From positions 1 through 64,000 of the forward strand of contig JAEUGW010000054.1 of the NCBI GenBank assembly GCA_016795565.1: a DNA stretch of 64,000 nt, given 5' to 3'. Below, one piece after another: positions 1 to 64,000 of the stretch. A program made the translations under genes and the position numbers. The notes under the pieces were generated by a model. The model was not told the origin of the DNA. It searched no databases and saw nothing but the letters and a program-made list of their open reading frames with translations. Source of the stretch: Opitutaceae bacterium (lineage in GTDB: Bacteria > Verrucomicrobiota > Verrucomicrobiia > Opitutales > Opitutaceae). Position 1 is the stretch's first letter. Each line of letters opens with the position of its first letter.

Positions 1-146
1 GATGCAGTAGAATCGCCGACTGCGTGGGCTAAACTTCTGCGTCACATGGAGATTTCCTACTGCATTGCAGTTGGATTTGGCTCACTGCACCGCTGGGAAA
101 CACGCTCATGCGCTGCTTCGACTGCATCGTTCCGGCTAAGGGATAT
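1..146. other. Left-edge stretch without a recognisable gene
   Basis: I find no convincing coding sequence here. The only structure seen is a pair of 9-bp inverted arms, atgcagtag at 2-10 and ctactgcat at 57-65, which could form a hairpin with a long loop. It could be the tail of a gene or repeat that begins outside the window. Confidence 0.4.
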
Positions 147-244
147 TACTGCTTGTAGACCTTGCCGGCTTTCATGACGAAGCTGACCTTGGTCATGAGG
201 GAAATGTCGGCGAGGGGGCGCCGGGGACGGCGACGAGGTCGGCA
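147..244 (-). pseudogene. Duplicated 3'-end fragment of the neighbouring amidohydrolase gene
   Basis: These ~98 bp match the last part of the amidohydrolase gene (844-941), including the stop-codon region, with only a handful of differences. Both copies read on the minus strand. The fragment has lost one base in a G-run (gggggcgcc against gggggtcgcc), which shifts the frame. It lacks all catalytic residues, so it cannot encode an enzyme. It probably remains from a tandem duplication whose remainder was deleted or replaced by the toxin-antitoxin pair now lying between the copies. Confidence 0.85.
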
Positions 245-287
245 AGCTTCGGCTTGCGCGACGTCGGGGCCGGGCTACATTCCCGTC

Positions 288-500
288 ATGCCGCTTACCG
301 CCTCTCTAGCCACGCAGCTGCGTCGTCTCTCCGCCCGCGAAAAGGCGGCGTTGGCCGACCATCTCTGGCGTGAGGCGGAACTGAAGCTTGAGCCCAGCCC
401 CACCCAGCTTGGATTGCTTGAGGCCAGAGCAGCCAAGGCAATCACGCATCCGGCGAAACTCAAACCCGTGGGCGACGCAGTGCGACGGCTGCGGCGATGA
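288..500 (+). CDS. Addiction-module antitoxin
   Basis: A 70-residue protein that resembles the short addiction-module component (antitoxin) family: an N-terminal helical stretch (LATQLRRLSAREKAALADHL), then an acidic and proline-containing middle. An open frame extends further upstream, but it runs through the amidohydrolase fragment, so I chose the ATG at 288. The stop overlaps the next start by 4 nt (ATGA), typical of translationally coupled antitoxin-toxin pairs. It is expected to bind and neutralise the downstream ParE/RelE-like protein and to repress the operon. The role comes from family resemblance and gene order. Confidence 0.7.
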   Translation: MPLTASLATQLRRLSAREKAALADHLWREAELKLEPSPTQLGLLEARAAKAITHPAKLKPVGDAVRRLRR

Positions 501-823
501 AGCCGTTCAAGGAGGCCGAAGGTTACGCGGGCGATCTCCAGGGCGCCTACGATCATTACAAGGTTTATGGTTCGCAGACCGCGGGCCGCTTTTTGGCCGC
601 ATATGAGCAGGCTGTGAAAATTCTCCGGCACAGTCCGTATGTCTGCCGCGCCCGCCGGCATGGCTGGAGACAGATGCTCATCCACGAATACCCGAACTAT
701 TCGATTTTCTACCGGGAACTGCCGTTTTGCTGGCTGCTCGGTGGCATCTTACCCACGGCGCGCGACCCCGATACGATTCAGGCGCAGTTGCTTGTTCGCG
801 AGGTGATTGCGACCGGGGAGTAA
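497..823 (+). CDS. RelE/ParE superfamily toxin
   Basis: A 108-residue protein with the RelE/ParE look: helical N-terminal half (RFLAAYEQAVKILRHSPYVC), then beta strands with HEYPNYSIFYRE and a C-terminal ARDPDTIQAQLL segment. Members act either as ribosome-dependent mRNA interferases or as gyrase poisons, and the sequence does not decide which. It overlaps the antitoxin gene by 4 nt. The pair sits between the amidohydrolase 3' fragment and the intact amidohydrolase, so it probably arrived or was retained during a local rearrangement. Confidence 0.75.
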   Translation: MKPFKEAEGYAGDLQGAYDHYKVYGSQTAGRFLAAYEQAVKILRHSPYVCRARRHGWRQMLIHEYPNYSIFYRELPFCWLLGGILPTARDPDTIQAQLLVREVIATGE

Positions 824-842
824 CCGGCGGCAAATAGCGCGC

Positions 843-2132
843 CTACTGCTTGTAAACCTTCCCGGCCTTCATGACGAAGCTGACCTTGGTCATGAGGGAG
901 ATGTCGGCGAGGGGGTCGCCGGGGACGGCGACGAGGTCGGCGAACTTGCCGGACTCGACCGTGCCGAGGTCCTTGTCGGCGTCGACGAGCTTCGCGGCTT
1001 CGAGGGTGGCGGACTGGATGGCCTTCATCGCGGGCATGCCGGCCTCGACCATGTAGATGAATTCCTTGGCGTTGTCGCCGTGCGGGGCGACGCCTTGGTC
1101 GGTGCCGAAGGCGATCTTCACGCCGGCGGCGTAGGCGCGGCGGAAGGTTTCCTGGATGAGCGGCCCGATGGCGAGGGCCTTGGGGCGGACGATGCCGGGG
1201 AAGTAGCCGTCGAGCTTTGACTTCTCGGCGACGAAGCGGCCGGCGCTGATCGTCGGCACGTAATAGGTGCCGTGCGACTTCATGAGCGCGATGGTCTCGT
1301 CGGACATGTAGGTGCCGTGCTCGATGGAGGCGACGTCGGCCTTGATGGCGCGCTGCATGCCGATGTCGCCGTGGGCGTGGGCGGCGACCTTCATGCCGTA
1401 GTCCTTTGCCGTGAGCACGACGGTGCGGACCTCGTCCTCGGTGAACAGCGGGGCCTGGCCGCTCTTGGCGAGGCTGAGCACGCCGCCGGTGGCGGCGATC
1501 TTGATGAGGTCGGCGCCGTCCTTGTAGCGCTGGCGCACGACGCGGCGGATTTCGTCGGGGCCGTTGGCGATGCCGTTCGCCTCCTCGTCGAGCAGGTGCT
1601 GGATGCGGGAGCTGAGGCCGTTGGTGCCGTCACCGTGGCCGCCGGTGGTGGACACGCTCCCGGCGGCGAAGATGCGCGGGCCGTCCACCCAGCCCTTGGC
1701 GATGGCGTCGCGCATGGCGAGGTTGAGTTTGTCGCCGGCGCCGCAGTCGCGGACGGTGGTGAAGCCGGCGAGGAGGGTCTTTTTCGCGTAAGTGGTCGCC
1801 CGGAGCGCGGCGTCGGCCGGGTTCAGGTAGAAACGCTCGGCATAGCCGGCCTGGCCGGATTGTTCGCCGGTGATGTGGACGTGCATGTCCATCAGGCCGG
1901 GCATGACGGTGGCGTGCTTCAGGTCGATGACGGTGTCGCCGGCGGCCGGCGCAGTGTAGCCGTCGGCGAGGCCGGTGATGCGGTCGCCCTCGACGGTGAC
2001 AGTGACCGCCTTGCGGACGGTGTCGGCGCGGCCGTCGATGAGCGAGCCGGCGTGGATGAGGGTCTTGGCGGGGGCGAGGGTGGCCGCGAGCAGGACGGCA
2101 CCGGTGACGAGGAGGCGGCGGGGTGGACGCAT
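843..2132 (-). CDS. Secreted metal-dependent amidohydrolase (imidazolonepropionase/prolidase-like)
   Basis: A 429-residue protein with an N-terminal signal peptide (about residues 1-22) and the amidohydrolase-superfamily TIM-barrel signature. The metal-binding HVH motif is at residues 84-86 (PGLMDMHVH). A candidate carboxylated lysine lies in [11 protein letters not shown], further histidines in VAAHAHGD and SIEHGTYM, and the late catalytic Asp in AFGTDQGV. Relatives are periplasmic or secreted hydrolases of dipeptides, organophosphates or cyclic amides, so the substrate is not predictable. The frame is open further upstream, but the ATG at 2132 directly precedes the signal peptide and was chosen for that reason. 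A broken copy of its 3' end lies at 147-244. Confidence 0.85.
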
Positions 2133-2267
2133 GGAAAATTTCTGTCTCGGCACCCCGGCGCCCGCAAGTGTCAACTCGTTGGCGGGCAGGCGGACGCGGT
2201 TTGGTCGACAAAGCGCGGGGTTTCTGGAATAACCAGCGCACCGGTGGCTCTTACCCGCCACCAGCCT

Positions 2268-2283
2268 GTTGGCTGCAGCCAAC
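2268..2283. promoter_or_regulatory. Perfect 16-bp palindrome upstream of bufA
   Basis: The sequence gttggctgcagccaac is a perfect dyad 43 bp before the bufA start codon, in the divergent spacer between the amidohydrolase and the bufferin operon. A looser dyad (ggtggc...gccacc) lies just upstream at about 2242-2262. They could be an operator for a metal-responsive regulator or part of a leader hairpin. No regulator gene is nearby. Confidence 0.3.
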
Positions 2284-2325
2284 CCCACCCCGGGGATGGC
2301 AACCCAAAACCAAATCCAGTATCCC

Positions 2326-2697
2326 ATGAAACAGTCCTACAAGACCATCATCACGGCCGCGGCGATCGCCGGCCTCTACCTCGGCGCCATGGCGGCCAAA
2401 TCCTACGCGGCCGACGCCGGCTCGACCGCCCCCACCACCGAGAAAGCCAAGGACAGCTGTAAAGGCAAAGACGGTTGCAAGGCCAAGGACGGCAAGGACA
2501 GCTGCAAGGGCAAGGCCGGATGCAGCGGCAAGTCGGAAGGCAAGGCCCACGACTGCAAGGGCAAGAACGAGTGCAAGGGCAAGGGCGGCTGCGGGTCGAG
2601 CGACAACGGCTGCAAGGGCAAGAATTCCTGCAAGGGCAAGGGCGGCTGCGCCTCGGCCCACGCCGAGAAGGGCGAGGCCAAGAAGGACAAGAAGTAA
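2326..2697 (+). CDS. bufA: Bufferin-type Cys-rich precursor peptide (BufA-like)
   Basis: A 123-residue exported precursor. Residues 1-28 form a signal peptide, followed by a short Thr/Pro spacer and then a Lys/Gly/Cys-rich region. Ten cysteines (45, 51, 60, 66, 77, 83, 89, 96, 102, 108) fall into four groups, always spaced C-x5-C and mostly reading CKGKxxC. This matches the bufferin family of periplasmic copper-binding RiPPs, whose cysteines are oxidised by an MNIO (DUF692) enzyme. The identification rests on the composition and on the adjacent bufB, bufC and bufD genes. I chose the ATG at 2326 because it directly precedes the signal peptide. A strong hairpin follows the gene. The number of modified cysteines is unknown. 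Confidence 0.8.
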
Positions 2698-2742
2698 GCC
2701 CGTTCCGAGGACGAACCCCTCGGATCCAGCCTGACGATTCAC

Positions 2743-2772
2743 ACGGGAGGCCGGGCACCGCCCGGCCTCCCG
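2743..2772 (+). terminator. Strong hairpin between bufA and bufB
   Basis: A 13-14 bp GC-rich stem (acgggaggccggg paired with cccggcctcccgt) lies about 45 bp after the bufA stop and is followed by only a short T-poor tail (tcaattt). It could be a partial terminator or a 3' stabilising hairpin that keeps precursor mRNA in excess over the downstream enzyme genes. Readthrough must occur if bufB is in the same transcript. Confidence 0.6.
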
Positions 2773-2805
2773 TTCAATTTCCGCCCCTTTGAACCCTCAA
2801 TACCT

Positions 2806-2898
2806 GTCATTCTGAGCGCAGCGAAGAATCCAGCTGAAGCTCCGCCACCGGGTATCGCCACAAAGTCCTCATGGATTCTTCGCTGCGCTCAGAATGAC
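2806..2898. repeat. Paired inverted-repeat element (family A), short form
   Basis: Two perfect 27-bp arms starting gtcattctgagcgcagcg face each other at 2806-2832 and 2872-2898, with a 39-bp loop. The same arms occur at 3876/4221, 5220/5267 and 24087/24155. Similar sequences are known as dispersed intergenic repeats in many bacteria. This copy fills the bufA-bufB spacer. Confidence 0.9.
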
Positions 2899-2983
2899 AA
2901 TCCGATTCAGCTATTTTCTACTGTGACATGGGTCATGACAAGTGAGAGATTAGCGTGAATTAGTGGTGCCCTGTTTCCCGCCC

Positions 2984-3865
2984 ATGCCTGCCAACCCATT
3001 CAACGGCTACACCGACTACGGCATCGGCATTGGCCTGCGCATCCCGCACTACGACCACATCCTGGAGCGGAAACCGACGGTGGACTGGTTCGAGATCATC
3101 TCGGAGAACTTCATGGTGGATGGCGGCCGTCCGCTCGAGGTGCTCGACCGCATCCTGGCGCAATACCGCGTCGTCCAGCACGGCGTCGCCCTCTACTTCG
3201 GCTCGGCCGACGGCCCGAACAAGGCGCACCTGAAGAAACTCAAGGCGCTCACGAAGCGCACCAAGACCCCGTGGCTCTCCGACCACCTCTGCTGGGGCAG
3301 CGCGGACGGCACCTACTCGCACGACCTGCTGCCGATGCCCTACACCAAGGCCGCCGCGAAAAAGACCGCCGCCAACATCCGCATGGTGCGCGATTATCTC
3401 GAGCTGCCCATCGCGGTGGAAAACGTCAGCTCCTACACCGAGTTCCACGTCTCGGAGATGACCGAGTGGGAATTTCTCAGCGAGGTCGTCGAGCGCGCCG
3501 ACTGCGGCGTGCTGCTCGACGTGAACAACATCTACGTCTCGTCGAAGAACCACGGGTTCAACCCGTATGATTATCTCGACAACGTGCCGCATCACCGCGT
3601 CGCGCAGATGCACATCGCGGGGCACACCAAGTTCGAGAAATACATCCTCGATACGCACGACCACCCAGTGCTCGACCCTGTCTGGCAGCTCTACGCCCAC
3701 GCCATCCGGCAATGTGGCGTCACCGCCACGCTCCTCGAGTGGGATGACAAGATCCCGTCGTTCGACGAGGTGCACAACGAAGCCCTCAAGGCCAATGCCT
3801 TCATCGCCCAAGCCCGCGCGGCGAAGATTCCGGCTCCCAAGGGTAGGGCGACCGCCAAAAGATAG
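2984..3865 (+). CDS. bufB: MNIO/DUF692 bufferin-modifying oxidase (BufB-like)
   Basis: A 293-residue TIM-barrel protein of the multinuclear non-heme iron oxidase family (DUF692). Candidate iron ligands and conserved motifs are visible: IPHYDHIL (His22, His25), ISENFM (Glu41), SDHLCW (Asp100, His101), ENVSSY (Glu146), LLDVNN (Asp179, Asn181-182) and QMHIAGH (His210, His214). Family members oxidise cysteines of their precursor peptide to thiooxazole or related groups. Here the likely substrate is the upstream Cys-rich BufA-like peptide. A GTG at 2963 is an alternative start. I prefer the ATG at 2984 because MPANPFNGY matches the usual family N-terminus. It should act in the cytoplasm before precursor export. 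Confidence 0.9.
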   Translation: MPANPFNGYTDYGIGIGLRIPHYDHILERKPTVDWFEIISENFMVDGGRPLEVLDRILAQYRVVQHGVALYFGSADGPNKAHLKKLKALTKRTKTPWLSDHLCWGSADGTYSHDLLPMPYTKAAAKKTAANIRMVRDYLELPIAVENVSSYTEFHVSEMTEWEFLSEVVERADCGVLLDVNNIYVSSKNHGFNPYDYLDNVPHHRVAQMHIAGHTKFEKYILDTHDHPVLDPVWQLYAHAIRQCGVTATLLEWDDKIPSFDEVHNEALKANAFIAQARAAKIPAPKGRATAKR

Positions 3866-3875
3866 CCCAAGCGCC

Positions 3876-4244
3876 GTCATTCTGAGCGCAGCGAAGAATC
3901 CATCACCATGCCCGCCAGCCCAGCTCATCGCCGCTATTGGGTATATATTCTGGCCAGCAAACCCAGCGGCACACTCTACATTGGAGCAACCAATTCGTTG
4001 AAGCGACGAATCTGGGAGCACAAGACGGGTGCAATTGCCGGTTTCACGAAGCAGTATTCAGTCAAAACTCTTGTTTATCTTGAGTCCCATCGAAATGTCA
4101 CTGACGCCATTCAGCGCGAAAAGGCGCTCAAAGGTTGGCTTCGCGCCAGGAAGGTCGATCTGATCCGACAGGAGAATCCGCTTTGGCAGGATTTGGCTGC
4201 CGACTGGTATCAGCTTCCGATGGATTCGCTGCGCTCAGAATGAC
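3876..4244 (+). mobile_element. Putative GIY-YIG-encoding form of the family A inverted-repeat element
   Basis: The left arm (3876-3902) is identical to that of the other family A copies. The right arm (4221-4244) is its inverse with a 3-bp deletion. Between them lies not a 20-41 bp loop but a 318-bp interior filled by a GIY-YIG endonuclease gene, whose last seven codons and stop are made from the right arm. This is the layout expected of an autonomous parent of the short copies. That it moves is an inference; no target-site duplication was established. Confidence 0.55.
3908..4243 (+). CDS. Small GIY-YIG endonuclease
   Basis: A 111-residue single-domain protein with the GIY-YIG fold: the VYI strand near residue 12, YIG near residue 24, the arginine-rich helix LKRRIWEHKTG, and AIQREKALKGW, whose glutamate is the likely metal ligand. 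It resembles the stand-alone GIY-YIG (UPF0213/SLX1-like) nucleases. The C-terminal MDSLRSE is encoded by the right inverted-repeat arm. The gene interrupts the bufB-bufC spacer, in the same orientation as the operon, and has no obvious role in bufferin synthesis. Cleavage specificity is unknown; it may cut at or near the repeats, as homing nucleases do. Confidence 0.85.
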   Translation: MPASPAHRRYWVYILASKPSGTLYIGATNSLKRRIWEHKTGAIAGFTKQYSVKTLVYLESHRNVTDAIQREKALKGWLRARKVDLIRQENPLWQDLAADWYQLPMDSLRSE

Positions 4245-4255
4245 AGAATCGGGAA

Positions 4256-5200
4256 ATGCCCATTAACCCCAAATCAAAACCCTTCGCCCCGGCGAAAGTC
4301 GCCTCCACCGCGGAGCTCGCTGACCTCCAGCGCGCCATGTGGCGCGTGGTGTCGCGGCCTCTGACCGGCGGCAGCCGCATGCAGCGCCGCTGGACTGACG
4401 GCCGCCCCACGAGCGCCGTGGCCGGCGAGATCGCCAAGCCCAACGATCGGCTCACCTCCTTCGAGCGGCTCGAGATCTACAACCGCATGTATTGGTTCCG
4501 CGTGCTCGACAGCCTCTACGACGACTGCCCCGGGCTGCGCGCGGTGTTGGGTGACAAAAGATTCATCGCGCTCGCCGAGGCCTACCTCGTCAAATACCCG
4601 TCCGGCTCCTTCACGCTGCGCAACCTGCCGTCGCGCCTGGCGAAGTTCATCCGCGAGGCGCCGCGCCACACGAAGCCACACACCGCGCTCTGTCACGACC
4701 TCGCGCGCTTCGAATGGGCGCGCGTCGAGGTGTTCGACACCGCCGCGCGGCCGGTCTTCACGATGGACGACCTCCTCGATGTGCCGGCGGCAAAGCAGGG
4801 AAAGCTGAAGCTCGCGCTGCAGCCTTACTTGCAGCTCCTGCGGCTGGAATATCCGGTGGACGACTTCATCCTCGCGGTGAAGCAGCGCGAGGCGGAGCTG
4901 TTGCGTGGCGACGCCAGCAACGCGCCGTCGGCGCTGCGGAAGCTCAGGGAGCGGAAGACGAAGCTGCCCAGACCGGCACGCACCCACGTCGCCATCCACC
5001 GCCTCGACGGCCGGATCTATTTCAAAAAGCTCGAGCCCGCCGCCTACCGCATCCTCGTCGCGCTGCGCGCCGGGAAGACGCTGGAGCAGGCGCTGGTCAC
5101 CGGCATACCACGGGCAAAGCAGGCGAGGGCGGACTGGGCCGCGAAGGTTCAGGGCTGGTTCCGCAACTGGATGGAACTCCGCTGGCTGTGCCGGCGGTGA
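4256..5200 (+). CDS. bufC: DUF2063 bufferin biosynthesis partner (BufC-like)
   Basis: A 314-residue protein whose N-terminal half matches the DUF2063 putative DNA-binding domain seen next to DUF692 enzymes (LTSFERLEIYNRMYWFRVLD, then YPSGSFTLRNLP). The C-terminal half is poorly conserved (HRLDGRIYFKKLEPAAYRIL). In bufferin systems this protein forms a complex with the MNIO enzyme and probably helps recognise the precursor leader. Normally it directly follows bufB; here the GIY-YIG element separates them. The start at 4256 lies 11 bp after the element's right arm, so the element may affect its translation initiation region. Confidence 0.85.
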   Translation: MPINPKSKPFAPAKVASTAELADLQRAMWRVVSRPLTGGSRMQRRWTDGRPTSAVAGEIAKPNDRLTSFERLEIYNRMYWFRVLDSLYDDCPGLRAVLGDKRFIALAEAYLVKYPSGSFTLRNLPSRLAKFIREAPRHTKPHTALCHDLARFEWARVEVFDTAARPVFTMDDLLDVPAAKQGKLKLALQPYLQLLRLEYPVDDFILAVKQREAELLRGDASNAPSALRKLRERKTKLPRPARTHVAIHRLDGRIYFKKLEPAAYRILVALRAGKTLEQALVTGIPRAKQARADWAAKVQGWFRNWMELRWLCRR

Positions 5201-5219
5201 CGGCTATACTTCCGTTTCC

Positions 5220-5293
5220 GTCATTCTGAGCGTAGCGAAGAATCCAGAGGAACGCGGGAGTCCTGATGGATCCTTCGTTGTGCTCAGGATGAC
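5220..5293. repeat. Family A inverted-repeat element, short diverged form
   Basis: Arms at 5220-5246 and 5267-5293 match the other family A copies with a few substitutions (cgtagcg for cgcagcg; ggatcc and tgtgct in the right arm), separated by a 20-bp loop. It sits in the bufC-bufD spacer, so each of the operon's three spacers has one copy. Confidence 0.85.
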
Positions 5294-5343
5294 ACATCGG
5301 CGGAAACGCAGGAATAATCCCCGCGGCCATTCCTCCCACCGCC

Positions 5344-5799
5344 ATGCAACTCCGCCCCATGCTCGCCAGGTTCGATGCGCTCGCCGCGCACCTCCAATCG
5401 CCGCTCCTGCTGGTGATCCGGCTCTATTGGGGCGTCTCCTTTGCCCAGACCGGTTGGGGCAAGCTGATGAACCTCGGGCGCACGGCGGGCTACTTTGAGT
5501 CGCTCTCCATCCCGCTGCCGAAGCTCAACGCCATCATGGCCGGCGCGACGGAGACCCTCGGCGGCGTGCTGCTGGCGCTCGGACTGTTCGCGCGGCCGGC
5601 GTCGGTGCCGCTCATCTTCACCATGCTCGTCGCCTACGCGACGGCGGACCGCGAGGCACTCGGCGCGATCGTCAGCGACCCGGACAAGTTCCTCACCGCC
5701 GCGCCGTTTCTTTTCCTGCTGGCGGCGCTGCTCGTGCTGGCCTTTGGCCCGGGCCGCTTCTCGGTTGACCGGCTGCTTGCGCGGAAAACGTCGGACTGA
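5344..5799 (+). CDS. bufD: DoxX-family inner-membrane protein (BufD-like)
   Basis: A 151-residue protein with about four transmembrane segments. DoxX features are visible near the N-terminus (LLVIRLYWGVSFAQTGWGKL) and in the second helix (AGATETLGGVLLALGLF). DoxX proteins occur at the end of bufferin operons and are thought to act in membrane redox or in handling the modified peptide; the exact reaction is not established. It is co-oriented with bufA-C and ends about 20 bp before a convergent gene, closing the operon. Confidence 0.8.
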   Translation: MQLRPMLARFDALAAHLQSPLLLVIRLYWGVSFAQTGWGKLMNLGRTAGYFESLSIPLPKLNAIMAGATETLGGVLLALGLFARPASVPLIFTMLVAYATADREALGAIVSDPDKFLTAAPFLFLLAALLVLAFGPGRFSVDRLLARKTSD

Positions 5800-5817
5800 G
5801 CGCGGCGCGGCAAGCCC

Positions 5818-6777
5818 TCACCCGCCCGAGCCCGCCGCCGGCGGGTTGCACAGATCCTCGTAGGCGTAAAGGAGGGCGCCGATCGCGAGCGGCAGCGTGA
5901 AAAACATGCCGATGAACAGGCCGATGAGGCCGAGCATGGCGAGGATGCCGCCGAGCAGCACGGTGAAGAAGACCCGGAACCATTGCCGGCTGATGACCCG
6001 CCGGCTCACTTCCATCGCGGTCCACGGGCTCAGCCCTTGGTCGATCACGAGCGCAAAGGTGAAGGCCCAGCCGACCGACAGGTAGATGATGGGCAGGACG
6101 CACATGAACATGCCCACGAAGAGCAGCGGATTGGGGTGCTGCTGCTGGCCGGTCATCACCATGCCGACCACCCACGGGGCGACGAGCACGCACGCGGCGG
6201 CCATGGTGAGCAACACGGTGAACACCGAGGCCAGGGCGAGCGGCCCGAGGGCGCGGGAGAAACCCGCAAACGCATCGCCGAACTCGCGCGGCTCGCCGCG
6301 CATCTTGCCGAGGTAGTAGTAATAGAGCCCGCCGTAGAACACGCCGCTGAGCACGATGTTGGCGATCGCCCCCAGGATCGGGACCATGCCGAGTGCGGCG
6401 GTGACGGCGAACACCACGAAGGTCACGCCCACGAGAGGCAGGAGGTTGGCCTTCCACAGGTCGAAACTGCGGCTGAGGCAGCCGAAGACATCCAGCGGGG
6501 CGGCGCGGGCGATGAGATCGGCGGCGTGGGCCCTGGCATCGACGGGGCCGGTCGGCTGGATCGGGGTGGCCGCAGGCGCGGCGACGGCGTCGGGGGTCGC
6601 GGCCGCGGCGGGCGGCGCGCTGAATTCGGCGAATTCGCCGAGGGTCTTCCAGACGCCATCGTCGGCGTGCTTGGCCTTGGTCGTGAGGTTGGCCCGCCCG
6701 CCGTTGAGCCACTCGTGAATCTTGGCGGCCGGCACCGGCCCGTATTCCTTTCCGTCCGCTCCGAGGATGGTGAACAT
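5818..6777 (-). CDS. GYF-like domain plus polytopic membrane protein of unknown function
   Basis: A 319-residue protein. Residues 1-50 look like a GYF_2-type domain (TILGADGKEYGPV, then LTTKAKHADDGVWKTLGEF). An Ala/Pro-rich linker to about residue 90 follows, and then about five or six hydrophobic helices with GLYYYYLGKMRGEPREFGDAF and AFTFALVIDQGLSPWTAMEVS. The membrane part resembles uncharacterised integral-membrane families (DUF975-like). GYF_2 domains in bacteria are thought to mediate protein contacts. No neighbour suggests a pathway, so I assign no function. Confidence 0.75.
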   Translation of the reverse strand: MFTILGADGKEYGPVPAAKIHEWLNGGRANLTTKAKHADDGVWKTLGEFAEFSAPPAAAATPDAVAAPAATPIQPTGPVDARAHAADLIARAAPLDVFGCLSRSFDLWKANLLPLVGVTFVVFAVTAALGMVPILGAIANIVLSGVFYGGLYYYYLGKMRGEPREFGDAFAGFSRALGPLALASVFTVLLTMAAACVLVAPWVVGMVMTGQQQHPNPLLFVGMFMCVLPIIYLSVGWAFTFALVIDQGLSPWTAMEVSRRVISRQWFRVFFTVLLGGILAMLGLIGLFIGMFFTLPLAIGALLYAYEDLCNPPAAGSGG

Positions 6778-6818
6778 AGTCCCCGCAGCCTGTCCGCGGG
6801 CGGCGCGAGGTCAACGCC

Positions 6819-7940
6819 TCACTCTTCGCCGGACTTCTCGTGGACGCGGCGCCGGAGCTGTTTCGTGAGCTTCTTCATCTGCGCCCGGTGCTGCTGGGCG
6901 GCCGGGCGGTCCACGCGGCGCGCCTCATGCGCGGTGGCGCGGAGCATCCGCCGGTAGCTCTGCCAGCGGGCGTCGTCGAGCGAACCGTCCGCCAGCGCGG
7001 CGCGCACGGCGCAGCCGGGCTCGGCGGCGTGGGCGCAGTCGCGGAACTTGCAGCGCGCGGTGATCGCGGCGACGTCCGTGAAGGCGGCGGCCACGTCGCC
7101 CGTCGCCTCCCACGGCTGGATCTCGCGCATGCCGGGCGTATCAATGATGATCACGCCGTCGGGGGAGACGAGGAGCTCGCGCTGGGTCGTGGTGTGCCGG
7201 CCCTTGTTGTCCGCCTCGCGGACTTCCTGCGTGAGCTGCACCTGGTCGCCCAGCAGGCGGTTGATGAGGGTGGATTTGCCGACGCCGGACGAGCCGAGCA
7301 ACGCGATGGTTTTTCCGGGTTGGAGCCAGGGCGCGAGGGCCTTGAGGCCGCGGCGGGTGCGGGCGCTGATGACGAAGACCGGGACGGCGGGCGCGATGGC
7401 GGCGATTTCGCGGGGAATCTCCCCGGTCGCGGCTTCCTCGGCGAGGTCCGCCTTGTTGAGCAGCACGACGGGCTGGGCGCCGCTGGCGTAGGCGGCGGCG
7501 AGATAGCGCTCGAGGCGGTGGAGGTGGTGGTTGCCATCGAGCGAGCTGACGAGGAAGACGGTGTCCACGTTGGCGGCGACGACCTGCTCGAGCACCTCCT
7601 CGCCGGCGGCGCGGCGGGAGAACTTGGTGCGGCGCGGCAACACGGCCTGGATGGCGACCCGCGTGGGGTCGCCCGGCTGAGGCGTCACGGCGACCCAGTC
7701 GCCGATGGCGGGGTAGTCGGCCGGGGCCTTGGCGGCGTGGATGAATTTTCCGCTGCATTCGCCGAGGCGGGCGCCGTCCGCGCCGGTCACCTCGCAATAG
7801 CCTTTTAGCTCAAGCGTCACGCGCGCGGCGGCACAGCCATCCGCCGCGTAGGGGGCGAAGGCCTGGGCCAGGGAGTCGTTCCAACCGAGGGCGGCGAGAG
7901 TCACGGGGCCATGGTTGCCGGTGGGCGGCCTGCGGTGCAA
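6819..7940 (-). CDS. rsgA: Ribosome biogenesis GTPase RsgA
   Basis: A 373-residue circularly permuted GTPase. An N-terminal OB-fold region is followed by G4 (LLNKADLA), then G1 (GSSGVGKST), a switch segment with RHTTTQREL, and G3 (DTPGMRE), in the permuted order typical of RsgA/YjeQ. The C-terminal zinc knuckle CKFRDCAHAAEPGC is present. RsgA matures the 30S subunit. A basic C-terminal tail (MKKLTKQLRRRVHEK) follows. The annotated ATG gives a short extra N-terminus; a GTG 33 nt inside (at 7907) is an alternative start. Confidence 0.93.
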   Translation of the reverse strand: MHRRPPTGNHGPVTLAALGWNDSLAQAFAPYAADGCAAARVTLELKGYCEVTGADGARLGECSGKFIHAAKAPADYPAIGDWVAVTPQPGDPTRVAIQAVLPRRTKFSRRAAGEEVLEQVVAANVDTVFLVSSLDGNHHLHRLERYLAAAYASGAQPVVLLNKADLAEEAATGEIPREIAAIAPAVPVFVISARTRRGLKALAPWLQPGKTIALLGSSGVGKSTLINRLLGDQVQLTQEVREADNKGRHTTTQRELLVSPDGVIIIDTPGMREIQPWEATGDVAAAFTDVAAITARCKFRDCAHAAEPGCAVRAALADGSLDDARWQSYRRMLRATAHEARRVDRPAAQQHRAQMKKLTKQLRRRVHEKSGEE

Positions 7941-7963
7941 CGCCGCGTTTTGGCGGGGCCCGT

Positions 7964-7999
7964 CCTACGCAGTTCTGCGTAGGGTTTCGGGAAATTCCC
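7964..7999. promoter_or_regulatory. Two adjacent dyads in the rsgA / envelope-operon spacer
   Basis: The 247-bp divergent spacer 7941-8187 holds cctacgcagttctgcgtagg (7964-7983; 9-bp arms, 2-bp centre) and, 5 bp later, gggaaattccc (7989-7999; 5-bp arms). Both lie about 190-220 bp upstream of the five-gene envelope operon. Their size suits transcription-factor operators. No other gene is seen in this spacer. Confidence 0.4.
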
Positions 8000-8187
8000 T
8001 AGGCATTCAGCCTTCCGAGCGGAACCACCCAAGGCCCAATCAACTCATTGCCTTGCTTCCGGGTGAGGAACACTCCTTATTGGCGCGGTCGTGTCGTGTG
8101 TCCACCTCGCAACCCCCTCCGGTTTCCAGCTGATTTGCTGAAGCAAGCCGCCGGATTCCCCTGTTTTCCCTTAATCCCGAACCGGTC

Positions 8188-9390
8188 ATGTCAACAAAAC
8201 TGAAGCTACTCGTCACCCTTCTCGCGCTCGGCGTCTCGTGCGCCTTTGCCCAAACCGCCGCCCCGGCCAAGACCACGGTGCAGACCAAGTCCTCGGAGAA
8301 GGACGGTCGCACCACCACGGAGCGCACCTTCACCACCACCGTGACGGAGGTCGCGGAAAAACCCGCCGGTGTCACCGTGGCGATCTTCACCGCCAACCGC
8401 GCCGGTGAAATCGGCGACAACGAGCTCGGCGCCCTCGAGGATTATATCACCGGCAAGGTCACCGAGCTGAACGTGCACGTCATCAGCGGCGAGACCGCGC
8501 TCAACGCCGTGGCCGGCATGACCCCGGGCGCCAAGGCCAACGAGCTCGACGCCCAGATGGCCAACAGCACCTCCGCCGTCCGCCTCGCCCAGGCCCTCGG
8601 CGCCACCCACCTCCTGCAGGTCACCCTCTCCGGCTTCGACTCCAACAAGCAGACCATCGACGCCTACGGGGTGAAGGCCATCAATGATGAGCGCACCGCG
8701 CGCGTCACCTACAAGATCCTCGACGGCAACACCGGCGCCAGCCTCGCGGCCGACACCGTCCGCGCCAGCAAGGTCGTCCAACAGAGCAGCGGCGGCCTGT
8801 CCGATGACCGCTCCAGCCTGCTCAACGACCTCCTCGCCGAGGCCGCCGGCAAGGTCGCCGCCAGCCTCAAGCGCCAGATCGATCGCGGCCGCATCACCAC
8901 CTCCGCCGGCAAGGGCGACGTCACCGTCAACTTCACCACCGAGCTCGCCGACCTCTACATCCCCGATGTGCGGATCGACAAGGACAACACGGTCCGGATG
9001 TCCGAGGACAAGCTCAAGGTCTCCGCCGTGGCCACCATCGAGGTGGACGGCCTCGCCGTCGGCACCGCCCCGGGCAAGCTCACCGTCAAGCCCGGCCTGC
9101 ACAAGCTCCGCGTCGTCCGCGAGGGCTACAAGCCGTGGGAGCGCACCGTCAACTTCACCAACGGCCAGACGCTCAACGTCGGCCTGGAGATGAGCGAGGC
9201 CGGCTACGCGCGCTGGAAGGAGTCCACCGCCTTCATCAATGACCTCAAGAACGGCGCCAAGCTCACCGACGGCCAGGTCAAGGTCCTCGAGGGCCAGGCG
9301 AAGATGTTCGAAAACAGCGGCTTCAAGGTGAACACCAAGGAAGGCATCACCATCAACGCCGGCCCGACCCGCTCCCTGTTCGGCTGGTAA
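8188..9390 (+). CDS. Exported PEGA-domain protein, first gene of an envelope operon
   Basis: A 400-residue protein with a signal peptide (about 1-21) and no lipobox. The middle (about residues 65-235) resembles a curli-assembly or TolB-N-like fold that appears to gauge or bind other envelope proteins (VAIFTANRAGEIGDNEL, ALGATHLLQVTLSGF). Residues about 285-335 form a PEGA domain (IEVDGLAVGTAPGKLTVKPG), usually a surface or carbohydrate-associated beta module. It is followed at 36 bp by the CsgG-like gene. The partner genes suggest a periplasmic or outer-membrane complex. The precise role is unknown. Confidence 0.7.
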   Translation: MSTKLKLLVTLLALGVSCAFAQTAAPAKTTVQTKSSEKDGRTTTERTFTTTVTEVAEKPAGVTVAIFTANRAGEIGDNELGALEDYITGKVTELNVHVISGETALNAVAGMTPGAKANELDAQMANSTSAVRLAQALGATHLLQVTLSGFDSNKQTIDAYGVKAINDERTARVTYKILDGNTGASLAADTVRASKVVQQSSGGLSDDRSSLLNDLLAEAAGKVAASLKRQIDRGRITTSAGKGDVTVNFTTELADLYIPDVRIDKDNTVRMSEDKLKVSAVATIEVDGLAVGTAPGKLTVKPGLHKLRVVREGYKPWERTVNFTNGQTLNVGLEMSEAGYARWKESTAFINDLKNGAKLTDGQVKVLEGQAKMFENSGFKVNTKEGITINAGPTRSLFGW

Positions 9391-9426
9391 GCCGCCGCTC
9401 CCCTCCAACCCTTATCCTCTCCCGTT

Positions 9427-10311
9427 ATGAAATCCGGCCGCATCCTCCTCTCCCTCCTCACCGCCCTCGTCCTCCTCGCGCCCGCCACCCGCGCGCAGGA
9501 ATCCTCCGGCAAGAAGAAACTCGCCATCACCAAGATGGTCGCCACGCCCTCGCTGGCCGCCCGCATGCAGAAGCAGGGCGTCGGCCTCTCGCTCGACTCC
9601 GTCATCGAGGCCCTCGATTCGCAGGTCTACGACCGCGTGCTCAACACCCGCCGCTTCGAGATCCTTGAGCGGTCCGACGCCGACGCCCTCGCCACCGAGG
9701 CGGCCGCTTCGGGCCAGGCCTTCGCCTTCAACAAGGCCGACTACGTCATGACCATCCGCGTGGACTCGTTCAACGACCGCATGGAGGAGCGCAAGCTCGC
9801 CTCCCTCGGCAAGACCATCCGCGCCCGCGTCATCGAGCTCTCCGCCGTCGCCAAGATCACCGAGGTCGCCACCCAACGCGCCGTCGCCAGCGCCAACTTC
9901 AAGGTCTCCAAGCGCGACTCCGAGAACCGCTCCGAGAACACCACCGTGCGTGTCGGCGAGGGTTCCGATGACCTCATGATCCAGGCCGTCGGCGAGATGG
10001 CGCAGAAGATCGCCGTCCGCGCCGCCGACGTGGTCTCCCCCGCGCGCGTGATCGGCAAGCGCGACAAGATCGTGACGATCAACCGCAACGACCAGTCCGG
10101 CATCGAGGTCGGCCAGACCTGGGAAGTCTTCATGCTCGGCGACGAGCTGGTTGATCCCGACACCGGCGAGAAGAGCCGCGAGGAAGTCCTCGTCGGCAAG
10201 GTCAAGGTCACGCGCGTCACCCCGCAGAATTCCCAGGCCGAGATCATCGAGGACACCGGCATCGACCGCGGCGCCGTCGTCCGTCTCGTGGAGGGAGAGG
10301 ACGAGTCGTAA
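9427..10311 (+). CDS. Exported CsgG-like envelope protein
   Basis: A 294-residue protein with a signal peptide (about 1-23, ending in TRAQ). The N-terminal half has the CsgG/FlgT-like pattern (LAITKMVATP, LDSQVYDRVLNTRRFEILER, ADYVMTIRVDSF). The C-terminal part (VITINRNDQSGIEVGQ-like, VGKVKVTRVTPQNSQAEII) resembles the FlgT C-terminal beta domain. No lipobox cysteine is seen, unlike true CsgG, so a secretion pore is not supported. It lies between the PEGA protein and three lipoprotein genes and probably belongs to the same complex. Confidence 0.65.
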   Translation: MKSGRILLSLLTALVLLAPATRAQESSGKKKLAITKMVATPSLAARMQKQGVGLSLDSVIEALDSQVYDRVLNTRRFEILERSDADALATEAAASGQAFAFNKADYVMTIRVDSFNDRMEERKLASLGKTIRARVIELSAVAKITEVATQRAVASANFKVSKRDSENRSENTTVRVGEGSDDLMIQAVGEMAQKIAVRAADVVSPARVIGKRDKIVTINRNDQSGIEVGQTWEVFMLGDELVDPDTGEKSREEVLVGKVKVTRVTPQNSQAEIIEDTGIDRGAVVRLVEGEDES

Positions 10312-10356
10312 CCGTCCCCCCGTCCGATTCACCCCGTCATCGCCCCCAACCTCACC

Positions 10357-11934
10357 ATGCACACAACCACCACACACCTCCGGAGCCTCCGGCTGGGTCA
10401 GGTTGCCGGCGCCCTTGCGCTCGCCCTGCTCACCGGCTGCGCCACCTACGAACAGCAGACGCAGCAGTTCAGCAACTCCACCAAGACCGGCAGCTTCGCC
10501 GCCGCAGTCACCCAGATTGACCAGCAGGCCGCCAAGAGTGCCGGCAGCAAGGATGAGCTGGTGTTCCGCCTCGAGCAGGGCGCCACGCTGCTGACCGCAG
10601 CCATGGCCGACCCGACGCAGGTGCCGGACATCCGGCCCGCGCCCGCCGCGGTGAAGAAAGGCGAGGCCCCGCCGGCCCCGCTCCCCGAGCCGACCGCGGC
10701 GGAGGTGCACCAGTATTACTACAACCGCTCCGTCGCCGCCTTCGATGCCGCCGAGGCCAAGGTCAACGCCTGGGAGGAGGAGGCCAAGGTCAAGCTCGGC
10801 TCGGAGTTCGGCGCCGCCATGACCAACCAGGCCAACTTGCCTTACCGCGGCCGCGCCTACGACAAGGTGATGATGAACACCTACAAGGCCGTCGGCTACC
10901 TCGCCCTCGGCGAGAAGGACAAGGCCCGCGTCGAGCTCAACCGCTCGCTCCAGCGCCAGCGCGACGCCGTCGAGGCCAACGCCAAACGCATCGTCGCCGT
11001 GCAGGACGAGCAGGAAAAGGCCGCCCGCGGCGAGCTGAAGGACGAGAAGGGCAAGTCCGCCTCCTATGATTCCTCCCGCGCCCTCAATGACCCCAAGACC
11101 GGCCCCGGCCTGCAGGCCGCCCTCGACGCCTCGCTCGCGCCGATGAAGCCCTACGGCGACTACGTGAACCCCTTCTCCGTGTTCCTCGACGGCCTGTTCT
11201 TCACCGTGCTCGGTGAGGGTGGTTCCGACCTGGAGCGCGGCCGCAAGTCCTTCGAGCGCGTCGCCGCCATGGTCCCCGAGAACCCCTTTGTGCGCGCCGA
11301 CCTCGATGCCGCCGCCAGCGCCGCCGAGGGCAAGGCCCCCGAGGGCGTCACCTACGTCATCTTCGAGACCGGCACCGCTGCCGCCCGCGAGCAGGTCCGC
11401 GTGGACATCCCGACCTTCCTCGTGAACAGCCGCGTCCCCTATGTCGGCGCCGCCTTCCCGAAGCTGAAGTTCAACGAGGCCTACGTGCCGAGCCTGGCCG
11501 TCAAGGCCGGCGAGACCACCGTCAACACCGCCACCGTCGCCAGCATGGACAGCGTCATCGCCAACGACTTCAAGAACGAGTGGCCCGCCATCGTCACCAA
11601 GACCGTGATCACCACCGCCACCAAGGCCATTATCGCGGCCGTCGTGCAGAAGGCAGCCGAGGATCGCGGCGGCATGTGGGCCGGCCTCGCCGCCGGCCTG
11701 ATCATGGGCGGCATCAACTCCGCCACCAACATCGCCGACACCCGCACCTGGACCTCCCTGCCCAAGGAGTTCCAGTATGCCCGCCTCGCCACCCCGGAGA
11801 GCCGCGAGCTCACCCTCGATGCCGGCGGCGTGCAAAAGACCGTTGCCCTGGCCCCCGGCGCGATCAACGTGGTCTATGTCAAGTCGGCGTCGCCCACCGC
11901 GCCGCTGCTCGTCTCCTCCTTCGTCCTCAAGTAA
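10357..11934 (+). CDS. COG3014-like lipoprotein
   Basis: A 525-residue lipoprotein: signal peptide ending in the lipobox LLTGC (acylated Cys near residue 28). It then has helical TPR-like segments (RAYDKVMMNTYKAVGYLALG, KARVELNRSLQRQRDAVEAN), a conserved YVNPFSVFLDGLFF region and a hydrophobic, glycine-rich stretch near residues 445-460 (WAGLAAGLIMGGI). This matches the COG3014 proteins that co-occur with YcfL- and LpoB-like lipoproteins in other Gram-negative bacteria. Function is unknown; the context suggests cell-envelope assembly. The next gene starts on the base after its stop codon. Confidence 0.75.
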   Translation: MHTTTTHLRSLRLGQVAGALALALLTGCATYEQQTQQFSNSTKTGSFAAAVTQIDQQAAKSAGSKDELVFRLEQGATLLTAAMADPTQVPDIRPAPAAVKKGEAPPAPLPEPTAAEVHQYYYNRSVAAFDAAEAKVNAWEEEAKVKLGSEFGAAMTNQANLPYRGRAYDKVMMNTYKAVGYLALGEKDKARVELNRSLQRQRDAVEANAKRIVAVQDEQEKAARGELKDEKGKSASYDSSRALNDPKTGPGLQAALDASLAPMKPYGDYVNPFSVFLDGLFFTVLGEGGSDLERGRKSFERVAAMVPENPFVRADLDAAASAAEGKAPEGVTYVIFETGTAAAREQVRVDIPTFLVNSRVPYVGAAFPKLKFNEAYVPSLAVKAGETTVNTATVASMDSVIANDFKNEWPAIVTKTVITTATKAIIAAVVQKAAEDRGGMWAGLAAGLIMGGINSATNIADTRTWTSLPKEFQYARLATPESRELTLDAGGVQKTVALAPGAINVVYVKSASPTAPLLVSSFVLK

Positions 11935-12360
11935 ATGAAAACTCCCTCCCTCCTCCGCCTCGGCGGAGCCCTCGCGGTCACGGCCCTGGCGCTGCTCTTC
12001 GGCGGCTGCCAGAACGTGAACACCTACGAAAACGCCGAGTCCCGCGCCACGCCGACCTACGTCGCCGACAAGCGCGTGATCACCGACAACACCCTCGCCG
12101 GCAAGCTGCGCGTCGTCTCCGTCAACCAGGCCACCGTCTCGGGCAACCTGCTCAAGATCCAGGCCACGGTCGAGAACCTCTCCAGCAAGGCCCGCACCTT
12201 CAACTACAAGTTCGAGTGGATCGACCAGGACGGCATGGCCGTCAACTCCCCGAACGAGGTGTGGAAGGCGCTGGTTCTCCAGGGCCGCGAGACCTCCACC
12301 ATCTCCACCGTGGCCATCTCGCCCAAGGCGGTGGACTTCAAGCTCAAGTTCCGCGAGTAA
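11935..12360 (+). CDS. YcfL-like lipoprotein (DUF1425)
   Basis: A 141-residue lipoprotein with lipobox FGGC (Cys near residue 24). A single beta-rich domain follows, with conserved AGKLRVVSVNQATVSGNLLK and FNYKFEWIDQDGM, as in the DUF1425/YcfL family. In Enterobacteria ycfL directly precedes lpoB, as here. Start and stop abut the upstream gene (TAA then ATG), so translation is likely coupled. The molecular role is not known in any organism; by context it is an outer-membrane lipoprotein connected with LpoB. Confidence 0.8.
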   Translation: MKTPSLLRLGGALAVTALALLFGGCQNVNTYENAESRATPTYVADKRVITDNTLAGKLRVVSVNQATVSGNLLKIQATVENLSSKARTFNYKFEWIDQDGMAVNSPNEVWKALVLQGRETSTISTVAISPKAVDFKLKFRE

Positions 12361-12372
12361 CCTCCAACTTCC

Positions 12373-12984
12373 ATGAAACTGATCGCTCCCTCCAAACAAC
12401 TCGCCACCGTGCTCGCCGTCGGCTCGCTGCTGATGCTCACCGGCTGCGAAACCCCCACCGAAACCCGCACGGTTGATGCCAAGGGCCCCGACGTCATCAA
12501 CACCGCGGCCATCAACACCCAGGACTGGGCCAACGCCGCCGACCAGTTGCTCGCCTCGCTGCTCTCCAGCGAAGCCCTCAACAACGCGCCGCGCTCGCCC
12601 GCCATCCTCGCGGTGGACCGCATCATCAACAACACCCAGCTCATGGTGGACACCGACCTGCTGATCAAAAAGATCCGCGTCGGCCTCACCCAGACCGGCA
12701 AGATCGCCGTCACCAACACCCTCGGCCTGGGCGAGCGCGCCGTCGTCGCCAGCGAGGCGGCCGAGCTCGAGGAGATGCAGAGCGGCAAGAAGGCCAAGAC
12801 CCTCGTGCCCGACTACACGCTCTACGCGAAGCTCATCCAGCAGACCGACCGCAACAGCAAGCTGACCCAGAACACCTACTCCTTCCAGATGTCGCTGGTG
12901 CAGGTGAAGACCGGCCTGACGGTGTGGGAGGACGAGAAGCAGATCACGAAGCAGACGAAGGCCAAGCCCGCCCTCGGCTGGTAA
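12373..12984 (+). CDS. LpoB-like penicillin-binding-protein activator lipoprotein
   Basis: A 203-residue lipoprotein with lipobox LTGC (Cys near residue 28) and the LpoB/PF13036 fold: SPAILAVDRIINNTQLMVDT, then VPDYTLYAKLIQQ and SFQMSLVQVKTGLTVWEDEK. LpoB spans the periplasm to stimulate PBP1B transpeptidase activity. The spacer after the lipobox is short here, so reach across peptidoglycan may differ. It is the last gene of the five-gene operon and is followed by a strong terminator. Confidence 0.85.
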   Translation: MKLIAPSKQLATVLAVGSLLMLTGCETPTETRTVDAKGPDVINTAAINTQDWANAADQLLASLLSSEALNNAPRSPAILAVDRIINNTQLMVDTDLLIKKIRVGLTQTGKIAVTNTLGLGERAVVASEAAELEEMQSGKKAKTLVPDYTLYAKLIQQTDRNSKLTQNTYSFQMSLVQVKTGLTVWEDEKQITKQTKAKPALGW

Positions 12985-13007
12985 GCGCCCCGCCAACCCT
13001 TCAAAAC

Positions 13008-13040
13008 AAAACGCACCCGGCGACGGGTGCGTTTTTCTTT
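13008..13040 (+). terminator. Rho-independent terminator of the envelope operon
   Basis: A 12-bp stem (aaaacgcacccg with cgggtgcgtttt, 4-base loop) is followed by a T-rich tail, 23 bp after the lpoB-like stop. The A-run on the left may also let it work for the convergent gene at 13084. Confidence 0.9.
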
Positions 13041-13083
13041 TGGTGGCTCGCGCTGCGTCCGCCGCTTGCGGAGCGGGGTCCCT

Positions 13084-14004
13084 TCAGCGATCAAACTGGA
13101 TCCGGTAGCCCATCTGCTCGAGGGCGGGACGCTGCTGGCTGAAGGAGGACTCTGTCATCTTCTCAAAGCGGATCCGCACCTCCCGGTTGTTCACCTGCAC
13201 GATCCCGCCCAAGTTGAACTGGGCGCTCTGTTCCCCCATAGTCTTGGCGAAAAATTGCCAGTCCTCGTCGGTCAGATCGCCCGGTCGCGGCAGGATCATG
13301 TAGCCGCTGACCATGCGCTCGGCAGGCGGTGACGGCGGCGGGGGTGTCGTCCCCGCCATGCGCGCGGAGAGCTGACGGAGCTCCTCGTCCCTCCGCTTCA
13401 TTTCCGCCACCCTTTGGTCCGGACTCAAGCCGGTCTCCTGCGGTGGATAGGCCGTCTTGGAGGTGGACTTGGCGGGGGTCTTATCCGGCAGGAACTCATC
13501 GGTGCCTGACGCTTGGTCCGCCTGCTTCAGCCGCTCGTTGGTCGCCCGTGCCTGCATCGGATCAATCCGCGCCTTGAAGAGCGTCTTGCTGGTGCCGACC
13601 GCAGTCTTGGCGGGGCCCACGCCAACGCTCGCCTCCGTCCCGATCGAGCCCGTGACCTCAATGCTCGGCACTCCCTCGGGATAAAAATCTGATTTCTCGG
13701 CGCGGTGGGTCTTCGCCTTCAGGGTCGCCTTGAGTTTCGCCTCGGCCATCGGCTCCTCAATCCCCGCGCCGAGTTCCAGGGCGGCACCGTCGGCTCCCAC
13801 GCTCAACTCGGCCGGTCCGACGCTCACGGAGGCCTCCGTCTGCCTTTGATCGTCCCTGCTGACTCCGGCTTTGAGAGGACCGACAATCTTCGGCTCGACC
13901 TTCACCTTGGCGTTGAACTTGCCTCCGCTGCTGGCGGGGGTGGTTTGGCCCGGCAGGCTGGCGGCGAGGCCGAGGGCGAGAATCAGGCCAATCGGGCGCG
14001 TCAT
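13084..14004 (-). CDS. Exported protein of unknown function
   Basis: A 306-residue protein with a signal peptide (about 1-19). The first half is low-complexity beta-like sequence with repeated SVGPAELSVG / SVGVGPAKTAVG motifs. The middle is a charged helical region (AEMKRRDEELRQLSARM) with a run of prolines. The C-terminus is a compact domain (LTDEDWQFFAKTMGEQ, VQVNNREVRIRFEKM). I do not recognise the family. It is followed 10 bp upstream by a lipoprotein gene, so the two probably form a small operon. Confidence 0.6.
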   Translation of the reverse strand: MTRPIGLILALGLAASLPGQTTPASSGGKFNAKVKVEPKIVGPLKAGVSRDDQRQTEASVSVGPAELSVGADGAALELGAGIEEPMAEAKLKATLKAKTHRAEKSDFYPEGVPSIEVTGSIGTEASVGVGPAKTAVGTSKTLFKARIDPMQARATNERLKQADQASGTDEFLPDKTPAKSTSKTAYPPQETGLSPDQRVAEMKRRDEELRQLSARMAGTTPPPPSPPAERMVSGYMILPRPGDLTDEDWQFFAKTMGEQSAQFNLGGIVQVNNREVRIRFEKMTESSFSQQRPALEQMGYRIQFDR

Positions 14005-14014
14005 GGCGGTGCGC

Positions 14015-14350
14015 TCAGTTCCCGGCGGGGATCGGCCGACCGTCCTTGTCCACCTCGATCTCGACCGGCACCTTGATGATGCGGCCGTCGGAGGTCTTCT
14101 CCTCGCGCCAGGTGCGGACGACGCGACGCTCGTTGGTGAAGGTGGACTTGGCGGCGTCCTTGGCCCCCTCGACCACGCCGACCCCGAGGCCGACGACGTT
14201 GCTGCCGACCGCCCCGACGGCGGTGCCCACCGCCGTGCCGATGGCCGGGCCGGGCTGGTTGCTGGTGACCCGGGCGTCCGGGTTGGAATTGCAGCCGGTC
14301 AGCACCGTGGTGCCGACGGCAAGGAGAGAGACGAACAGGCGGGTTTTCAT
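14015..14350 (-). CDS. Small glycine-zipper lipoprotein
   Basis: A 111-residue lipoprotein: signal peptide with lipobox LTGC (Cys near residue 20). A glycine-zipper hydrophobic segment (GTAVGTAVGAVGSNVVG) follows, and then a charged C-terminal tail (RTWREEKTSDGRIIKVPVE). Glycine-zipper lipoproteins of this size are common outer-membrane or peptidoglycan-linked proteins, but the function here is unknown. It is first in a likely two-gene operon with the exported protein at 13084. Confidence 0.7.
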   Translation of the reverse strand: MKTRLFVSLLAVGTTVLTGCNSNPDARVTSNQPGPAIGTAVGTAVGAVGSNVVGLGVGVVEGAKDAAKSTFTNERRVVRTWREEKTSDGRIIKVPVEIEVDKDGRPIPAGN

Positions 14351-14540
14351 GGGAAGATTGACTGGGGCGAGGCTACCCGCCGGCCGCGCTGCCGCAATCT
14401 TTTTGAGTCTCGCGCAATGGGTCGACGTCGCGATGCAGGCGGTAGGGCGGAGCGGCCCGCTCCGCCCCGGCGCACCCTGCCCGCCAGACTATTATGCGAG
14501 CCTCAATGGAAATGAGCGCTCACGCCGGCATTTCTGGGCT

Positions 14541-14614
14541 GTCATTGCGAGGAGCGCAGCGACGAAGCAATCCAGCTGGATCGCCACGACCCGCTCCGCA
14601 GGTCTCGCGATGAC
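14541..14614. repeat. Intergenic inverted repeat (family B)
   Basis: Left arm gtcattgcgaggagcgcagc... and an imperfect inverse ending ...ggtctcgcgatgac bracket 74 bp in the 292-bp gene-free stretch 14351-14642. The element is related in style to family A but distinct in sequence. The rest of the spacer also contains ggcggagcggcccgctccgcc-type dyads near 14441-14465 and no gene that I can support. Confidence 0.75.
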
Positions 14615-14642
14615 AAAGATAAAAAGCCACGGGACGTTGGCA

Positions 14643-14954
14643 TTAGGCCGGCAGAACCTGCCGCTTGGCGGCGTCGGGATGCGGCCGGTAGAACAGTGCC
14701 GTGCGGCCGACCGAGCCGACGCACAGGCAGGGTGTCTCGGCGGCCATCCGTTCGCAGAGGGCGGCACGCTCGTCGCGGTCCGCCGACTCGAAGCGCACCT
14801 TCACCAGTTCGCGGGTGTCGAGCTGGCGGTTGAGCTCGCCGAAGAGCGCGGGCGTTGGCCCTTGGCGGCCAATCCGCAGCGAGTCGCCGAGCACTTGGCC
14901 GAGGCCGCGCAGCTTGGTCCGCTGCGCGCCGGTGAGGGAGGGGAGTTCGTTCAT
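14643..14954 (-). CDS. YhbY/CRS1-family RNA-binding protein
   Basis: A 103-residue CRM-domain protein: LTGAQRTKLRGLGQVLGDSL, the RIGRQG segment (GxxG loop degenerate), and RELVKVRFESADRDER. The fold matches YhbY, which associates with pre-50S particles. I chose the ATG at 14954 because it overlaps the upstream pseudouridine-synthase stop by 4 nt and removes an unconserved extension. Coupling with an rRNA-modifying enzyme supports a ribosome-assembly role. Confidence 0.85.
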   Translation of the reverse strand: MNELPSLTGAQRTKLRGLGQVLGDSLRIGRQGPTPALFGELNRQLDTRELVKVRFESADRDERAALCERMAAETPCLCVGSVGRTALFYRPHPDAAKRQVLPA

Positions 14955-15649
14955 GGTTGGAAGGTGTCCGGTGGCAGTTCCCGCCATTGACCGGCGGGCA
15001 GGTCGCCAAGTTCCAAATGGCCGAAGCGCGTGCGATGCAAGGTGAGCACCTCGGCGCCCTGGCTGGCGAACATGCGCCGCACCTGGTGATAGCGGCCCTC
15101 GGTCAGCGTGAGCTCGGCCGCACGCGGCGCGATGATCCTCAGCTCCGCCGGGGCGCAGGGGGTCTTCTCGCCCTGGAGCAACAGCGTGCCACTGGCAAAG
15201 AGCGGGACGAGGGTCGGTGCCAGGTCGGCGCCCACCGTGGCGCGATAGATTTTCGGCACCTTGTGCTTCGGCGAGGTCAGGCGGTGGACGAGCTCGCTCC
15301 GGTCGGTCAGCAGCAGGAGGCCGCTGGTGTCCTTGTCGAGCCGGCCGATGCTCGTGACCTGCGGGTTGCGGGCGCGCCAGCGCGGCGGCAGCAGCGAATA
15401 GACGTTGGGGCCCTCGCGCTCGTCGTGCGAGCAGACGAGGCCCACCGGCTTGTGCATCATCAACAGCAGGCCGGCGGGATGATCGAGCGGCGCGCCGTCC
15501 ACGCGAACATCCCCCGGGTCGGCCTTGGCGCCGAAATCATCGGCGATTTTTCCGCGCACCGCCACCCGGCCCTCCTGGATCCACGCGCGTGCCTCCCGGC
15601 GGGAGCAGTAGCCGAGATTGGCGAGAAGTTGGTCGAGTCGGCGCATCAC
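14951..15649 (-). CDS. RsuA/RluB/E/F-family pseudouridine synthase
   Basis: A 232-residue protein with an N-terminal S4 domain (RLDQLLANLGYCSRREARAW) and the catalytic motif SIGRLDKDTSGLLLLT, whose first Asp is the nucleophile. Further conserved KIYRATV and EGRYHQVRRMFAS are present. It isomerises a uridine in rRNA, most likely 16S (RsuA-like) given its length, but the site is not certain. A second ATG three bases inside is equally plausible as the start. It is translationally coupled to the YhbY-like gene. Confidence 0.9.
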   Translation of the reverse strand: MMRRLDQLLANLGYCSRREARAWIQEGRVAVRGKIADDFGAKADPGDVRVDGAPLDHPAGLLLMMHKPVGLVCSHDEREGPNVYSLLPPRWRARNPQVTSIGRLDKDTSGLLLLTDRSELVHRLTSPKHKVPKIYRATVGADLAPTLVPLFASGTLLLQGEKTPCAPAELRIIAPRAAELTLTEGRYHQVRRMFASQGAEVLTLHRTRFGHLELGDLPAGQWRELPPDTFQP

Positions 15650-15735
15650 GAGGCATTAGTCACGAAAAGTCCCCGAAAGCCACGAAAAGAATGCGCGCAA
15701 CCCTTCAAGTGCCGCCGGGCCCGTCAATCAGCCCC

Positions 15736-15772
15736 CCGGAAATTGGTAATCTATTAGACTACCAACTTCCGG
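15736..15772. repeat. Palindrome family C, copy at the 3' end of the TonB-receptor gene
   Basis: A 25-bp near-perfect palindrome (15742-15766; core ctattagactaccaac) is extended outward by pairing ccggaa/ttccgg arms after a one-base mismatch. It begins 4 bp after the receptor stop codon and could form a terminator-like hairpin. The same 25-mer with two differences is inside the receptor gene at 17353-17377. Confidence 0.85.
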
Positions 15773-15775
15773 AGG

Positions 15776-17860
15776 CTACCAGGCGGTGCGGAAGCCGGCG
15801 AGGGCGAGGCGCGGGGTGCCGGTGGTGACGAGGCCGTCGGCGCTGCGGCCGGTCTCGATGCGGGCATCGCCGAGGTTCTCGATGGTGAGAAACAATTCGC
15901 CGCGGCCGAGCATGTAGCTGGCGCCGAGGTCGGCGATGGCCACCGTGCCGAGGATGAGCTGGTTCTCGTCGTCCTCGAACTGCCGGCCGATGACCCGGAC
16001 GCGGGGCGTGAGCGTCAGCTTGCCGGCACGCCACTCGGCGCCGAGCGCGGCGCTGTGCCGCGGCACCTGCGCCAGGCGCTTGCCGGCGAGCGCCGGGGCC
16101 AGCGCGGAACGTTGCACGGTGGCGCCGTTGTAGAGGCAGGCGGCGTTGAGCGTGAGCGCGCGGGTGGCGCGCCATTCGGCCGACAACTCGAGCCCGCGGA
16201 CGCGCAGGCGGTCGAGATTGAGGCGCTGCCGGCCGGTGCCGCCGGCGGGGACGAAGCCCACAATGGGAAAGGTGCCGGGGCCGCGGGCGATGGTCACGTT
16301 GGCCACGGCGTTGCGCAGCTCGTTCCAGAAGGCGGCGAACCCGATTGCAAGTGCGCCGCGCGTGTGGTCGGCGCCGAGCTCCACGCTGGTCACGTGCTCG
16401 GTGTCGAGGGCGGCGTTTGCCTCGGTGATGACGTTGCCGACGCGGAAGGGCCGGTAGAGCTCATTGAGCGTGGGGCGGCGGAAGGCCTGCTGGGCGGCGG
16501 CGCGCAGCCGCCATTCCTTCGCGGGCGTCCAGACCAGGCCGGCGCTGGGGCTGAATTCCCGGCCGTCGCGATCGGCATAGTGGTCGTCGCGCAGCACGGC
16601 CGCAGAGCTGCGGTCTGTTTCGCGCCGATGACCGCCGGTCTCGCTCCACGCATCGAGCCGGGCGCCGAGGGTAAGGCGCCAGTCGGGGGCGAGCGCGCGC
16701 TCGTGCAGGGCGAACAGGCCGGCGAATTCCTGCGTGCCGCCGGCGATGCGCTCGCGGGCGAAGGCGCCGGCGTTGAACAGGAAGTGCTCCCTCGTTTCAC
16801 CGCGCACCCGGCGCAGATCGAGGCCGGCACTCGTGCGGGCTTCGCCGGGATGCGACCAGACTCCGGTCCACGCCGCGCCGAGCGCGGTGGCGGGCACGGC
16901 GAACTGGTCGCTTGCCGGCGTCTCGGTCGTGCGGGTCGCGTTCACCGCGCCGAACGTGCTGCTGAACGACTGGTCCTGGGCGTAGGCGAGTGCGGTCCAC
17001 GAGAAGTTTTTGCCGGACTCAGCCGTGAGCGCGACCGAGCCGAAATCCTCGTCGGAGGAGTTGCGCTGGTAGGCCGTGCCGTTGCCGCGTTTCTCGCGGA
17101 AAGTCCGGCCGGTGACGGTGAGCGTCGCCTGCTCGCCGACCGGTTGCGTCCAGCGGGCGGACAGCCAGCGGTGTTTGCTCCCGGCGGCGATGTCCACGGG
17201 ACCGCGATCCTCCGGCGCGACGAGCGAGAACCCGTCGGTGGCGAAATCACGGCCGGAGAGTTGGAGCAGGCCGCGACCTGCCGCCTGCACAATGGTCAGC
17301 TCGGCGCTGTGGGTGGAAAAATCCCCGCCGGTGGCGGTGAATCGTCCTGAGCGTTGGTAGTCTATTAGACTACCAACACTCGGGGCAGTCAGCAGCTGCA
17401 CGACGCCGCCGAGCGCGGCGTTGCCCCAGGCGGTGGCGCCGCCGCCGCGGACGAGTTCCGCGCCGGCGAGCGACTCGCGCGGCACCTTGCTCCAGGTCAC
17501 CCAGCCGCCGAAGGGGTCGTTGAGCGGCACGCCGTCGAGCAGCACAAGCGAGCGGCTGGCGCCGCTGGGACCGAGGCCGCGCAGTGACACGCCCTGCGCG
17601 GTCGGGTTGGCCGTCAGGCTGTCGCTGCGGCGGAACAGGCTGAAGCCCGGCACGCCGCGCAGCGCGCCGTCGAGCGTCGCGGTGGGCGCGGCGCGGAGTT
17701 GCTGTCCGGAAATTGACACAAGGGAGAACGGCACCTGCGCCGCCGGTTGCGGCGCGCGGGCGGCGGTGACGGTCAGCGGCTGGAGCGCGACGGGCGCGGG
17801 GCGGGCGGGTTGCGCCCCGGCCAGGCCCGCGCAGCCCAGAATGAGAGCCCAGGTTCTCAC
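15776..17860 (-). CDS. TonB-dependent outer-membrane receptor
   Basis: A 694-residue receptor with a signal peptide (about 1-16). The plug domain shows VTVTAARAPQPAAQVPFSLV, SLRGLGPSGASRSLVLLDGV and LVRGGGATAWGNAALGG. The 22-strand barrel ends in an aromatic residue (RTAW). About residues 161-170 (GSLIDYQ region) are encoded by an inserted palindrome and are absent from the usual family alignment at this point. It follows a PQQ-type sugar dehydrogenase and a cytochrome c, with a 4-nt overlap to the latter. Known relatives carry siderophores, vitamin B12, copper chelators or PQQ. PQQ uptake would suit the operon but is inference. Confidence 0.9.
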   Translation of the reverse strand: MRTWALILGCAGLAGAQPARPAPVALQPLTVTAARAPQPAAQVPFSLVSISGQQLRAAPTATLDGALRGVPGFSLFRRSDSLTANPTAQGVSLRGLGPSGASRSLVLLDGVPLNDPFGGWVTWSKVPRESLAGAELVRGGGATAWGNAALGGVVQLLTAPSVGSLIDYQRSGRFTATGGDFSTHSAELTIVQAAGRGLLQLSGRDFATDGFSLVAPEDRGPVDIAAGSKHRWLSARWTQPVGEQATLTVTGRTFREKRGNGTAYQRNSSDEDFGSVALTAESGKNFSWTALAYAQDQSFSSTFGAVNATRTTETPASDQFAVPATALGAAWTGVWSHPGEARTSAGLDLRRVRGETREHFLFNAGAFARERIAGGTQEFAGLFALHERALAPDWRLTLGARLDAWSETGGHRRETDRSSAAVLRDDHYADRDGREFSPSAGLVWTPAKEWRLRAAAQQAFRRPTLNELYRPFRVGNVITEANAALDTEHVTSVELGADHTRGALAIGFAAFWNELRNAVANVTIARGPGTFPIVGFVPAGGTGRQRLNLDRLRVRGLELSAEWRATRALTLNAACLYNGATVQRSALAPALAGKRLAQVPRHSAALGAEWRAGKLTLTPRVRVIGRQFEDDENQLILGTVAIADLGASYMLGRGELFLTIENLGDARIETGRSADGLVTTGTPRLALAGFRTAW
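17353..17377. repeat. Palindrome family C, in-frame copy inside the TonB-receptor gene
   Basis: A perfect odd palindrome of 25 bp (arms gttggtagtcta around a central T), with further gag/ctc pairing outside a one-base mismatch. On the receptor strand only one of the three frames lacks a stop, and that is the frame used. The copy at 15742-15766 differs at two positions. Confidence 0.9.
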
Positions 17861-18288
17861 GGCAGGCCGGGGCGGTTGCGGGTGACGGCGACTTCGGCGG
17901 GCGTGACCGGCCGGGCCGGCGGTGCGACGGAGAACCGCTGGCGCGCATACGTGGCCAGCGCGGCGATCTCGGCATCCGAGAGATGCGCTTGCGGGGCCAT
18001 GTCGTTGTCAAAGGCCTGCGAGCCTTCGCCCAGAACGGCGGAGCCGCGGAGGATGAGGGAGAGGAGGGGCTGCGGGTCGGCGCTGGAGATCCAGGCGCTG
18101 CCCTTGACCGGCGGTTGGAGGAACGGCACGCCGCTGCCGTCGGCCATGTGGCAGGTGGCGCAGTTCAGCATGAAGAGTTTCTCTCCGTCGGGTGCAGGCC
18201 CGGCCGGTGCCGTCGCCGTGCGCGCCGGCTCGTGCTTCGCACAGCCGCCCAGCAGGCCGACCAACAGGATGACCGCGATCAGCCTCAC
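17857..18288 (-). CDS. Lipoprotein cytochrome c
   Basis: A 143-residue lipoprotein (lipobox LLGGC, Cys near residue 16) with one heme-binding CxxCH (LNCATCHMADGSG) and a distal methionine in the NDMAPQAHLSDAEIAAL region, typical of class I cytochrome c. It probably accepts electrons from the dehydrogenase encoded just upstream. Its start overlaps that gene's stop by 4 nt, and its own stop overlaps the TonB-receptor start by 4 nt. All three genes therefore look translationally coupled. Confidence 0.9.
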   Translation of the reverse strand: MRLIAVILLVGLLGGCAKHEPARTATAPAGPAPDGEKLFMLNCATCHMADGSGVPFLQPPVKGSAWISSADPQPLLSLILRGSAVLGEGSQAFDNDMAPQAHLSDAEIAALATYARQRFSVAPPARPVTPAEVAVTRNRPGLP

Positions 18289-19541
18289 TTGGTTTCGCCG
18301 GTATGGAGGATGCGCCAGATGCGGCCGTGCAGGGCATCGGTCACATACAGGGAGCCGTCGGGCCCGACCGCCACGCCGTGGGGCCGGTGGGCGGCGTCGT
18401 TGGGCGACGCCAGCTCGGCCTTGCCGGTGAAATTATCGGCGAACACCTCGTAGCCGCCCGCGGGCAGGCCCGAGGCATTGAACGGAATGAAGACGACATT
18501 GTAGCCCTTCTGCGGGCGGGGCGCGCGGTTCCACGAGCCTTGGAAGGCCAGGAAGGCGCCGCCGCGATATTTCTCCGGGAACTGCGTGCCGGTGTAGAAA
18601 GCGAGCTGCATGGGCGACCAGTGCGCCGGGAACGCGACGAGCGGGTCGGGAAACTTGCCGGCGGGCGCCGCCTTCCGGCCGTCGCCACCGTATTCGGGGT
18701 TCAGCATGCGCTGGTGTTTGTGCGGATCCCAGTAGGTCGTGGGCCAGCCGAAGTTGGCGCCTTCCGTCAACTCATGGAGCACTTCGGCGGGGAGCTCGGC
18801 GTTGTCGTCGTCCGAAAAAAACTGCGGGGCGACGGTGCTGAGCTGGTCACGGCCGTGGATGGCGATGAACAGCCGCCCGTTGGCCGGGTTGAGCGCGATG
18901 GTGGTGGAATGGCGGTGGCCGGTGGAAAAGTGCCGGCCGTCGGCCTGCGTCTGGTCGGGCTGGTCGGCGGCGAAGCTCCAGTAGCCGCCGTGGGTCTTCA
19001 GGAACTCCGTGGGGTCCTGGCCGATGGCGCCGCGCGCGCGGTCTGGTTGGCCCAGGGCATTCGAGGGCGAGCCGACCTCGACGTAAAGCCGGCCGTCAGC
19101 GCCGAAGGCGAAGGCCTTGGCGGCGTGCTGGCGGCGGTCGGGCAGGTCCTTGACGATGCGTTCCGGGTTGCCGGCGGGCACGAGCTCGCCGGGCGCGAGC
19201 TTGTAGCGGTAGATGGCATTGTTGCTGGAATGGTAGAGCCATTCCCCGCGCAGTGCGATGCCGGTGCCGCCGCCGTTCCCGAATTCCTTGATCACGTCGG
19301 CGCGCCCGTCGCCGTCGGTGTCGCGCAGGGCGTAGATGCCGCCCTCACGGGTCTTCGCGTAGAGATCGCCGTTGGGTGCGACGGCGACCTGGCGCAGAGG
19401 TTTCAGCTTGTCGGCGACGACCAGGGCGCGGAAGCCCGGCGGCAGCGTGATGCCGCCGTTGTCAGCATCGGGCACAGGCAACGCCGCGCGGGCGAGGGGA
19501 AGCGCGAGCAGGAAGATGGCGATCAGGGGCAGGGTTTTCAT
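18285..19541 (-). CDS. PQQ-dependent sugar (sorbosone-type) dehydrogenase
   Basis: A 418-residue periplasmic enzyme with a signal peptide (about 1-19) and a six-bladed beta-propeller pattern of the L-sorbosone/glucose-sorbosone dehydrogenase family (ADKLKPLRQVAVAPNGDLYA, FGADGRLYVEVGS, PHGVAVGPDGSLYVTDALHG). Family members oxidise sugars or sugar aldehydes with PQQ, though many homologues are untested. The next gene encodes a cytochrome c that could take the electrons. No PQQ-synthesis genes are in this window. Substrate unknown. Confidence 0.85.
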   Translation of the reverse strand: MKTLPLIAIFLLALPLARAALPVPDADNGGITLPPGFRALVVADKLKPLRQVAVAPNGDLYAKTREGGIYALRDTDGDGRADVIKEFGNGGGTGIALRGEWLYHSSNNAIYRYKLAPGELVPAGNPERIVKDLPDRRQHAAKAFAFGADGRLYVEVGSPSNALGQPDRARGAIGQDPTEFLKTHGGYWSFAADQPDQTQADGRHFSTGHRHSTTIALNPANGRLFIAIHGRDQLSTVAPQFFSDDDNAELPAEVLHELTEGANFGWPTTYWDPHKHQRMLNPEYGGDGRKAAPAGKFPDPLVAFPAHWSPMQLAFYTGTQFPEKYRGGAFLAFQGSWNRAPRPQKGYNVVFIPFNASGLPAGGYEVFADNFTGKAELASPNDAAHRPHGVAVGPDGSLYVTDALHGRIWRILHTGETK

Positions 19542-19696
19542 GTTGGCGTCAGGTTGGCGGCCGCACGGTGATGCGCGGAGTGGGGATGTTTACGGACTGG
19601 GCGCGGCTTGGCGAGCGGTGAGTCGGGGCAGTTAACCGCTGACCGGGAATTTAGGGCTGGCGTCAGGGAGGGCGATGCGGGATGCCTTCAGTTCTT

Positions 19697-21190
19697 ATGG
19701 CCAACTGGGAATACAAAGTCATCAGCAGCGGGAAGGGCGGATTCGCCTCCCCGGCGCTGATGGAGAAATTTATCAACGACCTCGGCAAGGAACAGTGGGA
19801 GATCATCAACTTCCACCCCGCGCCGGACAATCCGCTGGCCTTCACCGGCCTCGCGCGCCGCTCCGTCGAGCGCGACTGGACGCTGGAGGACGCCGCCGCG
19901 GCCGCCGCCCGCGCGGAGGCGGACAAGCTGCGCGTGGAATTCGAGGCCAAGTTCAAGGCCGTGACCACCGGCGCCGCCGCGTCCGCCGCCCCCGAGGAGA
20001 AACCCGCCGATCTGATCGATGCGAAGGCCGCGGCCGACGACGGCTTCCGCCGCCCGGTGGACACCTCGCGCGACGACGACCCCGACGCCCCGGAGGACGA
20101 GTGGCACAAGCTCACCGCCGAGGACGAGCTGCCGACATTCTTCGACGCGCTCAAGCCCCACATGCGCCGCAACCAGCGCGGCGCCGGCATGTCCGTCGGC
20201 CTCGATTACCTCGCCAAGAAGTGGAAGCTCGAGGAGGCCGACATCAAGGGCGCGCTCGTCGAGTGCGGCCTGCAGATCCCGGGCGATGAGAACGCCAAGC
20301 CCGCCTGCGTCGAATACGACGGCGACCTATTTTGGGTGAACATCAACCGCCGCGGCGAGGTCTGGATCAACACCCGCGAGAAACCGACCCCGGTTTTCCG
20401 CATCGTGGCCGGCAAACGCCTGGCGGATGACGAGGTGCCGGCCGAATTGGCCGCGTCCACCCCGCCGCCCCCGGCCCAGCCGGAGCGCCGGGACGACCAC
20501 CGCCGCGATGATCGCCGCGACGAGCGCCCGCCCCAGCAGCACTCCCAGGCTCCCCGCGAGGACGCCGCGGCGCCCAAGTCGCTGCTCGCCCGCATCCGCG
20601 GCATGATGCGCCACAACCGCCGCGGCCGCGGCTGGTCCGGCAGCTTCCCCTATCTCACCAAGGCCCTGAAGCTCGACGAGGCCCAGTTGCTGGAGCAACT
20701 CGCCGCGTTCGGCCTCCGCCTCGAGGGCGGCGATGCGCCCGTCGTCGCGCAGGAAAACGGCTTTGCCTATTGGCTGAACCGCAACCAGCGCGGCGAGATC
20801 TGGATCAACGCGGAGGAGGGCAGCGGGCCGGTTCCCGCCGGTTCCGCCGCAGTGCCCGCCCCCGACACGGCTCCGGTGCCGGTCGAGGTGAAGCCCCTGC
20901 CGCTGGAGAACATCCTCACCGCCGTGCGGCTGCTCATGCAGCCGAAGAAGCGCGGCGAGGGCGTGACGGCCCCGGTGACGGAGATGGCCACCAAGCTGGA
21001 AAAATCCGACGAGCAGCTGCTCGCCCTGCTGGCCTCGGCCGGCCTCCAGCTGCCCGCGACGCCCAAGGCCAAGCCGACCTTCGCCGAGCACGGCGGGGAA
21101 ATCTACTGGCTCAACGCGAACGCCAAGGGCCAGGTGTGGCTCAACGCAAAGGCGGCCAAGAAGGCCTCCGGGAAAAAATCCGCCGAGTAG
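19697..21190 (+). CDS. Protein with N-terminal DUF4177-like region and threefold repeated domain
   Basis: A 497-residue soluble protein. Residues 1-60 (WEYKVISSGKGGFASPALME, LNDLGKEQWEIINF-type) resemble DUF4177. An Ala/Glu-rich linker follows, and then three copies of an ~82-residue module at about 145-227, 294-373 and 402-485. Each has a helical part (LLARIRGMMRHNRRGRGWSG, then YLTKALKLDEAQLLEQLAAF), a short variable loop and a beta hairpin ending in YWLNxNxRGExWIN. The modules are joined by acidic or Pro-rich linkers. The helical part looks winged-helix-like. I know no function. The ATG at 19697 was preferred over 19682 because the conserved region starts there. Confidence 0.7.
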   Translation: MANWEYKVISSGKGGFASPALMEKFINDLGKEQWEIINFHPAPDNPLAFTGLARRSVERDWTLEDAAAAAARAEADKLRVEFEAKFKAVTTGAAASAAPEEKPADLIDAKAAADDGFRRPVDTSRDDDPDAPEDEWHKLTAEDELPTFFDALKPHMRRNQRGAGMSVGLDYLAKKWKLEEADIKGALVECGLQIPGDENAKPACVEYDGDLFWVNINRRGEVWINTREKPTPVFRIVAGKRLADDEVPAELAASTPPPPAQPERRDDHRRDDRRDERPPQQHSQAPREDAAAPKSLLARIRGMMRHNRRGRGWSGSFPYLTKALKLDEAQLLEQLAAFGLRLEGGDAPVVAQENGFAYWLNRNQRGEIWINAEEGSGPVPAGSAAVPAPDTAPVPVEVKPLPLENILTAVRLLMQPKKRGEGVTAPVTEMATKLEKSDEQLLALLASAGLQLPATPKAKPTFAEHGGEIYWLNANAKGQVWLNAKAAKKASGKKSAE

Positions 21191-21247
21191 GCCGCGCGCT
21201 TCAGGGTGGTTTTGCATCCTGAGCCGCGCGCCCGCTGCCCCGCACCC

Positions 21248-22000
21248 ATGGCGCCGCTCCCGGTAATCTACGAAGACGAGGCGCTGATCGCCTTCGACAA
21301 GCCGAGCGGGCTGGCGGTCGCGCCCGACCGCCGGGACCCGAAGGCGGAACACCTCATGGGTCTGGTGCGCGCCCAGTGGGGCCCCGACGTGGCCAACGTG
21401 CACCGCCTCGACGCGGACACCAGCGGCTTGGTGCTGTGCGCCAAGACGAAGCCGGCGCTCGATTTCCTCAGCGGGCAGTTCCAGTCCAAGACCGTGGTGA
21501 AGACCCATCACGCCCTCACTGTCGGCCTGCCCGCGGCGGACGCGTTTGCGGTGGACCTCGTGATCAAGGAGGACGAGGCGAGGCCCGGCGTGATGTGCAT
21601 CGTGAAAAAACACGGCCAGACGAGCCACACGGGGTTCACGGTGCTCGAGCGCTACCCGCAACCCGCCGGCCGGCCGGGTTTCGCGTGGGTGGAGTGCGCG
21701 CCGAGCACCGGCCGCATGCACCAGATCCGCATCCACCTCGCTTCCGTCGGCACCCCGATCCTCAACGACCCGCTGTATGGCAATGACACGCGCCTGCTGC
21801 TCTCCGACCTGAAGCGCGGCTACAAGGGCCGGGCCGACGAGAAGCCGCTGATCTCCCGGCTGGCGCTGCACGCCACCGCGCTCACCTGCACGCATCCGCT
21901 CAGCCGCGAGAAACTGACACTGTCCGCCCCGCTGCCCAACGACCTCGCGGTCGCCTTGAAATACCTGCGCAGATTCGCGGGGCCGGCCGGCCGGCGCTGA
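21248..22000 (+). CDS. RluA-family pseudouridine synthase
   Basis: A 250-residue enzyme lacking an S4 domain. It has the RluA signature VHRLDADTSGLVLCAKT with catalytic Asp in HRLDADT, preceded by EDEALIAFDKPSGLAV and followed by STGRMHQIRIHLASVG. It isomerises uridine in rRNA or tRNA; the target is not predictable. I chose the ATG at 21248 since the longer frame adds an unconserved proline-rich start. It lies 57 bp after the threefold-repeat protein, in the same direction, with no sign of functional linkage. Confidence 0.9.
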   Translation: MAPLPVIYEDEALIAFDKPSGLAVAPDRRDPKAEHLMGLVRAQWGPDVANVHRLDADTSGLVLCAKTKPALDFLSGQFQSKTVVKTHHALTVGLPAADAFAVDLVIKEDEARPGVMCIVKKHGQTSHTGFTVLERYPQPAGRPGFAWVECAPSTGRMHQIRIHLASVGTPILNDPLYGNDTRLLLSDLKRGYKGRADEKPLISRLALHATALTCTHPLSREKLTLSAPLPNDLAVALKYLRRFAGPAGRR

Positions 22001-22061
22001 GGCCGGCCCGGGCTTTACTTCCACCCGGAAGCCGGTTGGATGACGGCAACTCAATGACCCC

Positions 22062-24065
22062 ATGAGCGATCAATCGCCGGTGACTCACAGTGTGGACGCG
22101 GACGGTGTTGGCTGGCTGTGCTTCGACGACCCGGGCGGCCGCGCCAATGTCCTCAACCCGCCGGTGCTGGCGGCCTTGCGCGCCGCCGTGGCCGCCCTCG
22201 CGGCCCAGCCGCTGAAGGCCGTGGTCGTGCACAGCGCGAAGGAAAAAATCTTCATCGCCGGCGCCGACCTGAAATGGCTGGCGGCGCTGCCGGACGCCGC
22301 CGCCGCGCTGCAACTCGCGCGCACCGGCCAGGAACTCTTCGCCCAGCTCGCCAATTTCAAGGTGCCGGTGGTCTGCGCCATCCACGGCGCCTGCGCCGGC
22401 GGCGGCTACGAGCTCGCGCTGGCCTGCCACTGGCGGATCGCCACCGATGCGAAGGAAACCAGCCTCGGCCTGCCCGAGGTCGGGCTCGGCGTGATTCCGG
22501 GCTGGGGCGGTTGCGCGCGGCTCCCCCGGCTCATCGGGGCGCAGGCCGCCGTGGCGCACCTGCTCAAGGCCGCGCTCGTGCCGTCGGCGGCGGCGCTCAC
22601 GGCCGGCCTGGTGGACGAGGTGGTGCCCGCGGCCGAATTGAAAACCCGCGCCAAGGCGATGGCCCTGCGCCTCTCGGCCGAGGGCCTGCCGAACCGGGCG
22701 GTGCCCGCCGCGGCCCCGGCGGATTTCTTTGCCGGCCAGCGCCAGACGGTGCGCTCCCGGATGCGCGGCCAGCCGGCCCCGCTGGCGATGCTGGACGCCG
22801 TGGAGCAGGGCGCGGCCCTGTCGGTGGCGGCGGCGCTGGAGCTGGAGGCCAATCTTTTCGGCGGCGTGGCCGCTGGCGAGGTGGCGAAGAATCTCATCCA
22901 CGTGTTCAACCTCCGGGAGCGCGGCAAGAAGCTCTCGCTGGACGCCTGGTTCCCGACGGAGCCGGCGGCGGGCACGCCGGAGAAATTCCAGATCGTCGGC
23001 ATCATCGGCGCCGGCGTCATGGGCTCGGGCATCGCCCAGTGGTGCGCGTCGCGCGGCATCGGCGTCATCATGTGCGATGCCGACCGCGCCGCCGCCGAGC
23101 GGGGCATCGCCGTCATCCGCGGCCTCTTCAAGCAGGCCGAGGCGCGCGGCAGCCTCACGCCCGCCGAGGCCCACAAGATGATGGGCGGCATCGGCGTCAC
23201 GACCACCCTGGAGGATTTCGACATGTGCGACCTCGTGATCGAGGCCATCGTCGAGAACGTGGAGGTGAAGCAGAAGCTCTACGCCGAGCTGTCGCAGGTC
23301 ATGGCCCCGGGCTGCGTGTTCGCCTCGAACACCTCCGCCCTGCCGCTGGAGGACCTGGCGGCCAAGGCCACCAACCCCGGCCGCTTCATCGGCCTGCACT
23401 TCTTCAATCCCGTCGGCCGGATGCCGCTGGTGGAGCTGGTGCTCGGGAAGGAAACGACCCGCGCCACGGCGGAGCGCGCGCTGGCCTTTGTCAAATCCCT
23501 GGGCAAGACGCCCGTCGTCTGCCGGTCGTCGCCCGGCTTCCTCGTCACGCGGGTGATGTTTTTCTACCTCAACGAGGCGTGCCGGCTCTGGGAGCAGGGC
23601 GTGCCGACGGAGGCCATCGACCGCGCCTTGCACGAGTGGGGCTGGCCGATGGGCCCGATGCGGCTGATCGACGAGGTCGGCGTGGATGTGACCGACTTCA
23701 TCTTTGGCGAGATGCAGCACTACTTCCCCGACCGGTTCACCCGCACGACCATCACGCAGCGCCTGCTCGCGGCCGGGCTGAAGGGCCGCAAGAACGGCGA
23801 GAGCGCGGGCTTCTACGATTACACCGGCGGCAAGGAGACCCTGAACGCCGCGGCGGCCGCGTTCGGGCCGGCCGAAAAAATCATCCTCGAGCCCGCCGCC
23901 ATTGCCGAGCGGCTCAACGGCGTGATGATTGACGAGACCAGGCGCGTGCTGGCCGAGGGCGTGGTCAAGACGGCCGACGAGGCGGATTTCGCGCTCTTGC
24001 TCGGCGCAGGCTTCCCCGCCTGGCGCGGCGGCCTGATGCGCTACGCGAGGAGCATCGGTGCTTAG
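22062..24065 (+). CDS. Bifunctional enoyl-CoA hydratase / 3-hydroxyacyl-CoA dehydrogenase (FadJ/FadB-like)
   Basis: A 667-residue fusion. Residues about 1-270 are a crotonase domain with the oxyanion motif IAGADLKWLA, CAGGGYELALAC and LGLPEVGLGVIPGWGG, retaining both catalytic glutamates. Residues about 310-490 are the NAD-binding domain (GIIGAGVMGSGIAQ, SNTSALPLEDLA, GLHFFNPVGRMPLVELV with catalytic His). The C-terminal helical domain has FLVTRVMFFYLNEA. It performs the second and third steps of beta-oxidation. No thiolase subunit follows. Position before the E1-E2 fusion and acyl-CoA mutase suggests work on short-chain acyl-CoAs. Confidence 0.92.
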   Translation: MSDQSPVTHSVDADGVGWLCFDDPGGRANVLNPPVLAALRAAVAALAAQPLKAVVVHSAKEKIFIAGADLKWLAALPDAAAALQLARTGQELFAQLANFKVPVVCAIHGACAGGGYELALACHWRIATDAKETSLGLPEVGLGVIPGWGGCARLPRLIGAQAAVAHLLKAALVPSAAALTAGLVDEVVPAAELKTRAKAMALRLSAEGLPNRAVPAAAPADFFAGQRQTVRSRMRGQPAPLAMLDAVEQGAALSVAAALELEANLFGGVAAGEVAKNLIHVFNLRERGKKLSLDAWFPTEPAAGTPEKFQIVGIIGAGVMGSGIAQWCASRGIGVIMCDADRAAAERGIAVIRGLFKQAEARGSLTPAEAHKMMGGIGVTTTLEDFDMCDLVIEAIVENVEVKQKLYAELSQVMAPGCVFASNTSALPLEDLAAKATNPGRFIGLHFFNPVGRMPLVELVLGKETTRATAERALAFVKSLGKTPVVCRSSPGFLVTRVMFFYLNEACRLWEQGVPTEAIDRALHEWGWPMGPMRLIDEVGVDVTDFIFGEMQHYFPDRFTRTTITQRLLAAGLKGRKNGESAGFYDYTGGKETLNAAAAAFGPAEKIILEPAAIAERLNGVMIDETRRVLAEGVVKTADEADFALLLGAGFPAWRGGLMRYARSIGA

Positions 24066-24086
24066 GGCCTGCTTCAAATTCGGTTT

Positions 24087-24181
24087 GTCATTCTGAGCGC
24101 AGCGAAGAATCCATCGGGATTTACGTTGCGCAGCAGTGGGAGCGATGATCCGACTGGATTCTTCGCTCCGCTCAGAATGAC
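24087..24181. repeat. Family A inverted-repeat element between fadJ-like and E1-E2 genes
   Basis: 27-bp arms at 24087-24113 and 24155-24181 with a 41-bp loop. The left arm is identical to the bufferin-operon copies and the right arm differs by one base. It occupies most of the proximal part of the 260-bp spacer 24066-24325, which holds no gene. Confidence 0.9.
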
Positions 24182-24325
24182 AGGATTCGGGAGTTCCGAG
24201 AATTTGGAGGCGCGCTCGCCAGAGCCCCGCCTCGGCCAAAGGGTGTAAAGCCGGGGCCGGCCTGCCCCCGGCTGATAAATGCGTTGCAGGCCACGCTTTT
24301 TGGCGGGAAATTTTGGCAACCTCCC

Positions 24326-27300
24326 ATGGCCACCGCCGTCACCCTGAACCAAGAGCAGAAGCGCCACTTGTTGCTGACGATGCTGGAGAGCCGGCACGGC
24401 GACCTGCGCGAGGAGAGCCTGAACCGGCAGGGCAAGGGGCATTTCCACGTCTCCGGCCGCGGCCACGAGGCGCTGGCCGCCATCGGCGCGCAGCTGCGCG
24501 ACACGGACTACATCGTGCCGTATTACCGCGACCGCGGCCTGTGCATGGGTCGCGGCCTGACCACGCGCTACCTGGCGCTGGAGTATTTCGCCAAGCGCGA
24601 CTCCGCCTCCCGCGGCCGCATGATGCCGTCGCACTACTGCTCGCGCGAACACAACATCGTCAGCGTGCCGACGCCGACGGCCTCACAGCTCATGCCGGCC
24701 TGCGGCATCGCCTGGGGCCTGCAACTCGACCAGAGGGACGGCGTGGTCGTCACCACGATCGGCGACGCCGCCTCGCGCCAGGGTGATTTCTACGAGGCGC
24801 TCAGCTTCGCGCAGGAGAAGAAGCTCCCGCTGCTGCTGCTGGTCGAGGACAACGGCTACGGCATCTCGACGCCCACCAAGGCCAGCAACCCGCTCGCCCT
24901 CGGGATCATCAACCCGGCCCAGTGGCGTATCATTGACGGCCGCGACCCCGAGGCCGTCCACGCCGCCGCGCAGCAGGCGCTCGCCGACCTGCGGGCGGGC
25001 CGGGGCCCGGTGTTCTTCTGGGTGAAGGTCGAGCGCCTCTCCAGCCACACCAGCTCCGACGACCATGCGCTCTACCGCTCAAAGGAGGACCTTGCCGCGC
25101 TGGAGCAGGCCGATCCCATCCGCCACCTGAAGGACCGGATGATCCAGCACGGCGAGCTGACCGAGAAGGACTACGCCGCGCTCGACGCCGAGCTGAAGGA
25201 AAAGGTGCGCCGCGACTACGCCGCCGCCGAGGCCGCCGAGAACCCGCGGGCGGACGAGCTCTACGTCGAGACGACGGGGCCGTCGCCCGAGCTCAACGAG
25301 GAGCTCTTCAAGCCGGGCAAATACCGGATGGGCGACCTCATCAACCGCACGCTCCGCGCCGGGCTCGACGCCGACCCGGGCCGCCTCATCTTCGGCGAGG
25401 ACGTCGAGGATCCCAAGGGCGGCGTGTTCCGGCTCACCCAGAAGCTCACGGTGGATTTTCCTGGCCAGGTGTTCAACTCGCCGCTGGCCGAGTCCACCAT
25501 CATCGGCCTGGCCGGTGGCCTCGCGCTCTACGGGCGCCGGCCGGTGTTCGAGATCCAGTTCATCGACTTCATTTATCCCGGATTCAACCAGCTTGTCGCA
25601 AACCTCGCCAACCTCCGCTGGCGCACGAACGGCGAGTGGAAGGTGCCGGCCGTGTTCTACGCGCCCTACGGCGCCTACCTGCCCGGCGGCGGCCTCTGGC
25701 ACTCGCAGGCCAACGAGTCGGTCTTCGCCCATTTTCCCGGCATCAACATCGTCATCCCGAGCACGCCGGAGGACGCCGCCGGCCTCCTCTGGACCGCGAT
25801 GCACGCGGAGGACATCACGCTGGTGCTCCTGCCGAAGCACATGCTCTGGGCCGAGCGCGAGAGCGCGGGCCCGGTCGCCTCCATCCCGCTGGGCGTCGCC
25901 CGGCGCTGTCTGGAGGGCGACGACCTCACCCTCGTGGCCTGGGGCAACACGATGGAGAAGTCCCTCGAGGCTATCGCCGAGTTGAAGGGCGAGGTCGGCG
26001 TGGACCTGATCGACCTCCGCTCCATCGTCCCCTGGGACAAGGCCACGATCGAGGCCTCCGTGCGCAAGACGGGCCGCCTCGTCATCGTGCAGGAAGACAC
26101 GGAGAACTGCTCCGTCGGCCAGATGATCATCACGCACATCATGAGCCAGCCCGACCTGTGGGCCGCGCTGAAGGCCCCGCCGGTGCTCGTGTCGAAGGGC
26201 AACGTGATGATCGGCTACAACCCCATCTACGAATACGCCGCGCTGCCCGACGTGCCGCGCATCCTCGACGCCATCTGGCGGACGGTGTCCATCAACGTCG
26301 CGCGCGGCGAACATGTGGGAGCGAGCTTGCTCGCGACTGCATCCGCCCAACCCGTCGCGACCAAGGTCGCTCCCACAAACGAAAGCCACGCCCCGCGGAA
26401 CACGCTGGTCGCCGGCACGAGCGACATCATTGTCCGCGTGCCGATCATGGGCGAGGGCCTGCGCTCGGCGCGCGTGGTGGCGCTCAACAAAAGGCCCGGC
26501 GACGCCGTGAAGCACGACGACGTGCTCTGCGAGGTCGAGACCGACAAGGCCGTTTATCCGATCGAGGCTTCGTTCGCGGGCATCTTCAAGGCCTGGCAGA
26601 TCAAGGTGGATGACACCGTGCTCATCGGCCAGGAGATCGCGCTCGTCACCGGCGATGCGGCCAGCACGAAGGGCCTCGCGACGGAAGGGGCCCCTGGCGG
26701 AGGGGCTTTGCGCCCCGATTCATCGCGGGATAAACCCGCTCCTACAATTCCTGTCGCCGCCAAATCCGCGCCCGCGATGCCCGCCATTTCCTCAACTCCC
26801 GTTCCCATGAAAGGCAACGCCCGCCCGCCCGCTTTGCATCCGGCCATCACCAAGCGCCTGGATACGGTCATCCCCGCCAACATGCTGATGGACGTCCGCT
26901 GGGATGCGCTCCGCGCCGCGCGCGAGGCCGCCAAGCAGCAGCACGGCAAGGCCGCCGCTTCGCCCTCCACCATGATCGCGTGGTGTGTCGTCCGCGCGCA
27001 GGAGAAGCACGCGGCCTTCCGCTGCATCGTGAACAAGGACGGCACCATCCTCGAGCAGGCCGACTTCGAGCTCGGCGTCGCCGTCGCCCTGGAGGGTGAC
27101 CGGCTCGCCACGGCACCCGTGGTCAACGCCAACAAGCTGGCCTGGGCGGATTTCGTCGCCGCCTACAACCGCGCGGTCGAGGACACGCGCATCGGCAAGA
27201 TCACCGAGGTGCAGGCCCCGGTGAACCTGACCAGCCTCGGCGCGTTCGGCGTCGAGAGCGCCACGCCGATCGTGGTGCCGCCCGCCATGGGCACGCTGTT

Positions 27301-27469
27301 CGTTGGCTCCGCGCACGAGCGCCTGATCAATGACGGCGGCGTCATCCACCCGGCGGAGGTCGTCACGCTCTCGCTCACCTTCGACCACAAGGTCGTCAAC
27401 GGCGCCACCGCGGCGGCGTTCCTGCAGGAAGTGCGCCGCCAGATGGAAGGCTTCAAGCTGCCGGCGTGA
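24326..27469 (+). CDS. Fused 2-oxoacid dehydrogenase E1-alpha / E1-beta / E2
   Basis: A 1047-residue polypeptide. Residues ~1-330 are E1-alpha with the thiamine-diphosphate motif GDAASRQGDFYEAL...LVEDNGYGIS (from about 146). Residues ~334-660 are E1-beta (LIFGEDVEDPKGGVFRLT; YAPYGAYLPGGGLWHSQ). Residues ~700-775 are a lipoyl domain with lipoylated Lys741 in VETDKAVYP. Residues ~828-1047 are an E2 acyltransferase core, with catalytic His1021 but HKVVNG instead of HxxxDG (Asn1025). I see no peripheral-subunit-binding domain and no adjacent E3. The best guess is branched-chain oxoacid oxidation. Two palindromic repeats are read in frame as linkers. The ATG at 24326 fits the family start. Confidence 0.9.
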   Translation: MATAVTLNQEQKRHLLLTMLESRHGDLREESLNRQGKGHFHVSGRGHEALAAIGAQLRDTDYIVPYYRDRGLCMGRGLTTRYLALEYFAKRDSASRGRMMPSHYCSREHNIVSVPTPTASQLMPACGIAWGLQLDQRDGVVVTTIGDAASRQGDFYEALSFAQEKKLPLLLLVEDNGYGISTPTKASNPLALGIINPAQWRIIDGRDPEAVHAAAQQALADLRAGRGPVFFWVKVERLSSHTSSDDHALYRSKEDLAALEQADPIRHLKDRMIQHGELTEKDYAALDAELKEKVRRDYAAAEAAENPRADELYVETTGPSPELNEELFKPGKYRMGDLINRTLRAGLDADPGRLIFGEDVEDPKGGVFRLTQKLTVDFPGQVFNSPLAESTIIGLAGGLALYGRRPVFEIQFIDFIYPGFNQLVANLANLRWRTNGEWKVPAVFYAPYGAYLPGGGLWHSQANESVFAHFPGINIVIPSTPEDAAGLLWTAMHAEDITLVLLPKHMLWAERESAGPVASIPLGVARRCLEGDDLTLVAWGNTMEKSLEAIAELKGEVGVDLIDLRSIVPWDKATIEASVRKTGRLVIVQEDTENCSVGQMIITHIMSQPDLWAALKAPPVLVSKGNVMIGYNPIYEYAALPDVPRILDAIWRTVSINVARGEHVGASLLATASAQPVATKVAPTNESHAPRNTLVAGTSDIIVRVPIMGEGLRSARVVALNKRPGDAVKHDDVLCEVETDKAVYPIEASFAGIFKAWQIKVDDTVLIGQEIALVTGDAASTKGLATEGAPGGGALRPDSSRDKPAPTIPVAAKSAPAMPAISSTPVPMKGNARPPALHPAITKRLDTVIPANMLMDVRWDALRAAREAAKQQHGKAAASPSTMIAWCVVRAQEKHAAFRCIVNKDGTILEQADFELGVAVALEGDRLATAPVVNANKLAWADFVAAYNRAVEDTRIGKITEVQAPVNLTSLGAFGVESATPIVVPPAMGTLFVGSAHERLINDGGVIHPAEVVTLSLTFDHKVVNGATAAAFLQEVRRQMEGFKLPA
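26314..26377. repeat. REP-like element read in frame, linker between E1-beta and lipoyl domain
   Basis: Outer arms tgtgggagcga and tcgctcccaca enclose a second dyad (agcgagcttgctcgcg-type). The sequence is the kind of dispersed REP known from pseudomonads and other genomes. It falls at residues about 663-684, in the Ala-rich linker after E1-beta, and adds no stop. Confidence 0.85.
26702..26746. repeat. Second REP-like element read in frame, linker between lipoyl and E2 core
   Basis: Contains hairpin ggggctttgcgcccc (26702-26716) and REP core atcgcgggataaacccgctc with stem gcggg/cccgc, ending cctaca. It encodes residues about 793-807 of the E1-E2 fusion, in the place where a subunit-binding domain would normally lie. 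Confidence 0.75.
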
Positions 27470-27567
27470 GGCGGCCGTTGCCCCCTGAAGCTCCCGGGAG
27501 GTCACAGGAGGCGCTCACACATTGGGCGGAATGTTACCGCCGGTGCGGACGGGTTGGCGGGTGAAGC

Positions 27568-27969
27568 TCATGAATGAGTGCGACGGAAGAACTCCCGGGG
27601 ATTCACGATGTCCACGCCGACCCGCGCGGTGATCTCAAGGAGATCCTTGTCCACGGTGACCAGCATGTCGGCCTTGGCGGCGAGAGCCGTGCCGAGGATG
27701 GCGGCGTCGGCGGGGTCGCGGCAAAGATCGGCCGCGACCGGAAGAGGGGCCACGAGAAGCGCCACGGCGCGATAATCATCCACGAACGAACGGACCGCTT
27801 CAGGCGCGTAACGGAGCTTTTTGACCAGCGTGCGCTCGAATTCGTCCAGGATGTAGTCGGAGAGAACCAGCCGGTGTTCGCGGAGGGCGACCCGGATGAC
27901 ATCAGCGCAAGTGCCGGCCGTCGTGATCTGGGCGGCGACCAGCACCGAGGTGTCCAAGGCCACGATCAA
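27568..27969 (-). CDS. PIN-domain toxin (COG1569-like)
   Basis: A 133-residue PIN-domain ribonuclease: first acidic residue in MIVALDTSVLVAA (Asp6), mid-protein acidic DEFERTLVKKL, and late DPADAAILGTALAAKAD followed by VTVDKDLL, giving the usual four-acid Mg site. It overlaps the upstream ribbon-helix-helix antitoxin gene by 4 nt. It is predicted to cleave RNA when free of antitoxin. It lies convergent to the E1-E2 gene with a 98-bp spacer in which I see no gene. Confidence 0.88.
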   Translation of the reverse strand: MIVALDTSVLVAAQITTAGTCADVIRVALREHRLVLSDYILDEFERTLVKKLRYAPEAVRSFVDDYRAVALLVAPLPVAADLCRDPADAAILGTALAAKADMLVTVDKDLLEITARVGVDIVNPREFFRRTHS

Positions 27970-28193
27970 TTGGTCTTGATGCCGAGGTGGCGGAAGACGT
28001 CCTCATCCGTAAAGATGCCGAGCTTCTGGGCATGAGGGACGGCGCGAGCCCGGGACTGCTCGAAGCGCCAGACGCGCATCTGGCGCTCGATGGCATCGCG
28101 GGCGAGGTCGCTCTTGGTGAGCCTGGCCTGTTTGCTCGCGGCGGTGAGGTCGCGGCTGAGTTTGGCGGGGAGGCGGAGGGTGAGCGTGGGCAT
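27966..28193 (-). CDS. Ribbon-helix-helix antitoxin
   Basis: A 75-residue protein with an N-terminal MetJ/Arc-like DNA-binding motif (TLTLRLPAKLSRDL, then KQARLTKSDLARDAIERQM) and a C-terminal toxin-binding tail. It likely forms a dimer that represses its own promoter in the 79-bp spacer 28194-28272 and neutralises the downstream PIN toxin. Near its start, tattacaccgtaata (28196-28210) is a dyad suited to an operator. Confidence 0.85.
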   Translation of the reverse strand: MPTLTLRLPAKLSRDLTAASKQARLTKSDLARDAIERQMRVWRFEQSRARAVPHAQKLGIFTDEDVFRHLGIKTN

Positions 28194-28272
28194 GTATTAC
28201 ACCGTAATACAGGAAGCGGGTCTGTCAATCCGGCCTCTGCCCCCAAGGCCACCGGGCCCGGGTCGGGCGCGC

Positions 28273-30018
28273 TCACACCATCGGGCGAAACTTGCCGACG
28301 ACGCCGGTGAGGCAGGCGGTGATCTGGCCGAGCGAACAGACCTCGACCGTGTTCACGAGCTCGCCGAAGACGTTGTCGCCGGAGCGGGCGACGTTCTCGA
28401 GACGTTGCAGGGCGTCGGGCGCCTTCTTCGCGTGCTTCTTCTTGAAAGCCTTGAGGCGTTCGACTTGGAGGCGCTGCTTTTTCGGCGACGTGCGGGCGAG
28501 GGGCACGCTGGGCATCGGCTCGTGGGAAATGTATTTGTTTAGGCCGATGATCGGGCGCTCGCCGGAGTAGATCTGCGTCTCGATGCGGTGGCCGGACTCC
28601 TGGATCTTGCTCCGCTGGTAGCGTTGTTCCATCGCGGCGATGACGCCGCCGAGCGTGTCCATCTCGCGGAACACGTCCAGGATGGCCTTCTCCACCTGGC
28701 GCTCGAGCATGAGCAGGCCCGGCGCGCCGCCGAAGAGGTTCATGGTGTGTTTGAAGAGGCCGGACTCCTCGAGGAGGATGGACTGGCCGTGCGAGGCGAG
28801 CAGCGCGTATTTCTCGGTCGGCGTGGTGAAGGGCTCGTCCGCCGAGTTCGAGTGGCATGAATTGGTGTAATTCATGTAGGCGAGCATGAGCTCGGCCGCG
28901 GTGCGCGTGAGGTTGTTCTGGAACTCGGCGGCGATGAGCGAGCGGCCGGAGGTCTGCGTGTGCAGCTTGAGGATCTGCGCCTTGGTGTTGGCGCCGAAGA
29001 CGTCGCGCATGCCGATGGCCCAGATGCGGCGGCAGACGCGGCCGAGCACGAGGTATTCGATGTCGAGGCCGCAGTCCAAAAAGAAGGAGAGACGCGGGCC
29101 GAAGGCGTTCACGTCGACGCCGCGCGCCTTGAGGAGCTCGGCGTAGGTGAAGCCGTTGGAAAGCGTGAAGGCCGCCTGCTGCACCGGCGTGGCCCCGGCC
29201 TCGGCGATGTGGTAGCCGGAGATGGAGACGGGATACCAGCGCGGCATGTTGGGCACGCACCACTCGATCATGTCGCACAGGAAGCGGAGCGAGGCGTCCA
29301 CCGGGAAGATGACCTCGTTCTGCGCCTGCACTTCCTTGAGCATGTCGGCCTGGATGGTGCCGCGGAGGTTGCCGATGCAGTCCGGGCCGAAGCGTTTCTT
29401 CGCGGCGGCGATGAACATCGCGAGGATGACGGGTGCCGGGGCGTTCATCGTCATCGAGACCGAGGCGTCGGGGCGCGTCAGGTCGAAGCCGGCGAAAAGC
29501 CGGCCCATGTCCTCGACCGTGTCGATGGCCACGCCGCCTTCGCCGACCTTGCCGAGCAAGCCTTCGTGGTCGGAGTCGAGGCCGTAGAGCGTGGGGCCGT
29601 CGAACGCGGTGGAGAGGCGCAGGCTCTTCTGATGCGTGTTGAGATATTTGAAGCGCGCGTTGGTGTCCTCGGCGAGGCCGAGCCCGGCGAAGAGGCGCAT
29701 CGGCTCCTCGCCCGTGCCGGTGTCCTTGTCGAGATACATCTCGCGGTAGGCGGCGGTGGCGTAGGGGAACTGGCCGGGGAAGCCCTGGCTGAGCAGATAC
29801 TCGGCGATGGCACCGGGCTCGTCGGTGTCGGGCAGGGCGAGGCGCGGCAGCGGCGTGCCGGCGGGCGACTTGGTCATCTCGACCGAGGCGCGCAGATGGG
29901 CCCACTTGGCGCGGAGCTCCGCGGCGAATTTTGCTTCGGTGCGCGCGCGCTTCACCTCCGCGGCCACATGGGCGTTGTAGGCGTCAATCGAGTCGGCGAT
30001 TTTTCCGAGCTGGCTCAT
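28273..30018 (-). CDS. IcmF-like acyl-CoA mutase, catalytic subunit only
   Basis: A 581-residue coenzyme B12-dependent mutase barrel. The closest resemblance is to the C-terminal mutase part of IcmF (LRLSTAFDGPTLYG, VSISGYHIAEAGATP, IEYLVLGRVCRRIWA, TPTEKYALLASHGQS), but without the cobalamin-binding or GTPase domains, which the next gene upstream supplies. The position equal to Arg207 of methylmalonyl-CoA mutase is Gln233 (VQAQNEVIF), arguing against a dicarboxyl substrate. The position equal to Tyr89/Phe is Tyr91. Isobutyryl-CoA/butyryl-CoA isomerisation is therefore the most likely reaction; this is inference. The ATG at 30018 is used; the upstream open frame is not conserved. Confidence 0.85.
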   Translation of the reverse strand: MSQLGKIADSIDAYNAHVAAEVKRARTEAKFAAELRAKWAHLRASVEMTKSPAGTPLPRLALPDTDEPGAIAEYLLSQGFPGQFPYATAAYREMYLDKDTGTGEEPMRLFAGLGLAEDTNARFKYLNTHQKSLRLSTAFDGPTLYGLDSDHEGLLGKVGEGGVAIDTVEDMGRLFAGFDLTRPDASVSMTMNAPAPVILAMFIAAAKKRFGPDCIGNLRGTIQADMLKEVQAQNEVIFPVDASLRFLCDMIEWCVPNMPRWYPVSISGYHIAEAGATPVQQAAFTLSNGFTYAELLKARGVDVNAFGPRLSFFLDCGLDIEYLVLGRVCRRIWAIGMRDVFGANTKAQILKLHTQTSGRSLIAAEFQNNLTRTAAELMLAYMNYTNSCHSNSADEPFTTPTEKYALLASHGQSILLEESGLFKHTMNLFGGAPGLLMLERQVEKAILDVFREMDTLGGVIAAMEQRYQRSKIQESGHRIETQIYSGERPIIGLNKYISHEPMPSVPLARTSPKKQRLQVERLKAFKKKHAKKAPDALQRLENVARSGDNVFGELVNTVEVCSLGQITACLTGVVGKFRPMV

Positions 30019-30025
30019 TAAGAAA

Positions 30026-30054
30026 GTTGAGAGTTGAGGGCTGAGAGTTGAGAG
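30026..30054. repeat. Short direct repeat between the mutase genes
   Basis: Two near copies of gagagttgagag (30026-30038 and 30043-30054) lie in the 55-bp spacer between the B12/GTPase gene and the mutase gene. Just beside them, gcgcttgccctcaagcg is a small dyad that also encodes the last codons of the GTPase protein. Confidence 0.5.
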
Positions 30055-30073
30055 CAGGTAGGGGCGCTTGCCC

Positions 30074-31294
30074 TCAAGCGTCCGGGCTTGCCATCCAGCA
30101 GGCCTTCTCGCCGCCGCGGACGGTGTCGAGGCCGCCAAGCTTGGCGATGGCGGCGAAGAGGGCGTCCACGCCGGGGTCGAAGTGCTTGGCGGCGGTCGTG
30201 GCGTGCAGGATCTGACCCTTGCCGTTCTGGTTGAGGCGGGCCTGGATCTCGGCCTTGGCGGTGTGGGCCATGGGGTGGTCGCACTTGTTGAGCGCGACGA
30301 GGTCGGCGCCGTTGAGGAGCGCGATCTTCTGGAGCTGGATCAGGCCGCCGTAATGGGGCGCGAGCACGAAGAGCGTGGCGTCCACGAGTTTCCTGCCGCC
30401 GAAGATGCCGAAGGGGTCGCTCTCCTGGCCGACGCCGACGGACTCGACGAGGATGAGGTCGAACTCGCCCGAGGCCTGGAGGATTTCAATGGCGGCGGGC
30501 GCGGCGGCGGACAGACCGGTGAGGCTGCCGCGCGTGGCCAGCGAGCGGAAGAACACGCGGTCGTCCTGCGCATAGATGGCGCTGACGCGGTCGCCGAGGA
30601 TGGCGCCGTGCGAGTCGGGATGCGACGGGTCGTTGGCGAGCAGGGCGATGCGGCCGCCGGGACAGTTCTTGAGGAAGCGCGAGGTCAGCTCGTCGATGAG
30701 CGTGGACTTGCCCGCGCCGCCCGGGCCGGCGACACCGACGACGAAAGTCTTCTTGGTGGAGCGCGGCGTCCCCGACGCGCTTCGCGCGAACGCGCCCGGA
30801 GGTCGCGTTCCACCTTCGGCCATCGTGATCGCCCGGGCGAGGGCGCGGTCGCCCTTGAACTTCGCGTTGGGCTTCGCCGCGCGGGCGTAGGCGCGCTTGA
30901 TCTCGGCCATCATGTCGGCGAGCGGGGTGCCGGCGAAATAGATGCGGTCGGTGCCCTGGCGCTTCATCACGCGCTCGTCGGCCTGCGTGATGGTGCCGCC
31001 TCCGCCGCCGAATACCGGGATGTCGCCGTTGCCGGACTTTTTGAGCTGATCGACGACCTCCTTGAAGAAGACGATGTGGCCGCCGTTGTAGGAGCTGAGG
31101 CCGACGACGTTGACGTCCTCCTGGATGGCGGCGCGGACGATGGCCGAGGCGGACTGGTGGTAGCCGAGGTAGATGACCTCGATGCCGTGGCGGGCCAGCT
31201 CGATGTTGATGGTGGTGACGGCGCTGTCGTGGCCGTCGCACACCGGCACGGCGGTGAGGATGCGCAGGGGGGCGGGGGACTTGGCGGCGGCCAT
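30074..31294 (-). CDS. B12-binding domain fused to MeaB-like G-protein chaperone
   Basis: A 406-residue protein equal to the N-terminal two domains of IcmF. Residues ~10-140 bind cobalamin: VCDGHDSAV has the DxH motif with the same Ala variation as IcmF, followed by GLSSYNGGH and FGGGGGTITQADE. After a linker, residues ~185-400 are a MeaB/MeaI-type GTPase with P-loop GPGGAGKST, LLANDPSHPDSHGAILGDR, VESVGVGQ and LNKCDH. It should deliver cobalamin to and protect the mutase encoded 55 bp downstream. A 20-codon palindrome-derived insert lies in the linker. The start at 31294 was chosen over a long unconserved upstream extension. Confidence 0.87.
   Translation of the reverse strand: MAAAKSPAPLRILTAVPVCDGHDSAVTTINIELARHGIEVIYLGYHQSASAIVRAAIQEDVNVVGLSSYNGGHIVFFKEVVDQLKKSGNGDIPVFGGGGGTITQADERVMKRQGTDRIYFAGTPLADMMAEIKRAYARAAKPNAKFKGDRALARAITMAEGGTRPPGAFARSASGTPRSTKKTFVVGVAGPGGAGKSTLIDELTSRFLKNCPGGRIALLANDPSHPDSHGAILGDRVSAIYAQDDRVFFRSLATRGSLTGLSAAAPAAIEILQASGEFDLILVESVGVGQESDPFGIFGGRKLVDATLFVLAPHYGGLIQLQKIALLNGADLVALNKCDHPMAHTAKAEIQARLNQNGKGQILHATTAAKHFDPGVDALFAAIAKLGGLDTVRGGEKACWMASPDA
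30755..30814. repeat. 60-bp palindromic element encoding exactly 20 codons
   Basis: Arms ggtgga... and ...tccacc with an inner dyad cgcgcttcgcgcg enclose 60 bp. On the gene strand it reads without stops as a Gly/Pro/Arg/Ala-rich 20-mer starting GGTRPPGAF, between the cobalamin and GTPase domains of the host protein. Confidence 0.8.
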
Positions 31295-31405
31295 CCCTGT
31301 CAGGAAAGGGCAGGAATCCGGCCGGTGCAATGGCCGAGGTGGCTCCGCGTCGCGCGGCGAACGGGTTTTGGCCCTTTTGGCGTAGGCCGTGGTGTAGTCG
31401 GACGC

Positions 31406-31433
31406 AAAAAAAGCCCGCACGGCAGGTGCGGGC
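31406..31433 (-). terminator. Terminator of asnS
   Basis: Stem gcccgcac/gtgcgggc with a short loop is followed on the minus strand by a run of seven T, about 50 bp after the asnS stop. The remainder of the 188-bp spacer 31295-31482 shows no gene. Confidence 0.85.
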
Positions 31434-31482
31434 CTTGGGGGAGAGGCCGTCCGCTCAGGCGGCCGGAGCCCGGCGATCCGCC

Positions 31483-32877
31483 TCAGAAATCCGCCGTGCC
31501 CGGGGTGCGGGCGAAGGGGATCACGTCGCGGATGTTGCCGACGCCGGTCACGAACATGAGCATGCGCTCGAAGCCGAGGCCGAAGCCCGCGTGCGGCACG
31601 CTGCCGTAGCGGCGCAGGTCGAGATACCACCAGTAGGCCTTCTCGTCCAAATGATGCAGCGCCATGCCGGCGCGGAGCTTGTCGAGCCGCTCCTCGCGCT
31701 GGCTGCCGCCGATTATTTCCCCGATGCCGGGCACGAGCAGATCCATCGCCGCCACCGTCTCGCGACCGTCGGCCTCGCCGTTCTGGCGCATGTAGAACGC
31801 CTTGATCGCGCGCGGGTAGTTGTAGACGGTGACCGGGCACTTGAAGTGTTCCTCGGTGAGGTAACGCTCGTGCTCGGCCTGGAGGTTGGCACCCCACGAG
31901 ACGGGATGCTCCCAAGTCTTGCCGGATTTCTCGAGGATGGCGACGGCTTCCGTGTAGCTGCAGCGCTGGAAGGGGCGCTCGAGCACGAAGTCGAGGCGCG
32001 TGAGCAGGTCCTTGTCCACGAACTTGGCGAAGAACTCGAGGTCGGCGGCGCAGTGCTCCTTGGCGTCGCGGATGAGGTGCTTCACGAACGCCTCGGCGAG
32101 GTCCATGTTGCCCGCCAGGTCGCAGAAGGCGACCTCGGGCTCGATCATCCAGAACTCGGCGGCGTGGCGCGAGGTGTTGCTGTTCTCGGCGCGGAAGGTC
32201 GGGCCGAAGGTGTAGATGTTGGAGAGCGCGTGGGCGAAGATCTCGCCCTCGAGCTGGCCGGAGACGGTGAGGAAGGTCTTCTTGCCGAAGAAATCCTTCG
32301 CGTTGTCCACGTGCTTGTCCTCGCCGCGCGGCGGGTTCTCGAGGTCGAGCGTCGTCACGCGGAACATGTCGCCCGCGCCCTCGGCGTCGCTGGCCGTGAT
32401 GATCGGCGTGTGGACGTAGTGGAAGCCGCGTTCCTGGAAGAACTGGTGGACGGCGTAGGCGAGGCGGCTGCGCACGCGGAAGACGGCGCCGAAGAGATTC
32501 GACCGCGGGCGGAGGTGGGCGATCTCGCGGAGGAACTCGAGGGTGTGGCCCTTCTTCTGGAGCGGGTAGGTGTTATCGGCCTCGCCGAGCACGGTGAATT
32601 TTTCCGCCACGACCTCCCATTTCTGGCCGCCGCCCTTGGATTCGACGAGCTTGCCATGCACCTCGACGGAGGCACCGGTGTTGGCGCGGGCGACGTTGGC
32701 GTAGTCGGGCAGCGAGGCGTCCACGATGACCTGCAGGCCCTTGAGGCAGGAGCCGTCGTTGAGCTCGATGAACGAGAAGGCCTTGGCGTCGCGGCGGGTG
32801 CGGACCCAGCCTTGGAGGAAGATGGCGTCGGCCGGAGCGGTGGCGTTGAGGGCGTCCTTGACGAGAGTGCGTGACAT
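31483..32877 (-). CDS. asnS: Asparaginyl-tRNA synthetase
   Basis: A 464-residue class II synthetase. The N-terminal OB-fold anticodon-binding domain has [20 protein letters not shown]. The catalytic domain has motif 2 ([19 protein letters not shown]) and motif 3 ([15 protein letters not shown]). Residues typical for AsnRS over AspRS/LysRS are present (THTP-like [19 protein letters not shown]). The length is normal. I use the ATG at 32877 (MSRTLVKD) rather than 32901. It is monocistronic with its own terminator. Confidence 0.95.
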
Positions 32878-32994
32878 GGGGGGAGGCGCGGTGCGCGCCA
32901 TGCGAAAGTGAGAGGGAAAGTGAGCCGGGGAGTAAAGAGGGGATTCGGCCCGCGCGCAAGACCGTCGCCCCGGGCCAGCCCCGGCCCGCTCGCC

Positions 32995-33747
32995 TCACTT
33001 TTCGCCCGGGCCCGAGCGCTCGATGGCGTGGAAGAGCGCGATCATGTCGGCATCGGCGTGGCCGAGCTGCACGGTATCGCGCAACAACTGGAGCATGCGC
33101 TCGGTGAGCGGAAGGCCGCAGTTGACCGCGGCGGCGGCCGCGCCGGTGCGGCCGAGGCTGTCGAGCACATTGCGGATGGCGCTGTGGGCGGTGAAGTCGC
33201 GGGCGGCGAGCTTGGCCGAGCGGATGCGAACGTTGTCGCTGCCGAGCTGACCGTTGGAGACGACCTCGGCGACCTTGGCGCGGTCGAGGCCGTGGGCGTC
33301 GGCGAAGCGCATCATCTCGGCCAGCGCGGCGACGCTGTTCACGAGCAGGATGTTGGTGGCGAGCTTGGTGAGGGTGCCGTTGGGCACGGGGCCGCAGTCG
33401 ATGGCTTGTTTCGCCAGCGGGGCGAAGAGCGGCGCAACCTCGGCCACGGCGTCCGGTTCGCCGGCGAGCATGGCGATGAGCGCGCCCGCTTCGGCCGGCT
33501 TGCGGCTGCCGGAGACGGGCGCCTCGACAAAGCGCGCCCCGGCGGCGCGGAGCGCCTGCTCGAGCCCGCGCGAATAGTCCGGCGCGACCGTGGCGCAGTT
33601 GACGAACAGCCGGCCGCGCACGGCGGCGAGTGGCGCGGCCTTGGCGGCGGTGCGGTTCCAGACTTGGAGCGCGTGTCCGGCGCGCAGGAGCCGGAGCGCC
33701 ATGACCTCTCCCATGGTGCCGAGGCCAAGGAAACCGATTGGAATCAT
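32995..33747 (-). CDS. 3-hydroxyisobutyrate-dehydrogenase-family protein with internal deletion
   Basis: A 250-residue protein of the beta-hydroxyacid dehydrogenase family: Rossmann motif GFLGLGTMGEVMA, substrate motif APVSGSRKPAEAG, catalytic lysine region NGTLTKLATNILLVN, and C-terminal helical domain. It is about 45 residues short. After AAPLAAVRG (residue ~45) it jumps to RLFVNCATVAP, skipping the fourth and fifth strands of the NAD-binding domain, where family members carry an ADVV...MLP-type motif. The frame is kept. The protein may be inactive, may bind NAD differently, or may have a non-catalytic role. Confidence 0.8.
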   Translation of the reverse strand: MIPIGFLGLGTMGEVMALRLLRAGHALQVWNRTAAKAAPLAAVRGRLFVNCATVAPDYSRGLEQALRAAGARFVEAPVSGSRKPAEAGALIAMLAGEPDAVAEVAPLFAPLAKQAIDCGPVPNGTLTKLATNILLVNSVAALAEMMRFADAHGLDRAKVAEVVSNGQLGSDNVRIRSAKLAARDFTAHSAIRNVLDSLGRTGAAAAAVNCGLPLTERMLQLLRDTVQLGHADADMIALFHAIERSGPGEK

Positions 33748-33884
33748 GCGCGGAGAATCGTCCGTTGAGGCGGCGCGGTCAACGGCGCGCCCGGTTGTGC
33801 CGGTCACTCGCGCGGCCAACTGCCAGCGGGTGGCGCGGGCCAAAGGAGGGTTGCGGGGCGCGGGCGCGTGGCTAGACTGGAGGC

Positions 33885-34274
33885 ATGCTGAAGACCAAGT
33901 CGGTGCACTCCCCGATCGAGAACGCGGATGGCTTGCGGCTCCTCGTCGCGCGTTTCCGCGGCCACGGGCTGCCGGTGGATCGCTACGATGTGTGGCTGGC
34001 CAGCCTGGGGCCAAGCGAGAAGCTGCTGAAGGGATTCCTCGCGGACAAGATCACCTGGGCGGAGTTTTCCAAGCGCTACCGCGCGGAGATGTTTGCCGAC
34101 GCTGCGGGCGACAAGGACAACGCCACGATCAAGAACCACGGCCAGAAGTTCACGGTGCGGCTCATCGCCAAGCTGGCGCAGAGAGAAAACGTCACGCTCC
34201 TCTGCCACTGCGCCGAGGACGCGGCCCAGTGCCACCGGTTCCTGCTGCAGAAGCTGATCGAGCGGGAGGGTTGA
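33885..34274 (+). CDS. DUF488-family protein
   Basis: A 129-residue protein of the DUF488 (YeaO-like) family: N-terminal VHSPIENADGLRLLVARF, then DVWLASLGPSEKLLKGFLAD, and the late cysteine-containing LLCHCAEDAAQCHRFLL. DUF488 proteins have no established enzymatic role. It stands alone between the dehydrogenase homologue (divergent, 137-bp spacer without a gene) and a convergent toxin-antitoxin pair. Confidence 0.8.
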   Translation: MLKTKSVHSPIENADGLRLLVARFRGHGLPVDRYDVWLASLGPSEKLLKGFLADKITWAEFSKRYRAEMFADAAGDKDNATIKNHGQKFTVRLIAKLAQRENVTLLCHCAEDAAQCHRFLLQKLIEREG

Positions 34275-34302
34275 AGCGCATCCCCGCAGTTCGGGACGAA
34301 GA

Positions 34303-34563
34303 TCAGAAGCGTTTGTCGTAGTCGGCGTGAGAGCCGATCCATTCCCAGATGAATTCCTGCCCGGAGAAGCGGCCGATTGCCCGGTAGTGGTCGCCCACCC
34401 GGACTGACCAGTTGGGCTGGCCGATGGACTTGAAGTGCAGCGAAGGATGGAAGGCGTTGGCCTGCCAGAGCCGGTAGTTCTTGCGGGCGGTGGCGCGCAC
34501 CGGCACCGGCAGGGCGTGATAGAGCCGCCAGAATTCTTCGGTGCCGCGACTCGGGATCGTCAC
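34303..34563 (-). CDS. RelE/ParE-like toxin
   Basis: An 86-residue protein with the RelE/ParE superfamily pattern: EEFWRLYHALPVPVRATARK, then FHPSLHFKSIGQPNWSVRVG and HYRAIGRFSGQEFIWEWIG. It overlaps the antitoxin gene upstream by 4 nt. The target (ribosome or gyrase) cannot be told from sequence. Confidence 0.8.
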   Translation of the reverse strand: MTIPSRGTEEFWRLYHALPVPVRATARKNYRLWQANAFHPSLHFKSIGQPNWSVRVGDHYRAIGRFSGQEFIWEWIGSHADYDKRF

Positions 34564-34781
34564 GGCTGATCAAGGACGTGGTCGAGTGGCTTGGTTCGGC
34601 CTGCTTGGTAGGATTGGGCGGCGTCTTCGTTGAGCGCGGCGAATTTGCCCGCCTTGGCGTCGGCCTTCATCCGGCGATCCCAGTCGTCATCGGTCCAGCC
34701 GCAGAGTTCGGCCACCAGCGCGGCGCGCTGCTCCAGCGGAAGCTGCTCAATGGCGGACTTGATCTCGGCGACGGTGCTCAT
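34560..34781 (-). CDS. Antitoxin of RelE/ParE-like pair
   Basis: A 73-residue protein starting with an amphipathic helix (VAEIKSAIEQLPLEQRAALV) and an acidic C-terminal half, as in short addiction-module antitoxins. No clear DNA-binding motif is visible. It is coupled by a 4-nt overlap to the toxin gene. The 92-bp spacer 34782-34873 behind it contains its likely promoter and no other gene. Confidence 0.75.
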   Translation of the reverse strand: MSTVAEIKSAIEQLPLEQRAALVAELCGWTDDDWDRRMKADAKAGKFAALNEDAAQSYQAGRTKPLDHVLDQP

Positions 34782-34873
34782 GCCAAGAAGGACTATTTAA
34801 CCGGCAAAGGAGGCGCGTCAACCCGGGCTTTGGCGGGAAGTAGCCCGCCTCAGGGCGCGGAAGGTGCCCCGCT

Positions 34874-36397
34874 TCATCTGACGAACGCGGACACGAATTC
34901 GTGGACGGGCATGGCCTCCAGCTTCGGGCGATGCGCGAAGAGGTCCATGAGCTGCGCGGCCTTGGCGGCGCCGTAGTGGGCGGTGAAGGCGTCGCGGGCC
35001 TTCTGCTGGAGGACGGGGATGCCCTCGGCGCGACGGCGGCGGTGGCCGATGGGGTAGTGCACCTCGATGCGGGCCGTCTTCGTGCCGTCCTTGAAGAAGA
35101 CTTGGATGGCGTTGGCGATGGAGCGTTTCTCGGGGTCGAGGTAGTCCTTCGAGTAGGACTTGTCCTCGGTGACCTTCATCTTCGCACGGAGGGCATCAAT
35201 GCGCGGGTCGGCGGCGGTCTTGTCCTCGTAGTGGTCGGCGGTGAGCTCGCCGAAGATGAGGCCGATGGCGGCCATGTATTGGAGGCAGTGGTCGCGGTCG
35301 GCCGGGTTGTTGAGCGGGCCGGTCTTGTCGATGATGCGGATGGCCGACTCGTGTGTGGTCATCTCGACGCGCTCGATGGCGTCGAGGCGGTCCTTCACAT
35401 TTGAGTGGAGTTGCAGCGCGCACTCGACGGCGGTCTGCGCGTGGAATTCCGCGGGGAAGGAGATCTTGAAGAGCACCTGCTCCATCACGTAGCTGCCGAG
35501 CGGGCGCGCGAGCTTCACGGCGTTGCCCTTGAAGGAGACATCTTGGAAGCCCCAGGTCTTGGCGGTGAGGACGGACGGGTAGCCCATCTCGCCGGTCATG
35601 GCGATGAGCGCGAGGCGCACGGCGCGGCTGGTGGCGTCGCCGGCGGCCCAGGACTTGCGCGAGCCGGTGTTGGGCGCGTGGCGGTAGGTGCGGAGCGCGG
35701 AACCGTCGAGCCAGGCGTGCGAGAGGGCGTTGATGAGCTGGTCGCGCGTGCCGCCGAGCATGACGGTGGTGACGGCGGTCGAGGCCAGGCGGACGAGGAT
35801 GACGTGGTCGAGGCCGACGCGGTTGAAGGAGTTCTCCAGCGCCAGCACGCCCTGGATCTCGTGGGCCTTGATCATGGCGGTGAGAACGTCCTTCACCGTG
35901 AGAGCGGAGTGGCTGGGGCGGGTGGCGGCGCCGGGAGCGAATACCTGCTCGAAGCCGTAGGCGGTCAGGGGTGTGTGGAAGGCCGAGGGCGTGAGGCCGG
36001 CGGCTTGATGCCGCGAGAGCCAGTCGGCGGTGGCGAGGATGGCGCCGAGGTTGTCGGAGGGGTGGCCCCATTCGGCGGCGAGCCAGGTGTCGTTGAAGTC
36101 GAGCCAGCGGACGATGGTGCCGAGGTTAAAGGCGGCCTGCACGGGATCGAGTTCGTGGCTGGTGCCCGGGACGCGCGCGCCATGCTTGATCGTGGTGCCG
36201 GGGACGACGGGGCCGAGGAGCTTGGTGCAGGCCGGATAGGCGAGGGCCATGATGCCGCAGGCGAGCGTGTCGGCGAGGCACCAGCGGGCGGTGTCGTAGG
36301 CCTCGTCGCTCGTGATCTTCGCGTTGAGCGCGTAGTCGGCGAGGTCGGTAAGAAGCTGGTCGGGGGCGGGGCGGACGTTGGAGATGGGGGAGGACAT
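34874..36397 (-). CDS. prpD: 2-methylcitrate dehydratase (MmgE/PrpD family)
   Basis: A 507-residue PrpD-type enzyme with N-terminal [18 protein letters not shown], the [20 protein letters not shown] region near residue 110 that includes conserved acidic and His residues, then [18 protein letters not shown] and [15 protein letters not shown]. Length matches PrpD rather than shorter MmgE paralogues. It dehydrates 2-methylcitrate to 2-methyl-cis-aconitate. It follows prpC and prpB in the same direction, so a prpB-prpC-prpD operon is likely. I use the ATG at 36397; the upstream open frame is the palindromic spacer. Confidence 0.92.
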
Positions 36398-36401
36398 GCG
36401 T

Positions 36402-36480
36402 GTAATCGTTCTCGTTCTCTTACTCGTAATCATTCTCCCGGCTTGAGAACGAGAAAGATTACGAGAACGAGAAAGAGTTA
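36402..36480. repeat. Imperfect inverted repeat rich in gtaatc/ctcgttctc, prpC-prpD spacer
   Basis: Left half carries taatcgttctcgttctc and right half its imperfect inverse (gagaacgagaaag, ctcgttctcgtaat on the other strand). The 79 bp fill the whole prpC-prpD spacer and are much more AT-rich than their surroundings. It may form a cruciform or an mRNA hairpin between the two genes. Confidence 0.8.
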
Positions 36481-36488
36481 CCGGCGAA

Positions 36489-37658
36489 TTAGCTCCTTTG
36501 GGCGAGCGGCGGGAACGGCCGGTGGTCGGGGCCGGTGTAGTTGGCGCCGGGGCGGATGATTTTGCCGTCGATGCGCTGCTCGATGACGTGGGCGGCCCAG
36601 CCGGCGGTGCGGGCCATGACAAAGAGCGGCGTGAACATCGCGGTCGGCACGCCCATCTCGTGGTAGGCCACGGCGCTGAACCAGTCGAGGTTGGGAAACA
36701 TCTTCTTCTCGGTCCACATGAGCGTCTCGATACGCTCGGCGATGGCGAAGAGGTTCAGATTGCCGGTCTCGGTGCAGAGCTGGCGGGCGATTTCCTTGAT
36801 GATGGCGTTGCGCGGGTCGGAGACGGTGTAAACCGGATGGCCGAAGCCGATGACGATTTCCTTGCGGCCGATGCGCTCGCGGATGTCGGCCTCGGCCTGG
36901 TCGGGAGAGGCGTAGCGCTGCTGGATCTCGTAGGCGACCTCGTTGGCGCCGCCGTGCTTCGGTCCGCGGAGCGCCCCGATGGCGCCGGTGATGGCAGAGT
37001 GGAAATCGGTCGCCGTGCCGGCGATGACGCGGGCGGTGAAGGTGGAGGCGTTGAACTCGTGCTCGGCGTAGAGGATGAGCGAGCGGTCGAGCGCGCGGAC
37101 GTGCGAGCCGGTCGGCGGGCGCTGGTGCAGCAGGTGCAGGAAATGCGCGGCGATGGAGTCGTCGGCCGTGTCCACGATGATACGCCTGCCCGACGCGGCG
37201 AAGTGGTGCCAGTAGAGCAGCATCGAGGGGAAACACGCCAGCAGGCGGTCGGCGAGGTCGCGTGCGCCCGGTGCGGAGGCGGCGCCGGCCCCGGCGAGCG
37301 GCAGCTTTTCCTGCTCAAGGTTGCCCAGCATGGAGCAGCCGGTGCGCAGGACATCCATTGGGTGAGGGTAGGCCGGGATTTGTTCGAGCACGGTGCGCAA
37401 CGGCCCCGGCAGGCCGCGGAGTTTCTTCAATTTCTCGCGGTAGGCGGCGAGTTCAGCGGCGTTGGGCAGGTGCTCGTGGACGAGCAGGTGGGCGACCTCC
37501 TCGTAGGTGGCGTGCGCGGCGATCTCGGCGATGTCGTAGCCGCGGTAATGCAGATCGTTGCCCGTGTGGCCGACGGTGCAGACGGCGGTATTGCCCGCGA
37601 CGACGCCGGACAGCGCGACGGATTTCTTGGCCTTGGGGGCGGGAGTGTCGGAGGACAT
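36489..37658 (-). CDS. prpC: 2-methylcitrate synthase (citrate synthase family)
   Basis: A 389-residue short-type citrate synthase fold: [20 protein letters not shown], active-site [15 protein letters not shown] (His), [15 protein letters not shown] (His) and [16 protein letters not shown] (Asp/Arg side region). The short length and the prpB/prpD neighbours point to condensation of propionyl-CoA with oxaloacetate rather than general citrate synthesis; cross-activity with acetyl-CoA is common. The start at 37658 precedes a lysine-rich [13 protein letters not shown] tail. Confidence 0.92.
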
Positions 37659-37666
37659 CGGATTTG

Positions 37667-37736
37667 GACAGAATTAGCAGAATGAATCGAATGGCTTTGG
37701 TTCGAACTGACTAAATCTGATTCTGTTCATTCTGTC
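37667..37736. repeat. Inverted repeat in the prpB-prpC spacer
   Basis: gacagaattagcagaatg (37667-37684) and gattctgttcattctgtc (37719-37736) are inverse of each other with three mismatches, around a 34-bp loop. It is AT-rich relative to the flanks and distinct from families A-C. It may be an intercistronic hairpin. Confidence 0.75.
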
Positions 37737-37752
37737 GAAGGCAGTTCGGTAT

Positions 37753-38583
37753 CTAACGAGGCGGTTGATAGCCGAGGATGTCGTAGAGGTCGGCGCGGGT
37801 CTGCATCCGGCCGGTGACGTTCTTTTGCGTGCCGTCATTCCGGATGGCGGCGTATATCTCGCGCGAGGCTGCGGCGGCGGCACGCGAGGCGGAGAGCGGA
37901 TAAAGGATCATCGCCACGCCGGTCGCGCGGAGCTCCTCGACGGTGAAATACGGCGTCTGGCCGAACTCGGTCAGGTTGGCGAGGACGGGAACCTTGACGC
38001 CAGCGGCGAAGGCGCGGAAGTCGTCGAGCGAGCGCAGTGCCTCGGCGAAGATCATGTCGGCGCCGGCGGCGACGTAGGCCTGGGCGCGCGCGATGGCGGC
38101 GGGCACGCCCTCGTTGGCGGCGGCGTCGGTGCGGGCCATGACGACGAAGTCGCGATCTGGTTTGCCCGCGACGGCGGCCTTCACGCGCGCGACCATCTCG
38201 GCCGTGGGCACCAGGTGCTTGCCCGGCAGGTGGCCGCAAAGCTTGGCGGGCACCTGGTCCTCGAGATGCACGGCGGCGACGCCGGCCCCGGCCATCTCGC
38301 GCACGGCGCGGCCCGGATCGTCCCACCCGGTGTCGATGTCCACGAGCAGCGGCAGGTCCACGCGCTGCGCGATGCGGCGGGCGTCGATCAATACGTCGGC
38401 GAGTTCGGTTTTGCCGGTGTCGGGCCAGCCGTGGCTGTGGTTGGCGACGCCGGCGCCGGAAAGGTAGAGCGCGCGGAAGCCGGCGTGCTGGGCGAGGAGG
38501 GCGGCGTAGGCGTTGAGAGCGCCGGCAATCTGGAGCGGGCGTTCGGCCTGCACGGCTGCGCGGAATTTTTGGCCGGGGGTCAT
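37753..38583 (-). CDS. prpB: Methylisocitrate lyase
   Basis: A 276-residue isocitrate-lyase superfamily enzyme: YLSGAGVANHSHGWPD, metal-binding VDIDTGWDDP and VHLEDQVPAKLCGHLPGK, whose KxCGH holds the catalytic Cys, followed by VMARTDAAANEG and LANLTEFGQTPYFT. It splits 2-methylisocitrate to pyruvate and succinate. It is the first gene of the likely prpBCD operon; its promoter should lie in the 149-bp divergent spacer 38584-38732. Confidence 0.95.
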   Translation of the reverse strand: MTPGQKFRAAVQAERPLQIAGALNAYAALLAQHAGFRALYLSGAGVANHSHGWPDTGKTELADVLIDARRIAQRVDLPLLVDIDTGWDDPGRAVREMAGAGVAAVHLEDQVPAKLCGHLPGKHLVPTAEMVARVKAAVAGKPDRDFVVMARTDAAANEGVPAAIARAQAYVAAGADMIFAEALRSLDDFRAFAAGVKVPVLANLTEFGQTPYFTVEELRATGVAMILYPLSASRAAAAASREIYAAIRNDGTQKNVTGRMQTRADLYDILGYQPPR

Positions 38584-38732
38584 GGCAAGGGGTGGGGAAG
38601 GATGACAGCTAGGATTAGGATCGGTGCAATGTCGAGAGCCCCGCCGTCATCGCGCACCGCCTTCGGCACAGTGCCGCGGTGATCTCCTGCTGGTGACTTG
38701 ATATTGCCGGTGGGCCGGCCCATCGTCGGACG

Positions 38733-39851
38733 ATGACGATGCTTTCGCCCCGCCGCTGGAAACCTTGCGCCGCCGCCGTCCGGTTGTCCGTGGCGCTGGT
38801 GGGCGGGGCGGCGTTGGTGTCGGTCGTTGCGCAATCCGTGCTGCCGACGGTGGAAGATCGGACGCGGCCAAACGGACCGGTGCCGCGCGGCATGGTGTGG
38901 ATACCGGGCGGAGAGTTCAGCATGGGCACAACCGATCCGACCCGGGAGATTTGCGGCGGGCCTGACACCATGGAGGATGCCCGTCCGATTCATCGGGTGC
39001 GGGTGGATGGGTTCTGGATGGATGCGACGGAGGTGACCAACGAGGAATTTGCACGTTTCGTGGCGGCGACGGGTTATGTGACCTGCGCCGAGCGCAGGGT
39101 GCGGGCGGAAGATTATCCGGGCGTGCCGGCGGACAAACTGGTGGCCGGCTCGGTGGTCTTCACGCCGCCAGGTGCGCCGGTGCCCCTGTCCGATGCCCTC
39201 GCCTGGTGGAGCTATGTGCCCGGGGCGGACTGGCGCCACCCGGAAGGGCCGGCGAGCAGTCTGGCGGGACGGGAAAAGCATCCCGTGGTGCATGTCGCCT
39301 ACGAGGACGCGGAAGCTTATGCGCGGTGGGCGGGCAAGCGGCTGCCGACCGAGGCGGAGTGGGAATTTGCCGCCCGGGGCGGTCGTGCCGGGGAACGCTA
39401 CACCTGGGGCAATGACTTGCAGCCGGACGGGCGTTGGATGGCCAATATCTGGGAGGGAGCTTTCCCGCACCACAACACCGGAGCGGACGGTTTCATGCGC
39501 ACGGCGCCGGTGGGGCAGTATGATCCCAATCCTTACGGTCTGGCTGACATGGCGGGCAACGTTTGGGAGTGGTGCAGCGACTGGTATCGGCCGGATGCCT
39601 ATGCGCTCGACGTGAAGGCGGCCGGCGGCGGGGTGGTGCGAAATCCGCCGGGACCGGCACGCGAGGCGAGCTTTGATCCCCAGGAGCCGGGGCAGCCGAA
39701 ACGGGTGCAACGGGGAGGCTCCTTTTTGTGCACGGACCAGTATTGCACCCGCTACCTGCTGGGCTCGCGCGGCAAGGGCGCGATCGACACGGGAAGCAAC
39801 CATCTCGGATTCCGCTGCGTGGCTGATGCGGCAGCGGCAGAGCGTCGCTGA
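38733..39851 (+). CDS. Formylglycine-generating enzyme (SUMF1 family) with catalytic cysteines
   Basis: A 372-residue exported or membrane-anchored protein: hydrophobic segment about 16-34, then the SUMF1/C-type-lectin-like fold (VWIPGGEFSMGT, MDATEVTNEEFARFV, LPTEAEWEFAARGG, DMAGNVWEWCSDWY, SNHLGFRCVAD). Cys333 and Cys338 in GGSFLCTDQYC occupy the positions of the copper-binding Cys336/Cys341 pair of human FGE, so genuine sulfatase-maturation activity is plausible; many homologues lack this pair. No sulfatase is in the window. Its periplasmic address would mean acting on exported sulfatases. Confidence 0.85.
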   Translation: MTMLSPRRWKPCAAAVRLSVALVGGAALVSVVAQSVLPTVEDRTRPNGPVPRGMVWIPGGEFSMGTTDPTREICGGPDTMEDARPIHRVRVDGFWMDATEVTNEEFARFVAATGYVTCAERRVRAEDYPGVPADKLVAGSVVFTPPGAPVPLSDALAWWSYVPGADWRHPEGPASSLAGREKHPVVHVAYEDAEAYARWAGKRLPTEAEWEFAARGGRAGERYTWGNDLQPDGRWMANIWEGAFPHHNTGADGFMRTAPVGQYDPNPYGLADMAGNVWEWCSDWYRPDAYALDVKAAGGGVVRNPPGPAREASFDPQEPGQPKRVQRGGSFLCTDQYCTRYLLGSRGKGAIDTGSNHLGFRCVADAAAAERR

Positions 39852-39921
39852 AAGCGGGACGACCGTCCGGCGGCTCTCCTCGGCTCCCGCCCAACGACCC
39901 GCCGCGAGCGCTTCCGCCGTT

Positions 39922-40007
39922 TGGTGCCCGGGGTGGGGCTCGAACCCACACTTCCTTACGGAAAAGGGATTTTAAGTCCCTAGCGTCTGCCATTCCGCCA
40001 CCCGGGC
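39922..40007 (-). tRNA. tRNA-Leu (anticodon TAA)
   Basis: On the minus strand an 86-nt sequence begins gcccggg and ends cccgggca plus encoded CCA. The acceptor stem pairs fully. The anticodon stem AGGGA/TCCCT encloses loop CTTAAAA with anticodon TAA, a long variable arm follows (class II), and the T loop reads gttcgagcc. This identifies tRNA-Leu(UAA). Confidence 0.95.
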
Positions 40008-40118
40008 AAGGTTTGGGATTGCCGAATCAGGATTGCGGAATGAAGTGACCCCCGTGGCAAGAGAGTTCCCATCGCTGGTTTTCCGGCCGGGCCGTCGCGG
40101 CCCCGGCGGTGCGCGCCC

Positions 40119-40697
40119 ATGAAGATCGGTTTCCTGGGCGGCAGTTTCGACCCGGTGCATTTCGGGCACCTCATCGCGGCGCAGGATGTGCTGGAGCAAT
40201 TCCACCTCGACCGGCTGCTGCTGGTGCCGGCGGCGCAGGCTCCGCTGAAGCCGAAGGACGTCCAATCCACCGTCGAGGACCGGCTGGCGATGCTTCAGGC
40301 CGCGACCGAGTGGGACCGGCGGCTGGAGATATCCGACCACGAGCTGCGGAAGGGCGGCATCAGCTACACGGTGGACTCGGTGCGGCATTTCCGGAAGCAA
40401 TTCCCGCAGGACGAGCTGTTCTGGATCATCGGCGGCGACCAGCTGCCGCAGCTGCACAAATGGAAGGAGATTGGCGAGCTGGTGAAGCTCATTGAGTTCA
40501 TCTATCTGGAACGGCCCAAGCATCCGACCAAGCCGCACGTCGAGATCGACGGCTTGCGCCTGCACCGCTGCGACGGGCACCTGATTGAAATCAGTTCCAG
40601 CGAGCTGCGGGAGCGGGTGCTGGCCGGCCGGTCGCTGCATTATTTCTGCCCGCAGAAAGTTATCGCCTATATCGAGGACAGAAAACTGTATCGTTGA
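40119..40697 (+). CDS. nadD: Nicotinate-nucleotide adenylyltransferase
   Basis: A 192-residue HxGH-type nucleotidyltransferase: N-terminal GFLGGSFDPVHFGHL with the HFGH motif, middle WIIGGDQLPQLHKWKE, and C-terminal ISSSELRERVLAG carrying the SxxxxR/T-like motif. It adenylates nicotinate mononucleotide in NAD synthesis. It is paired with rsfS, an arrangement conserved in many bacteria. The promoter should be in the 111-bp spacer after the divergent tRNA gene. Confidence 0.95.
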   Translation: MKIGFLGGSFDPVHFGHLIAAQDVLEQFHLDRLLLVPAAQAPLKPKDVQSTVEDRLAMLQAATEWDRRLEISDHELRKGGISYTVDSVRHFRKQFPQDELFWIIGGDQLPQLHKWKEIGELVKLIEFIYLERPKHPTKPHVEIDGLRLHRCDGHLIEISSSELRERVLAGRSLHYFCPQKVIAYIEDRKLYR

Positions 40698-40702
40698 TCC
40701 CG

Positions 40703-41143
40703 ATGAAAGCCAAAGCCGCCAAGAAACCAACCAAAGCCGCCGCCAAACCGAAGCCCCGCGCCAAGCGGACAACGGTCGCGCCGGCCAAACCGGTGGAGAA
40801 ACTCCTCCGGCAACTCGTGCAGGCCTTGGACGCCAAGAAGGCGGAGGATCTCCGCGTGTTGGAGGTGGGCCGTCTCTCCAGCATCACGGATTATCTGGTT
40901 CTGGCGACCGGCAGCTCGGAGCCGCACCTGCGCGCCCTGAGAATCGAAATCGAGCGCGTGTTGGATGAACAGAAAACCAGGATTTTGTCCGTGGACACCA
41001 CGCAAGGCAGCGGCTGGACCGTGGTGGATGCGTTTGAGGTGATGGTGCATCTTTTCACGCCGGAGAATCGCAATAAATACCGGCTGGAGCTGCTCTGGCG
41101 GGATGCGACCGAGGTGCCACTGGCGAAGTTCGTGAAGCCGTAA
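40703..41143 (+). CDS. rsfS: Ribosomal silencing factor RsfS with basic N-terminal tail
   Basis: A 146-residue protein. The first ~35 residues are a Lys/Ala/Pro-rich tail (KAKAAKKPTKAAAKPKPR). The rest is the RsfS/Iojap domain (LEVGRLSSITDYLVLATGSS, LSVDTTQGSGWTVVDA, MVHLFTPENRNKYRLELLW). RsfS binds L14 and blocks subunit joining in starvation. A TTG at 40694 overlapping the nadD stop is an alternative start; the ATG at 40703 is 5 bp after it. The basic tail is longer than usual for the family. Confidence 0.93.
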   Translation: MKAKAAKKPTKAAAKPKPRAKRTTVAPAKPVEKLLRQLVQALDAKKAEDLRVLEVGRLSSITDYLVLATGSSEPHLRALRIEIERVLDEQKTRILSVDTTQGSGWTVVDAFEVMVHLFTPENRNKYRLELLWRDATEVPLAKFVKP

Positions 41144-41234
41144 TGCCGGGTAATTGGGCCGGCGGCGGCCCCGGTTGTTTGCGGGCAATGTATTTCGCCC
41201 GCTTTGTTCGCCGCGCCAGTAATTCCTTGGCGCG

Positions 41235-41250
41235 GGGCAATATATGTGCA
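41235..41250 (+). promoter_or_regulatory. Probable sigma-54 promoter for the first pilin gene
   Basis: gggcaatatatgtgca matches the -24/-12 consensus: GG and GC are separated by exactly 10 bp, with GGCA upstream and TGCA downstream. It lies 43 bp before the pilin start codon. Sigma-54 with PilR commonly drives pilA. No similar site was found before the second pilin gene. Confidence 0.6.
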
Positions 41251-41292
41251 GGATGTCTCCAGAAGGATCAGTAACCCCAAAACTTCATCCCT

Positions 41293-41640
41293 ATGAATAC
41301 ACGTTCCGCCAAGGGCTTCACGCTCGTTGAAATCATGATCGTCGTGGTCATCATCGGCCTCCTGGCCGCGATGGCCATTCCCGCGTTCCAGAAGGTCCGC
41401 CAGTCCTCGCAGGACAAAGCGGTGTTGAACAACGCCCGCCAGCTGTCGGCGGCCGCTGATCAATACTTCCTGGAAAACGGTGTCTCCTCCGTCGTGATCG
41501 ACGGCCTCGTGGGTGCCACCAACTACGTCAAGGCCGTCAACACGGTCGCTGGCGAGACCTATCCCCCGGCTTACACGCAGGGTATCACGATCACCGTCAG
41601 CGGCATCGCTGGCGCGCGCACCGTGACCTACGCTCCGTAA
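41293..41640 (+). CDS. Type IV-like prepilin, copy 1
   Basis: A 115-residue prepilin: an 8-residue positive leader ending in Gly, then the class III/type IVa N-methylation motif FTLVEIMIVVVIIGLLAAMAI, with Glu at position +5, and a small beta-rich C-terminal domain without a cysteine pair. Peptidase cleavage would follow Gly8. Copy 2 at 41805 is nearly identical. A sigma-54 promoter lies upstream and a strong terminator follows. It may be the major pilin or a type II secretion pseudopilin; the small size leaves both open. Confidence 0.9.
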   Translation: MNTRSAKGFTLVEIMIVVVIIGLLAAMAIPAFQKVRQSSQDKAVLNNARQLSAAADQYFLENGVSSVVIDGLVGATNYVKAVNTVAGETYPPAYTQGITITVSGIAGARTVTYAP

Positions 41641-41668
41641 GATTCTGCTTCACAACAGTTAATGATAA

Positions 41669-41699
41669 AAAGCCCTTCCGGTATCCGGGAGGGCTTTAC
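41669..41699 (+). terminator. Terminator after pilin copy 1
   Basis: aaagccctt-ccgg pairs with ccgg-gagggcttt around a tat loop, 30 bp after the stop. The A/T-rich ends suit both strands. It separates the two pilin genes into distinct transcripts unless read through. Confidence 0.85.
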
Positions 41700-41804
41700 C
41701 TTTTCTTTAAGCAATTTGGCTTGAGTGGGAGGGGCGACCAATCTTTTGTCCCGACTGTCCGCACTCCGCGGGCGAAATAAAAATAACCACATAATCCGCA
41801 TAAT

Positions 41805-42152
41805 ATGAATACTCGTTCCACCAAGGGCTTCACGCTCGTTGAAATCATGATCGTCGTGGTCATCATCGGCCTCCTGGCCGCGATGGCCATTCCCGCGTTC
41901 CAGAAGGTCCGCCAGTCCTCGCAGGACAAAGCGGTGTTGAACAATGCCCGCCAGCTGTCGGCGGCCGCTGATCAATACTTCCTGGAAAACGGTGTCTCGT
42001 CCGTTGTGGTCGCCGGCCTCGTGGGCGCCACCAACTACGTCAAGGCCGTCAACACGGTCGCTGGCGAGACCTACCCGGCCGCTTACACGCAGGGTATCAC
42101 GATCACCGTCAGCGGCATCGCTGGCGCGCGCACCGTGACCTACGCTCCGTAA
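41805..42152 (+). CDS. Type IV-like prepilin, copy 2
   Basis: 115 residues, differing from copy 1 by four residues: Ala6Thr in the leader, Ile-Asp to Val-Ala in the middle (GVSSVVVAGLVG), and one Pro to Ala (TYPAAYTQG). The nucleotide sequences are also almost identical, and the first conserved block is unchanged for more than 100 bp. Its 5' spacer (41700-41804) differs completely from that of copy 1 and shows no sigma-54 site, so expression is probably different. A terminator follows. Confidence 0.9.
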   Translation: MNTRSTKGFTLVEIMIVVVIIGLLAAMAIPAFQKVRQSSQDKAVLNNARQLSAAADQYFLENGVSSVVVAGLVGATNYVKAVNTVAGETYPAAYTQGITITVSGIAGARTVTYAP

Positions 42153-42172
42153 TCGCGGATCCGTCAAGCTTC

Positions 42173-42203
42173 AGCCGCTTCCTTCGGGAGGCGGCTTTTT
42201 TTT
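42173..42203 (+). terminator. Terminator after pilin copy 2
   Basis: agccgcttcc pairs with ggaggcggct around a ttcg tetraloop, with one bulge pair, followed by eight T. It begins 20 bp after the stop and is a textbook Rho-independent terminator. Confidence 0.92.
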
Positions 42204-42298
42204 GTCCGGTCGGGCGCGGTCCTGGAAACGGAGCTTTTGTTTTCAGGCGGGCCCGTTAATCCTCCCCGGCCGGCTTCACCCGAGGACCTGACCCAACC

Positions 42299-44143
42299 AT
42301 GATGGATCGACGTTTCGCCCTTCTTCTGGCCAGTGCGGCTTTGGCCGTGGTGCTGGGGTTTTTCTCGCTCACCCCCGAGCAATCGCTGCAAGCCGTCATC
42401 CACGGAGGCTATTGGGCCATGCTGCTGTTGTGCCTGCTCTTCGCCTGGTCGCTGCGCCAGGTCGGCCGTGAGATCTGGGCGGAGCGGGGTGGGTGGAAAG
42501 ACCGCCCATGGTGGCCCGGTTTCCTCGTGGCGGGCTGCGGCCTGGTCCTGATCGTGCATGAGAGCTATGGCTTCAAGATCCTGATGGATGAAATCATGCT
42601 GCTCGGCACCTCGATGAGCATGCACTTCGAGAAGACGGCTCTCGTGCCCATGCGGGGACACGACATCCAGGGCGCGTTCCAATTGTTGGCGGGGCAAATT
42701 GACAAGCGGCCGCTACTGCAGCCTTTCCTAGTGTCGGCGTTGCACGACCTCACCGGCTACCGGCCGGAAAACGTGTTTGTGCTCAACACCGGGCTCACGT
42801 TCCTGCTGCTGGCGCTCGCCTACGTAACAGGATTTCGGATCGCCGGTCGTGGTGCAGGAGCCACGGCGGTCCTGCTGCTCACCAGCCTGCCGCTGCTGGC
42901 GCAGAACGCCACCGGGGGCGGCTTCGAACAGCTCAATCTGGTGCTGATCCTCAGCACCCTGCTGCTGGGCATGCGCTACCTGTCACGGCGGGACGGGAAC
43001 GCCCTCGAGGCCTTCGGCCTGTCCGGCATCCTGCTGGCCAATACCCGTTACGAGTCCGTGCTCTTTCTGCTGCCGGTCGGTTTGATTGTCCTCTGCGTGT
43101 GGTGGCTGGAACGGCGGCCACAGGTGACGCCGCTGGTGGCGATGATGCCGTTGCTGCTGCTGCCCTATGCGCTGCACAACAAGGTGTTCAGTGTGCGCAG
43201 TTCGTCCTGGGAGATGGCCAGCCAGCCGGGTTTCGACCGGCCGTTCGCCTTGAGCTACCTCCCCGACAACATTGCGCACGATCTCAATTTCTTCTTCAGC
43301 ACGACCGGGGAACACTCCAACTCGCTCGTCCTGTCGGTGCTGGGTTTTCTGGCGCTGCCTTTCTTCGTGCTGTGGACCCTGAAGACCCTGCGCGGGCTCA
43401 AGGACGCCCCGCCGGCCCGCGCCGCGCTGGCCCTCTTCAACCTTGGCTTCGCCGCGCACGCCTTGCTGTTGCTGTGTTATTTCTGGGGCCGGTTCGACGA
43501 CCCCGTGATCCGCCGCCTGAGCCTGCCGTTCAACCTGATCCTGGTGATCGCCATCATCACGGTGGCCGGCGAGATGAACTGGCGCGGGCAGGCCTGGCGC
43601 GTGCTGGCGGTCATCACCGGCATCGGGCTCTTCTCCCACTCGCTGCCCGCGATGGCGCGGCATGACTACTCCCTCGATTACTACGTGGGCCGGGAAATGG
43701 AGTGGCGGCGGGAGTTCATCGCGGCCCATCCGGAGCGCGACTATCTCGTGATCGACAGCAACTCCATCATCTGGATCACGCACCTGGTCTCCGCCACGCC
43801 GGTGAAGCAGGCCCTGGACCATAAGGCGAACATCGTCTTCAACCTCCGCAACCGCATCTTCTCCGCCATCTATGTGTTCCAGCGGTTCAGCGTGGCGCCG
43901 GACACCGGCCGGATCACGGTGCAGGCGGACGACGATCTGGGCCAGGACTACCAGTTGGAAACCGTCTGGGAACGGCGCTTCACGCCGCTGACCGTGAGCC
44001 GGATCAGCCGGGTGGTGTCCGTCCGGGAGGGGCCGACGGCGGCTCCGGTGCGGACCGGAGCCCCGCTCGACAAGCTCACTCCGGCGGAGCGCGAGAAGGT
44101 TCGCCAGGAATACCTCGAGCAATTTATCAAGCGCCTGCCCTGA
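42299..44143 (+). CDS. Polytopic GT-C-like glycosyltransferase, type I copy 1
   Basis: A 614-residue protein with about 11-12 transmembrane helices and a soluble C-terminal domain. An early acidic motif (KILMDEIMLLGTSMSMHFEK) sits where GT-C enzymes have a catalytic Asp/Glu in the first extracytoplasmic loop, followed by DKRPLLQPFLVSALHDLTGY and LLAQNATGGGFEQLN. It is a paralogue of the next gene. GT-C enzymes move sugars from polyprenyl phosphate carriers onto glycans or proteins in the periplasm. It is the first gene of a five-gene run immediately after the pilins, so pilin glycosylation is possible but unproven. Confidence 0.7.
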   Translation: MMDRRFALLLASAALAVVLGFFSLTPEQSLQAVIHGGYWAMLLLCLLFAWSLRQVGREIWAERGGWKDRPWWPGFLVAGCGLVLIVHESYGFKILMDEIMLLGTSMSMHFEKTALVPMRGHDIQGAFQLLAGQIDKRPLLQPFLVSALHDLTGYRPENVFVLNTGLTFLLLALAYVTGFRIAGRGAGATAVLLLTSLPLLAQNATGGGFEQLNLVLILSTLLLGMRYLSRRDGNALEAFGLSGILLANTRYESVLFLLPVGLIVLCVWWLERRPQVTPLVAMMPLLLLPYALHNKVFSVRSSSWEMASQPGFDRPFALSYLPDNIAHDLNFFFSTTGEHSNSLVLSVLGFLALPFFVLWTLKTLRGLKDAPPARAALALFNLGFAAHALLLLCYFWGRFDDPVIRRLSLPFNLILVIAIITVAGEMNWRGQAWRVLAVITGIGLFSHSLPAMARHDYSLDYYVGREMEWRREFIAAHPERDYLVIDSNSIIWITHLVSATPVKQALDHKANIVFNLRNRIFSAIYVFQRFSVAPDTGRITVQADDDLGQDYQLETVWERRFTPLTVSRISRVVSVREGPTAAPVRTGAPLDKLTPAEREKVRQEYLEQFIKRLP

Positions 44144-44159
44144 GGCGCGCCGCCGTCCC

Positions 44160-45944
44160 GTGAGCGATCCGTCCCCCGGCTTCTGGCACCGTGCCGATGT
44201 GCGCCTGGCCGCCTTCGGCCTCGCGGCCGTGGCGGCCGTGTATTTCGGGTTCATCGGGCTCGAGGTGGAGGTTGGCGGCATGATCGTGAAGCGGTTCGGC
44301 TACTATTTTCTCCTCGCTGCCTTCGTGCTCTGGCTCGGGTCGTTGGGACAGATCTGGCGGGATCGCCAGCCCGGCAATCCGCCGACGGGTCGCGAGCTGC
44401 TCTTGGCGGGCCTGGCCATCGGCCTGCTGTCGCTGGTGGCCATCAATGCCGAGTCCTTCCGGAGCAAGATTCTCTACGACGAGTTTGTGCTGCAGTCGAC
44501 CGCCTACAACATGCACTATTTCCGCGACACGGCGACGATGGTGCGCGGCTACGACATCCTCGGGATGTTCGTCTCGACGGACAACTACCTCGACAAGCGG
44601 CCCAACTTCTACCCGTTCCTGGTTTCCCTCGTGCATGACCTGACGGGTTACCGCCCCGCCAACGCGTATTGGCTGAACGCCGGGCTGCTGCCCGTCACGC
44701 TTGGCCTGGTATATTATCTCGGACGGCGGCTGAACGGGATGCGCGGCGGCCTGCTCGCGGTGCTGCTGCTCGGTTCGCTGCCGCTGCTCGGGCAGAATGC
44801 GACCGGCTCCAGCATGGAGCTGCTGAACGTGGCCATGATCCTGGCCGTGGCCGGGCTGGGTGCCGCCTGGCTGCGGCGACGCGACGAGGGGCGCCTGAGC
44901 GCGCTCGTGCTCGGCGCCGTCCTGCTGGCGCAGTCGCGCTACGAGTCGGCCATCTATGTCGCTCCGGTGGCGGTGCTGGTGCTGCTCGGCTGGTGGTGGG
45001 AACGCCGCATCATCCTGTCCTGGCGGGTCGTGGCGGCCCCGTTGCTGCTGCTGCCCTACGCCCTGCAAAACAAGGTGCTGTCCCACACCAAGTGGATGTG
45101 GGAGCTCCGGGAGAACCAGGAGACGCGCTTCAGCGTGGACTACCTGGCGGGCAATCTCGCCGGCGCGCGGGATTTCTTTTTCAACACCAATGCCCGGTTC
45201 GCCAATTCTTGGCTGCTGACCTGGCTGGGGCTGGCGGCGCTGGGCTATGTCGGCTGGCGGCTGCTCCGCCCGCGGCCCGCGCCCGCCGCCACCCGGGCCG
45301 ACCAGGCGGCCCTGCTGCTGCTGGGCCTGGGAGCGGTCACCAACACGGTGCTCATCCTCTTCTATTACTGGTCCAACCTCGGCGATCCCATCGCCGCGCG
45401 GTTCAGCCTGCCGTTTCACCTCGTGCTGGCGTTTGCCGTGGTCGCGGCGGCCGCGAGCCTGGACCGGCGCTGGCCCGCCAGCTGGGTGTTGACGGGAGCC
45501 ATGGCGCTGTTCGCCTGCGGTGTCACCACCAGCCATTCGGCGCAGCACCTCTACTCCCATCTCGGGATAGATGAGGTGGAGTGGGAGAAGCGCTACGTCG
45601 CCGCCCTGCCTCCGGGGGAACGCCTGGTCATCAGCAACAAGTCCACGCTGCCCTGGCTGCTCGTGAAGATCCCCTCGATCCTCATCGGCCGCGCCGGGAT
45701 CGTGGGCGACCGGCTGGAATACCAGCTCGCCCACGGGACCTTCCGCGAAATTCTGGTGCTGCAATCCCTGCGGCCAACCAGCGCGGACGGCGGGCACCAG
45801 CTCCTGCCGGAGGACCGCGTGCCGGCGGGGTTTGAACTGGAATTGATGGCCGAGAAACGCTTCGGCACGAGGATTGCTCGCATCAGCCGGCTGGTGGCGG
45901 TGCATCCGCCGCCGGGAGCCACCGCAGCCCCGGTCGTGCCATGA
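44160..45944 (+). CDS. Polytopic GT-C-like glycosyltransferase, type I copy 2
   Basis: A 594-residue paralogue of the preceding protein: same loop motif (KILYDEFVLQSTAYNMHYF), then DKRPNFYPFLVSLVHDLTGY, LLGQNATGSSMELLN and the LLPYALQNKVLS segment. It uses a GTG start at 44160, 16 bp after the previous stop; this is the best start since the upstream frame is occupied. The soluble C-terminus (PPGERLVISNKSTLPWLL) is similar in both. Substrate unknown. It overlaps the next gene by 4 nt. Confidence 0.7.
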   Translation: MSDPSPGFWHRADVRLAAFGLAAVAAVYFGFIGLEVEVGGMIVKRFGYYFLLAAFVLWLGSLGQIWRDRQPGNPPTGRELLLAGLAIGLLSLVAINAESFRSKILYDEFVLQSTAYNMHYFRDTATMVRGYDILGMFVSTDNYLDKRPNFYPFLVSLVHDLTGYRPANAYWLNAGLLPVTLGLVYYLGRRLNGMRGGLLAVLLLGSLPLLGQNATGSSMELLNVAMILAVAGLGAAWLRRRDEGRLSALVLGAVLLAQSRYESAIYVAPVAVLVLLGWWWERRIILSWRVVAAPLLLLPYALQNKVLSHTKWMWELRENQETRFSVDYLAGNLAGARDFFFNTNARFANSWLLTWLGLAALGYVGWRLLRPRPAPAATRADQAALLLLGLGAVTNTVLILFYYWSNLGDPIAARFSLPFHLVLAFAVVAAAASLDRRWPASWVLTGAMALFACGVTTSHSAQHLYSHLGIDEVEWEKRYVAALPPGERLVISNKSTLPWLLVKIPSILIGRAGIVGDRLEYQLAHGTFREILVLQSLRPTSADGGHQLLPEDRVPAGFELELMAEKRFGTRIARISRLVAVHPPPGATAAPVVP

Positions 45945-47419
45945 CGACGACAGGAGGTTCCAGCCGGGCGACGGATGTCTTTGCACAAACCGCGTGGTTC
46001 CGTGCGGGTGCCGTGCTCCTGCTGGTGACGTTGCCCGTCTTGCTGTGGAGCGTGCTGTGCACCGCCGCCTCGTCGGGCGTGCCGTGGAACGCCGCCCGCC
46101 TGGCCCCGACTTTTGCATTCGCGCAGGGACTGCCGATCTATGCGCTGCGCGAATCCGGCCAGCAACTGGGCTGGTTCTATGGACCCGGGTTCGTGGTTTG
46201 GAATCTGCCGGCGACCCTCGCGGCCAGTCCCACCCCGGCCCTGTTGGTGGCGGCGGTTTGGAATATCCTGACGTGGCTCGTCCCGGTGGCTGTGGTGCTG
46301 CGGGCCGCCGGCGTGGCGACGGGCGGCCGGGCCGTGGTCGGCGCGGTGCTGGCGGGGGGGCTGTGGCTGGGAAATATGGTCACCAACTACGGCTTCTACT
46401 TCATCCATGTGGATGCGCTTTGTGTCGGTGCCGGCCTGCTGGCCTGTGTCTTTTTGCATCGCGCGGTGCAACCTGGCCAGGCCCGCTGGCTGGCCGCAGC
46501 CACGGCGGCGTTGCTGCTGGCGATCTGGACCAAACAACTCGCCGTGATGCTGATACCGGCCATGCTCGGCTGGCTGTGGCGCTCCGGGCAGCGCGAGTTG
46601 ACACGACGGCTGGTTTTTCAACTTTTGGTGGGTGGCGCGGTCTCCGCGATCGGCGTCTTTTGGTATTTCGGCACGCAGGAGGTGATCTTTGACCTGTGGC
46701 TGATCCATACGCGCAATCCCTGGCGCGGCGGCGCGGCATTGTTGTGGGCCGAACTTGGCCGCCTGACGGCTTCGGCCTGCGTCTGGATCCCCCTGATCAT
46801 ATTGGTCGGCTGGCTGCGCCGGACGGATCGTCGAAAAATTCCCGCCTCCACGCTTTCGCTGCTCTCCCTGCTCGGATGGTGCGCCATATGGCAACTGCCG
46901 TCGGGCCTGACGGCAGTGCTCAAGGCCGGGGGCGGCTTGAACTCGCTGCACACGATTCATTATCTGATGGTCATGCTCCTGATCGTGGCGTTTCACGTCT
47001 TCGCGCAACCTGTCGCCTCCCCGACCCGGGTTGGCCTCCTCTGGCTGACGGCGCTGGCCGTGCCGCTGGGGAATGCGGCGGTATTTGCCGCCAATCCCGG
47101 CTCGCACTGGAAAATCCCAAACAGCCACGAGCACATGCTGGCCCTCGCCCGGGAGCAGCCCGGCCGGTTTTATTTCCCGTGGAATCCCCTCGTCACCCTG
47201 ATGGCCGAGCGCCGCATCCAGCCGTTGGATGACGCGCTGTATTGCCTGTGGCTGGCGCGATTGGAACCTCCGGTGGAAGCGATCCGCGCCGCTGTGCCGG
47301 CGTCGCCAGTCATCTTCTACGAGGAGCCGGCCCAGAGCCGCTTCGCGCTGCGCTATTTTTCCAAGACCGGCGAGTCGGGCGCATCCCTGGTTCGGGACGC
47401 AAAGGGAGGGACGCCTTGA
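45941..47419 (+). CDS. Polytopic membrane protein, GT-C/DUF2029-like
   Basis: A 492-residue protein with about ten helices. The first loop (FAFAQGLPIYALRESGQQLGWFYGPG) resembles the start of GT87/DUF2029-type mannosyltransferase-like proteins. LHTIHYLMVMLLIV and HVDALCVGAGLLAC lie in the membrane core. The short periplasmic C-terminus differs from its neighbours. The catalytic residue is not clear. It overlaps both neighbours by 4 nt (ATGA before, TTGA after), so all are translated as one unit. Confidence 0.6.
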   Translation: MTTTGGSSRATDVFAQTAWFRAGAVLLLVTLPVLLWSVLCTAASSGVPWNAARLAPTFAFAQGLPIYALRESGQQLGWFYGPGFVVWNLPATLAASPTPALLVAAVWNILTWLVPVAVVLRAAGVATGGRAVVGAVLAGGLWLGNMVTNYGFYFIHVDALCVGAGLLACVFLHRAVQPGQARWLAAATAALLLAIWTKQLAVMLIPAMLGWLWRSGQRELTRRLVFQLLVGGAVSAIGVFWYFGTQEVIFDLWLIHTRNPWRGGAALLWAELGRLTASACVWIPLIILVGWLRRTDRRKIPASTLSLLSLLGWCAIWQLPSGLTAVLKAGGGLNSLHTIHYLMVMLLIVAFHVFAQPVASPTRVGLLWLTALAVPLGNAAVFAANPGSHWKIPNSHEHMLALAREQPGRFYFPWNPLVTLMAERRIQPLDDALYCLWLARLEPPVEAIRAAVPASPVIFYEEPAQSRFALRYFSKTGESGASLVRDAKGGTP

Positions 47420-48648
47420 AGGCGATTCCGGACGACGCAACCCGACACCCCGAGGCCCCAAGGGTCGCGCTGGTCGGGCTGGTGCTGGTCGGCTTGTGCG
47501 TGCTGGTGCTGTTCCCCACTTTGAAGCGCCGGCTCGGGATCTTCGACCAGGGCATGTGGTTTCTCGATTCATACGCGATCCTGGCCTCGAGCGATGCCGT
47601 GCGGGCGGGGCTTGATCCGTCCCAGCCGAACCCGCTCGATGTCTTCCAGCGGCAACACAGCTATTCGAATTGGTGGTTCCTGCTTGGTGACGCGGGGTTC
47701 ACGCGCGACGACAACTTCCTGATCGGCGGCAGCTGGGTGGTGGCGTTCCTGGTGGCGGCATTCGCGGGCTTGCGGCCGGCGAGCTGGCGTCAAGCCGCCC
47801 TCGGTGCACTGGCCCTGCTGTCGCCCCCGGTCGTGCTCGCGGTCAACCGGGCCAACAATGATCTCGTGGTCTATGCGCTGCTGGCCGCCGGCTTGTGGGG
47901 TTTGCGCGAGGCCCGCCCCGCGCGCCTTTTGCTGTTTGCGCTGATGCTCGTGCTGGCCACGGGGCTGAAGTTTTACCCGTTCATAGCCGGAGCGGCGTTG
48001 CTGGCCGTGCGTCCGCCGCGCCTCGGGCTGGCCGCCACCGTGCTCTCACTGCTGGCCGCCGGGCTGACACTGGCGTCGGTGTGGACCGATTTCCGCAAGG
48101 CCGTGTTTCCCGCGCCGATGGAGGTCTACACCTTCGGGGCGCCGCTCATTTTCCGGGATCTGGGGTGGACGGGCCCCGGCGCGTTGCTGACAGGGATGCT
48201 GTTGATCGGCCTCGGCGCGGTTGTCTGCGTGTGGCGGGGCTGGGTGATCCGCTTGGATGACCCGCAGCCGGAACTGCGCGCCCGGCTGGCGTTCGGCGTG
48301 GGTGCCACGCTGCTCGTCGGCTGCTTCCTGGCGGGCATCAGCCATTCCTACCGGCTCATCTTTGTGCTCTTTCTGCTGCCGCTGCTGTGGCGGATCGCGT
48401 CCGGTCCCGTGGTGCGCTGGCTGGGAGGGCTGCTGGCGGCTCTGTTGTGGCTGGACGGACTGTATTGCCTGACCACGAACCTCCTGATCGGGCCGATGCC
48501 GCTGGCGGAGCTGGTCCGCCGCCAGGTGATCTGGCGGTTTCTTACGCAGCCGCTGGCCTGGGCCGCCATGGCCGTGCTGGCGGGTTCGCTGCTGGCGCTG
48601 GCGCTGACCACTTGGCGGGACTGGCGCGAGCAGGAGGCGCTGCCATGA
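47416..48648 (+). CDS. GT87-like (DUF2029) membrane glycosyltransferase, copy 1
   Basis: A 410-residue membrane protein. FDQGMWFLDSYAILASSDAVRAG-type first loop, NWWFLLGDAGFTRDDNFLIG, the characteristic ALLSPPVVLAVNRANNDLVV and VLATGLKFYPFIAG are shared with the next gene; NRANND is the signature of this group, in which the Asp is a candidate catalytic base. The start is TTG at 47416 overlapping the upstream stop (TTGA); a longer frame exists but lies inside the previous gene. Confidence 0.68.
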   Translation: MKAIPDDATRHPEAPRVALVGLVLVGLCVLVLFPTLKRRLGIFDQGMWFLDSYAILASSDAVRAGLDPSQPNPLDVFQRQHSYSNWWFLLGDAGFTRDDNFLIGGSWVVAFLVAAFAGLRPASWRQAALGALALLSPPVVLAVNRANNDLVVYALLAAGLWGLREARPARLLLFALMLVLATGLKFYPFIAGAALLAVRPPRLGLAATVLSLLAAGLTLASVWTDFRKAVFPAPMEVYTFGAPLIFRDLGWTGPGALLTGMLLIGLGAVVCVWRGWVIRLDDPQPELRARLAFGVGATLLVGCFLAGISHSYRLIFVLFLLPLLWRIASGPVVRWLGGLLAALLWLDGLYCLTTNLLIGPMPLAELVRRQVIWRFLTQPLAWAAMAVLAGSLLALALTTWRDWREQEALP

Positions 48649-49889
48649 TTGAGCCGGCGCCAAATTCCGGCCATCGTCCGGTGCTGCTGCTTGCCGCCAT
48701 CTGCATGCTGGGCTGGCTGGCGTGCGCCCTGATGCCACGCCTGCTGCTCGCGCTGGGCATCACCGATTACGGGCAGTGGTATCTCGATTCCTATGCGGTG
48801 CTCGCGGCCAGCGACGCCGTGCGGGCCGGGGTCAGTCCCGACGGGGCGAACCCGCTCGATCCGCTGCTGCGCAACCACAAATACTCCGACTGGTGGTTTG
48901 GGTTGCGCTGGCTGGGTCTGACGCGGGAGTCGAACTTCCTGCTCGGCACCTCCTGGGTGGCGGCATTCGCCGTGGCGGCGTGGCTCACGCTGAGGCCGCG
49001 CAATTTCCGGGAGGCCGGTTGGCTGGCGGTCCTGCTGTTGTCGCCTCCCGTGCTGCTGGGCATCAACCGCGCCAACAACGACCTGGTCATCTTCGCGCTT
49101 CTGGCGGTCTGCGGGTCTGCGGCGGCCATGCCGGCGTGGCCGCGGCAGGCGCTGGCATTGGCCGCGCTGGTGCTGGCCACCGGATTGAAATTCTATCCGG
49201 CGCCGGCGGCGCTGGCTTTCCTCTGGGTGCGGCCAATCCGGCGGGCACAGTGGGCGGCCTTGGCGGCGGTATTGGCGGGGACCTTGGTCCTGGCCGGCGT
49301 GTGGCACCAGGTTGCGCGCGGACAGTTTCCCGTCGAGTCGACCATGCACACCCTCGGGGCACCATTGCTGGGCCGGGAGTTCGGCTGGTCCGATCCGGCC
49401 TCGCTGCTGGCCAGCGTGGTGGTTTGCGCACTCGGGGCGGTGGCGCTGGTGGCCGCCCGGTGCACGGTGGGCCTCGCCGCGCAAGGATGGCCGCGGGAGC
49501 GGTTGTTGGCGGCGATGGGCGCGATCGTGCTCCTGGCCTGTTTCGCGGCCGGGGTGAGCTACGCCTACCGGTGGATCTTCGCGCTGTGGCCGGCGCTGTG
49601 GCTGTGGCGGCGGGCGGCGGAATCCGGTGAGACGGCAAGAGTGCGTTGGACCTTGCGGGCAGGCCTTGGGCTCCTGCTCTTTGGTTTCTGGTCGGACGGG
49701 CTGATGTGTCTCGTGGTGAACCGGGTGCTGCCGCCCCAATCCCAGGCGGCGATCGATGCGCTGCAAGTGTCGTGGCGGCTGTGGACGCAGCCGTTGCACT
49801 GGGCCCTGATGGTTCTCCTGGCTGGGTGGCTGCTGGAGGGTGTGTTGGCGACCGGCCGCGAATGGCGGGCCGCCCGGACGGCGGGCTAG
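48645..49889 (+). CDS. GT87-like (DUF2029) membrane glycosyltransferase, copy 2
   Basis: A 414-residue paralogue of the preceding protein: GQWYLDSYAVLAASDAVRAG, LLRNHKYSDWWFGLRWLGLT, PPVLLGINRANNDLVIFALL and LATGLKFYPAPAAL. The duplication is clear along the whole length. It overlaps the upstream gene by 4 nt. Its stop TAG shares the palindrome CTAG with the stop of the convergent gene at 49886. No donor or acceptor can be predicted. Confidence 0.68.
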   Translation: MIEPAPNSGHRPVLLLAAICMLGWLACALMPRLLLALGITDYGQWYLDSYAVLAASDAVRAGVSPDGANPLDPLLRNHKYSDWWFGLRWLGLTRESNFLLGTSWVAAFAVAAWLTLRPRNFREAGWLAVLLLSPPVLLGINRANNDLVIFALLAVCGSAAAMPAWPRQALALAALVLATGLKFYPAPAALAFLWVRPIRRAQWAALAAVLAGTLVLAGVWHQVARGQFPVESTMHTLGAPLLGREFGWSDPASLLASVVVCALGAVALVAARCTVGLAAQGWPRERLLAAMGAIVLLACFAAGVSYAYRWIFALWPALWLWRRAAESGETARVRWTLRAGLGLLLFGFWSDGLMCLVVNRVLPPQSQAAIDALQVSWRLWTQPLHWALMVLLAGWLLEGVLATGREWRAARTAG

Positions 49890-51862
49890 CGTGCGGGGGC
49901 GGCTTGCTCCACGGCCCTGAGCCAGTCGCTGTAGGTGCCATTGAGCGCGGCATCGATCTCCGCCTGCGACAGGCGGTGGATGAAGATCGAGTGGCCGATG
50001 ACTGCTTCGGGGCGCCGGGCGCGCAGGAAATGACACAGGCGCGCGAAGCGCAGCAGGTCGTAGCGCTGCCACGTCCGCTCGAAGGCCTCGGCGGCCCCGG
50101 CGGCCCGGACCTCCGCCCGCGTGGCGGCATCGTTCCAGTATTTCCAGAACAGGTTCTCCTTCAGCCGCCCTTCCTGATATTCGCGTTCCCGCGCCAGCGT
50201 CCACTCGCCGCGCAGCGGGCTGTAAACCTGCTGCAGCATGGTGGCGCTGACGCAATACAGGCCCGCCGTGGTCTGATACCAGGGGTGCGGGAACTTGAAG
50301 TCGTTCACGAAAGGCAGCCGGTGGGCGGCGAGCTTGTAGTAGTCGGGCTCGCCCGAGCCGGAGTAGGAGAGGAATACGGGTGCCGCCTGCGCGCCGGTGT
50401 TGTTCCGGTCCAGCCAAGCCTTCAGGCCGGGCAGATCCTGCCCCCAGTCGAGCGAGCTGTCCACCAGCAGGCGCCAGCCCTGCGCCGGGCCGCCGGCCAG
50501 GGCATTGAAATAGGCGAGATAGTGCGGGTAGCTGCGGGCCGCGACCAATGCCTGTGAAGCCACCAGGACAGCGGCGAAGGCGAGCCGGACGCGCGGCTCC
50601 GCGGCCAGGCGCCAGGCGGCGACGCCAATGATGATGAAAAGCGCCGGGTAGAGCGGCAGCAGGTGGCGATGACCGATGTTGAGGTGGCTGGTCAGGGCCG
50701 CGCCGCCGTAGATCGCCGCCAGCGCCAGCAGTGGGGCCAGCCGGCCAGCCCACACCCGAATCCGCGTGTGATGCCGCAGGGCAGCCAGGACGGCGAGCAG
50801 CAGACCGACGAGCTCGGCGGGCGTCGATTTCCACAGGAAGGCCAGCGGGAAGAACTGCACCCAGCCTTGCGTGCTGTAGTCGCCGGCGAGGAACGCGGCC
50901 CGCGCCTGGGATCCGACATAGGCATGGGTGTAGCCGAAGAGGAATGCCTCCGGCAGCAGGTGCGCCTGCCGGAGAAAATCAATCACGGGTCTCTGCCAGC
51001 CGACCTGGCTGAGCATCCAGTCCCAGCTGCGGATGAAATGGTCCGCCGGCGGCAGGCCGGGGGCGAACGCCGTGTAGCGGAAACCGTAGAACGCCCAGAT
51101 CACCAGCACCGCCGCCGCGCCGTGCAGTGCGAGGCGACAGAGGAGCCGGCCGGGCCGCCGCTCCGCCGCGGGCTGCACGGCGAGATGCAGGACGGTCAGC
51201 AGCGCGAAGACCGGCAGCAGCAGCACGGCGGAGAACTTGGCCACGCAGGCCAGGCCGAAGACCAGGGCGCTGGCGACGGTGCGCCCGGGCCCGGCGCCGC
51301 GCAGCTGCCACCAGTAGGCACCGGCGCTGGCCGTGAGGAAGAGCGCGGCGGCGGCATCCGACGTGGCGAGCGGGCCATGGGCCAGCCAGGTCGGGGAGAA
51401 CGCGAACAACCCGAGCGCGGTGAGCCCGGCGGCCGGGCCGGCCAGCGCCCGCGCCCAGATGAAGACCAGCAGCCCGGTCCCGAGGCTGAAGAGCACCGTC
51501 AGCGCCCGCGCCCGCATCAGCAGCGGCCAGTGGTCGTTGCCGCTTTCGTAGAAGAACTGGTAACTCATCACGTAGACGTCGGAGGTGCGCCAGTATTCGT
51601 TGTTCTCCAGCGGCGGCGGCTTTGCGCCGGCCAGCACCGCGGGCAGGGCCTGCAGGCGCTGCGGCAGCACGCCGTTGTCCGGATGGATGCGGTAGTCGCC
51701 GAAATGATCGAAGAGGTAGCCGCCCGTGAGGTGGAAAATCTCGTCGGTGGTCACGCTCTTGCCGGCGAGGGCCGAGAGTCCGAGCGCGGCGTGCACCGCC
51801 AGCAGGAGCGCCACAGCGGCGGCCGTGAGCCAGGACCGGCGGCGGTCGGCGGGAGCGGTCAT
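49886..51862 (-). CDS. PMT/GT39-like glycosyltransferase, type II copy 1
   Basis: A 658-residue polytopic protein. First loop TTDEIFHLTGGYLFDHFGDY provides the acidic DE motif of PMT/ArnT-type GT-C enzymes. SHLNIGHRHLLPLYPALF is in a late helix. The C-terminal soluble domain opens with YLAYFNALAGGPAQGW and VDSSLDWGQDLPGLKAWL. Homologues sit at 57604 and 61121. It is predicted to use a lipid-linked sugar on the periplasmic side. It lies 8 bp downstream of the aminotransferase gene, so it joins the sugar-synthesis operon reading leftward. Confidence 0.78.
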   Translation of the reverse strand: MTAPADRRRSWLTAAAVALLLAVHAALGLSALAGKSVTTDEIFHLTGGYLFDHFGDYRIHPDNGVLPQRLQALPAVLAGAKPPPLENNEYWRTSDVYVMSYQFFYESGNDHWPLLMRARALTVLFSLGTGLLVFIWARALAGPAAGLTALGLFAFSPTWLAHGPLATSDAAAALFLTASAGAYWWQLRGAGPGRTVASALVFGLACVAKFSAVLLLPVFALLTVLHLAVQPAAERRPGRLLCRLALHGAAAVLVIWAFYGFRYTAFAPGLPPADHFIRSWDWMLSQVGWQRPVIDFLRQAHLLPEAFLFGYTHAYVGSQARAAFLAGDYSTQGWVQFFPLAFLWKSTPAELVGLLLAVLAALRHHTRIRVWAGRLAPLLALAAIYGGAALTSHLNIGHRHLLPLYPALFIIIGVAAWRLAAEPRVRLAFAAVLVASQALVAARSYPHYLAYFNALAGGPAQGWRLLVDSSLDWGQDLPGLKAWLDRNNTGAQAAPVFLSYSGSGEPDYYKLAAHRLPFVNDFKFPHPWYQTTAGLYCVSATMLQQVYSPLRGEWTLAREREYQEGRLKENLFWKYWNDAATRAEVRAAGAAEAFERTWQRYDLLRFARLCHFLRARRPEAVIGHSIFIHRLSQAEIDAALNGTYSDWLRAVEQAAPAR

Positions 51863-51869
51863 GCGCGGC

Positions 51870-52997
51870 TCACTTCAACGCGGCGCGGAGCCGCTCGCAG
51901 ACGTGGTCGCACTGCGCGCGTGTCATCTCGGGGAACATCGGCAGCGAGAGGATGGACTTCGCGGCCTGCTCGGCGTTGGGGAAAGCGCCCGGCTGGTAGC
52001 CCAGCTCGGCGTAGGCCTTCTGCAGGTGGATCGGGATGGGGTAGTGGACGACGGTCTGGATGCCGGCGTCGGCCAGCTGTTTCGCAATCGCGTCGCGGTC
52101 GTGGCCGGGGAAGCGCACGACGAAGAGGTGATAGACGTGGCGGCCGGCCCACGGGGCGAGCTTGGGGAGCACGAGTTCGGCGCAGTCCTGCAGGTTTTCG
52201 CGATACCAGCCGGCGACCCGCGCCCGGGCGTCGTTCCACTCGGCCAGGCGCTTGAGCTTCACGCCGAGGATCGCCGCCTGCAGGGTGTCGAGGCGGGAGT
52301 TGTAGCCCTTGATGTCGTGGTGGTATTTGACGACCGAGCCCCAGCTGCGGAGCAGCCGGAGCTGGTGGGCGAGCCGCTCGTCGTTGGTGGTGACTGCGCC
52401 GGCATCGCCGAACGCGCCGAGGTTTTTCCCGGGGTAGAAGCTGAAGCCGGCGGCGACGCCGAGCGTGCCGCAGGCGCGGCCGTCCTTGAGGGTGGCGCCA
52501 TGGGCTTGGGCGGCGTCCTCGATCAGGTGGAGGCCGTGCTTGGCGCAGAGCCGGGCGATGGCGTCGATGTTGGCGGCCTGCCCGTAGAGGTGGACGGGCA
52601 GGATGGCCTTGGTGCGCGGGGTGATGGCGGCGGCGAGGGCGTCGGTGTCGATCAGGTAGTCGTCGAGGCGGCAATCCACGAGCACGGGCCGGGCCCCGGC
52701 ATAGGAGACGGCCTCCGCGGAGGCGATGAAACTGTTGGCGACGGTGATGACCTCGTCATCCCCGCTGATGCCGAGCCCGCGGCAGATGAATTGCAGGGCG
52801 TCGGTGCCCGAGCCCAGGCCGACGGCGGCCTTGGTGCCGACGAACGCGGCGAAGGCCGCCTCGAACTCGGCGCACTCCTTGCCGTGGATGAAGCCGCAGT
52901 GCCTGAGCACGCGGTCGATGACGGCGTCGAGCTCCGGGCGGAGCGCGGCGGTCTGGAGGGGCAGATCCTGGAAGGGGACTTTGAATGAGCCGGACAT
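51870..52997 (-). CDS. DegT/DnrJ/EryC1/StrS sugar aminotransferase
   Basis: A 375-residue PLP enzyme: [67 protein letters not shown] and the internal-aldimine lysine in [15 protein letters not shown]. The ending [20 protein letters not shown] is typical. With the neighbouring Gfo/Idh oxidoreductase and hexapeptide acyltransferase it resembles the WbpB-WbpE-WbpD set that makes the 3-amino group of UDP-2,3-diacetamido uronic acids. QdtB/FdtB-type 3-aminosugar synthesis is the alternative. The start at 52997 is at the conserved N-terminus; the longer open frame is a shadow of the next gene. Confidence 0.88.
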
Positions 52998-53011
52998 AAG
53001 AGAGGAGGGGT

Positions 53012-53713
53012 TCAGGGGCGGCGCTCGCGGCGCCAGAGTTTCCAGAAGGAGAACAGGCCCGTCAAGGTGCGCCACATGACCTTGAAGCGGGAGGCGGAAG
53101 CCACGCCGCCGAGGCGCACCTTCATCCGCACATCCACCTCGGTGAAGGTGGCCCCGAGATCGCGCAGGCGCACCAGGGCCTCGACCAGCATCGGGATGCC
53201 GCGCTGGGTGAGGGTGATGCGGTTGAACAGGCTGCGCCGGTAGGCGTGGATCCAGTTGACGTCGCGCAGGCGCAGGCCGAAGAGCGTCGCGACGAGCCGC
53301 GGATAGAGCCAGGCGTTGAGGCGCATCAGCGGGTTGTAGCCGAGGCGCTGGGCGCGGACGCCGACGATGACGTCGGCCCGCCCGAATTGCGCCGTGTAAG
53401 GCGCGAGGTCGGCGGGCTCGGCGGGCATGTCGGCGGGCCAGAGGATGAGGTAGTCGCCGGTGGCGCGGGTGGCGCCGGTGCGGAAGGCGCCGCCGATGCC
53501 CTGGTTGGCCTGGTGCACGGCGACGATGCCGGGCAGGTCGCGCGCGAGCTGGTCGGCGATGTCCTTGGTGCGGTCGCGCGAGCCGTCGTTGACGATGATG
53601 ATCTCCGCACCGACCCGGAGCGCGGTGAGGGCGGCGTGGAGCTGGCGCACACAGTCGCCGAGCAACGCCTCCTCGTTGTAGGCGGGGAGGATGACACTGA
53701 GCGCGACGCTCAT
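53012..53713 (-). CDS. GT2 family glycosyltransferase (DPM1-like)
   Basis: A 233-residue GT-A enzyme: [55 protein letters not shown] and the DxD-equivalent [31 protein letters not shown] is the basic C-terminus without clear transmembrane helices. It likely transfers a sugar from a nucleotide donor to a polyprenyl phosphate, supplying the GT-C enzymes of this region. It overlaps the acyltransferase gene by 4 nt. Confidence 0.85.
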
Positions 53714-54174
53714 GGGCGGACGCGGGCGGGGACCCCGGCCACGGTGGCGCCCGCAGGGACATCGCGGGTGACGACAGCCCCGGCCCCGATGACGGCGCCC
53801 TCGCCGACGGTCACGCCGCCGAAGATGAGCGCGCCGGAGCCGAGGGAGGCCCCGCGGCGGATCAGGCAGCGTTCCATCCGCCAGGTGCCGGCGAGGGTGG
53901 CGGCGATGGTGGGGTGGCGGTCGTTGATGAAGATGACGCCGTGGCCGACAAACACATCGGCCTCGAGGGTGACCCCGGAGCAGATGAAGGTGTGGCTTTG
54001 CACGCGGCAGCGCGGGCCGACGACCACATCGCGCTGGATCTCGACAAACGTGCCGATCATGCACTCGTCGCCGATGGTGCAGCCGTAGAGGTTGATGAAG
54101 GCGTTGAGCCGCACATCCCGGCCGAGCCGCACATCCGGCGCGATGCGGGCGAACTCGGGCGCGGGGGAGCTCAT
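53710..54174 (-). CDS. Left-handed beta-helix (hexapeptide) acyltransferase
   Basis: A 154-residue protein built of hexapeptide repeats ([59 protein letters not shown]) with a loop [11 protein letters not shown], whose His/Asp could be catalytic, and ending TVAGVPARV. It is similar to WbpD-type N-acetyltransferases acting on UDP-3-amino sugars. It overlaps both neighbours by 4 nt, in the order oxidoreductase, acyltransferase, GT2, aminotransferase. Confidence 0.85.
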
Positions 54175-55202
54175 AGCGGGGCGATTTTGGCCGCGCGGCC
54201 GTGGTTCCGGAGCGATTCCAGCGCGGCCTCCATGACCAGCACGACGGCGAGACCCAGGCGGGCGTCGGAAATGGGGGTGCGGCGCGTGCGGACGCTGGCG
54301 ATGAACTCGCCATCCTGCCGCTGCAGCGGCTCGGACATCTTGACCTTGGGGATCGTGATCTGGCCGTCGCGGAGGATCATCTGGAACTCGCCGAAGGAGG
54401 TGTAGTGGTCGGCGGTGACACCCTTGTCGTAGTAGCGGATGGGCTCGAGGTTGTTCATGTCGTCCCACAGCGCCATCTTCTGGTCACCCACGATGGTGAG
54501 CTGGCGGACCTTGCGGGGGTTGAGCCAGGAGGTGTGGGCGTGGCAGACAATGTTGCCCGGATAATACAGGGTGAGGAAGCCGACATCCTCGATGCCGGAA
54601 AGGAGCACGCTCTGGCCGGTGGCGGAGACCTCGACGGGCTGGGCGCCAAGCAGGAAGTTGAAGATGGAGATGTCGTGGCTGGCGAGGTCGTAGATGGCGC
54701 CGACGTCCTTGCGGACGGGCCCGAGGTTGGTGCGCACGGCATCCATGTAATAGACGCGGCCGAGCTCGCCGCGGTCGAGGTCGGTCTTCAGGTGGAGGAC
54801 ACCGGAGTTGTAGAGGAAGACATGGCCGACCATCAGGATGCGGCCGTGCCTCGCGGCGAGGTCGGCCAGCTCGCGACACTGGGCGCCGGTCTGGGCCAGG
54901 GGCTTTTCGCAGAGCACATCCTTGCCGGCCTCGAGCGCGGCCTTGACCAGGGCGTAGTGCGTGCTGGTGGGCGTGGCGACGACGACGGCATCGATGTCGG
55001 AGGCCTGGGTGATCTGGGCGGCGTCGGTGGTGACGGCGACACCGCGGAGGAATTTTTGCGCGGCCTTGAGGCGGGCTTCCGAGCCATCGCAGACGCGGAC
55101 GACCTCGACCCCGTCCATGGTGCTGAAATTGCGGACGTGATTCGGGCCCCATTGGCCGAAGCCAATCACGCCGACGCGCACCGGGGTGGGGGAACTGTTC
55201 AT
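54171..55202 (-). CDS. Gfo/Idh/MocA NAD-dependent sugar oxidoreductase (WbpB-like)
   Basis: A 343-residue enzyme: N-terminal Rossmann VGVIGFGQWGPNHVRNF, EKPLAQTGAQCRELADLA with the catalytic Lys, MVGHVFLYNSGVLHLK, and DVGAIYDLASHDISIF with the conserved Asp/His. Such proteins paired with DegT and hexapeptide enzymes oxidise C3 of UDP-GlcNAc uronate before transamination. The UDP-GlcNAc 6-dehydrogenase needed earlier is not in this window. The ATG at 55202 was chosen; the upstream 10 residues are unconserved. Confidence 0.87.
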   Translation of the reverse strand: MNSSPTPVRVGVIGFGQWGPNHVRNFSTMDGVEVVRVCDGSEARLKAAQKFLRGVAVTTDAAQITQASDIDAVVVATPTSTHYALVKAALEAGKDVLCEKPLAQTGAQCRELADLAARHGRILMVGHVFLYNSGVLHLKTDLDRGELGRVYYMDAVRTNLGPVRKDVGAIYDLASHDISIFNFLLGAQPVEVSATGQSVLLSGIEDVGFLTLYYPGNIVCHAHTSWLNPRKVRQLTIVGDQKMALWDDMNNLEPIRYYDKGVTADHYTSFGEFQMILRDGQITIPKVKMSEPLQRQDGEFIASVRTRRTPISDARLGLAVVLVMEAALESLRNHGRAAKIAPL

Positions 55203-55321
55203 CCCGAAAGTTTCTCCGCCGGGGGCGCACACTGTCGAGTGAGAAGTCCGGTCGGGGCCGGCGTTTACCGGACTTTCACCGCGCGGGATAACCCTTGCCG
55301 ATCCCGGGGCGCCGGGCTGAC

Positions 55322-57619
55322 ATGACAGGGTTTTCCCGCCGTGTGAACGCGCTCACTGTCATCCTGGTCCTGTCGGGGCACGCCGCCGTGGTGGCCGCCG
55401 CGGCGTGGCTGGTGGTGCGCGGCTGCCTGCCGGCGCGGGCGGGCGGGTTGGAACGGCTGCTCGCCTGGGGTTGGGCGGGCGTGGCGATCATCGCGGCCAA
55501 CGGCGTGTTGCTCGGCGCGCTGGGCGGGCTCGGGCCCGCCGGCTTTTGGGTGGCGGATCTGGCCGTGCTGCTGGGCCTGGCGGCGCTGCGGCGCGCGCAT
55601 CGGCGTGAGGATGCCGCGGCGTTGCGCGCGTTGGGCGGGGAGGTGGGCGCGTTTTTCCGGGCCGGCGGGATGGAGGCGTGGCTCGCGACGCTGCTGCTCG
55701 TGCTGTTGGGCGCGATGTTGCTCCTGTCGCTGTGGGCGGAGCCGGTGGTGTATGATGCGCTGACCTACCGTTTGCCGCGCATCGGGCAGTGGTTGCAGGA
55801 CGGCCGGATCGGGACCGTCGTGTCCGACGAGCCGCGGATCACCTACATGCCGGTGGTGCCGGATCTCGTGATGGCGTGGTGCCTCGCGATCCAGCCGACG
55901 GGCTGGCAGTTCGGCGCGGTGGCGCAGGCGCTCGGGGGCGGGCTGGCGGCGGGGGCCACGGTCGGATTGGCGCGGCTGACGGGATTGTCGCGGGCTTCCG
56001 CGCTGGGCGCGGGGCTGTTGCTTTTCAGCATGGCCAACGTCGCGCCGCAGTTCACCTCGGCGCACACGGATCTCTTCACCACGGGTGCGCTGGCTGCGGC
56101 TTTTTATCTGTGGCTGGCGGCGCTCCGGCGCGGCGAGGGCTCCCTCCTGGGCGGTGCGGGCGCGGGGTTGGCGCTGGGGGCGAAGGGCACGGTGTTCTAC
56201 CTGGCGCCGGGCGCGATGCTGTGGGTCGCCTGGCTGGCCTGGCGGCACCGGCTGCCGCTCGCCCGGTGGTGGCCGACGGTGTTGGCGGCGGTGCTGGGCG
56301 GGGCGCTTTTCGCGGGCCCGGTCTTTGTGCGCAACCGGGCGGCTTACGGCGGATGGTTCGGGCCGCCGGAGCATGTGCGGATGCACCATGGCGCGGGCGG
56401 CATGGCGGCGAAGCTGGAGAAGCTGCCGCTGAACCTGCGGGCCTCGCTGGCGCAGCTGTTCGAGCCGAACTCACAGCCGCCGTGGTGGCGTTCCGCCGCG
56501 CGGGAGATCGGCGCGGCGATCGCGGCCACGTTGCCGGAGCATGATGAGTATACGCTCGAGGGCATCAGCCGGCGGGGAACCCTAGGGACCATCCTCGCCC
56601 GGTCGGAACCGGATGCGGATGCCACCTCGTTCGGGGTGCTGGCGTCCGGGCTGTTTGCGTTTGGCTTCATCGCGGCGCTGCTGCATCGCCGGCGCCCGGA
56701 CGCGGCGCTGGTGTCCGTGTGGAGCCTGGGCATTGCCGTGTTTCTCGTTTTTTTCCACGCGATGCAGCAATGGCACCCGTATGGCTTCCGGTATTTCGTG
56801 TTGGTGGCGCCGTGGCTGGCGGTCGTCGCCGCGTGGGGGTTGCGGGAGATGCCCCGGCCGGCGGGCGGGCTGCTGTGGGGTGTGGCCGGCCTGACAGTGG
56901 CGGTGATGACCTGGAGCGCGATTTTCGGGACCTATCAGAGCGGCTGGCGGGCCATCGCGCAGCCGGAGAATGCGCGCGGATATTTTGTCGCCCGGCAATG
57001 GGCGGCCTGGGCGCAGGCGCTGGACCGGCCGGAGAGCGCATGGCGGGTGGCGTTGCCGGACCGGCGGCCGATTGCGGCGTTCTATCGCGGGCCGGCGGCG
57101 CGGGCCGTGGAGTTGCGTCCCCAGCCTCGTCCGGCGGTGGGCACGGCGGAGGATTTGGCGAAGGCGGAGCCCGGTTGGGTGATCGTGCCGGCGGCGCGAT
57201 TCATCGGCCGGGAAGGCCGGGTGCTGGCCCGCACCTGGCTGTTCGAAGGCGCGGAGGACAGCCCGTTCAGTCTGGCCGCCTATCGCGCACTCGGGCCGGG
57301 CGAGTTGCCGGCACCGGTCCTCTACCGGCAGCGCCAGATCCGCGAGGCAGCCGGAGCCCGCTGGGATCTGTTGGTCAAGGTCTGGACAGATCCCGTCGTG
57401 GTGTTGCGGCTGGAAAATCCCGGCGCGGCGGTCTGGTCCTACCGGATCGACACCGCCGCCGGCCGCCAGGAAGGCGAGCTGGCCGCCGGCGCCTCGCAGC
57501 CGGTGACCCTCGCGTTGCCCGTGGACGCGGTGAGCCAGGTGCTCGTGACTTTCCATGCGGTCGCCGCGCCGGACACCCCGGTGCCGCGCGTGACGCTGGC
57601 GGATCAGTTGACGCGGTAG
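55322..57619 (+). CDS. PMT/RgtA-D-like membrane glycosyltransferase
   Basis: A 765-residue polytopic protein with a large C-terminal soluble domain. EPVVYDALTYRLPRIGQWLQ in the first loop gives the acidic Asp of this group, which is often annotated RgtA/B/C/D-like or ArnT-like. The membrane core has ASALGAGLLLFSMANVAPQ and GAKGTVFYLAPGAML; the soluble end (YPRQRQIREAAGARWDLLV-type beta strands) is unusual. It stands alone on the plus strand; its 3' end overlaps the convergent gene by 16 nt. The 119-bp divergent spacer before it contains its promoter and no gene. Confidence 0.7.
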   Translation: MTGFSRRVNALTVILVLSGHAAVVAAAAWLVVRGCLPARAGGLERLLAWGWAGVAIIAANGVLLGALGGLGPAGFWVADLAVLLGLAALRRAHRREDAAALRALGGEVGAFFRAGGMEAWLATLLLVLLGAMLLLSLWAEPVVYDALTYRLPRIGQWLQDGRIGTVVSDEPRITYMPVVPDLVMAWCLAIQPTGWQFGAVAQALGGGLAAGATVGLARLTGLSRASALGAGLLLFSMANVAPQFTSAHTDLFTTGALAAAFYLWLAALRRGEGSLLGGAGAGLALGAKGTVFYLAPGAMLWVAWLAWRHRLPLARWWPTVLAAVLGGALFAGPVFVRNRAAYGGWFGPPEHVRMHHGAGGMAAKLEKLPLNLRASLAQLFEPNSQPPWWRSAAREIGAAIAATLPEHDEYTLEGISRRGTLGTILARSEPDADATSFGVLASGLFAFGFIAALLHRRRPDAALVSVWSLGIAVFLVFFHAMQQWHPYGFRYFVLVAPWLAVVAAWGLREMPRPAGGLLWGVAGLTVAVMTWSAIFGTYQSGWRAIAQPENARGYFVARQWAAWAQALDRPESAWRVALPDRRPIAAFYRGPAARAVELRPQPRPAVGTAEDLAKAEPGWVIVPAARFIGREGRVLARTWLFEGAEDSPFSLAAYRALGPGELPAPVLYRQRQIREAAGARWDLLVKVWTDPVVVLRLENPGAAVWSYRIDTAAGRQEGELAAGASQPVTLALPVDAVSQVLVTFHAVAAPDTPVPRVTLADQLTR

Positions 57620-59592
57620 CCCAGCGCCTCGGTGAGGTCGGCGGCGCTCAACCGATAGACGAGGATGGAGGGATCGGGCCGGGCCGCGGGTTTTTGGGTG
57701 CGCAGGAAATGCCGCAGCCGGGCGAAGCGCAGTTGATCCCACTCGAACCAGACATCGCTGCCCAGTTTCATTCGGTCCGGCGCAGCGATCTGCGCCAGCC
57801 GCCGCTGGTAGGCTTGTTCATGCGCCTCCGTCCACGGACCGGGAGCCATCGTATAGACGCCCTGCAGCAGGGTGGCGCTGACGGCGTAAAGTCCCGGATG
57901 GAGATGGGCCGGGAAGTTGATGGGCTCGCGGTCGAAGTAGCCGTCACCGATGCGAATCGCGCGCAAGTCCTCATACCAGGGCGAGTCGGAGCCGAAGTAG
58001 GCGAGGTAAAGCCGGTCCGCGCCGCGATGCTGCGCCAGCCAGGCGCCGAGCCGCGGCAGGCCCTGGCCCCAGTCGAGCGAGCTGTCCACGAGGTAAGCAT
58101 GGCCCTGGTCGGGGCCGCCCGCGAGGCGGTTGAAGAACGCGAGGTAGCTCGGGCGCACATTCCAGGTGGCCGCGTTGGCGCCGGCGAACAGCAACACCAC
58201 CGCCGCGCCCAGCCAGCGCGGCGCGCGCGCGATCGCGAGGCCCAGCACGCCGCCCACAATGCACCAGGCGCACTCGGCGGGCAGGAGGTGGCGGATGCCG
58301 ATGTTCAGGTTGCCGCTCAGGACAAAGGCGGCGTAGATGCCGACGAACGCCAGCAGCGGCCCGAGCCGATACCAGAGCCGGCGCGTGCGCCGCTCATGCC
58401 GGCCGAGGCGCAGCAGCAGGACGAGGGCGGTCAGCCCGAGCGCCAGCAGCGCCAGCGGCGTCTTCAGCAGGATCGAGACCGGAAAGAACAGCGGCCAGCC
58501 GGTGGTGCCGTATTCGCCGAGGAAGAAGGCCGGCCGCCACTTCGAGAAGGTGTAGACGTGCGCGAAGCCGAACAGGTAGGCCTCGGGCAGCGCGTGGTGA
58601 TCCTTGGCCCAGCTCACGACGGTGCGGACCAGGCTCGGTGCCACCGCCACGGGGTGGTTGGCCGCCAGGCCCTCGGGCACGGGCGTCTGCATGGTGTAGG
58701 GGATCTGGTTGAGCAGGTATTCCCACTTGATCGGATACTCTCCCGGCCCGCCGCCCCGGGTCGGGTAATAACGAAAATCATACGCGCCCCAAATGAGGGC
58801 GTAGGCCAGGGCCGCCGCCGCGCAGGTGCCGCCGGCCAGCGCCGCCAGCCGCCGCCAGCCCCGCCAGCGCCAGCGGCGCGCGCCCCAGGCGGCGCGGAGC
58901 GGCGCCGGGTGCGCCAGCCGGAGCGCCACGAGCGCGGCGAAGACAAAGACAAACATCGGCGCCGAAAACTTGGCCAGCGCCAGCAGCCCCAGCGCCAGGC
59001 CGAACAGCAGCACGCGGCCGGCGGTCACGCGGTGCAGCAGCCGCCAGCCGGTCAGCAGCGCCGCGAGGAAGCCGAACGAGGCCATCATGTCCGAGGTGGC
59101 CAGCCCGGCGTGGGCGAGCACGGTGGGACTCGAGGCGAAGAAGGCCGTCGCCACCAGCGCGCCGGCCGGGCCCCACAGGTCGCGGGCCCAGCGATAAATC
59201 AGCGCGCCCGTCGCCACGCCGAGCAGCGCGATCATGCAGCGTGCCGCAAAGAGCATCAGGCCCGGCTGGTTGCCGAGGTGGAAAAAGAAAAGGTTGCCCA
59301 CGCCCCAGGTGTCGGCGCGTTGCAGCGGAATTGCCGCGGCGGGCACGGGCGCCGGGTCGAGCCACAGCAGCGGCAGGGCCGCGAGGCGCTGCGGCAGGTT
59401 GCCATTCTCCGGTTGCAGCCGGTAGTCGCCGTGCCGCCAGTATTCGTAGCCGGCGGTGACGTGGATCACCTCATCCGCCGTGATGCCGAGCTCCGGCGAC
59501 ACGCTGATGACCTGCCCCCAGAACCACGCCAGCAGCAGCGCGGCGAGGAATCCCGGCCGGACGCGGGCGAACAGGGTCGGGGCGCATCTCAT
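57604..59592 (-). CDS. PMT/GT39-like glycosyltransferase, type II copy 2
   Basis: A 662-residue paralogue of the proteins at 49886 and 61121. First-loop motif LGITADEVIHVTAGYEYWRH, then DYRLQPENGNLPQRLAALPL, LSGNLNIGIRHLLPAECAW and VDSSLDWGQGLPRLGAWLAQ. Roughly ten helices precede the C-terminal domain. The start at 59592 overlaps the upstream gene stop by 4 nt; a much longer open frame is an artefact of high GC. Sugar and acceptor are unknown. Confidence 0.78.
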   Translation of the reverse strand: MRCAPTLFARVRPGFLAALLLAWFWGQVISVSPELGITADEVIHVTAGYEYWRHGDYRLQPENGNLPQRLAALPLLWLDPAPVPAAAIPLQRADTWGVGNLFFFHLGNQPGLMLFAARCMIALLGVATGALIYRWARDLWGPAGALVATAFFASSPTVLAHAGLATSDMMASFGFLAALLTGWRLLHRVTAGRVLLFGLALGLLALAKFSAPMFVFVFAALVALRLAHPAPLRAAWGARRWRWRGWRRLAALAGGTCAAAALAYALIWGAYDFRYYPTRGGGPGEYPIKWEYLLNQIPYTMQTPVPEGLAANHPVAVAPSLVRTVVSWAKDHHALPEAYLFGFAHVYTFSKWRPAFFLGEYGTTGWPLFFPVSILLKTPLALLALGLTALVLLLRLGRHERRTRRLWYRLGPLLAFVGIYAAFVLSGNLNIGIRHLLPAECAWCIVGGVLGLAIARAPRWLGAAVVLLFAGANAATWNVRPSYLAFFNRLAGGPDQGHAYLVDSSLDWGQGLPRLGAWLAQHRGADRLYLAYFGSDSPWYEDLRAIRIGDGYFDREPINFPAHLHPGLYAVSATLLQGVYTMAPGPWTEAHEQAYQRRLAQIAAPDRMKLGSDVWFEWDQLRFARLRHFLRTQKPAARPDPSILVYRLSAADLTEALGYRVN

Positions 59593-61112
59593 CGGGTTAC
59601 TCCGGCGGATCGGGGCGTCCGGGCCAACACCAGAAAGTCCCCCGCTTGATAGGCGAGGGAGAAGTCCCGGCGGTAGACTTCCAGCCAGCGCCGGCTGATT
59701 TCGGGGCGCAGGCGCTCGTAGGTTGGCAGGGTCCAGCCGTAGTTGAGCTGGGGGTGCGGGAAAAAAGCGAGCACCGGGATGGCGGGATCGGGCAGGAGTG
59801 CGTCCATGTAGGCCGGCGTGGCCAGATGCAGCCGGGCCGCGATCGTCTCCGGCAAGGTGGTGGTCACACTGAATGGCCCCATGCGCAGGCGGGCGGGCAC
59901 GGGGCGGTTCGCTTCGAGGGCGAGGATGAGGTTGGAACCGACAAAGGGTGCGTGCTCCGGACCGAGCGCGCGCACGGCCTGTCGGGCGCCGGCCAGCTGG
60001 GCGGGCAGGTCGGGGTTCAGCCGCGGCGCATTGGGCGTGAGCCAGGCCGAGGGCGAGAGCCGGCGGTTGGGGAAATCGCGCCAGAGGATCGCGGGCGTGG
60101 CGAGCAGGTGGACCGCCAGCAGAACGGCGAGCACCGGGCGCGGCGGCACGCGGGCCTCGCGCCACGCGGCGGCCACGGCCATCGCGAGCGGCAGCAGCAG
60201 GGGCACGCCGTATTCCTCATAGACGCCCGAGGGCAGCAGGTTGGCGGCGAGGGTGGCGAGCGCGGCGACGGCGAGCACGGCCGCGCGGCGCGGCAGGGTG
60301 GCGCGGCGGAGCAACAGCAGCACACCGACCCCGGCGGTCGCGACCCAGAGGGCGGGGGCGAGGGTGACAATCTCCTGCCAGGCCAGCTGCCAGTGCTTCA
60401 GGGGAACCGAGATCCGGTGGAACTCGAACACCCAGAAAAGGGAATTTTCCGGGGCGGCGAGAAAGAACGGCAGCAGCAGGGTCGCGGCGAAGGCCAGCAG
60501 CTGGTTGGTCGCGAGCCCGAAGGACCGGCGGTCCGGGCGCCAGCCGTCGGCGAACGCCGCCAGCCAGAGCAGGCCGAAGAAAGGCGCCACCGGCAGCCGG
60601 CAGCCGGTGCCGACGACGCCCAGCAGGCCGAGCAGCGCGGATTTTTTCAGGCCGGCCGGCCACTCCAGCCAGACCCACGCCGCCACGGTGGCGAGGAGAC
60701 CGGTGAAGGCGTAGGTCTTGCCCAGGTGCATGAAATACATCCACGGGGCCGACAGCGTGAAGAGGAGCGCCAGGACCAGCGCGGCGGCGACGCCCGCGCG
60801 CCGGGCGACCCAGCCGGCAGCTAGGGCCAGAGCGGCGGCGGCCCAGAGCCCGTTTATCGTGCGCTGTTCAAACAGGCCGTGGCCGGTCAGGGCGAGCAGC
60901 GCGCCGTTCACATACGGCAGCAGCGGCGTCTGGGTGTAGCCGAAGTCCCGGTAGGGCATCTCGCCCTGCCACACGGCGCGGGCGGCGGCGGCATAGAAAC
61001 CCTCGTCCGGATTCAGGGCGCCGTGGCGGATGAAAAAGAAGGCGGCCGCCGCATGCACCACGCCGGCGAGGATCAGCCAACGCGGCGACCGGAAGAGCGC
61101 GATCGGCTGCAT
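59589..61112 (-). CDS. PMT_2-type membrane glycosyltransferase
   Basis: A 507-residue polytopic protein: first loop HGALNPDEGFYAAAARAVWQ contains the DE motif, followed by YRDFGYTQTPLLPYVNGALL, which is typical for PMT_2 proteins. The C-terminal part lacks the VDSSLDWGQ domain of its neighbours. It overlaps the next gene downstream by 4 nt and is 8 bp from the gene upstream, so it belongs to the leftward operon 63.2-57.6 kb. Confidence 0.75.
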   Translation of the reverse strand: MQPIALFRSPRWLILAGVVHAAAAFFFIRHGALNPDEGFYAAAARAVWQGEMPYRDFGYTQTPLLPYVNGALLALTGHGLFEQRTINGLWAAAALALAAGWVARRAGVAAALVLALLFTLSAPWMYFMHLGKTYAFTGLLATVAAWVWLEWPAGLKKSALLGLLGVVGTGCRLPVAPFFGLLWLAAFADGWRPDRRSFGLATNQLLAFAATLLLPFFLAAPENSLFWVFEFHRISVPLKHWQLAWQEIVTLAPALWVATAGVGVLLLLRRATLPRRAAVLAVAALATLAANLLPSGVYEEYGVPLLLPLAMAVAAAWREARVPPRPVLAVLLAVHLLATPAILWRDFPNRRLSPSAWLTPNAPRLNPDLPAQLAGARQAVRALGPEHAPFVGSNLILALEANRPVPARLRMGPFSVTTTLPETIAARLHLATPAYMDALLPDPAIPVLAFFPHPQLNYGWTLPTYERLRPEISRRWLEVYRRDFSLAYQAGDFLVLARTPRSAGVTR

Positions 61113-61120
61113 GGCAGGCC

Positions 61121-63205
61121 TCAGCGCAGGGGACGGGACACGTCCAGGGTTACGGGGCCGTAGAGCGCGGCCTTCACCTCATCGTCGGTGAGCGGGAACA
61201 GCATCAGCGAGCAGCCGATGAGGCGCTGCGGCTCGCGATGCTTCAGGTAGTGGCAGAGCCGCGCAAACTGGAGCAGCTCGATGTCCATCGCATCGCGCGA
61301 CATCTGCGCCTGTTCCTCCGCGGTGCGCTCGCCCGGCCGCGCGGACAGCGCGCCGACGCGCCGCATGAGCTGCCAGTAGAGCGTTTCCTGCGCCTCGGCC
61401 CAGGTGCCGCGCATGGGCAGGAAGGTGCAGTGGAAATAGGTGGCGCTGATCACGAACCAGCCGCCGCGCACCTGCGCCGGGAAATACCGCGCGCCGGAAT
61501 CGTTCATCTCGTCGCCGAAGCGCGTCACCTCCAGCCCGTAGTAGCGCGGCGAGTCGGCGCCGAAATAGGTGAGGAAGACGGGCCGGGGATCGCCGGTCCG
61601 CTTTTTCTCCGCCAGCCAGGCCTTCAGGTCCGGCAGGCCCTGGCCCCAGTCGAGGGAGGACTCGACGAAATAGTGGTAGGCCTTCTCCGGCCCGCCCACG
61701 AGGGGCTGGAAGTAGGACAGGTAGAACGGCCGGGCGGAGACGGAGTCGAGCGCGTGCAGCGCGACGGCCAGCCCGAGCGCGAGCGCCACCAGCCGGGCCG
61801 CGCGGCTGGCGAGCCACAGCGCCGCCGCCGCCGCGCCCACATAGAAGGCGGGATAGACCGGCAGGATGTGGCGGTGCCCGAGATTGAGCGTCATCTTCAC
61901 CGCCATGATCCAGTAAACCACGAAGAACAGGATCAGGGGTGCGGCCCGGTAGGCGAGCGAGCCGCGGCAGCGCAACCAGCCCGCCGCCGCCGCGAAGCGC
62001 GGCCGCCGCGCCGCCCACAGGATCGCCGCGAGGCCCGCGCCGAAGAGCAGCAGCGCGGGCAGCGTGGTCTTCATCAGGAAGGCCACGGGGAAAAACAGCG
62101 CCCAGCCCGTCTTGCGGTATTCGCCCATGAAAAAGGCCGGCCGCTCCTTGGCGAACTTGTAGGTGTGGGCGAAGCCCCAGAGATACGCCTCGGGCAGCAG
62201 GCGGTGGTCGCGCAGGAAGCCGACGAGCTTCGTCATGCCGGTCGGTTGCGGCGTGCGGAACGCCGGCGTGAACGCGGCGAGCGAGCTGCTGTCGCTCCAC
62301 GGCACCTTCTCCTGGTCGAGCACGACGGCCCAGGGGAAATAATAGTCGTGGAAGGCCGACTGTGCGCGGTCGGGCCCCGCAAAGCGGAAGCCGTAGTTGG
62401 CCCAGACGAGGACCAGGCTGCCGGCGGCGGCCGCCACCAGCAGCCCGAGCGTGGCGAGCATGACCTGCCCGCGGCGGCGCAACCAGCGCGCGCGGCCCAG
62501 GGCCAGCACATACGGCGCGGGGCGCAGCGCGCGCAGCAGCCACAGCACCGCGATGAGCGGCACGATGATGCTGCCCGACATCTTCGAGAGAAAGCAGGCC
62601 CCGCAGGCGGCGGCCGCGCCGAGCAGGCGCCACCACGTGGCGCGGTGCAGCAGCCGCCACACGGCCGACAGCGCCGCGAGCGCGCAGGCGGTGAACGCCA
62701 GGTCGGAGGTGATGAGCCCGCCGTGCGCGAGCAGGGCGGGGCAGAACACCGCCAGCACCAGGGCCAGCCCGCCGGCGGCGCGGCCGAACAGCCCGCGCGC
62801 CCAGCGCCAGATGAGCCAGCAGGTCAGCACGCCGAACAGCGCGATGGCGGCGCGCCCGCGCTGGAGCATCTCGGCCAGCGGGTTGCCGATCCGGTAGAAG
62901 AAAATCTCGCCGATGAGGTTGACCTTGGAGTCGATCCAGGTCGGCTCCGTGAGGGCGGGGAACTTCACGTCGTCCATGGCGACCACCGGCAGGGCGGCGA
63001 CCCGCATCGGGAGCGTGCCGTTTTCCGGGTGCAGCCGGTAGTCGTTGAATTTCCAGTAGGAGTAGCCCCCGGTCAGGTGCACGACCTCATCCGCCGTCAC
63101 CCCCATGCGGGGCGAGGTGCTCGCGGCCATCACCCAGTAGAGCAGCAGGGCGAGACCGACGAACAGGCCTTCGGAGAGGCGGCGATGGCGCGGAGACAGG
63201 GCCAT
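61121..63205 (-). CDS. PMT/GT39-like glycosyltransferase, type II copy 3
   Basis: A 694-residue paralogue: MGVTADEVVHLTGGYSYWKF, DYRLHPENGTLPMRVAALPV, MTLNLGHRHILPVYPAFYVG, VESSLDWGQGLPDLKAWLAE. The family-specific C-terminal domain ends in a CHYLKHREPQRLIGCSL segment similar to the FARLCHFLR segments of the other copies. It is followed by the PMT_2 gene and preceded 8 bp upstream by a GT2 gene. Function is predicted only at the level of lipid-linked sugar transfer. Confidence 0.78.
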   Translation of the reverse strand: MALSPRHRRLSEGLFVGLALLLYWVMAASTSPRMGVTADEVVHLTGGYSYWKFNDYRLHPENGTLPMRVAALPVVAMDDVKFPALTEPTWIDSKVNLIGEIFFYRIGNPLAEMLQRGRAAIALFGVLTCWLIWRWARGLFGRAAGGLALVLAVFCPALLAHGGLITSDLAFTACALAALSAVWRLLHRATWWRLLGAAAACGACFLSKMSGSIIVPLIAVLWLLRALRPAPYVLALGRARWLRRRGQVMLATLGLLVAAAAGSLVLVWANYGFRFAGPDRAQSAFHDYYFPWAVVLDQEKVPWSDSSSLAAFTPAFRTPQPTGMTKLVGFLRDHRLLPEAYLWGFAHTYKFAKERPAFFMGEYRKTGWALFFPVAFLMKTTLPALLLFGAGLAAILWAARRPRFAAAAGWLRCRGSLAYRAAPLILFFVVYWIMAVKMTLNLGHRHILPVYPAFYVGAAAAALWLASRAARLVALALGLAVALHALDSVSARPFYLSYFQPLVGGPEKAYHYFVESSLDWGQGLPDLKAWLAEKKRTGDPRPVFLTYFGADSPRYYGLEVTRFGDEMNDSGARYFPAQVRGGWFVISATYFHCTFLPMRGTWAEAQETLYWQLMRRVGALSARPGERTAEEQAQMSRDAMDIELLQFARLCHYLKHREPQRLIGCSLMLFPLTDDEVKAALYGPVTLDVSRPLR

Positions 63206-63213
63206 GGCGCGGC

Positions 63214-64000
63214 TCAGCGGGAGGGGCCGCGCTTGATGAGATAGAGCGGGCGCTCCTTCACCTCGTCATAGACCCGCGCCAGGTATTCGCCGAGGACGCC
63301 GATGCCGATCAGCTGCACGCCGCCGAGAAACAGCACCAGCGCGGCCAGGGTGGTGAAGCCGGTGGGGGCGGTCTCGATGTTGATCAGGCGCTTGACCACG
63401 TAGTAGAGCCCCAGCGCAAAGCCCGCCGTGCCGACGACGAGGCCGGTGTAGGTGAGCAGGCGCAGCGGCAGGTAGGAGAAGCCGAACACGCCGTCGAAGG
63501 CGTAGCGCGCGAGCCGGCGCAGGGTCTGCTGCGGCTGGCCGGCGGCGCGCTCCTGGCGGTCGTAGTGGATCTCCGCCGTGGCGAAGCCGACCCAGGAGCG
63601 CATGCCGGGGAAGAAGCGGTGCCGCTCGGGCAGGCGGTTCATGGCGTCCACCGCCTGGCGGTCGAGCAGGCCGAAGGTGCCGGTGTTGGCCTCGATGGGA
63701 AAGTCGGAGATGCGGTTGAAGAGGCGGTGGAATACATCCATGCCGAGGCGGCGCGAGCCCGTCTCCTGCCGCGAGCGGCGCACGGCGCGCACCACCTCGG
63801 CCCCGCCGCGCCATTGCGCGACCAGCTCCGGGATGCACTCGGGCGGATCCTGCAGGTCCGCGTCCATGGTGACGACCGCCGCGCCCCCGGCGTGGGCGAG
63901 GCCGGCGGCCAGCGCGGCCTGGAAGCCGAAGTTCCGGCTGAGCTCGAGCAGCGCGAAGCGCGGGTCGCGCGCGGCCTGGGCGCGGACCAGCTCCGCCGAG
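63214..64000 (-). CDS. GT2 polyprenyl-phosphate glycosyltransferase (partial, runs off the window)
   Basis: At least 262 residues; the N-terminus lies beyond the right edge. The visible part starts in the Rossmann-like region (LELSRNFGFQAALAAGLAHA), has the metal-binding TMDADLQDPPE, SFPI-like ISDFPIEANTGTFGLLD, and two C-terminal transmembrane helices (VVGTAGFALGLYYVVKRL; LAALVLFLGGVQLIGIGVLG) ending GEYLARVYDEVKERPLYLI. This is the GtrB/ArnC/DPM1 type, which makes polyprenyl-phosphate sugars for periplasmic GT-C enzymes such as those encoded next to it. Confidence 0.9.
   Translation of the reverse strand, partial: SAELVRAQAARDPRFALLELSRNFGFQAALAAGLAHAGGAAVVTMDADLQDPPECIPELVAQWRGGAEVVRAVRRSRQETGSRRLGMDVFHRLFNRISDFPIEANTGTFGLLDRQAVDAMNRLPERHRFFPGMRSWVGFATAEIHYDRQERAAGQPQQTLRRLARYAFDGVFGFSYLPLRLLTYTGLVVGTAGFALGLYYVVKRLINIETAPTGFTTLAALVLFLGGVQLIGIGVLGEYLARVYDEVKERPLYLIKRGPSR

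Follow-up and report, generated by a model that had tools for sequence, protein, structure and literature searches.

A predicted GIY-YIG nuclease gene within CGTC-type REP dimers, a probable cognate enzyme of the repeats that fill a bufferin operon

Why should every spacer of a bufferin operon hold the same inverted-repeat element, and why should one copy enclose a nuclease gene? The operon lies in a stretch of 64,000 nt from an Opitutaceae bacterium (assembly GCA_016795565.1, contig JAEUGW010000054.1, positions 1-64,000, forward strand), hereafter the window. Each element consists of two head-to-head 26-nt REPs, GTCATTCTGAGCGNAGCGAAGAATCC, and is almost certainly a CGTC-type REP dimer. Profile matches agree with the gene identities proposed in a first-pass annotation of this DNA (a BufA2-like precursor, BufB, and DUF2063 and DoxX proteins), and both repeat halves were located in each of the three spacers in which it had reported the family. 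The single further copy that it had noted elsewhere in the window was likewise recovered, at 24087-24181 (six matches with at most 3 mismatches; none in 100 shuffles). The features are as follows.

2326-2697, forward strand: bufA, Cys/Lys-rich bufferin precursor, BufA2-like (NCBIfam NF050166 at 34 bits, under the cut-off of 60; operon position)
2743-2773, forward strand: GC-rich hairpin directly 3' of bufA, a candidate attenuator distinct from the repeat element
2806-2898: REP dimer 1, spacer bufA-bufB; halves 2806-2831 (forward) and 2873-2898 (reverse)
2984-3865, forward strand: bufB, MNIO bufferin maturase (PF05114, 2.4e-106; NF050167 at 343 bits, over the cut-off of 310)
3876-4244: REP dimer 2, spacer bufB-bufC, with the nuclease gene; halves 3876-3901 (forward) and 4219-4244 (reverse, 3-nt deletion)
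3908-4243, forward strand: predicted single-domain GIY-YIG nuclease, 111 aa (PF01541, 7e-16); final codons and TGA stop inside the right REP
4256-5200, forward strand: bufC, DUF2063/RRE partner (PF09836, 2.5e-12; HvfC-like at 46.8 bits, under the cut-off of 142)
5220-5293: REP dimer 3, spacer bufC-bufD; halves 5220-5245 (forward) and 5268-5293 (reverse, 4 mismatches)
5344-5799, forward strand: bufD, DoxX family (PF07681, 6.9e-22)
14541-14573, forward strand: second, TGTC/CGTC-type REP family, unit GTCATTGCGAGGAGCG...
24087-24181: fourth dimer of the CGTC-type family (pattern match)

Whether the spacers were occupied independently, a comparison that the annotation had proposed, was asked of 15 relatives' operons, in which spacers proved to be filled differently by species. 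Occupancy of the A-B, B-C and C-D spacers is 1/1/1 here, 0/1/0 in relative G020, 0/1/1 in G016 and G013, and 1/0/0 in G009, and the element is absent from every spacer of the remaining 11 operons (among them G004, whose sequence ends after bufB). The view of these elements as mobile repeats therefore holds in outline, with an occupancy that varies between species. Its local form, hopping within the operon, is unsupported because the operon elements are less close to one another than to other copies: ranked by inner spacer (n = 78), the A-B and C-D elements stand 49th and 44th of 78 as mutual relatives. Local duplication inside the operon is rejected on the same ground, and at least three separate insertions of REP dimers are the best explanation.

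Genome-wide, 171 halves were found at up to 3 mismatches (none with the reversed pattern), making about 99 REP sites, including ~82 dimers, in 3.52 Mb. The clustering would have been unremarkable had the element filled most intergenic spacers of the chromosome, as the annotation had cautioned, but these sites fill only roughly 3% of spacers, assuming one gene per 1.1 kb. Site triples within 2.5 kb number two (the bufferin operon and C10:115089-116886) versus 0.21 expected (P 0.025), and gaps of at most 2 kb between sites number 11 versus 5.28 (P 0.013); clustering thus exceeds a uniform null, yet is modest, and the operon triple is not unique. Of 93 sites, co-directional genes flank 63, divergent genes 12 and convergent genes 7, while 9 fall inside a called ORF and 2 at a stretch edge, with the A-B element counted as divergent because the simple gene caller missed bufA. 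Since background gene pairs are co-directional, divergent and convergent in the proportions 212/51/51, the preference for operons is a mild excess only.

The halves share a tightly constrained anatomy. An unpaired TGTC/CGTC tag, near-invariant at GTC across 169 halves, with T (111/152) or C (34/152) as the preceding base and often a CT dinucleotide 5' of GTC, leads into a stem in two parts (5+2 bp) with tandem G-A mismatches between them and a 3-nt GNA loop at its tip. Stem pairs are AT-first in 163/169 and 167/169 halves, and A follows CC in the CCA-like tail in 142/152. The arrangement is head-to-head in 79 of 83 adjacent pairs (at most 120 bp apart). Compensating base-pair changes keep positions paired within halves (159/164 and 161/164) versus 41/164 and 90/164 between halves, and like halves are avoided (7 of 82 dimers versus 20.4 expected). 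A long hairpin is thus not conserved over the 82 dimers, because the halves mismatch each other, each keeping its own short stem. Generic DNA energy parameters predict little stability for a half on its own (-2.9 and -1.9 kcal/mol, z about -0.5) and a great deal for the long A-B hairpin (-37.3, z -10.5). The outer flanks of dimers carry a weak motif, CC at -9/-8 and CCT at -3 to -1.

The gene in the second dimer sits in fixed register between its REPs, and the gene-bearing copy measures 369 bp. Its product exceeds the PF01541 cut-off, and Y13, Y24, G26, R34, E71 and N90 are invariant in 10 nuclease sequences, presumed catalytic residues among them; a C-terminal Glu is treated in PMC1564403. 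With the domain and the conserved Tyr, Arg and Glu residues of the family, the 111-aa protein is a predicted GIY-YIG nuclease. Its predicted fold is nearest to UPF0213 (1zg2) and Slx1 (nearest solved folds 1zg2 and 6seh), with REP-coded C-terminal residues that are predicted to be disordered. The nuclease is under purifying selection, with a dN/dS of 0.09 between the genome's own two copies and of 0.03-0.23 wherever dS is unsaturated.

The association of nuclease and REP extends well beyond this operon. Among the best 80 of 576 nuclease relatives, which span a dozen or more phyla and several of whose flanks end at contig ends, correctly oriented CGTC REPs lie upstream of 35, downstream of 34 and on both sides of 23. 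Wrongly oriented REPs occur upstream of 2 and downstream of 10 of the same loci; random placements gave 93 upstream, 55 downstream and none on both sides of 10,382, and other ORFs 7, 8 and none of 294. A strict rule finds no REP at 34 of these 80 loci, and none was found at the S. meliloti pSymB locus, although this rule misses brackets visible by eye, as at N. aromaticivorans pNL2 (stem starting GC) and on the right-hand side in Shinella HZN7. Both sides carry the same REP type in 20 of the 23 bracketed loci, and REP subtype follows the nuclease tree, changing 9 times versus 26.5 when shuffled on a tree with few supported forks. The signal persists among 22 rows less than 65% identical (46 labelled loci minus 24 at 65% or more identity to a kept one), with 4 changes versus 10.8 and a lowest shuffle of 7 in 300; the doubtful subtype label of L198 was retained in both trees. 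Since relatives in many phyla lie between matching palindromes, the nuclease points to a missing enzyme partner of these REPs.

Closer relatives show the same pattern. Ten of 25 distinct nuclease-matched places in the genus and order have REPs of this family on both sides, 348 bp apart in six of the ten. A bracketed nuclease, intact or broken, is present in 9 of 14 genus genomes with at least 10 halves and in 0 of 7 with fewer (p 0.007); none was found in REP-bearing G010, G011, G015, G017, G020 and G035, several of these genomes being incomplete. Across the genus and a neighbouring one, the gene is found at five sites, two of them in this genome, and most copies in the genus are vertical (12 loci on five sites, one site common to six genomes). 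A further nuclease lineage (L170 in this genome, L165 and L155) lies between REPs of the second family, so that the genus holds two REP families, each around its own nuclease lineage.

We therefore favour, with some confidence, the GIY-YIG nuclease as the cognate enzyme of the CGTC REPs, and it probably acts on its own REPs. As single strands, 26-nt halves would each form a separate short hairpin capped by a GNA triloop, two such halves standing head to head, and the nuclease would recognise this hairpin, or its basal branch where the GTC tag meets the CCA tail, in single-stranded or cruciform DNA and cut there; a cut at the hairpin foot is offered tentatively. Host repair or replication would then complete copying to intergenic sites, making the elements mobile intergenic repeats with the 369-bp copy as the enzyme-coding form and the short dimers as the non-coding form. 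The cutting, the mobilisation and every later step are what we infer. To our knowledge, GIY-YIG enzymes do not join strands, which counts against this explanation, as do the weak isolated half and stable long A-B hairpin (both on generic energies), the REP-bearing genomes lacking a bracketed nuclease, the mostly vertical copies, the 34 of the top 80 loci at which the strict rule finds no REP, the S. meliloti pSymB locus, which shows none, and the few supported forks of the subtype tree.

A homing endonuclease whose gene inserts into REP dimers because they are its target site, the REPs spreading by other means, would fit the fixed register of the gene, its homing-endonuclease fold and the REP-rich genomes that have no nuclease gene, and such a target-specific parasite would likewise track REP subtype. 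Efficient homing should nonetheless fill many dimers, whereas only 2 of about 82 in this genome hold an intact gene, and same-site inheritance in six genomes resembles a resident gene; we consider homing unlikely. It is improbable that a RAYT (Y1 transposase) moves the CGTC-type REPs in trans with the nuclease gene as passenger. The genome does hold five Y1_Tnp matches, and CT, the dinucleotide often found 5' of GTC, is a site at which RAYTs can cut (PMC8266576, in part); however, within the reach of the contigs no REP of this family lies within about 1.5 kb of any of the five, three have GTAG/GTGG REPs of their own on both sides, and passenger status leaves both the cross-phylum bracketing and the subtype tracking unexplained. 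A domesticated nuclease, clearing or trimming extruded REP palindromes and so holding them in check rather than spreading them, would suit the Slx1-like predicted fold, the long vertical inheritance at one site and the purifying selection, but has a similarly small chance of being right, as the gene itself lies between REPs at five sites, as expected of a mover.

That the operon elements are selected hairpins fixing the precursor-to-enzyme ratio, as the annotation had suggested, is very improbable: all three spacers are filled here, 6 of 30 are filled in 10 REP-bearing relatives versus 0.32 expected (an excess inflated by shared ancestry) and the A-B and C-D copies can form long hairpins, but most relatives' operons are element-free, the long hairpin is unconserved across the family, a terminator scan made no call at the operon's REP elements, and another hairpin 3' of bufA is widely kept. 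This GC-rich hairpin (2743-2773), with counterparts in nearly all relatives, argues against ratio-setting by the REP element and is the better candidate for that role; Rfam gave no match above gathering score and one sub-threshold match, 2732-2773 (E 0.21).

Returning to the nuclease as cognate enzyme, its relation to known systems can be set out. UPF0213/Slx1 nucleases share the single GIY-YIG domain and the nearest solved folds, and differ from the protein described here in its gene lying within a REP dimer and in its REP-coded, predicted disordered C-terminus. GIY-YIG homing endonucleases share the catalytic domain family and a selfish-element setting, whereas here no intron, intein or other DNA-binding domain is seen in 111 aa, and one or two gene copies stand among about 82 dimers. 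Unlike MITEs and other cut-and-paste derivatives, the elements lack target-site duplications, none of 3-11 nt being present around the 76 dimers examined.

Published CGTC REPs (Di Nocera et al. 2013, PMC3733652) are described, in the part considered here, as having a CGTC/TGTC tag, an AT-first stem, a CCA tail and head-to-head dimers in which heterodimers are common, and are said to 'lack a dedicated transposase'. Tag, AT-first stem, tail and head-to-head order are matched here, but an 8-9 bp stem and 4-5 nt loop are replaced by the interrupted 5+2 bp stem and the 3-nt GNA loop; because stem and loop differ, the family is a variant of the class and not one of its four published families. That part of the paper contains no mention of GIY-YIG and reports no enzyme, and the corresponding part of the GIY-YIG phylogenomics (PMC1564403) has no match for 'palindrom' or 'intergenic'. 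The exact string of a 12-nt piece of the half occurs in no paper of the searched literature, and no GIY-YIG/REP link was recognised from titles and abstract openings in a search of mainly open-access journal literature. A small nuclease between matching REPs across phyla would be a named, easily purified candidate for the missing enzyme, the pairs of REP family and nuclease found within a single genus offer a ready specificity test, and 'GIY-YIG nuclease family protein', a common annotation that tends to be overlooked, would be explained as a component of a mobile system of repeats.

A further parallel is with REPINs/BIMEs and RAYTs, or REPtrons (PMC3116915, PMC6006769 and PMC8266576, each in part), which share short intergenic palindromes in inverted pairs and an enzyme gene with its own REP on both sides, one REP family per enzyme. 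RAYT systems combine a HuH/Y1 transposase with a GTAG tag, the present system a GIY-YIG nuclease with a CGTC/TGTC tag, and the halves, unlike those of REPINs, do not conserve a long hairpin. Taken together, with a chance that we place a little short of even, CGTC REPs and the GIY-YIG nuclease may form a second REP system in a dozen or more phyla, parallel to GTAG REPs and RAYTs: a self-spreading element of ~370 bp, among the smallest autonomous mobile elements, whose structure-selective nuclease of ~111 aa would cut its own REP hairpins, with the short dimers as its non-coding derivatives.

As the first-pass annotation had proposed, every spacer of the bufferin operon carries the same inverted repeat: 3/3 spacers hold two inverted copies of GTCATTCTGAGCGNAGCGAAGAATCC, and only one more copy of the family lies beyond the operon in the window, at 24087-24181. 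Each element is a head-to-head dimer of 26-nt halves (REPs), and the middle one encloses a gene for a 111-aa GIY-YIG protein (hereafter the nuclease).

2326-2697: bufA
2806-2898: REP dimer, bufA-bufB spacer
2984-3865: bufB
3876-4244: REP dimer, bufB-bufC spacer
3908-4243, forward strand: GIY-YIG gene, within the middle (bufB-bufC) repeat pair
4256-5200: bufC
5220-5293: REP dimer, bufC-bufD spacer
5344-5799: bufD

Genome-wide (3.52 Mb, 56 contigs), 171 halves matched GTCATTCTGAGCGNAGCGAAGAATCC at up to 3 mismatches, compared with 0 for the reversed pattern. The dimer set, drawn from the window and chosen genome stretches, comprised 185 halves at ≤5 mismatches and 163 at ≤3 (171 genome-wide), which gave 99 merged sites with 82 head-to-head dimers and 21 singles.

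A half reads ATTCT-GA-GC-GNA-GC-GA-AGAAT, an imperfect palindrome, and the sole strong covariation in 169 halves lay within the half, at columns 6-22 (TA 98, CG 43, GC 24) and 11-17 (GC 133, AT 34). Across the 82 dimers, this within-half pairing was intact in 159/164 and 161/164 halves, respectively; the long hairpin of half with half pairs those columns in only 41/164 and 90/164. The two halves of an element tend not to resemble each other: they shared a two-pair type in 7/82 dimers, compared with 20.4 by shuffling (0/20,000 shuffles as low), and were identical in 2/82. Their start-to-start spacing was stepped, at 48-49, 55-56 (52/82), 60 and 66-69, with one dimer at 166 and two, both gene-bearing, at 343. 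Tandem G-A mismatches are stable in a pyrimidine-GA-purine setting. The loop with its two closing pairs forms d(GCGNAGC), which PMC4686876 describes as an extraordinarily stable DNA mini-hairpin. Generic DNA folding counts against such stability: the isolated half was weak, at -2.9 and -1.9 kcal/mol with z about -0.5, and the whole bufA-bufB element folded as a long hairpin (-37.3 kcal/mol). No target-site duplication of ≥3 nt was seen at 76 dimers. G-type halves, in dimers such as C4:5902, C10:50635 and C31:131188, extend outwards with a flank resembling AATGAACATTCCAAG.CATT, and the boundary of this subfamily may lie further out than the half as drawn.

The proposed clustering in the operon held up in part: it exceeds uniform placement, but only mildly, and a second triple exists (C10:115089-116886). 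Under a uniform null that takes no account of REPs mostly avoiding coding DNA, these two triples within 2.5 kb compare with 0.21 expected (P 0.025), and 11 gaps of ≤2 kb between sites with 5.28 (P 0.013). Among 10 REP-bearing relatives whose operon was complete in the sequence read, 6/30 spacers were occupied, compared with 0.32 expected, or 0.64 if only half of the spacers are usable; counted as three separate events only, P was 0.004 to 0.03. Common descent may explain some of these insertions, as the bufC-bufD elements of this genome and relative G013 are equally long and similarly spaced from bufC; the operon as a REP hotspot is therefore suggestive only.

The first-pass annotation also suggested, as an alternative, that the elements set the ratio of precursor to enzymes, for which a GC-rich hairpin directly 3' of bufA (2743-2773) is a better candidate. 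Some form of it occurs in nearly all 16 operons, window included (weaker or different in G020, G023 and G024), and T-rich DNA follows many relatives' counterparts. This hairpin is likely an attenuator between precursor and enzymes, and the best view of the REP element in the operon is that of mobile DNA which is tolerated there. At its right end, the bufC-bufD dimer supplies ATGACA 18 nt before AATAAT (5289-5318), a 10/12 promoter match, and in many relatives that lack the element a GGAATAA-like motif precedes bufD. By eye, the bufA-bufB spacers of G012 and G020 (L070, L071) contain other GTAG-like palindromes.

The nuclease gene itself recurs with REPs. Two of eight GIY-YIG matches in this genome lie inside a dimer of the operon family, in the operon (C27) and at C49:9856, the latter between two sugar-ABC-transporter-like ORFs (read from translations); both right halves carry the same 3-nt deletion. 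Across this genome and its relatives, 25 distinct nuclease places were obtained from 26 rows (L156 and L168 overlap). Operon-family REPs flanked both sides at 10/25 and one side at L164 and L166, at L146 the gene lay between a single and a dimer, a second REP family took their place at L155, L165 and L170, and neither family was present at 9/25. Half starts lie exactly 348 bp apart at six places, and in most copies the right REP encodes a C-terminal LRSE-stop or a variant. Wherever dS was unsaturated, dN/dS was 0.03-0.23, clear purifying selection. Structure prediction (mean pLDDT 78.6, but below 50 in the REP-coded tail) gave a fold closest to UPF0213 1zg2, then to Slx1, a branched-DNA nuclease. 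By flank comparison, 12 loci fall on five sites: one common to six genomes (G019 assigned by one flank only), two common to pairs (own C49 and G021 matched by upstream flank only) and two unique, the operon site among them. Like RAYT genes, the nuclease gene thus mostly passes down at a fixed site and moves occasionally. L188 (Oleiharenicola sp., Opitutaceae) and G012, a genome of the window's genus, have nucleases that are identical in the tree, so the source of the window is probably Oleiharenicola or a neighbouring genus.

Beyond the genus, the loci of the best 80 of 576 relatives from named genomes were scanned with a strict structural definition of CGTC REPs. Expected-orientation REPs lay upstream in 35, downstream in 34 and on both sides in 23, compared with 93, 55 and 0 of 10,382 random placements in the same loci; wrong-orientation REPs numbered 2 upstream and 10 downstream, and 294 other ORFs in these loci gave 7, 8 and 0. 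With three subtype labels set in this analysis, one a catch-all, left and right REPs agreed in 20/23 bracketed loci. REP subtype follows the nuclease tree (9 changes compared with 26.5 shuffled; 4 compared with 10.8 in 22 rows under 65% identical), on forks that are poorly supported and with host lineage incompletely controlled. CTGAR-type rows among the best 80 span Verrucomicrobiota, Chloroflexota, Chlorobiota, Nitrospinota, Myxococcota, Bacillota and Bacteroidota. Among eight annotated plasmid-collection records picked from 36 matched, REPs bracketed the GIY-YIG gene in A. lipoferum AZO_p3, Rhizobium CIAT894, an Aeromonas caviae record, Shinella HZN7 and N. aromaticivorans pNL2, the last two judged partly by eye; they lay nearby without a clean bracket in the N. 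gonorrhoeae and Planktothrix records, and none was found at the gene in S. meliloti pSymB. The AZO_p3 gene (L260) occupies the sufB-sufC spacer, so again a spacer within an operon, and the Planktothrix agardhii gene and nearby REPs (L263) between an MmeI-type restriction gene and DISARM drmA.

What these data show is an association. We think that the nuclease acts on the REP: it would recognise its own REP in hairpin form or as a cruciform branch, and cut at the foot, and host repair or replication would finish the copying. Much of the evidence also fits a homing endonuclease that invades REP dimers, but efficient homing is hard to square with only two intact occupied dimers out of about 82. 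A domesticated nuclease with a protective role is possible but weaker, as is movement of the REPs in trans by RAYTs (Y1 tyrosine transposases): CTGAG-family REPs, the operon family, bracket 0/5 of this genome's Y1 transposase genes.

Two internal controls bear on the pairing of REP and nuclease. In the first, a second TGTC-tagged REP family (GTCATTGCGAGGAGCG...) had 49 hits in this genome, 24 in G012 and 26 in G044, and a second nuclease lineage sits among its units (L165, L155 and L170, the last at C20:20577-20858 with one internal stop); no cross-pairing between the two families was seen. In the second, three of the five Y1 genes (L048, L050, L051; RAYT-like) lie between GTAG/GTGG hairpins of their own, and the hairpin sequences differ among the three. 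According to PMC3733652, CGTC repeats occur in Proteobacteria, Chlorobi, Bacteroidetes, Spirochaetes and Thermotogae, no tyrosine transposase gene of the species bearing them has flanking CGTC repeats, and the repeats apparently lack a dedicated transposase; the paper gave no hit for GIY-YIG. Operon REPs resemble that class, as described there, in having a tag of GTC preceded by T or C, a stem that starts with AT, a CCA tail, halves arranged head to head and a preference for heterodimers; because their stem and loop lengths do not fit its four families, we regard them as a variant. The second-family pairing and the bracketing of Y1 genes therefore show two parallel arrangements that coexist: RAYTs go with GTAG-type REPs, and GIY-YIG genes with CGTC-type REPs.

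Follow-up and report, generated by a model that had tools for sequence, protein, structure and literature searches.

A gene for a small GIY-YIG nuclease in an Opitutaceae genome lies between two tagged hairpins of a dispersed repeat, and statistical comparison across bacterial genomes shows that the nuclease and its repeats form a cognate pair. The unit comprises 370 bp, at positions 3876 to 4245 of the window (the whole 64,000-nucleotide stretch of DNA that was analysed). It is probably a REP-type element, in which two outward-tagged, CGTC-class hairpins surround their own nuclease gene. This best explanation is graded as a whole, and includes recognition and nicking of the hairpins by the enzyme and its service in trans to short, gene-free doublets. 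The GIY-YIG enzyme is a candidate for a repeat class whose defining paper saw no dedicated transposase, and the class of its arms is predictable from one amino acid.

The element and its repeats in a single genome

The window comes from contig C27 of a draft genome of 3.52 Mb. The genes flanking the nuclease gene belong to the BufB (PF05114) and BufC (PF09836) families. The left arm, the REP hairpin GTCATTCTGAGCGCAGCGAAGAATCCA, occupies positions 3876–3902 of the forward strand and, with the C at 3875, carries a literal CGTC tag that faces outward. It is followed on the same strand by an open reading frame of 111 amino acids (3908–4243) that matches PF01541 (E 7e-16). The right arm, GGATTCGCTGCGCTCAGAATGACA, is inverted (4222–4245, reverse strand); at 4222–4244 it reads GGATTC-GCTGCGCTCAGAATGAC, and the triplet TTC of the full arm is absent. 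This arm supplies the final codons and stop of the reading frame (M-D-S-L-R-S-E-stop). A preliminary description of the sequence had reported a complete GIY-YIG reading frame between the arms, which stands with a small correction for the missing triplet. It had also placed four family A pairs in the window, and all four are where it put them: the pair at 3876/4244 that encloses the reading frame, and short doublets at 2805–2899 (REPIN-like, with 28-bp perfect arms and a 39 bp loop), 5220–5294 (with a 20 bp loop and a diverged right arm) and 24086–24182 (of the 95-bp size class). Elsewhere in the window, an inverted repeat at 26314–26377, GTGGGAGCGAGCTTGCTCGCGAC, represents another REP-like doublet type, which is also found at the argA site of a related genome (G154, L219), and a repetitive GAGAACGAGAAAG tract at 36406–36477 includes inverted copies.

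The arm matches 175 positions in the genome at up to three mismatches, and a reversed control pattern matches none, so the repeat is not a product of chance. The tag is GTC preceded by C or T. All 28 close pairs of neighbouring arms are inverted doublets of the same orientation, with spacing peaks at 57 and 67–70 bp. Each arm is also a hairpin in its own right, with compensated base pairs, a feature that the preliminary description had overlooked. This makes the arms REPs and the short copies doublets of REPs. Family A arms consist of 5 bp, two G.A mismatches and 2 bp around a 3-nt GNA loop, while perfect-stem arms have stems of 8–9 bp. Among 61 arms from the loci retrieved in this genome, double changes preserve the stem pairs: the third pair is T-A, C-G or G-C (43, 14 and 2 arms) and the eighth is G-C or A-T (51 and 10). 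The two G.A mismatches are nearly invariant (60/61 and 61/61), and 60 of the 61 arms have the GNA loop. When one family A arm was folded as a single strand under standard parameters, the result was not significant, and the case for a family A hairpin consequently rests on this covariation. A DNA mini-hairpin of unusual stability is built around the core GC-GNA-GC, with a melting temperature of 78 °C for GCGAAGC (PMC4686876).

The genome holds two further copies of the gene. One, on contig C49, encodes a protein 78% identical to that of the window; both arms recur there at unchanged offsets, and the right arm is likewise short of TTC. Nucleotide homology between the two copies runs exactly from 3876 to 4245 and ends there, which suggests that the element moved as one unit, arm to arm. 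Their ends are identical over 27–29 bp, synonymous sites differ at 66%, and dN/dS is 0.09. It follows that the protein is under selection, and that the arms have diverged less than silent positions. Doublets of a different arm type (GTCATTGCGAGGAGC...GCAATCC) surround a third, 51% identical copy on contig C20. An autonomous element with MITE-like derivatives, as first proposed, is plausible and unproven: short and long copies share their arms, but the short copies retain no trace of coding sequence, and a target duplication could not be resolved.

Pairing of nuclease and arm class

Relatives within the bacterial family at 47% identity or more were designated class 1, and more distant, UPF0213-like GIY-YIG genes class 2. 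Arms of type A or B flank 14 of the 15 class 1 genes in the family (the exception is L053). In contrast, class 2 genes are not flanked in this way, and tagged hairpins occur on both sides of none of 31 other GIY-YIG genes and none of 31 RAYT genes. The gene is sporadic, being detected in 28 of 388 genomes of the phylum at E 1e-15, with class 2 included. Three class 2 genes (L056–L058) lie downstream of another palindrome, of the GAATGCCCTGAGC...CGAAGGGCTTTCG type, and two of them are near apparent tRNA ends.

The association extends well beyond the family. In a sample of 80 class 1 genes from unrelated genomes of many phyla, 54 have inverted repeats across the gene that reach a score of 20, compared with 23 of 324 shifted controls. 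Tagged hairpins lie on both sides of 50 of the 80 genes (43 with outward tags), against 2 of 432 nearby shifted windows, and Fisher tests on flanking-hairpin enrichment gave 1e-45 and 1e-10. Hairpins were scored by five pairs plus a tail C, a rule that replaced an earlier one (at least 7 of 8 bases paired) by which G.A-mismatched arms were missed. Arm sequences vary by element (GTCATTCCCGCG..., GTCATCCTGAGCG..., GTCATTGCCGGGCTTGACCCGGCAATCC); arms agree at 90% within one element and at 63% between elements of different phyla. Neither pattern that would have marked the association as chance in the preliminary description, genes of this type lacking arms elsewhere or arms beside the gene in this genome only, was found. 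Its analogy with RAYTs and REPs gains strong support, as does the gene–arm association itself, and the RAYTs of the same genomes lack these arms. Among phage-borne relatives (L254–L256, L259–L263 and L266–L273), no tagged hairpins were detected nearby, and the protein is of the Trp type described below wherever its motif is readable. These armless relatives may act differently.

The arms resemble a repeat class that is already described. Di Nocera et al. (2013) defined CGTC-tagged REPs, which include Neisseria dRS3, by a CGTC, TGTC or CCTC tag, a stem of 8–9 bp that starts with AT, a loop of 4–5 nt and a CCA tail; these repeats are apparently without a dedicated transposase, and no RAYT was flanked by them (PMC3733652). 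At least five phyla are known to contain such repeats. The arms studied here likewise have a C/TGTC tag, an AT-started stem and a CCA-type tail, and they occur in high copy number, mostly as inverted dimers. In four CGTC-positive species of the 2013 study, a class 1 gene lies among CGTC repeats. Within 1.5 kb of that of N. gonorrhoeae, six dRS3 copies lie upstream and five downstream (the paper itself names the Neisseriae; PMC3733652), and that of A. lipoferum is situated among CGTC-class repeats. Judged by eye from the flanks, the repeats have a CCTC-like tag in S. meliloti, and a CGTC tag with a GC-started stem in N. aromaticivorans. The gonococcal gene (L319, 1501–1755) has no annotated feature in its record. 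A search of the open-access literature (subscription papers and preprints lay outside it) found no publication that connects GIY-YIG genes with such repeats.

The protein belongs to the GIY-YIG nuclease superfamily, as its domain and catalytic residues indicate (Y13, Y24, R34, E71 and N90, conserved over 72 sequences), and is predicted to cut DNA. Fold and profile comparisons place it nearest to UPF0213 proteins (1zg2) and Slx1 structure-specific nucleases, and its likeness to homing-type nucleases, suggested at the outset, is not borne out in detail. In the AlphaFold model (pLDDT 88), residue 81 sits inside the last helix (79–89), at position X of the motif K-x-x-W-x-R-x-X-K.

This residue is matched to the class of arm. 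Lys or Arg at position 81 accompanies G.A-mismatched arms at 48 of 48 loci and Trp or Tyr accompanies perfect-stem arms at 27 of 27 (75 loci in all), a count in which ambiguous GCGAGG arms were scored as the G.A type and the GWNRAWK group, with 6-bp stems, as perfect-stem, and before which L002, L181 and L153 were assigned by hand and L173 was left out. Residue 81 carries 0.94 of the 0.97 bits of information on arm class, and the next best column 0.54. When all columns are used, protein and arm are weakly correlated across phyla (rho -0.13, p 0.004), the signal being concentrated in residue 81. The rule is concordant in all six phyla with both types (Bacteroidota, Ignavibacteria, Patescibacteria, ‘Deltaproteobacteria’, Cloacimonadota and Beta/Gammaproteobacteria), and host ancestry therefore does not explain the match. 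Proteins with GSR-K/R-K pair with GCGAG arms, those of Hymenobacter and Thiobacillus included. In hold-out sets, the rule was kept in 10 of 10 cases on viral contigs, at every locus in Verrucomicrobiota outside the family where both motif and arms could be read, and at all nine loci with detected arms in plasmid-collection records. The window protein has Arg at this position, within K-G-W-x-R-x-[K/R]-K, which predicts its G.A-mismatched arms. Since the protein tree is weakly resolved, with six joint residue/arm changes on the best tree and one forced by supported branches, the switch at this residue may have arisen independently only a few times.

Proposed movement of the element and alternative explanations

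It is fairly likely, if a little less so than the element as defined above, that the nuclease moves the repeats. With its last helix (residue 81 and its neighbours), the enzyme would recognise the hairpin into which arms of its own class fold, and would most likely nick next to that hairpin. Once nicked, the unit would be copied or moved from arm to arm with help from the host, probably while its DNA is single-stranded during replication, and host repair would seal the break. The short doublets would be the same unit minus the gene, served in trans at dozens of other sites. Binding, nicking and the step from nicking to movement are proposed; what the genomes display directly is the specific pairing of enzyme and hairpin across phyla, the conservation of the protein, the covariation of the hairpins, and site differences between relatives. 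A GIY-YIG enzyme should cleave DNA by hydrolysis and not ligate it; chemistry of this kind cannot by itself rejoin DNA, and this was counted against nuclease-driven movement.

At the bufB–bufC junction, the gene is present in this genome only, four relatives (G157, G037, G150 and G162) carry a short family A doublet, and five (G156, G155, G093, G161 and G113) have neither. The relatives compared at this junction thus reveal three states: empty, short arm pair and GIY-YIG-carrying. Such a series could also arise by homing, with doublets being moved first by something else and the nuclease then cutting doublets of its own class, so that its gene is copied in by recombination via the arms. The identity of the arms in two copies whose synonymous sites are near saturation fits this reading too. 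However, at the argA-like site, five species have the gene, three genomes have a bare junction (G000, G151 and G155), others have unrelated repeats, and no short family A doublet was found in the relatives examined. Arms of 25 bp are also short for efficient recombination, and the spread of the doublets would be left unexplained. Homing is unlikely.

Other sites vary too. The sufB–sufC insertion of A. lipoferum is missing from Azospirillum relatives with 90–96% identical flanks, and the fnrL site of Sphingobium is occupied, empty or filled by one double-tagged palindrome. In strains TomTYG74 and TomTYG64 (L335 and L336), this palindrome joins the outer halves of both arms (CGTCACCCCGGGTCAAGCCCGGGGTGACG in TomTYG64) and resembles an excision or deletion scar. 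In one genome (G501; L308 and L310–L312), seven copies of a GIY-YIG element are nested in a larger unit that is itself multi-copy and bounded by separate terminal repeats (GGTTCTTCCGG...AGCGTGGGATTT). These copies were apparently multiplied by another transposase, and because they sit inside the larger unit they were set aside as proof of self-movement.

Arm numbers follow the enzyme in part. Across 150 genomes, the six with an A-type enzyme have 3–175 family A arms, and 102 of the 144 others have none; type B follows the same trend, and counts are higher where the matching enzyme is present (p 3e-6 and 4e-7). Eleven genomes of the family have at least 20 family A arms and no A-type enzyme. 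Arms can therefore persist, or spread, without a resident copy, and strict dependence on a resident enzyme is unsupported. Many family A arms, and no matching GIY-YIG gene, were found in G096, G141, G139, G043, G059, G147, G015 and G028; in the stretches of G096 that were read, other arm pairs hold short doublets only.

The arm-rich genomes without the gene would suit a cognate nuclease that does not mobilise anything. An Slx1-like enzyme could process REP hairpins or cruciforms, for instance in replication protection or regulation, while the repeats spread otherwise and the gene is kept beside its substrate. The closest folds and the strong purifying selection also favour such a role, but a gene that is sporadic, occurs at different sites and travels with its arms is unlike a housekeeping nuclease. 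This role appears no more probable than homing. Mobilisation by the nuclease, as part of the best explanation, has in turn to be weighed against these 11 genomes, the armless state of most phage-borne relatives, the lack of any double-tagged excision scar of the Sphingobium form for family A in 16 arm-rich genomes, and the lack of a definable target-site duplication, intergenic sequence being too diverged. No new insertion event was caught.

It is very unlikely that the repeats are REPs moved by RAYTs and that the nuclease plays no part in how they spread. All 19 arm-rich genomes tested have RAYT genes, as does this one, but family A or B arms were found around none of 35 RAYT loci, the RAYTs of this genome adjoin other palindromes, and the same was reported for CGTC repeats (PMC3733652). 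As RAYT flanks lack these arms, RAYTs were rejected as their source. Least credible is chance or hitchhiking, with the nuclease a passenger in the repeat clusters that are common in intergenic DNA, as the G501 unit rides in a larger repeat, for this is contradicted by the local controls, the other GIY-YIG genes and the residue/arm match.

More generally, the balance tips slightly towards the whole CGTC super-family, Neisseria dRS3 included, having GIY-YIG nucleases as its dedicated mobilisers, in a hairpin-guided system with a one-residue specificity switch that relies on a hydrolytic nuclease in place of an HUH, DDE, serine or tyrosine enzyme. If the enzyme does move the repeats, mobility by a GIY-YIG nuclease would be new except in introns and retroelements, and the mechanism categorically so; small, swappable enzyme–hairpin pairs could then become tools.

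Comparison with known systems

CGTC-tagged REPs share their tag, AT-started stem, CCA tail and inverted dimers with the arms described here, and perfect-stem arms match that class. The G.A-mismatched, GNA-loop arms form a further structural class beside it. The difference is that the 2013 paper reports no dedicated enzyme for CGTC-tagged REPs, among them Neisseria dRS3 and Rickettsia RPE-4/6. Small UPF0213/YhbQ-like proteins and Slx1 have the same single small GIY-YIG domain and provide the best fold and profile matches, but the UPF0213-like relatives examined (class 2) lack flanking tagged hairpins.

GIY-YIG homing endonucleases and Penelope elements also tie this type of nuclease to mobility. 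Here, however, there is no intron, intein or reverse transcriptase, and no separate DNA-binding domain or single fixed site; the protein is a single domain of about 100 amino acids (111 in the window) and its arms are intergenic and dispersed over many sites. MITEs and their parent insertion sequences similarly combine short gene-free copies with a longer gene-bearing one. The element differs from these in having no known transposase and in ending in REP hairpins; its exact ends are visible, and intergenic sequence is too diverged to define a target duplication.

The closest parallel is with RAYT transposases and their GTAG REPs or REPINs, which also comprise short tagged hairpins in many copies, mostly as inverted doublets, along with a dedicated nuclease gene that lies between repeats of its own type, and that come in several types per genome. 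The enzyme here is a GIY-YIG nuclease (PF01541) rather than a Y1/HUH protein (PF01797), and the tag is (C/T)GTC with a CCA tail rather than GTAG. The system works like RAYT/REP systems but, given these differences in enzyme class and tag, is not a member of them.
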